13,549 bases of DNA from Syntrophobacterales bacterium. Its GTDB lineage: Bacteria > Desulfobacterota > Syntrophobacteria > BM002. The notes beneath the pieces were generated by a model. It did no database searches, was not told the DNA's origin, and saw nothing but the letters and a program-made list of their open reading frames with translations. Location of the stretch: positions 1 through 13,549 of the forward strand of contig JAUWKY010000014.1 in assembly GCA_030613915.1 (NCBI GenBank). Direction: 5' to 3'. How positions within the stretch are numbered: position 1 is the first letter of the stretch; each line of letters opens with the position of its first letter. Shown here one piece after another: positions 1 to 13,549 of the stretch. The position numbers were made by a program, and so were the translations under genes.

Positions 1-318
1 CACATCACGGCTACTGGCGATGGCCTTGCGCGGTTGCGTCTGGGATGGATGGAGGTATCTAGTCGGTTGGCCCTGGGAGTGCCACTGGATCTAAACCAAA
101 CATCGGCAGCAGAGTTGTCCCAGGTGCCAGGAATAACTCAGACCTTGGCCGAACGTATCGTGGCTCAAAGGAACCGTCTTGGTGGATTTCCCAAGTTGGA
201 AGATCTTCGTGCTGTGAAGGGTATTGGTCCGGTAACACTAAAACGGCTGCGGCCGTTTTTTACAGTAGGCACCGTGGGACGACGCGGGGACGCGGAGAAA
301 CGGCGAGACGGGGATTAG
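1..318 (+). CDS. ComEA-like helix-hairpin-helix DNA-binding protein, 3' part
   Basis: The reading frame is open from the first base of the window, so the gene is cut at its 5' end and no start can be chosen; the TTG at 34 is only the first start-like codon inside the window. The segment LALGVPLDLNQTSAAEL followed by two helix-hairpin-helix units (LSQVPGITQTLAERIV and LRAVKGIGPVTLKRL) is the ComEA signature, a fold that binds DNA without sequence preference through the GIG/GIT hairpins. ComEA proteins act in DNA uptake at the envelope, but many bacteria that are not known to be competent carry stand-alone copies, so a role in transformation is not established here. The last residues (about VGRRGDAEKRRDGD) are rich in Arg, Asp and Gly, lie beyond the fold, and are encoded by a GACGCGGGGACGCGGAG-type repetitive stretch. 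The gene converges on the kinase gene, 92 bp away. Confidence 0.85.
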   Translation, partial: HITATGDGLARLRLGWMEVSSRLALGVPLDLNQTSAAELSQVPGITQTLAERIVAQRNRLGGFPKLEDLRAVKGIGPVTLKRLRPFFTVGTVGRRGDAEKRRDGD

Positions 319-409
319 AGGTCAGAGGTCAGAAGTCAGACGACAGAGGGCAGGTAATTTAGCATTTTCTATTTCTCATTTTCAAATTCGCAATCCAAAA
401 TCCGCAATC
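319..409. repeat. Degenerate heptamer array filling a convergent gap
   Basis: The whole gap between the ComEA-like stop codon (316-318) and the kinase stop codon (411-413) can be cut into 13 consecutive 7-bp units without losing phase. The first five follow ANNNCAG (for example AGGTCAG at 319 and 326, AAGTCAG at 333). Later units end in TTT (AGCATTT at 361, CTCATTT at 375) and then in ATC (CGCAATC at 389 and 403). No ORF or terminator is needed to explain it. Such arrays resemble the short tandemly repeated repetitive (STRR) heptanucleotides described in filamentous cyanobacteria, but that is resemblance in form only. Confidence 0.75.
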
Positions 410-410
410 C

Positions 411-1499
411 CTAAAGTCTTCTCACTCGAATTGAACGTCGCCTTTCTATGGGTATTTCCATAGTAACCGTAGTTCCCTCCCCGACCGTACTCTCGACCTT
501 GATGGTTCCGTCGTGGTCGTTGATGATACGTTGACTTATGGTAAGACCGAGGCCTACGTGCTCATTTTTTGTGGTGAAAAGCGGGTCGAAAATGAGAGGT
601 AAATCATCTGGTTTGATACCGCAGCCATTGTCACTGACGCTGAAGTGGATGCGGTCTTCAATGGCGGTTACCTGGATAGTGACCCCCACAGTGGGATCGC
701 CTGATTCCAGCGCATTGGTGATTACGGTGGCTAGACCTCTGGCCATAAACTCCACATCCATAAAGGCGCTTAGCGACCGCAGATCTTCAGCAGGCGGTGT
801 ATCCCATTCTGAGGCTGCTGCCTTTAAGGGTTCCGAAATCATATTCAGAGCTCGGTTCAGCAATTGCTCAAAATTATCGTGGGCTAGGGCGGGAAGAGGT
901 AGAGTTGTAAAATCGGCGAGGTTCCTCAGTAATTTATCCAACCGGCTGGCTTCTTGATAGATGATTTCCTGATAAAGTTGTTTGTCTCTCTCGTCAAGCC
1001 CTTTCCTGAGCAACCGGGCGGCAAAGCCACCTATCGCCGCAATCGGATTGCGGATGTGATGAGCCAACTGATCCACGACTTTTGCCATGGACCGCACTCT
1101 TTGGGTCTCCATGAGCTCACGCTGGAGAGTTTTCAAGGTGCCAATATCCTGAATAGCAGCTATGATAATATCCTGCGCGCCGCTTCGGTAGAGGAAGGTG
1201 GTGATATAGGCGAAAAACTCTCGGTTCTTTCTATCGCGCAAGAGCGCCTCACCTTCAAACCTCCCTTTTTCTCTGGTGAGTTTGATTATATTGGGCAGAA
1301 ATATCTCACAATCGTCCTCCAAAAACATGCATGAGATTGAACTGTCGCGCCATTCGCCTGCCCCGAACCCCAGCAGCTGTTCGGCAAAATTGTTGGTAAA
1401 TATAATTTGTCCGCCAGGCTCAAACAGGACAATTCCATGGTGGATCGAGTGCAGAATTGCTTGAAGCAGATCCTGATCGAGAGAGTTGGGGTCAGTCAT
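411..1499 (-). CDS. PAS-domain sensor histidine kinase (soluble)
   Basis: A 362-residue two-component sensor kinase with no signal peptide or membrane segment, so probably a cytoplasmic sensor. An N-terminal PAS domain (about residues 10-120) starts at ILHSIHHGIVLFEPGG. It is followed by a HisKA dimerisation/phosphoacceptor helix with LAHHIRNPIAAIGG (phospho-His about H147) and a HATPase domain: N-box ITNALESG near 261-268, G1 box DNGCGI at 290-295, F-box FDPLFTTK, G2 box GLGLTI at 316-321. The residue after the phospho-His is His where Glu or Asp is usual. The ATG at 1499 is preferred over the upstream TTG at 1532 because a GGGAAG stretch precedes it at sensible distance. No response regulator is adjacent, so the partner is unknown. 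It lies 130 bp downstream of moaA on the same strand and may be read from the same promoter, but the gap is long enough for its own. Confidence 0.9.
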   Translation of the reverse strand: MTDPNSLDQDLLQAILHSIHHGIVLFEPGGQIIFTNNFAEQLLGFGAGEWRDSSISCMFLEDDCEIFLPNIIKLTREKGRFEGEALLRDRKNREFFAYITTFLYRSGAQDIIIAAIQDIGTLKTLQRELMETQRVRSMAKVVDQLAHHIRNPIAAIGGFAARLLRKGLDERDKQLYQEIIYQEASRLDKLLRNLADFTTLPLPALAHDNFEQLLNRALNMISEPLKAAASEWDTPPAEDLRSLSAFMDVEFMARGLATVITNALESGDPTVGVTIQVTAIEDRIHFSVSDNGCGIKPDDLPLIFDPLFTTKNEHVGLGLTISQRIINDHDGTIKVESTVGEGTTVTMEIPIERRRSIRVRRL

Positions 1500-1629
1500 T
1501 ACTACTTCCCAGGAGGGTTCACCGCAGCACAAAGGAAAAATACAGGGTGATTCTAGAACGGAAAGGAGTTTGAGTCAACGGGCTAGGCAGGCTTATTCAT
1601 GAATCCCGGAGATCTCCGATTAGTGCAAG

Positions 1630-2622
1630 CTAGCCACCTATGGCAACCATGGGACGATTTTGGCATTTGCGAAAGACGTCAGATTGCAAACAATGTTTCT
1701 CGGGTTTGTTGTCAATGGAAGCTCTAAGAATTCGAGATAGATCAGCGTCTGTAACGCCTTGACGGAGGGGGGATTTAATGTCCACTTCCTGATCAGAAAA
1801 AAGACAGTTGCGCAGCTTGCCGTCGGCAGTGAGACGGATGCGGTTACAGGATGGACAAAAGTGGTGACTGATAGGGCTGATAATGCCGACGATGCCTTTC
1901 GCATCGGGCCAGCGAAAATGGCGCGCAGGGCCGTTGGTGTGCTGGGAGACCATTTGTTCCAGTGAGGCCACAGTATGGAGCTTGGCAAGAATCTCATCGG
2001 AGCTAACGTAATGCTGGCGGACCCATTGGCTATCGTTATTGATGCTCATAAATTCTATAAAGCGAATATGATACGGTCGCTCGAGGGTCAATTTCGCTAA
2101 GTCCAGAATTTCGTCGTCATTGATTCCCCGCATCACCACCACATTGATCTTTATTGGATCGAATCCGGCGTGCTCAGCTGCCTGGATGCCGCGCCATACT
2201 CTGTCGAACTCATCCCTGCGGGTGATGTGCAGAAATTTCTGCGGCTGGAGTGTGTCGAGACTGATATTGACGCGGCGAATACCGGCACCGTAAAGATCCT
2301 CGGCAAGTTCCTCAAGCAGGATGCCGTTGGTTGTAAGGCTGAGGCTTTGCAGGCCAGGGAGTCCTGTCAAGCGGCTACAGAAGTCAGTGACCCCTTTGCG
2401 TACCAGTGGCTCTCCCCCCGTGAGTCGAACCTTAGTTATGCCCATGTCCACTGCTACTTGAATAAGGCGGAGGAACTCCTCATATGAGAGAATATCTTGA
2501 TGATCAAGCTTGACTGCGCCTCCCAATGGCGTGCAGTAGATACAGCGGAGATTACAGTGGTCGGTAATGGAAACCCGGAGGTAGTCAATAGACCTTTGGT
2601 AGCGATCGGTGAGCAGGGTCAT
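1630..2622 (-). CDS. moaA: GTP 3',8-cyclase, molybdenum cofactor biosynthesis protein A
   Basis: Radical-SAM enzyme for the first step of molybdenum cofactor synthesis: it rearranges GTP to 3',8-cyclo-7,8-dihydro-GTP, which MoaC converts to cyclic pyranopterin monophosphate. At 330 residues it is full length. The N-terminal [4Fe-4S] motif CNLRCIYC (C23, C27, C30) binds SAM, with the GGEP motif at 69-72. The C-terminal cluster that holds GTP is present as CPSC plus a Cys 14 residues on (C256, C259, C273) in CPSCNRIRLTADGKLRNC. The protein ends in the conserved Gly-Gly tail. The ATG at 2622 is chosen over TTG at 2634 because GGAAG lies about six bases before it. A good promoter sits about 85 bp upstream. 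No other moa/moe genes are in the window, so Moco genes are probably scattered in this genome. The product implies molybdo- or tungsto-enzymes in the host. Confidence 0.97.
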   Translation of the reverse strand: MTLLTDRYQRSIDYLRVSITDHCNLRCIYCTPLGGAVKLDHQDILSYEEFLRLIQVAVDMGITKVRLTGGEPLVRKGVTDFCSRLTGLPGLQSLSLTTNGILLEELAEDLYGAGIRRVNISLDTLQPQKFLHITRRDEFDRVWRGIQAAEHAGFDPIKINVVVMRGINDDEILDLAKLTLERPYHIRFIEFMSINNDSQWVRQHYVSSDEILAKLHTVASLEQMVSQHTNGPARHFRWPDAKGIVGIISPISHHFCPSCNRIRLTADGKLRNCLFSDQEVDIKSPLRQGVTDADLSRILRASIDNKPEKHCLQSDVFRKCQNRPMVAIGG

Positions 2623-2705
2623 GCTAGCTTCCAAGAGCTAAACGTGCGCTGTCTTACGGATTCAACAGATCTCCAAGTGGAGGGTTCCCTTGTGTCACTT
2701 TTGAC

Positions 2706-2734
2706 ATAATAAAAGAGAGGGTTATTGAAGTCAA
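2706..2734 (-). promoter_or_regulatory. Sigma70-type promoter for moaA
   Basis: On the minus strand a TTGACT -35 box (2729-2734) is separated by exactly 17 bases from a TATTAT -10 box (2706-2711); each differs from consensus at one position. It would start transcription near 2699 and leave a leader of roughly 75 bases before the moaA ATG. The leader contains a small CTCC/GGAG hairpin, but I see no Moco riboswitch fold in it. Confidence 0.7.
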
Positions 2735-2751
2735 GGAATTTGGCGCATGCG

Positions 2752-2878
2752 CAGTAGGCAGCGGGCAGAAAGATCAACAGTAATAAAAGCAAATATGTAA
2801 AATTTCCTTACTAGTTAATTGAACTAAAAACGAGTAAGATTATTTCCAACCTGCCAGCTGTCGGCTGTCAGCTGCCTG
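2752..2878. repeat. Two-armed CAG/CTG heptamer element upstream of tsaD
   Basis: The 315-bp gap between moaA and tsaD holds the moaA promoter and this element. The left arm (2752-2772) has three units beginning CAG (CAGTAGG, CAGCGGG, CAGAAAG). The right arm (2851-2878) has four units beginning CTG (CTGCCAG, CTGTCGG, CTGTCAG, CTGCCTG), which on the other strand look like the left-arm units. The 78 bp between them is AT-rich and carries no recognisable gene. The left arm shares 16 of 17 bases (2752-2768) with 4009-4025 on the far side of tsaD. Confidence 0.6.
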
Positions 2879-2937
2879 CTCTTCCGCGGCCAACTGAGAA
2901 CCGTGCAGCACAAAGAAAAACTGGAGAGGTAGGACTC

Positions 2938-4008
2938 GTGATAGTACTCGGTATCGAAAGCTCCTGTGATGAGACTGCTGCAGCTGTAGTGGAAGATGGG
3001 CACCGCATTCTCTCGAGCGTGGTTTCCTCTCAAATTGGTATTCATCGCCCCTATGGGGGTGTGGTGCCGGAGTTGGCCTCAAGGCAGCACGTGAAGGTGA
3101 TTATCCCGGTGGTTTCCGAAGCGCTTCAGAGAGCGGATCTCGACATGTCCGGTGTTGATGCCATCGCCGTTACTCAGGGACCAGGACTGGTGGGCTCACT
3201 TCTCGTGGGGATTGGAGTGGCCAAAGGGCTGGCGTATGCCACCGGTAAACCACTGGTTGCCGTAAATCATCTAGAGGGCCATATTTTGGCTGCTTTCTTG
3301 GAGGAATCACCACCCTCCTTTCCCCTCATCGCCCTCGTGGTCTCTGGAGGTCACACCAACCTATATTATGTAAAAGATTACAGTGATATAACACTGGTAG
3401 GCCGCACCCGTGATGATGCTGCCGGCGAGGCTTTTGACAAGGTGGCCAAGTTTCTGGATCTTGGCTACCCTGGCGGGGTGGTCATTGATGAGCTGTCCCG
3501 CAGTGGAAATCCCAGCGCCGTTTCTTTTCCCAAGGCTTGGCTGGAGAAAGACTCCCTGGATTTTAGCTTCAGTGGTATCAAGACGGCGGTAGTCAATTTC
3601 GTCCGAAAATATGTGAATTCCAATCAGGGTGACGGTATTGGGATTTCTGAAAACAGTGGTGCCTCGGTAAAACAGCTCCCTGTTCAAATTGCCGATATAG
3701 CCGCCAGCTTCCAGGAGGCGGTGGTTGATGTTTTGGTGGTTAAAACCTGTGCTGCGGCTCAGCGCTTTGATGCAAGTCAGGTGGTGGTAGCTGGTGGGGT
3801 GGCGGCCAATAGCCGCCTTCGGGAGCGTCTACGTGAGGAGGTCGCCAGACTGGGTTTACCGTTGATGTTGCCCAGAGCGGAGCTATGCACTGACAACGCA
3901 GCCATGGTTGCTGCCGCTGGTTTTCACCAGTTAAAAAAAACCGGCGGGAGCTGGGATCTGGATTTTGACGCCATTTCTCGCTGGCCCGATAAACCAGCAG
4001 GCAGCTAG
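2938..4008 (+). CDS. tsaD: tRNA threonylcarbamoyladenosine (t6A37) synthase subunit TsaD
   Basis: The Kae1/YgjD/Gcp family protein that transfers the threonylcarbamoyl group from its AMP conjugate to A37 of ANN-decoding tRNAs, working with TsaB and TsaE; normally essential. The start MIVLGIESSCDETAAAVV is diagnostic. The metal-binding histidines occur in NHLEGH (H111, H115). The glycine-rich GGVAANSRLRE follows at 286-296, and the metal-binding Asp lies in the C-terminal CTDNAAM (D319). Length is 356 residues, a little over the usual 335-345, because of a polar insertion at about 226-247 (SNQGDGIGISENSG) and a short tail. The start is GTG at 2938, supported by GGAGAGG and AGGA just upstream. 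The last codons (PAGS and the TAG stop) lie inside a CAG-heptamer array. Neighbours are unrelated, and tsaB/tsaE are not in the window. Confidence 0.97.
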   Translation: MIVLGIESSCDETAAAVVEDGHRILSSVVSSQIGIHRPYGGVVPELASRQHVKVIIPVVSEALQRADLDMSGVDAIAVTQGPGLVGSLLVGIGVAKGLAYATGKPLVAVNHLEGHILAAFLEESPPSFPLIALVVSGGHTNLYYVKDYSDITLVGRTRDDAAGEAFDKVAKFLDLGYPGGVVIDELSRSGNPSAVSFPKAWLEKDSLDFSFSGIKTAVVNFVRKYVNSNQGDGIGISENSGASVKQLPVQIADIAASFQEAVVDVLVVKTCAAAQRFDASQVVVAGGVAANSRLRERLREEVARLGLPLMLPRAELCTDNAAMVAAAGFHQLKKTGGSWDLDFDAISRWPDKPAGS

Positions 4009-4168
4009 CAGCAGGCAGCGGGCAGGAAGCAGTAGACACATTTCACATTAGGCATTTATCATTTCAAATTGAAGATAGAAGTCATAAGTTCTATTTATAT
4101 AGATGACAAATGCTAAATGCGCAATGCGAAATGACTAAATCTGTTAGCTGCCTGCTGACTGCTGCCTG
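3995..4168. repeat. Two-armed heptamer element joining the ends of tsaD and the VWA gene
   Basis: The left arm (3995-4071) is 11 in-phase units: six beginning CAG (CAGCAGG at 3995, CAGCTAG at 4002 carrying the tsaD stop), then units of the CACATTT/ATCATTT kind. The right arm (4106-4168) is nine in-phase units: AAATG-type (CTAAATG at 4113, CGAAATG at 4127), then CTG-type (CTGCCTG at 4148 and 4162). Read on the other strand, the right arm has the same order of unit types as the left arm. The outer ends contain a perfect 13-bp inverted repeat (3995-4007 with 4145-4157). The transcript from either gene could fold back over this region, so it may end transcription of both genes, although there is no clear U-tract. 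Confidence 0.75.
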
Positions 4169-5367
4169 CTCGCTTTTTTGGGTGGCGCGCCGGAATTCAG
4201 CCACTCAACTCCCCGCCTGATGCCTGCCAGGGTGAGGTCCTCCATGGGAAAGATTTCGCCAATCTGGTCAATTGTCTGGCTTTCGCGGGGCCACCTTGAT
4301 CGGGGGATGGGGTTGAGCCAGACACTGTGAGTGAAGTGATTTCGGATCTGCAACAGCCAATCTCGCCCCGGCACTCTGATCTTGGAAAAATAGTCCATGG
4401 CACCATTGGAGAGCATGAGCTCGGCCGGAGCCATGTTGGCGTCGCCTATAATGATTACCCGGGTTTCCGGGTCACGTCGAACCAGGTGGTGTATAAGATA
4501 GGGGGTGAGCCGTTTCGGGTCGCTATAGACACAGCCGTAGACGCAGTTGTGGAAATAATAATAATCTAAGTCCTTGAAGTGATCGCGCATGAGGCCGAAA
4601 ACCAGTTTGACCAGATCCAAATAAGGTCGCATGGAAGCCCCGCCATTGTCCATCAGGACGATAACCTGGATACGATCTCTCAGTTCTCTTTTAAAGACCA
4701 GTTCGATTTCCCCGCCGTTTCTGCAGGAGCGATCAATGGTCTCATCCACATCCAGTTCGGTCAGGGGGCCTGCAGGTGCCATGTGCTTCAGGGCGGCGAG
4801 GACCTGGCGGAGATTTTCGGCCCGAAGGGTGGCGCTGGTGGCATAATCGACATAGCGGCGGCTCTCTATGACCTTGAGGGCAGAGCCATGCAGTGAGTCG
4901 CCGTGCACCCTGATACCTTCGCGATCAGCGCCGGAGTGCCCGAAGGCTGAGGTGCCTCCGGTGCCAACCCAGGTATGACCACCTCGGTGTTTCCCTCTCT
5001 GCTCCATGACCACATCCCAGAAACGTTGGAGCAGTTCAGGCAGCGACAGCCGCTCCAAAGCGTCATCCGGCAATGAGCCTTTGGCCATCTCTTCTTCAAG
5101 CCAGCGGCGAAAAGCTTTCTCTTCCCAGGCCTGCTGAGAGAACTTTGGGATTTCCGCACCCTCAGCCCCAAGGAAATAAGCTGCGAATGCCTGCTCGAAA
5201 CCGTCGAAGTGCTCAACTTTCTTAACGAAAATGAGTCGCATAAGAATGAAGAGTCGATCCAGGTCAGGAGCAAGCCCCTTCTCCATGGCCTGGTAGAATT
5301 CCAGCACATGGCGGAGGCTGATGGGGACACCCTGCTCCCGCAGTTGGTAAAAGAAAGGAAGGAACAT
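4144..5367 (-). CDS. CoxE-type von Willebrand factor A domain protein
   Basis: A 407-residue cytoplasmic VWA protein of the CoxE-like group (COG3825/COG3552 kind) that is usually encoded next to a MoxR AAA ATPase. The N-terminal part (FYQLREQGVPISL, then FVKKVEHFDGFEQAFAAYF) is typical of this group. The VWA domain is about 232-395. The metal-ion site region reads VLMDNGGASM (D240 to S245) instead of the classical DxSxS, with a second acidic stretch IIIGDANMAP near 306-313. Known pairs such as CoxD/CoxE act on maturation of a metal enzyme; the partner here is unknown. The ATG at 5367 lies 20 bp after the AAA stop codon and has no strong ribosome site, suggesting coupled translation. The tail SRQQSAGS and the TAA stop are encoded by a heptamer repeat. 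A partial second copy of the 3' end lies at 7061-7275. Confidence 0.88.
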   Translation of the reverse strand: MFLPFFYQLREQGVPISLRHVLEFYQAMEKGLAPDLDRLFILMRLIFVKKVEHFDGFEQAFAAYFLGAEGAEIPKFSQQAWEEKAFRRWLEEEMAKGSLPDDALERLSLPELLQRFWDVVMEQRGKHRGGHTWVGTGGTSAFGHSGADREGIRVHGDSLHGSALKVIESRRYVDYATSATLRAENLRQVLAALKHMAPAGPLTELDVDETIDRSCRNGGEIELVFKRELRDRIQVIVLMDNGGASMRPYLDLVKLVFGLMRDHFKDLDYYYFHNCVYGCVYSDPKRLTPYLIHHLVRRDPETRVIIIGDANMAPAELMLSNGAMDYFSKIRVPGRDWLLQIRNHFTHSVWLNPIPRSRWPRESQTIDQIGEIFPMEDLTLAGIRRGVEWLNSGAPPKKASRQQSAGS

Positions 5368-5387
5368 GATTGTCGTTCTTGTGCTCG

Positions 5388-6212
5388 CTAAACGTTTTTT
5401 CGCTCCACGCCCTTGTGTTGCAGCAAGTCTTGAGTACGCTTGAGGAGAGTTCCGAGCAAAGGAATCTTGTCAGGCGTGATTGGCGGTTTCGCCTCATCTA
5501 GCTGTAGGGCACCGAGCCAATCCAACAGTTCCGCGGTAGCAGGCGGCTTCTCGAAGCCTTGCTGCCGCAAATGATAGAAGATGGCCAGGGCTGAATCCAT
5601 AAGGGGAGCAGAAATCTCAGGGTAGTGCAACCGGATAATCTCGGTCATCTCTTCCATTGAGGGAAAGGGAATATGGTGGCAGTAACAGCGGCGGAGGAAA
5701 GGATCTGAAAGCTCCCTTTTGGCGTTGCTGGTGATTATGGTTATGGGCATTTGGTTGGCCTTCACCTTGTGGTTTATCTCGCGGATGATAAAGGAGGCGT
5801 CTTCCAGCACGTCCAGCAGATTGTCCTGGGTGTCCGAATCAGTCTTGTCGATCTCATCCAGCAAAAGGATGCGTCGATCCTCTGCCAGAAAAGCGCGGCC
5901 GATAGGGCCGAAGCCCAGGTAATCCCAAATGTCGTTTACATCCCGACCGCTCTCCTCGGTGCCGAAACGCGAATCGTTGAGGCGCAAGACCGTGTCATAA
6001 ACGTAGCAAAGCTCCTCGCCCTTGAAGGTGGATTTGCAGCGAGCCTCTTCCAGAGTCAAGTCCAGTGCCCGGGCAATCTCGAAGGCCAACTGAGTCTTGC
6101 CGGTTCCGGCCTCCCCGGTGACCAGCAAGGGTTTTTCCATGGCAGTGGAGATGTTGACGATCTCTTTTAGTTCGGGATTGAGGTAATACTTGTCGGTGCC
6201 GAGAAATTGCAT
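5388..6212 (-). CDS. MoxR-type AAA+ ATPase
   Basis: A 274-residue AAA+ ATPase of the MoxR class, single domain, without signal peptide. Walker A is GEAGTGKT (33-40), Walker B is LLLDEID (116-122), sensor 1 is in TSNAKRE (161-167), and an arginine finger is likely in DPFLRRC (R174/R175). The opening KEIVNISTAMEKPLLVTGEAGTGKT is typical of ATPases paired with CoxE-like VWA proteins. MoxR ATPases remodel or help insert cofactors into protein complexes, with the VWA partner acting as adaptor. The start ATG at 6212 has GAGAGGG just upstream. It is the first gene of a two-gene operon with the VWA gene. The 173-bp divergent region to the gene at 6386 is AT-rich and presumably holds promoters for both directions. 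Confidence 0.93.
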   Translation of the reverse strand: MQFLGTDKYYLNPELKEIVNISTAMEKPLLVTGEAGTGKTQLAFEIARALDLTLEEARCKSTFKGEELCYVYDTVLRLNDSRFGTEESGRDVNDIWDYLGFGPIGRAFLAEDRRILLLDEIDKTDSDTQDNLLDVLEDASFIIREINHKVKANQMPITIITSNAKRELSDPFLRRCYCHHIPFPSMEEMTEIIRLHYPEISAPLMDSALAIFYHLRQQGFEKPPATAELLDWLGALQLDEAKPPITPDKIPLLGTLLKRTQDLLQHKGVERKNV

Positions 6213-6310
6213 TCATCCCTCTCTTTACACTTTTTATTAAGTTTTCCAAATGTTAAAGTTATTTTAGCGAATTCAAAGGGAAAATGCAATTCACCCTCCT
6301 ATTTTTCACA

Positions 6311-6339
6311 TTGCCACCATGAGGCTGCACACTTATAGT
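6311..6339 (+). promoter_or_regulatory. Sigma70-type promoter for the ImmA/IrrE-like gene
   Basis: TTGCCA (6311-6316) and TATAGT (6334-6339) are separated by 17 bases, each one mismatch from consensus. Transcription would start near 6346, about 40 bases before the ATG at 6386. Confidence 0.65.
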
Positions 6340-6385
6340 TAGGAAAGTCAATCTGGGGGAAAAAACTTGCTGGGGGGAAGAAGGA

Positions 6386-6946
6386 ATGCCAGAACGAAGG
6401 ATAGTGCTTTCAAAAGATAAAATAGAATTTCTCGAAAACTGGAAAATGGAAAAGTATGATCACCTGCAAGAGATCATTCAACACGTAGAGGCGGAGAGAA
6501 AACTACAGAATCATACCCATTCAATTGATGCGCATACCTATGACATATTCTATACTGGACTTACTTTGCTGCCTGTTGATGTAGCCAAGAAAGTCCTCAG
6601 TGAGTGTGTTTTTTTTACCTGTTATTTATCTGATTATAAACCTGGACATTTCTTTGATAAGTCTGATCTCGGTGGGCACCATTTGATGATTCTCCTTTTT
6701 CCGCATGGTGAATCCATATCTAAATATTGGAGCTATCTTCTCCATCAATTAGCGCATTACATTCTCGGCCATTTTGACCATAAGGCTGCGGAGAAGACTG
6801 AAACCGAAAAAGAGGCAGAAGCAAATGAACTTGCTTGTAAATGGGTCAGTGAATCCCCTTATATGGTCCCGAGGGACAATTTCGAGCATTGCAGTTGTCC
6901 GCAAGGGACGATTGACTTCTGCAAGGCATTAGCAACTACTGCTTGA
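6386..6946 (+). CDS. ImmA/IrrE-like metallopeptidase-fold protein lacking the catalytic Glu
   Basis: A 186-residue soluble protein. The segment YLLHQLAHYILGHFDHK (H120, Q121, H124) matches the zinc helix of ImmA/IrrE-type peptidases (usually HExxH followed by hhxGH). The following EKEAEANELACKWV fits the downstream Glu helix (usually ExEAdxFAxxLL) that supplies the third zinc ligand. The general-base Glu of HExxH is Gln here, so zinc may be bound but hydrolysis is doubtful. The start ATG at 6386 follows a GGGGGGAAGAAGGA stretch, and a promoter lies at 6311-6339. The N-terminal 60 residues are charged and possibly helical. The coding sequence looks more AT-rich than its neighbours, which may mean later arrival. 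It is divergent from the AAA/VWA operon. Family members often cleave or sense repressors or toxins; no repressor gene is adjacent. The family call rests only on these motifs. Confidence 0.6.
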   Translation: MPERRIVLSKDKIEFLENWKMEKYDHLQEIIQHVEAERKLQNHTHSIDAHTYDIFYTGLTLLPVDVAKKVLSECVFFTCYLSDYKPGHFFDKSDLGGHHLMILLFPHGESISKYWSYLLHQLAHYILGHFDHKAAEKTETEKEAEANELACKWVSESPYMVPRDNFEHCSCPQGTIDFCKALATTA

Positions 6947-7034
6947 AACTCGAGTCTGTCGTTTGAACATTTGTGGATGGAAACGAACCAGTGCAGAGAA
7001 AGTTTATTTAGTGCCTAGTATCTACTGCCCGCCT

Positions 7035-7055
7035 GCCCTGAGCTTGTCGAAGGGC
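7035..7055. repeat. CCTGAGCTTGTCGAAGG-type interspersed repeat
   Basis: A 21-bp stretch with complementary ends (GCCCT and AGGGC) around the core GAGCTTGTCGA. This short element recurs in very diverse bacterial genomes, where it yields peptides such as LRQAQGR or LSLSKG when read through. Here it directly abuts the partial VWA gene copy, whose minus-strand frame reads through it as LRQAQGRR. A weaker relative (CTTAGCCTTCCAAAGGGC) sits beside the terminator at 8585. Confidence 0.6.
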
Positions 7056-7060
7056 TTTCT

Positions 7061-7275
7061 TAGGTGGCGCTCCGGAATTCAGCCACTCAACTCCCCGCCT
7101 GATGCCTGCCAGGGTGAGGTCTTCCATGGGAAAGATCTCGCTAATCTGGTCAATGGTCTGGCTTTCGCGAGGCCACCTCGATCGGGGGATGGGGTTGAGC
7201 CGGACACTGTGAGTGAAGTGATTGCGGATCTGCAACAGCCAATCACGCCCTGGCACTCTGATTGTGGCAAGATGC
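7061..7275 (-). pseudogene. Partial copy of the 3' end of the CoxE-type VWA gene
   Basis: The minus strand encodes a near-copy of residues about 328-399 of the VWA protein at 4144-5367 (IRVPGRDWLLQIRNHF through GVEWLNSGAPPKKA). By eye the DNA differs at about 11-12 positions over about 205 bp aligned with 4180-4385. Only two changes alter the protein in the matched part (W to R and G to S), so most differences are silent. A TAA lies in frame just upstream, near the 7275 border, and the N-terminal four-fifths of the gene is absent, so this is a remnant. The frame remains open to 7008 only by running through the adjacent short repeat. The rest of the 451-bp gap 6947-7397 holds a promoter for the next gene and otherwise nothing recognised. 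Confidence 0.85.
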
Positions 7276-7310
7276 GCCCCCTTTTACCCAGACATCAATA
7301 CTTCCTAAAG

Positions 7311-7339
7311 TTGCCCGCCAAGGACTATCCAGTTATTAT
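7311..7339 (+). promoter_or_regulatory. Sigma70-type promoter for the VWA-OmpA gene
   Basis: TTGCCC (7311-7316) and TATTAT (7334-7339) with a 17-base spacer; the -35 matches consensus at four of six bases and the -10 at five. It would give a leader of about 50 bases before the ATG at 7398. Confidence 0.55.
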
Positions 7340-7397
7340 CCGTGTGAAGTTCACGATCTGACTTCATCGGAACTTACAATAACGAAGGAGAGCGAAC

Positions 7398-8558
7398 ATG
7401 AAAGGTTCGATTAAATATATAATGACAGTCTTTTTCGGTGTCTTGGCCACGGTCATCTTGATGGGCCAGGCGTCAACTGACGCCGAGGATATGGTAATTG
7501 CGGAAATCAAGAGTATGTTTGTTGAAGAGGCCACATTGGTGCCCAAAGTCGACCAGTTCATTATTCTGATGGACCAATCCGGCTCCATGTATCTAAAGGA
7601 CCACGGCCAGGAGGAAGCCAAAGCGAGAAAGGCCAAGAGGATAGTGTATGCTTTGAATGAACGTATTCCGGAACTCGGTTACACCGGAGCAATACAGGTA
7701 TTCACTCCCGATAAGACTATTATCGGGCCGAGGGAATACGATCGGAGCATGTTTAGAGAAACGATTAACAACTTACCAGAGGAAGGAAGAATATTTGGAA
7801 ACAGGACACCCCTAGGCGATGCAATTCTGCGTCTAGACCGGGTGGTGGATCTGTCTGAGGGGGAGACTGCAGTTATTATTGTCTCTGACGGCGTGGGGAA
7901 TATGGGTAAGGATGCCTTGAAAGCGGCAGAGAAAATGCACGAAAAGTATACAGGTACATCCTTTTACACCATTTCCCTGGCTGATGAAGAGCAGGGTATG
8001 ACGACCCTCAAGGGAATTAGTAGCTTGAGCGACGGCATGTATGTCGACGGCAGGAGTCTGACCGGTGATCAAACGGCAGTGGATAAATTTGCCGGGGCCG
8101 TCTTTTATGATGTAGAGCTGCAAGAGACCGAAGCGGTTGCAATGATGGAAGAGGCTGCCGCTTTCGAGACTATCACCCTGGAGACCGTCTATTTTGCTTT
8201 CGACAGTTTCGATCTGAAGCCAGAAGGAAAAATGGCATTGGACCGAAGCATAGAGTTGTTGAAAAATCGTCCTGAACTCACAGTGGTGATCCAAGGATAC
8301 ACCGACCAGATTGGCACACCACAATACAACAGGAAACTCTCCGAATGGCGTGCCGATGCTGTTTATTCCTACTTTCTCAGCAAGGGTATATCTGCCTACC
8401 GGTTGCACACCATTGGTTATGGTGAGACCAGACTCCTGACAACCGACATGAGTCAGGAGGGCCGGAGGCTCAATCGGCGGGCGGAAATTCCGCTTGTCTG
8501 TAATGAAAAAGTACAGTTGGCGTATTGTATAGTGTGGCCAGGATCACCGGCGTCATAG
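7398..8558 (+). CDS. Secreted VWA domain protein with C-terminal OmpA peptidoglycan-binding domain
   Basis: A 386-residue envelope protein. The N-terminus (MKGSIKYIMTVFFGVLATVI) is a signal peptide, with cleavage likely after residue 25 or so. The VWA domain (about 50-235) has an intact metal-ion adhesion site: DQSGS (59-63), a Thr in RTPLGDA (T137) and VSDG (D164). The OmpA-like domain (about 262-366) has FAFDSFDLKPEG, GYTDQIG and LSEWRAD; D303 and R318 fit the pair that binds diaminopimelate in peptidoglycan. The protein is therefore likely periplasmic, tethered to the cell wall, with a VWA face for protein contacts. The ATG at 7398 has AAGGAG seven bases upstream. It is a single-gene unit with its own promoter and a strong terminator. 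The C-terminal 18 residues after AEIPLV are outside the domain. Its ligand is unknown, and a link to the cytoplasmic VWA/AAA pair is only suggested by proximity. Confidence 0.92.
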   Translation: MKGSIKYIMTVFFGVLATVILMGQASTDAEDMVIAEIKSMFVEEATLVPKVDQFIILMDQSGSMYLKDHGQEEAKARKAKRIVYALNERIPELGYTGAIQVFTPDKTIIGPREYDRSMFRETINNLPEEGRIFGNRTPLGDAILRLDRVVDLSEGETAVIIVSDGVGNMGKDALKAAEKMHEKYTGTSFYTISLADEEQGMTTLKGISSLSDGMYVDGRSLTGDQTAVDKFAGAVFYDVELQETEAVAMMEEAAAFETITLETVYFAFDSFDLKPEGKMALDRSIELLKNRPELTVVIQGYTDQIGTPQYNRKLSEWRADAVYSYFLSKGISAYRLHTIGYGETRLLTTDMSQEGRRLNRRAEIPLVCNEKVQLAYCIVWPGSPAS

Positions 8559-8584
8559 TCCCTCTGACCACACTTAGCCTTCCA

Positions 8585-8622
8585 AAGGGCAGGGTCAGAA
8601 ATGACCCTGCCCTTCTTTTTTT
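8585..8622 (+). terminator. Strong intrinsic terminator after the VWA-OmpA gene
   Basis: A perfect 13-bp stem (8585-8597 with 8602-8614) closed by a GAAA tetraloop and followed by a T-rich run (8613-8622). It lies 26 bp past the stop codon. Confidence 0.95.
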
Positions 8623-8705
8623 GCAAGCTGATGGGGTCACATCTTCATATATCATTAAACAGATATGCAAGCGCTGCCGGCAAGCTGGAGCGAGCGAGAA
8701 ACCAT

Positions 8706-8852
8706 ATGAGTTCAAATAAAGACAAGAAGATGCAAGAAATGGTTGAGTGGAGAGCGAATGACATATTATCATGGGGCCCAATATATCCCACTGCACATGC
8801 ACAGAGACGACTCGATCTGAAAGGCCGGACAGGCAAAAGGAGTATGAGATGA
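8706..8852 (+). CDS. Possible 48-residue leader ORF overlapping the oxidoreductase start
   Basis: ATG at 8706 opens a frame (MSSNKDKKMQEMVEWR to TGKRSMR) whose TGA at 8850-8852 overlaps the ATG of the next gene as ATGA, the usual arrangement for translational coupling. The product would be small, polar and basic at its end; I do not recognise it. No convincing ribosome site lies before 8706, and the frame is open further upstream, so it may be chance. The interval 8623-8848 shows no other feature. Confidence 0.25.
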   Translation: MSSNKDKKMQEMVEWRANDILSWGPIYPTAHAQRRLDLKGRTGKRSMR

Positions 8853-9937
8853 GGCTTTTTTCTTCCTACGATTTGGGTCCATACAAACTCAAAAACCGAA
8901 TGGTCATGGCACCCATGACCCGCAACCGTGCCGGCAGAGGAAATTCCCCACAGCCCATGAATGCACTTTACTACGCGCAGCGAGCCGGAGCTGGCCTTAT
9001 TATTACCGAGGCCGCTCAAGTTTCACCCCAGGGGTTGGGGTACCCGGACATGCCCGGCATCTACTCACCCGAGCAAATTGTCGGCTGGAGGATGGTGACC
9101 GATCTGGTTCATTCACGTGAAGGGTTGATCTTTCTCCAATTGTTTCACTGTGGACGCATTTCGCATCCATCGTTGCAGCCGGAGGGCGCCCAGCCGGTTG
9201 CTCCCTCAGCCATCAAGCCAGAAGGTGAGGCGATGACCTACGAGGGCCCAAGCCCATTTGTAACCCCACGAGCCCTGGAAACAGAAGAGATTTCCGGGAT
9301 TGTTGATCAGTTCAGGCAGGGAGCGGAAAATGCTCTCGCGGCTAACTTCGATGGTGTTGAAATACATGGGGCCAATGGGTACCTGCTGGACCAGTTTCTC
9401 CGCGATGGCACGAACCAGAGGACGGACCAGTACGGCGGCACCATCGAAAATCGCGCCCGCTTTTTATTTGAAGTAACCAAAGAGGTGGTCAATGTTTTAG
9501 GGCAGGGCCGCGTTGGAGTTCATATCTCCCCCGGAAATCCTTTCAACGACATCTACGATTCCAATCCGGAGGCGATTTTCAGCCATGTTGCGGAAGGACT
9601 TAATCGCTTCCCCCTTGCCTATTTGCACGTGGTGGAGATGGATCTTGCAAACCCAGCAGATTTCTGCGGCGCTTTGAATCCCATAACCAAGAAACTCCAA
9701 AAAACCTTTAAAGGGACGTATATGACCAATGGCGGGTATGACAGGGATCGTTCCGAACGGGTGCTAGAAGCGAGCGACGCCGACCTGGTCTCTTTTGGCC
9801 GGCTCTTCCTGGCAAACCCGGATCTTCCAGAGCGTTTCAAGAAGAACGGACCTCTGAACGAGCCCGATCTAGCAACTTTTTATGGAGGGGACGAAACCGG
9901 CTACACCGATTATCCTTCTCTGAATTCCGAGAGTTAG
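8849..9937 (+). CDS. Old Yellow Enzyme family NADH:flavin oxidoreductase (NemA-like)
   Basis: A 362-residue FMN-dependent ene-reductase that reduces activated C=C bonds or nitro/maleimide compounds with NAD(P)H; cytoplasmic TIM barrel. Visible family features: APMTRNRA (21-28) near the FMN site, Q98, LFHCGRISHPSLQP (99-111, the NemA-type segment, with Phe where Trp is common before His), EIHGANGYLLDQFLRDGTNQ with the substrate-binding pair H173/N176 and the proton-donor Tyr Y178, then DQYGGTIENR, RVGVHISP (R221) and the C-terminal phosphate-binding SFGRLFLANPDL. Length matches class I OYEs. The ATG at 8849 is chosen because AAGGAG lies six bases before it; frames starting at 8771 have no such support. 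It may form a unit with the small ORF before it. The physiological substrate cannot be told from sequence. Confidence 0.95.
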   Translation: MRLFSSYDLGPYKLKNRMVMAPMTRNRAGRGNSPQPMNALYYAQRAGAGLIITEAAQVSPQGLGYPDMPGIYSPEQIVGWRMVTDLVHSREGLIFLQLFHCGRISHPSLQPEGAQPVAPSAIKPEGEAMTYEGPSPFVTPRALETEEISGIVDQFRQGAENALAANFDGVEIHGANGYLLDQFLRDGTNQRTDQYGGTIENRARFLFEVTKEVVNVLGQGRVGVHISPGNPFNDIYDSNPEAIFSHVAEGLNRFPLAYLHVVEMDLANPADFCGALNPITKKLQKTFKGTYMTNGGYDRDRSERVLEASDADLVSFGRLFLANPDLPERFKKNGPLNEPDLATFYGGDETGYTDYPSLNSES

Positions 9938-10313
9938 AACCGCTTCTCAGGTGACCGCACTCCTCATATCAATTAGTATGCATTGCTATTCGATCATCAG
10001 AAAGGCATAACGGTCCATCTTCTGTGAATAATCCGTACGGACTTCGATGGGAAAGCCAAACTGTCTTACGGTAGTAAAGACGTTCATTGCAAAGTGCACA
10101 GATTCGTAAGGGCCAACCAAACTTACTCACGAACTGACTACGCAGCAGCCCCCCAACTCCCCAAAAAAATTTTATCTGGTGTAACTTTTTTGCTTTACCA
10201 AAAACAAAAAAAACATCATAATTACGCGTCATCTCGCTTGAAGATATGAAATGTCAATAATATCAATTGCATATTAACTCTGGACTGAACACTCTGCCGG
10301 TAAGAGTATTGAA
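9938..10313. other. Gene-free interval between the oxidoreductase and the DksA-like gene
   Basis: The 376 bases hold a plausible promoter at 10194-10222 and an AT-rich, A-tract-laden stretch from 10160 to 10225. I see no hairpin terminator after the oxidoreductase, no 7-bp periodicity and no RNA gene. A minus-strand open frame at 9969-10232 has no family features or ribosome site and is not called. Confidence 0.5.
10194..10222 (+). promoter_or_regulatory. Possible promoter for the DksA-like gene
   Basis: TTTACC (10194-10199), a 17-base spacer that is almost all A, and CATAAT (10217-10222). The -10 is five of six to consensus, the -35 four of six. It would give a leader of about 85 bases. Confidence 0.4.
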
Positions 10314-10715
10314 ATGACCTTATCAAAAAAGAGCAAACAACGATTGCGGAAGGCACTTGAGGACATGCGCCAGGAAATACTCGACGAGGTGAGAGTCCAA
10401 ATTGAGCGCGCCCGGGTGAAAGACCATACGGGAGACTTGGGCGATTATGCGACCGCAGACATGGCCGTCGAGTATGCTCACTTGCTTGGTGAACGGCTGA
10501 GGCAAAGGCTCCAGTTGATTGAAGATGCTCTGGGCGGCATTGAAAATGGTGATTATGGTTTTTGTGAGGAGTGCGAAGAACCAATCAACGAGCAAAGGTT
10601 GCAGTTAATGCCCTTCGCTTTATTCTGTGTTCGTTGTCAGTCAGAATTGGAACGTCAGGCCAAGACCAGGGGCGAGACATTTGAGGAGTGGTACGGGACA
10701 TCCAGAAATGAGTAA
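10314..10715 (+). CDS. DksA/TraR-family zinc-finger transcription factor
   Basis: A 133-residue protein built like DksA: an N-terminal helical coiled-coil arm (about 1-78) and a C-terminal four-Cys zinc finger, FCEECEEPINEQRL...LFCVRC (C84, C87, C105, C108; CX2C-X17-CX2C). The tip of the coiled coil carries DLGDYA (D41, D44, A46), matching the DxxDxA motif by which DksA reaches the RNA polymerase active site through the secondary channel. A role as a ppGpp co-regulator or a DksA-like RNA polymerase modulator is therefore reasonable. It is slightly shorter than E. coli DksA (151) and longer than TraR (about 73). The ATG at 10314 has only a weak AAGAG upstream. A 57-residue Cys-rich gene follows after 33 bp, probably in the same transcript. 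Confidence 0.93.
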   Translation: MTLSKKSKQRLRKALEDMRQEILDEVRVQIERARVKDHTGDLGDYATADMAVEYAHLLGERLRQRLQLIEDALGGIENGDYGFCEECEEPINEQRLQLMPFALFCVRCQSELERQAKTRGETFEEWYGTSRNE

Positions 10716-10748
10716 TGCACTTCATTGCTGAACATTTGAGGTGGAATA

Positions 10749-10922
10749 ATGGCTGAACAAGTCTGTCGTGGAGACCATTCAGGTCATATTTGTGTTCTGG
10801 CGAGTTGCGGTGATTTCGACAAGATCAAGGAGTTAACAAGAGACCCCAAGTATATATGTTTCAACTGTGGCAGAGTGGCAATCTCTGACGAGTATTTGTG
10901 CAACGGCATGAAGAACGAATAA
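10749..10922 (+). CDS. Small Cys-rich (zinc ribbon-like) protein, 57 residues
   Basis: The frame from ATG 10749 to TAA 10922 is preceded by a strong GAGGTGG (10738-10744) four bases from the start. The product has six cysteines (C6, C15, C20, C37, C40, C51) and two early histidines (H10, H13). The core DPKYICFNCGRVAISDEYLC has a CxxC-GRVA knuckle that looks like a zinc ribbon half. I believe similar tiny proteins (ending in CGRVA...LC) are found in other anaerobes, but no function is known to me. It sits 33 bp after the DksA-like gene and before a terminator hairpin, so both are likely co-transcribed. It may bind Zn or Fe and serve as a partner of the transcription factor; this is inference. 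Confidence 0.8.
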   Translation: MAEQVCRGDHSGHICVLASCGDFDKIKELTRDPKYICFNCGRVAISDEYLCNGMKNE

Positions 10923-11018
10923 TCCCAAGATCTCGAAAATGGCTCTCAGCCTTGCCCATTGATATATGAATGGTTAGATTTTCACATAGAACAAGGTCGA
11001 AACCTCCTTGTCTATACG

Positions 11019-11061
11019 AGCCCCCTCTGGCTGCTTGATCGGCCAACGGGGGCTTTCTATT
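11019..11061 (+). terminator. Intrinsic terminator of the DksA-like/57-residue operon
   Basis: Outer stem AGCCCCC/GGGGGCT (11019-11025 with 11048-11054) with an inner TGGC/GCCA pairing, followed by TTTCTATT. A smaller hairpin with ACAAGG/CCTTGT (10991-10996 with 11006-11011) lies just before it. The hairpin is about 100 bp after the stop codon, leaving an unusually long 3' leader. Confidence 0.6.
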
Positions 11062-11100
11062 CAACATCGAAAATCTGATCCTTAGGGCTAGGTCAGAGTT
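11058..11100 (+). repeat. 43-bp direct repeat, copy 1
   Basis: The stretch starting TATTCAACATCGAA and ending GGTCAGAGT recurs at 11788-11830 with about eight mismatches over 43 positions and no gap. It begins in the T-run of the terminator. No coding role is evident. Confidence 0.75.
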
Positions 11101-11153
11101 CAATACCTTTGCCGGTACAGGTGGCGAGCTGTTTTGGAGTACAGGAGGAATAG

Positions 11154-11293
11154 AAATAACAAATAACAAATAACAAATATCAAACAAATCACAATGACCA
11201 AAATTCGAAATTCCAAACCTGTTTTGTGTTTTGGTCATTGAATATTGGAATTTGAGATTTGTTTGTGATTTGGTGCTTGAAATTTGGGATTTC
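11154..11293. repeat. Two-armed degenerate heptamer array, 20 units
   Basis: All 140 bases divide into 7-bp units in one phase. The left half starts with three AAATAAC units (11154, 11161, 11168) and moves through GACCAAA and ATTCCAA. The right half has TTG-initial units (TTGTGTT at 11224, TTGGTCA at 11231, TTGGAAT at 11245), then ATTTG-ending units. The halves are related as reverse complements: a perfect 12-bp inverted repeat pairs 11192-11203 (CAATGACCAAAA) with 11229-11240. This array occupies much of the 528-bp gap 10923-11450. The remainder holds a terminator, copy 1 of the 43-bp repeat and a C-rich hairpin. Confidence 0.75.
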
Positions 11294-11352
11294 ATAAGTG
11301 TCTCTTACTCCACCACTCCAGCAGACTGCCGCAAGGGGGAAAGAGTATGGAA

Positions 11353-11367
11353 GCCCCCTCAGGGGGC
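11353..11367 (-). terminator. Short GC hairpin, possible terminator of the 60-residue gene
   Basis: GCCCCCT-C-AGGGGGC is a 7-bp inverted repeat about 85 bp beyond the minus-strand stop codon at 11451. On the minus strand it is followed by CTTCCATACTCTTT, a poor U-tract, so termination is only possible, not clear. Confidence 0.3.
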
Positions 11368-11450
11368 AGTCCAGAGCCGGGTCCTTTGGGTCCTGATTCT
11401 TTACTGGTAACAATGAGGTGTACAGACTGTCCGGGTGGGGAAAAATGGGG

Positions 11451-11633
11451 TTAGAGTTTCTTGTTACAACGATTGCACAGATAACTGTCGTCCTTCAGGA
11501 TCTTATCCTGGGTTATAGCCTCTTCCTCCGCAATGTGCGACAATTCCTCTTCGGTTAAACAATCTTTGCAGATTATCTCTCCTTTATTTGAATCAATGAG
11601 GCCTAATATGTTGTCCGCATCTACGTTTGCCAT
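11451..11633 (-). CDS. Small four-Cys protein, 60 residues
   Basis: A 60-residue acidic protein with two CxxC pairs, CKDC (C22, C25) and CNRC (C53, C56), spaced by 27 residues that are rich in Glu, a layout expected for a single zinc-binding site. The ATG at 11633 is supported by AAGGGAG about eight bases upstream on the minus strand, which makes a real gene likely despite the size. I do not recognise the family. Its order (CxxC, helical acidic stretch, CxxC) recalls a minimal zinc ribbon or rubredoxin-like knuckle. It converges on the DksA-like/57-residue operon, so three small Cys4-type proteins are encoded within 1.3 kb. Confidence 0.65.
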   Translation of the reverse strand: MANVDADNILGLIDSNKGEIICKDCLTEEELSHIAEEEAITQDKILKDDSYLCNRCNKKL

Positions 11634-11787
11634 GCCTGTACTCCCTTCTCTCCAGAAGGCAATTTATTGCTTACGATTTCACTATCGAGATGTGTTGTAG
11701 TTGGCTCTTTTTCCACCTGGATTTGCAATTACGACACATGCGCAGGCAGAATAGCTTGAACCGGCCTAGAATGTCAAACTGACCAGT

Positions 11788-11830
11788 TATTCAACATCGA
11801 AGACCTGGTCCTTTAGACTCGGTCAGAGTG
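11788..11830 (+). repeat. 43-bp direct repeat, copy 2
   Basis: Second copy of the element at 11058-11100, same orientation. The two copies bracket the 60-residue gene and the heptamer array at 11154-11293. Confidence 0.75.
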
Positions 11831-11970
11831 AATGGCTGTGATGGAGGTTTCAGTGTTCCCGCCTTCGCCTCAAGCGCTTCGGCGCGGCAAGCAGTGTTCC
11901 CCGTTGCAGCTTCGCTTCAGACGGGATTTCCGCTGCGCTCCAACAGGGTTCAGTTACTATGTTTCTTTTC
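11831..11970. other. GC-rich gene-free segment with internal CAGTGTTCCC duplication
   Basis: Within the 685-bp gap between 11633 and 12319, this part is GC-rich and contains two CAGTGTTCCC copies (near 11851 and 11892) and a short AGCGCTTCGGCGC palindrome-like run. No ORF or RNA was recognised. The rest of the gap is copy 2 of the 43-bp repeat and two heptamer arrays; 11634-11787 shows nothing further that I can name. Confidence 0.4.
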
Positions 11971-12061
11971 CTGACAGCTGACACCTGACACCTGAATCCT
12001 CAACATTGCCACCCGACACCTAAAATACTGAGATTTGATGCTTGGAGTTTGGGATTCTATA
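11971..12061. repeat. Degenerate heptamer array, 13 units
   Basis: Units begin CTGACAG, CTGACAC, CTGACAC, CTGAATC at 11971. After two divergent units, CCGACAC (12013) appears still in phase, followed by TTTGATG, CTTGGAG, TTTGGGA. The last part closely matches the end of the array at 11154-11293 (GATTTGGTGCTTG... there, GATTTGATGCTTG... here). Confidence 0.65.
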
Positions 12062-12063
12062 AA
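12035..12063 (+). promoter_or_regulatory. Promoter-like pair within a repeat, upstream of the HAD gene
   Basis: TTGATG (12035-12040), 17 bases, TATAAA (12058-12063). It lies in a repeat-derived stretch about 255 bp before the HAD start, so it may be a chance product of the repeat sequence. Confidence 0.25.
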
Positions 12064-12138
12064 CGAACCAGAGTATAAATAAGGTATGGGTTGCATTTTT
12101 TAAATGTTTCCGCAACTATGTTCGGCGAAGGGAGATGT

Positions 12139-12278
12139 GGGATTTCGGATTGCGAATTTGAAAAAAGGCATAGGGCATAGGGCATAGAGAAAAAATAGAG
12201 TAGTCAGTAGTTCAAGACAAATGTTTTCTTCCTTTTTTTCTGGATTCTGAATTCTGGCTCCTGACTTCTGGGTTTGGG
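12139..12278. repeat. Degenerate heptamer array, 20 units
   Basis: One phase holds from GGGATTT (12139) and CGGATTG through three identical GGCATAG units (12167, 12174, 12181) to ATTCTGA, ATTCTGG, CTCCTGA, CTTCTGG (12244-12271). The units in 12188-12236 are poor, yet the phase is the same on both sides of them. The array ends about 40 bp before the HAD gene. Confidence 0.65.
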
Positions 12279-12318
12279 ATGTGGATAAGGATATGATGAT
12301 GGAAGGAGAGGAACCGTG

Positions 12319-13074
12319 ATGGAGCATATAAAGGCCGTTGGCTTTGACCTCTTCAATACTCTTATTACCATGGACCTCCTTGCACTGAAGGATGCCCTGA
12401 CAAGGCTCACCGGCAGTCTTAAGGAAAACGGCTTCGCCATTGACCACGGCCAATTTGTGAAGGCGCACAGTGAGGCGGTGCTGAACTTCTTAGAACAGAC
12501 CAAGCGAGATGGGAGGGAAAGTCACAACAGGTTTTGGATCAGCACCGCTCTAGCCAAACTAGGTCATGACGTTTCGCCGGACGATCCCCATATCTCAGAC
12601 GCCGTTGACGTCTATTTCTCGGCCTTTATTCAACATGCCACGATCATTCCTGGAACCAGGGAAATGCTTGCCACTCTCCGAGACCGTTACCGTATCGGGC
12701 TACTCTCCAATTTCACTCATCCCCCCGCTGCCAGGAATCTGATAACCCAACTCGAGCTGGAACCTTTCTTTGAGGTGGTGCTCATTTCAGGGGATCTGGG
12801 GTATCGCAAGCCCCAGCAGTCAGTCTTCAGGGAGCTTATACTCCAGTTGGGGGTGGAGAAAGACCACATTGCCTTTGTGGGAGATGACCCGGAGGCGGAT
12901 GTGGCAGGCGCCTTAAGGGCGGGTCTGCAGCCCATCTGGACCACCTATGTGCGGGACAACAATATTTCGCCTGCCCCTGGAATGCTCGGACCAGGGGATG
13001 ACGCCCCGGATCCAGCGGTGCCAAGGATTGCCAACTGGAAAGACTTGCTTACTCTGCTGAACGCCAGCTCCTAG
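12319..13074 (+). CDS. HAD-superfamily (IA) hydrolase, dehalogenase-like motif I
   Basis: A 251-residue cytoplasmic hydrolase of the haloacid dehalogenase superfamily. Motif I is GFDLFNTL with nucleophile D10; motif II is LLSNFTH (S130); motif III is YRKP (K164); motif IV is FVGDDPEADVAGA (D189, D190, D194). The helical cap lies between about 17 and 105. In phosphatases the residue two after the nucleophile is Asp (DxD); here it is Phe (F12), as in L-2-haloacid dehalogenases where Tyr is common. Either dehalogenase-like chemistry or an atypical phosphatase is possible, and the substrate is unknown. The tail DAPDPAVPRIANWKDLL fits the usual HAD-IA end. The ATG at 12319 or the GTG at 12316 can both use the AAGGAG at 12303-12308; ATG is preferred. 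No operon partner is seen. Confidence 0.92.
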   Translation: MEHIKAVGFDLFNTLITMDLLALKDALTRLTGSLKENGFAIDHGQFVKAHSEAVLNFLEQTKRDGRESHNRFWISTALAKLGHDVSPDDPHISDAVDVYFSAFIQHATIIPGTREMLATLRDRYRIGLLSNFTHPPAARNLITQLELEPFFEVVLISGDLGYRKPQQSVFRELILQLGVEKDHIAFVGDDPEADVAGALRAGLQPIWTTYVRDNNISPAPGMLGPGDDAPDPAVPRIANWKDLLTLLNASS

Positions 13075-13138
13075 CCACAATTGTTCTCATGAGCTTTTCA
13101 GCTTCGCCAATTGCTGGCTAGTCAACCTTACCGCTCGA

Positions 13139-13324
13139 GGGCTGGGACATTCCCTCCGCTTACGCTCGGTCTGCTGTCCTTGCCGGGCGGTGGTGCTTCG
13201 GGCCGAAGTAGATGGCAGCCCGAGCTGCGGATATTGCCAGCCTCTGCCATATTGCCTGGGTAGGCTGATCTATTGAAATTGGCATAGGCTGGCAATATAC
13301 GCCGCTGCGGGAATATCCCAGCCC
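13139..13324. repeat. 186-bp nested inverted repeat, possible small non-coding element
   Basis: The outer arms 13139-13154 and 13309-13324 are complementary at 15 of 16 positions. Inner arms 13231-13243 and 13286-13298 are a perfect 13-bp inverted repeat, extending to 18 of 19 with the next six bases. A 13-bp palindrome CTTCGGGCCGAAG lies between them at 13196-13208. It begins 65 bp after the HAD stop. No ORF with family features is inside. It may be a miniature mobile element or a structured RNA; there is no U-tract at its end. Confidence 0.6.
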
Positions 13325-13549
13325 CCAAGCTCCATCTAGACAGAGCTAAGCAGATGCACTTTTCATTTGTAAATCACCCGCAGTAGGCTAATAGCCTCCC
13401 CCATGACCCGTCGCGGCCAACTCAGTCAATTTCACTTCCTCCTTCGTCTTGCTGGATTCCGGGTTCTATGAAATACTTTCGTTTTATTAGCCCGGATGTT
13501 TCATCACGCCCCGGCGTGACTGCGACCGCAGATATGACCGTCCTCCCGG
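13325..13549. other. Gene-free window end
   Basis: No supported gene. A short frame is open from after a TAG near 13486 to the window end (SPDVSSRPGVTATADMTVLP), too short to judge. A weak AGCTC/GAGCT hairpin lies at about 13328-13347. Confidence 0.35.

Follow-up and report, generated by a model that had tools for sequence, protein, structure and literature searches.

The window analyzed here, a stretch of 13,549 nucleotides, opens within the gene for a helix-hairpin-helix (HHH) protein and continues with a sensor kinase gene on the opposite strand (Table 1). The closest homologues of the kinase are 362 amino acids long, and the few that carry a name are proteobacterial or deltaproteobacterial. 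The gap between the two genes occupies positions 319 to 410 (92 bp) and is made up of two or three abutting arrays of short tandem units, with a period-8 array ahead of them in the 3' end of the HHH gene. Tandem Repeats Finder (TRF) reported period-7 arrays at positions 317 to 353 and 385 to 410, together with a 14-bp reading at positions 384 to 410. An Rfam search gave no match over the gathering score in the whole window.

Table 1. Genes and repeat arrays in the window
Feature	Positions	Strand	Evidence
HHH_3 (helix-hairpin-helix) protein gene, 3' part; left gap edge	1-318	+	ORF; PF12836, E 1.1e-19
Period-8 array GACGCGGN in last codons of HHH gene	281-314	+	Lag-8 island, score 14
Heptamer array, unit GGTCAGA	317-353	+	TRF period 7; lag-7 island, score 20
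AT-rich block, ATTTNNN type, weakly periodic	354-383	+	Lag 14 z 3.4; lag 7 z 1.7; lag 8 z 2.4
Heptamer array, unit AATCCGC/AATCCAA (kinase strand, GGATTGC); abuts kinase stop	384-410	-	TRF; orthologous gaps
PAS/HisKA/HATPase sensor kinase gene; right gap edge; likelier start at 1499	411-1532	-	ORF; Pfam
Heptamer array, CTGTCAG type, moaA-tsaD gap	2851-2880	+	Lag-7 island
Heptamer array CAGCAGG, over last tsaD codons and stop codon	3995-4032	+	Island; stop-proximity count
Heptamer-periodic block, tsaD-VWA convergent gap	4037-4089	+	Island
Heptamer array AAATGCN	4103-4133	+	Island
Heptamer array GCTGCCT, last codons of VWA gene; opposite in orientation to 3995-4032	4147-4170	-	Island
Heptamer array AAATAAC	11154-11184	+	TRF; island
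Heptamer array CTGACAC	11971-12003	+	Island
Heptamer array, GGATTKC type	12124-12158	+	Island
Heptamer array GGCATAG	12167-12211	+	TRF; island
Heptamer array TTCTGGA	12238-12284	+	TRF; island

At positions 319 to 409, the fraction of matches at lag 7 was 0.607, compared with a mean of 0.252 in 2,000 dinucleotide-preserving shuffles (z 6.9), none of which reached as high a value; at lag 14, the fraction was 0.623 (approximately 0.25 when shuffled), and again 0 of 2,000 shuffles attained it. The neighboring lags were low (0.329 at lag 6 and 0.337 at lag 8), and the shuffles rule out chance composition as the source of the periodicity. The initial annotation of this locus, which had proposed a 7-bp period and had named a lack of recurrence of its unit types elsewhere in the genome as a refutation, is borne out on both points: with up to two mismatches allowed, the pattern GTCAGAGGTCAGAAGTCAG occurs at 35 places in the same genome and its reversed form at none.

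The gap had also been described as exactly 13 heptamers in one unchanging phase, a description that the sequence does not sustain. The gap is 92 bp long, and the first array begins at position 317, within the stop codon TAG (316 to 318) of the HHH gene, while the last extends to position 410. Where the CAG-type units give way to TTT-type units, the adjoining heptamers AGGGCAG and GTAATTT match at 0 of 7 positions; at the junction between positions 381 and 382, lag 8 matches at 5 of 8 positions and lag 7 at only 3 of 7. The middle block, which had been read as NNNNTTT units, is weak when taken alone (Table 1). Furthermore, 22 adjacent pairs of arrays from different families, taken from the window and from two sampled genomes, gave 252 matches in 1,039 (24.3%) in phase 0, compared with 21.1 to 29.2% in the other phases. 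A single-phase array running through the gap was therefore dropped, since in-phase matching is no higher than that in other phases.

Heptamer arrays are dense in the intergenic DNA of two genomes of the genus. In 54 readable contigs, out of 60 sampled, of the window's own genome (G000; 332,604 bases), 109 islands of lag-7 matching were found at a threshold of 12, with 0 in shuffled controls, an outcome in favor of the periodicity described in the initial annotation. A second member of the genus (G002) gave 102 islands, with 0 when shuffled, in 396,500 bases at the same threshold, compared with 1 island in 199,200 bases of another family member (G009) and 2 in 200,000 bases of a more distant member of the class (G029); the densities per 100 kb are 33, 26, 0.5, and 1.0, respectively. 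Other lags in the own genome gave 20 islands at lag 8 (1 shuffled), 19 at lag 9 (0 shuffled), and 59 at lag 14 (0 shuffled), with at most 4 each at lags 4 to 6, 10 to 13, and 15. Tandem heptamers beyond chance are a mark of heptanucleotide simple sequence repeats (LSSR class), and they are present here. The 211 islands yielded 91 unit consensuses, many differing by a single base, and period-8 arrays (AATTAGNN, TGGAGTNN, and GACGCGGN) and period-9 arrays (ACGNTTTCT) lie beside the period-7 ones, although several of the lag-9 matches resemble coding repeats. At a threshold of 11, only 2 of 126 island midpoints in the own genome and 2 of 110 in G002 fell within a called gene, as judged by a home-made gene caller that uses codon scores and misses genes.

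The pattern GGATTNCGGATTNCGGATT follows the same distribution: it had 26 to 69 matches in each of nine genus genomes and 1, 0, and 0 matches in three other genera of the family (one genome each). It is present in 15 of 55 class genomes; the six of these outside the genus hold 1 to 21 matches, and in one of these six (G040), the reversed control gave 39 matches against 11 for the pattern itself. An assembly artifact is an unlikely source of the arrays, because the single-contig members of the genus (G002, G005, and G006) also bear them.

The arrays are concentrated at gene ends. Of 530 stop codons, 51 have an array of period 7 or 8 no more than 20 bp away, compared with 14 of 548 start codons; the corresponding counts for G009 and G029 pooled are 1 of 290 and 0 of 291. 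Islands per kilobase (G000 and G002) amount to 1.78 and 4.12 in convergent gaps, 1.84 and 1.40 in codirectional gaps, and 1.14 and 0.89 in divergent gaps. Adjacent islands no more than 150 bp apart formed 96 pairs, of which 24 were inverted neighbors of the same family (null expectation, 3.9 to 5.7%) and none were direct neighbors of the same family (null, 3.4 to 4.2%), the latter tending by construction to merge into one island. Some inverted pairs, at loci L036, L051, and L074, are copies of one another; therefore, the excess of inverted pairs is real, but the count is not one of independent events.

The main rival to a near-neutral origin of the arrays, and one that we consider unlikely, is that they are selected 3'-end elements, in which a G-rich sense strand past the stop codon would form a hairpin with an inverted C-rich array and thereby end or insulate transcripts. 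This explanation has some support at the genome level and fails at the HHH-kinase gap. The inverted neighbors fit it, as does the finding that GG dinucleotides at a spacing of 7 in the 80 nt past stop codons are in excess (68 versus 44.6 shuffled in G000 and 101 versus 47.8 in G002), with smaller excesses in the control genomes (44 versus 36.0 in G009 and 43 versus 33.0 in G029). As in the heptamers described by Rehm et al. (PMC4692102), the G-rich strand is thus the sense strand after stop codons, more clearly in G002 than in G000; G-skew over islands as a measure of orientation gave P values of 0.30 and 0.058. In the HHH-kinase gap, GGTCAGA follows one stop codon and GGATTGC the other. In other lineages, 37 of 112 GGATTKC arrays with enough flanking sequence had an inverted partner within 150 bp downstream, with the G arm first, and 2 had one upstream, several of these loci coming from one acidobacterial bin. 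Gaps with arrays also fold better than other gaps in G000 (mean z -2.51, n = 26, versus -1.47, n = 58; P = 0.018); however, the difference in G002 is nonsignificant (-1.35, n = 29, versus -0.80, n = 87; P = 0.10).

Several further observations speak against a 3'-end role. Folding of the HHH-kinase gap does not surpass that of its shuffles for either strand (z +2.2 and +0.8), so that a hairpin terminator is unsupported there, and the regions 270 to 413 and 2700 to 2940 gave z values of only -1.1 to +0.3. CC dinucleotides at a spacing of 7 past stop codons are in excess in G000 too (39 versus 23.2), with little excess in G002 (50 versus 42.3); CC before start codons is uninformative for the genus because it is in excess in all four genomes, the array-poor ones included. 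The two sampled genomes contained 14 exact GGATTKC arrays, none of which had an inverted partner. Divergent gaps bear arrays too (6 and 9 islands), and the contents of gaps differ between close relatives.

Within the window, the convergent tsaD-VWA gap (positions 4009 to 4143) folds better than shuffles (z -2.2 on the + strand and -3.2 on the - strand), and its oppositely oriented GCAGGCA arrays extend into the final codons of each gene. An ORF at positions 7008 to 7256 (- strand) repeats, with few differences, the C-terminal portion of the VWA protein (4144 to 5367, - strand). The VWA copy ends in the heptamer array (ASRQQSAGS), and the tail of the ORF is ALRQAQG, which to us reads like a REP-type repeat.

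Comparison with relatives indicates how the arrays change. Seven other genomes, six from the genus and one from elsewhere in the family (G010), have the HHH and kinase genes side by side. In G003, the kinase side of which aligns to the window at 96% DNA identity, the orthologous gap is 240 bp long and contains other arrays in addition to a kinase-side AATCC array. The gap in G007 is 138 bp long, with an AATCC-type array present on the kinase side; those in G002, G004, and G008 contain GGCAGCN-type arrays, and those in G006 and G010 are short (25 and 55 bp), with no clear array on visual inspection. At this gap, therefore, arrays have been replaced between relatives, not stepped. Visual comparison of the moaA-tsaD gap likewise shows an ATTT-type array common to G003 and G005, with different content in the window's genome; the G003 and G005 arrays differ by 14 bp and by an identical change in two units. 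Roughly the final dozen codons of the HHH gene (positions 281 to 318) coincide with the octamer array. Array drift seems to rewrite protein C termini, since the HHH proteins of relatives end differently.

Whole-unit steps are evident elsewhere. When four contigs of the own genome and the window were compared with 95 loci of relatives (matches of at least 300 bp and at least 82%), 33 intergenic indels were recorded, of which 19 were of 4 bp or more and 9 of those 19 were exactly 7 or 14 bp. After two same-site pairs were merged, the count became 8 of 17 (7 of 16 if a third possible pair is merged), compared with about 2.4 of 17 expected if sizes ignored 7; in the same alignments, 9 of 14 coding indels were of 3 bp. 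Change by whole units, the other mark of simple sequence repeats, is thus seen in 8 of 17 indels, though not at the HHH-kinase gap. Two findings count against the explanation favored below. Of the 9 indels of 7 or 14 bp, only 3 lie inside arrays that the own genome was found to contain; in addition, some of the 9 are not clean tandem duplicates, with similarity to the neighboring stretch of 1.0, 1.0, 0.57, and 0.14 for the 7-bp indels and 0.43 to 0.86 for the 14-bp ones. By eye, one 14-bp difference consists of two separate 7-bp duplications.

Composite blocks recur as well. When window positions 270 to 412 were compared with the own genome, at least 50 matches were obtained, counting the window itself and with 40 of 113 candidates scored. 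Among the matches scored, most of the composite of octamer array, GATTAG, and GGTCAGA array was found at six other places, over 52 to 84 bases at 83 to 94% identity. These six copies span the greater part of the octamer array together with its junction to the heptamer array. That the GATTAG junction is common to the copies suggests that ready-made blocks were copied and not grown anew at each locus. Together with the overrepresentation of 7- and 14-bp steps among intergenic indels, this recurrence supports the earlier proposal that the gap arose by expansion or copying of 7-bp units.

Based on these comparisons, we favor, with a probability of roughly 0.63, the explanation that separate degenerate arrays (of periods 8, 7, and 7) make up the gap as a mosaic, which arose by slippage-type change in unit number and by the copying of blocks and which is probably near neutral here. 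Local gain and loss of units would result from replication slippage or unequal exchange, with 7-bp steps favored, as has been reported for other bacteria, and ectopic recombination, or gene conversion among arrays of similar sequence, could carry blocks to new loci. Repeats may then accumulate just past stop codons because constraint is presumably least there; the content of the HHH-kinase gap is probably under no strong selection.

Alternatively, the arrays might be parts of mobile palindromes, similar to REP/BIME elements or MITEs, that are mobilized by a transposase, for example a Y1 (RAYT) enzyme. Dispersed elements do occur: one of approximately 158 bp with heptamer-built ends (locus L068, positions 5275 to 5432) has about 45 matches among those listed, in three relatives, and is present in G000 and G007 and absent from the same site in G003. 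Pieces of 23 and 30 bp containing CGACAAGCTC lie inside arrays of relatives, the own genome being without them, and the inverted pairs that are copies of one another also fit such an origin. The CGACAAGCTC pieces (L053 near position 3558 and L023 near position 12651) are present in G005 and G007, as if inserted. A palindromic dispersed element of approximately 105 bp (L068, positions 10782 to 10886) begins with AGTAGGTCGG and ends with CCGACCTACT; close copies of it occur at other sites in G003, and G007 has a related one at the same site. However, at an E value cutoff of 0.001, matches to Y1_Tnp (PF01797) number 0 to 7 in nine genus genomes, with none in G007 and 1 in the window's genome, compared with 8, 10, and 1 in the array-poor G009, G010, and G011. 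A Y1 transposase was therefore rejected as the agent, since these counts do not follow array density. For the arrays of the window, no defined ends or target duplication were seen, and we regard an origin from mobile palindromes as highly improbable.

The unit found on the kinase strand of the gap has a far wider distribution. A scan of named genomes with 3.7 copies of GGATTKC gave at least 119 stretches, and nine phylum-level names appear among the 80 matches listed: Acidobacteria, Planctomycetes, Verrucomicrobia, Bacteroidetes, Chloroflexi, Gemmatimonadetes, Nitrospirae, Deltaproteobacteria, and Staskawiczbacteria, the last of which we assign to Patescibacteria. Single phylum assignments may be wrong, since nearly all the records listed are metagenome bins; one is a complete planctomycete chromosome. 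An acidobacterial bin, isolate SZAS-13 (L206, L214, and others), carries up to six long GGATTKC arrays per 8 kb and is far denser in this unit than the window's genome.

The variable base of this unit is restricted. In tandem contexts of GGATTNC from the two genus samples, it was T in 29, G in 18, A in 1, and C in 0 (T or G in 47 of 48); outside the searched stretch in other genomes, it was T in 25, G in 27, C in 2, and A in 1 (52 of 55), and the edge rows of the searched stretch, counted apart, gave 3 T and 1 A. In viral contigs, 53 stretches had the K form, 1 had the M form, and 3 had the reversed unit. GGTNTCA behaves alike (T 29, G 23, and C 2; in viral contigs, 29 stretches with K versus 4 with M). 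However, the T/G rule is not general, because the GGTCAGA family of the window varies mainly between G and A (22 G, 11 A, 1 C, and 1 T at one position). The T/G states of hairpin arms agree (rho 0.61, n = 16), a correlation that is confounded, with one genome supplying many of the pairs. Nothing was concluded about a viral vehicle for the units, because the parts of the contigs that bear them may be host flanks.

One explanation for this recurrence would be a dedicated sequence-specific process, common to distant bacteria, that writes or keeps heptamers. The nine phylum-level names among the matches listed, the T/G preference in both sets of genomes, and the predominance of the K form in viral contigs are all consistent with it. 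However, no candidate gene was found, the GGTCAGA family breaks the T/G rule, and the remaining vocabulary occurs elsewhere at rates near those of permuted units. In named genomes, 3 of 56 islands of other families fit the vocabulary of the own genome, compared with 5.4% for permuted units, and in viral contigs, the values were 11 of 80 versus 6.7%, 4 of 37 versus 6.6%, and 10 of 81 versus 8.0%. A vocabulary common to other lineages was rejected as near chance; among the matches listed, the 37 of 119 exact fits (9% for permuted units) were mostly the queried family itself. Elsewhere, GGATTKC and GGTNTCA are not clearly accompanied by the other units. We regard a dedicated process for these heptamers as very unlikely.

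A narrower form, which we hold to be distinctly doubtful, is that GGATTKC above all is kept or written by a sequence-specific process common to distant phyla and that this process has spread to many units in the genus. It would be read from the recurring unit, from inversions in which the G arm often comes first, and from the T/G-restricted position, which represents a choice by transversion alone, such as ordinary mutation would scarcely produce. Slippage alone accounts for neither the inverted pairing within families nor the T/G choice in two units, and it leaves unexplained why array density is high in the genus and low in the relatives sampled. If such a process did exist, it would have turned much of the intergenic DNA of the genus into arrays, and if the restriction to T or G and the recurrence of GGATTKC across phyla are both borne out, it can be asked which enzyme or binding protein recognizes the heptamer.

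The genus allows the turnover of intergenic DNA between species to be watched. Steps of 7 bp are frequent in this turnover, which takes place near the ends of genes and in some cases reaches the final codons of proteins.

The arrays resemble several known systems. The STRR sequences of filamentous cyanobacteria are 7-bp tandem units in intergenic DNA, as here. Likewise, the BIMEs and REPs of enterobacteria are combinatorial intergenic mosaics of short motifs in palindromic arrangement; a REP is a 20- to 40-bp palindrome with a GTAG or CGTC end tag. Unlike BIMEs, which are built from REPs of that size, the blocks described here are tandem arrays, and they have no RAYT link.

The initial annotation had linked heptamer repeats to filamentous cyanobacteria, a link that proved too narrow, given the phylum-level names recorded for GGATTKC among the matches listed and the published heptamer repeats of Xanthomonas, Nostoc, Beggiatoaceae, and others (PMC4692102 and PMC4679880, in the passages concerned). 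In the relevant passages of Rehm et al. 2015 (PMC4692102), G-rich heptamers (GGGAATC and GGGGA[C/T]T) are described from Xanthomonas and Nostoc, and their role is left unresolved. As here, those passages depict the repeats as noncoding and variable between relatives, preferentially located within 50 bp past a stop codon (coding strand) or before a start codon (noncoding strand), and underrepresented between divergent genes. Unlike those heptamers, the HHH-kinase gap has no set of four GGG runs, with one run on the + strand and one on the other, leading into the kinase stop codon; the arrays described here comprise 91 consensuses instead of one type and form mosaics with period-8 and period-9 arrays. 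The TAACTGA heptamers of Beggiatoaceae, some Cyanobacteria, and Bacteroidetes (MacGregor 2015; PMC4679880), as presented in the passages concerned, are similar in being intergenic and scattered across phyla; however, they consist of one unit, mostly just upstream of start codons, whereas the arrays here have many units and lie nearer stop codons.

As cited in passages of both papers, the survey of Mrazek et al. 2007 dealt with long simple repeats of 5- to 11-nt units, found heptanucleotides to be overrepresented and the commonest class in most genomes, and proposed polymerase slippage; degenerate mosaics are unmentioned in the passages citing it. Repeats of 4 to 11 bp are described in a passage of another report (PMC4060949) as normally or weakly overrepresented. 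A full-text search of the open-license literature with six of the unit strings gave no bacterial-repeat paper by title. In conclusion, heptamer arrays are already known from bacteria; what is new is the degenerate, many-unit, multiperiod mosaics that are dense in one genus.
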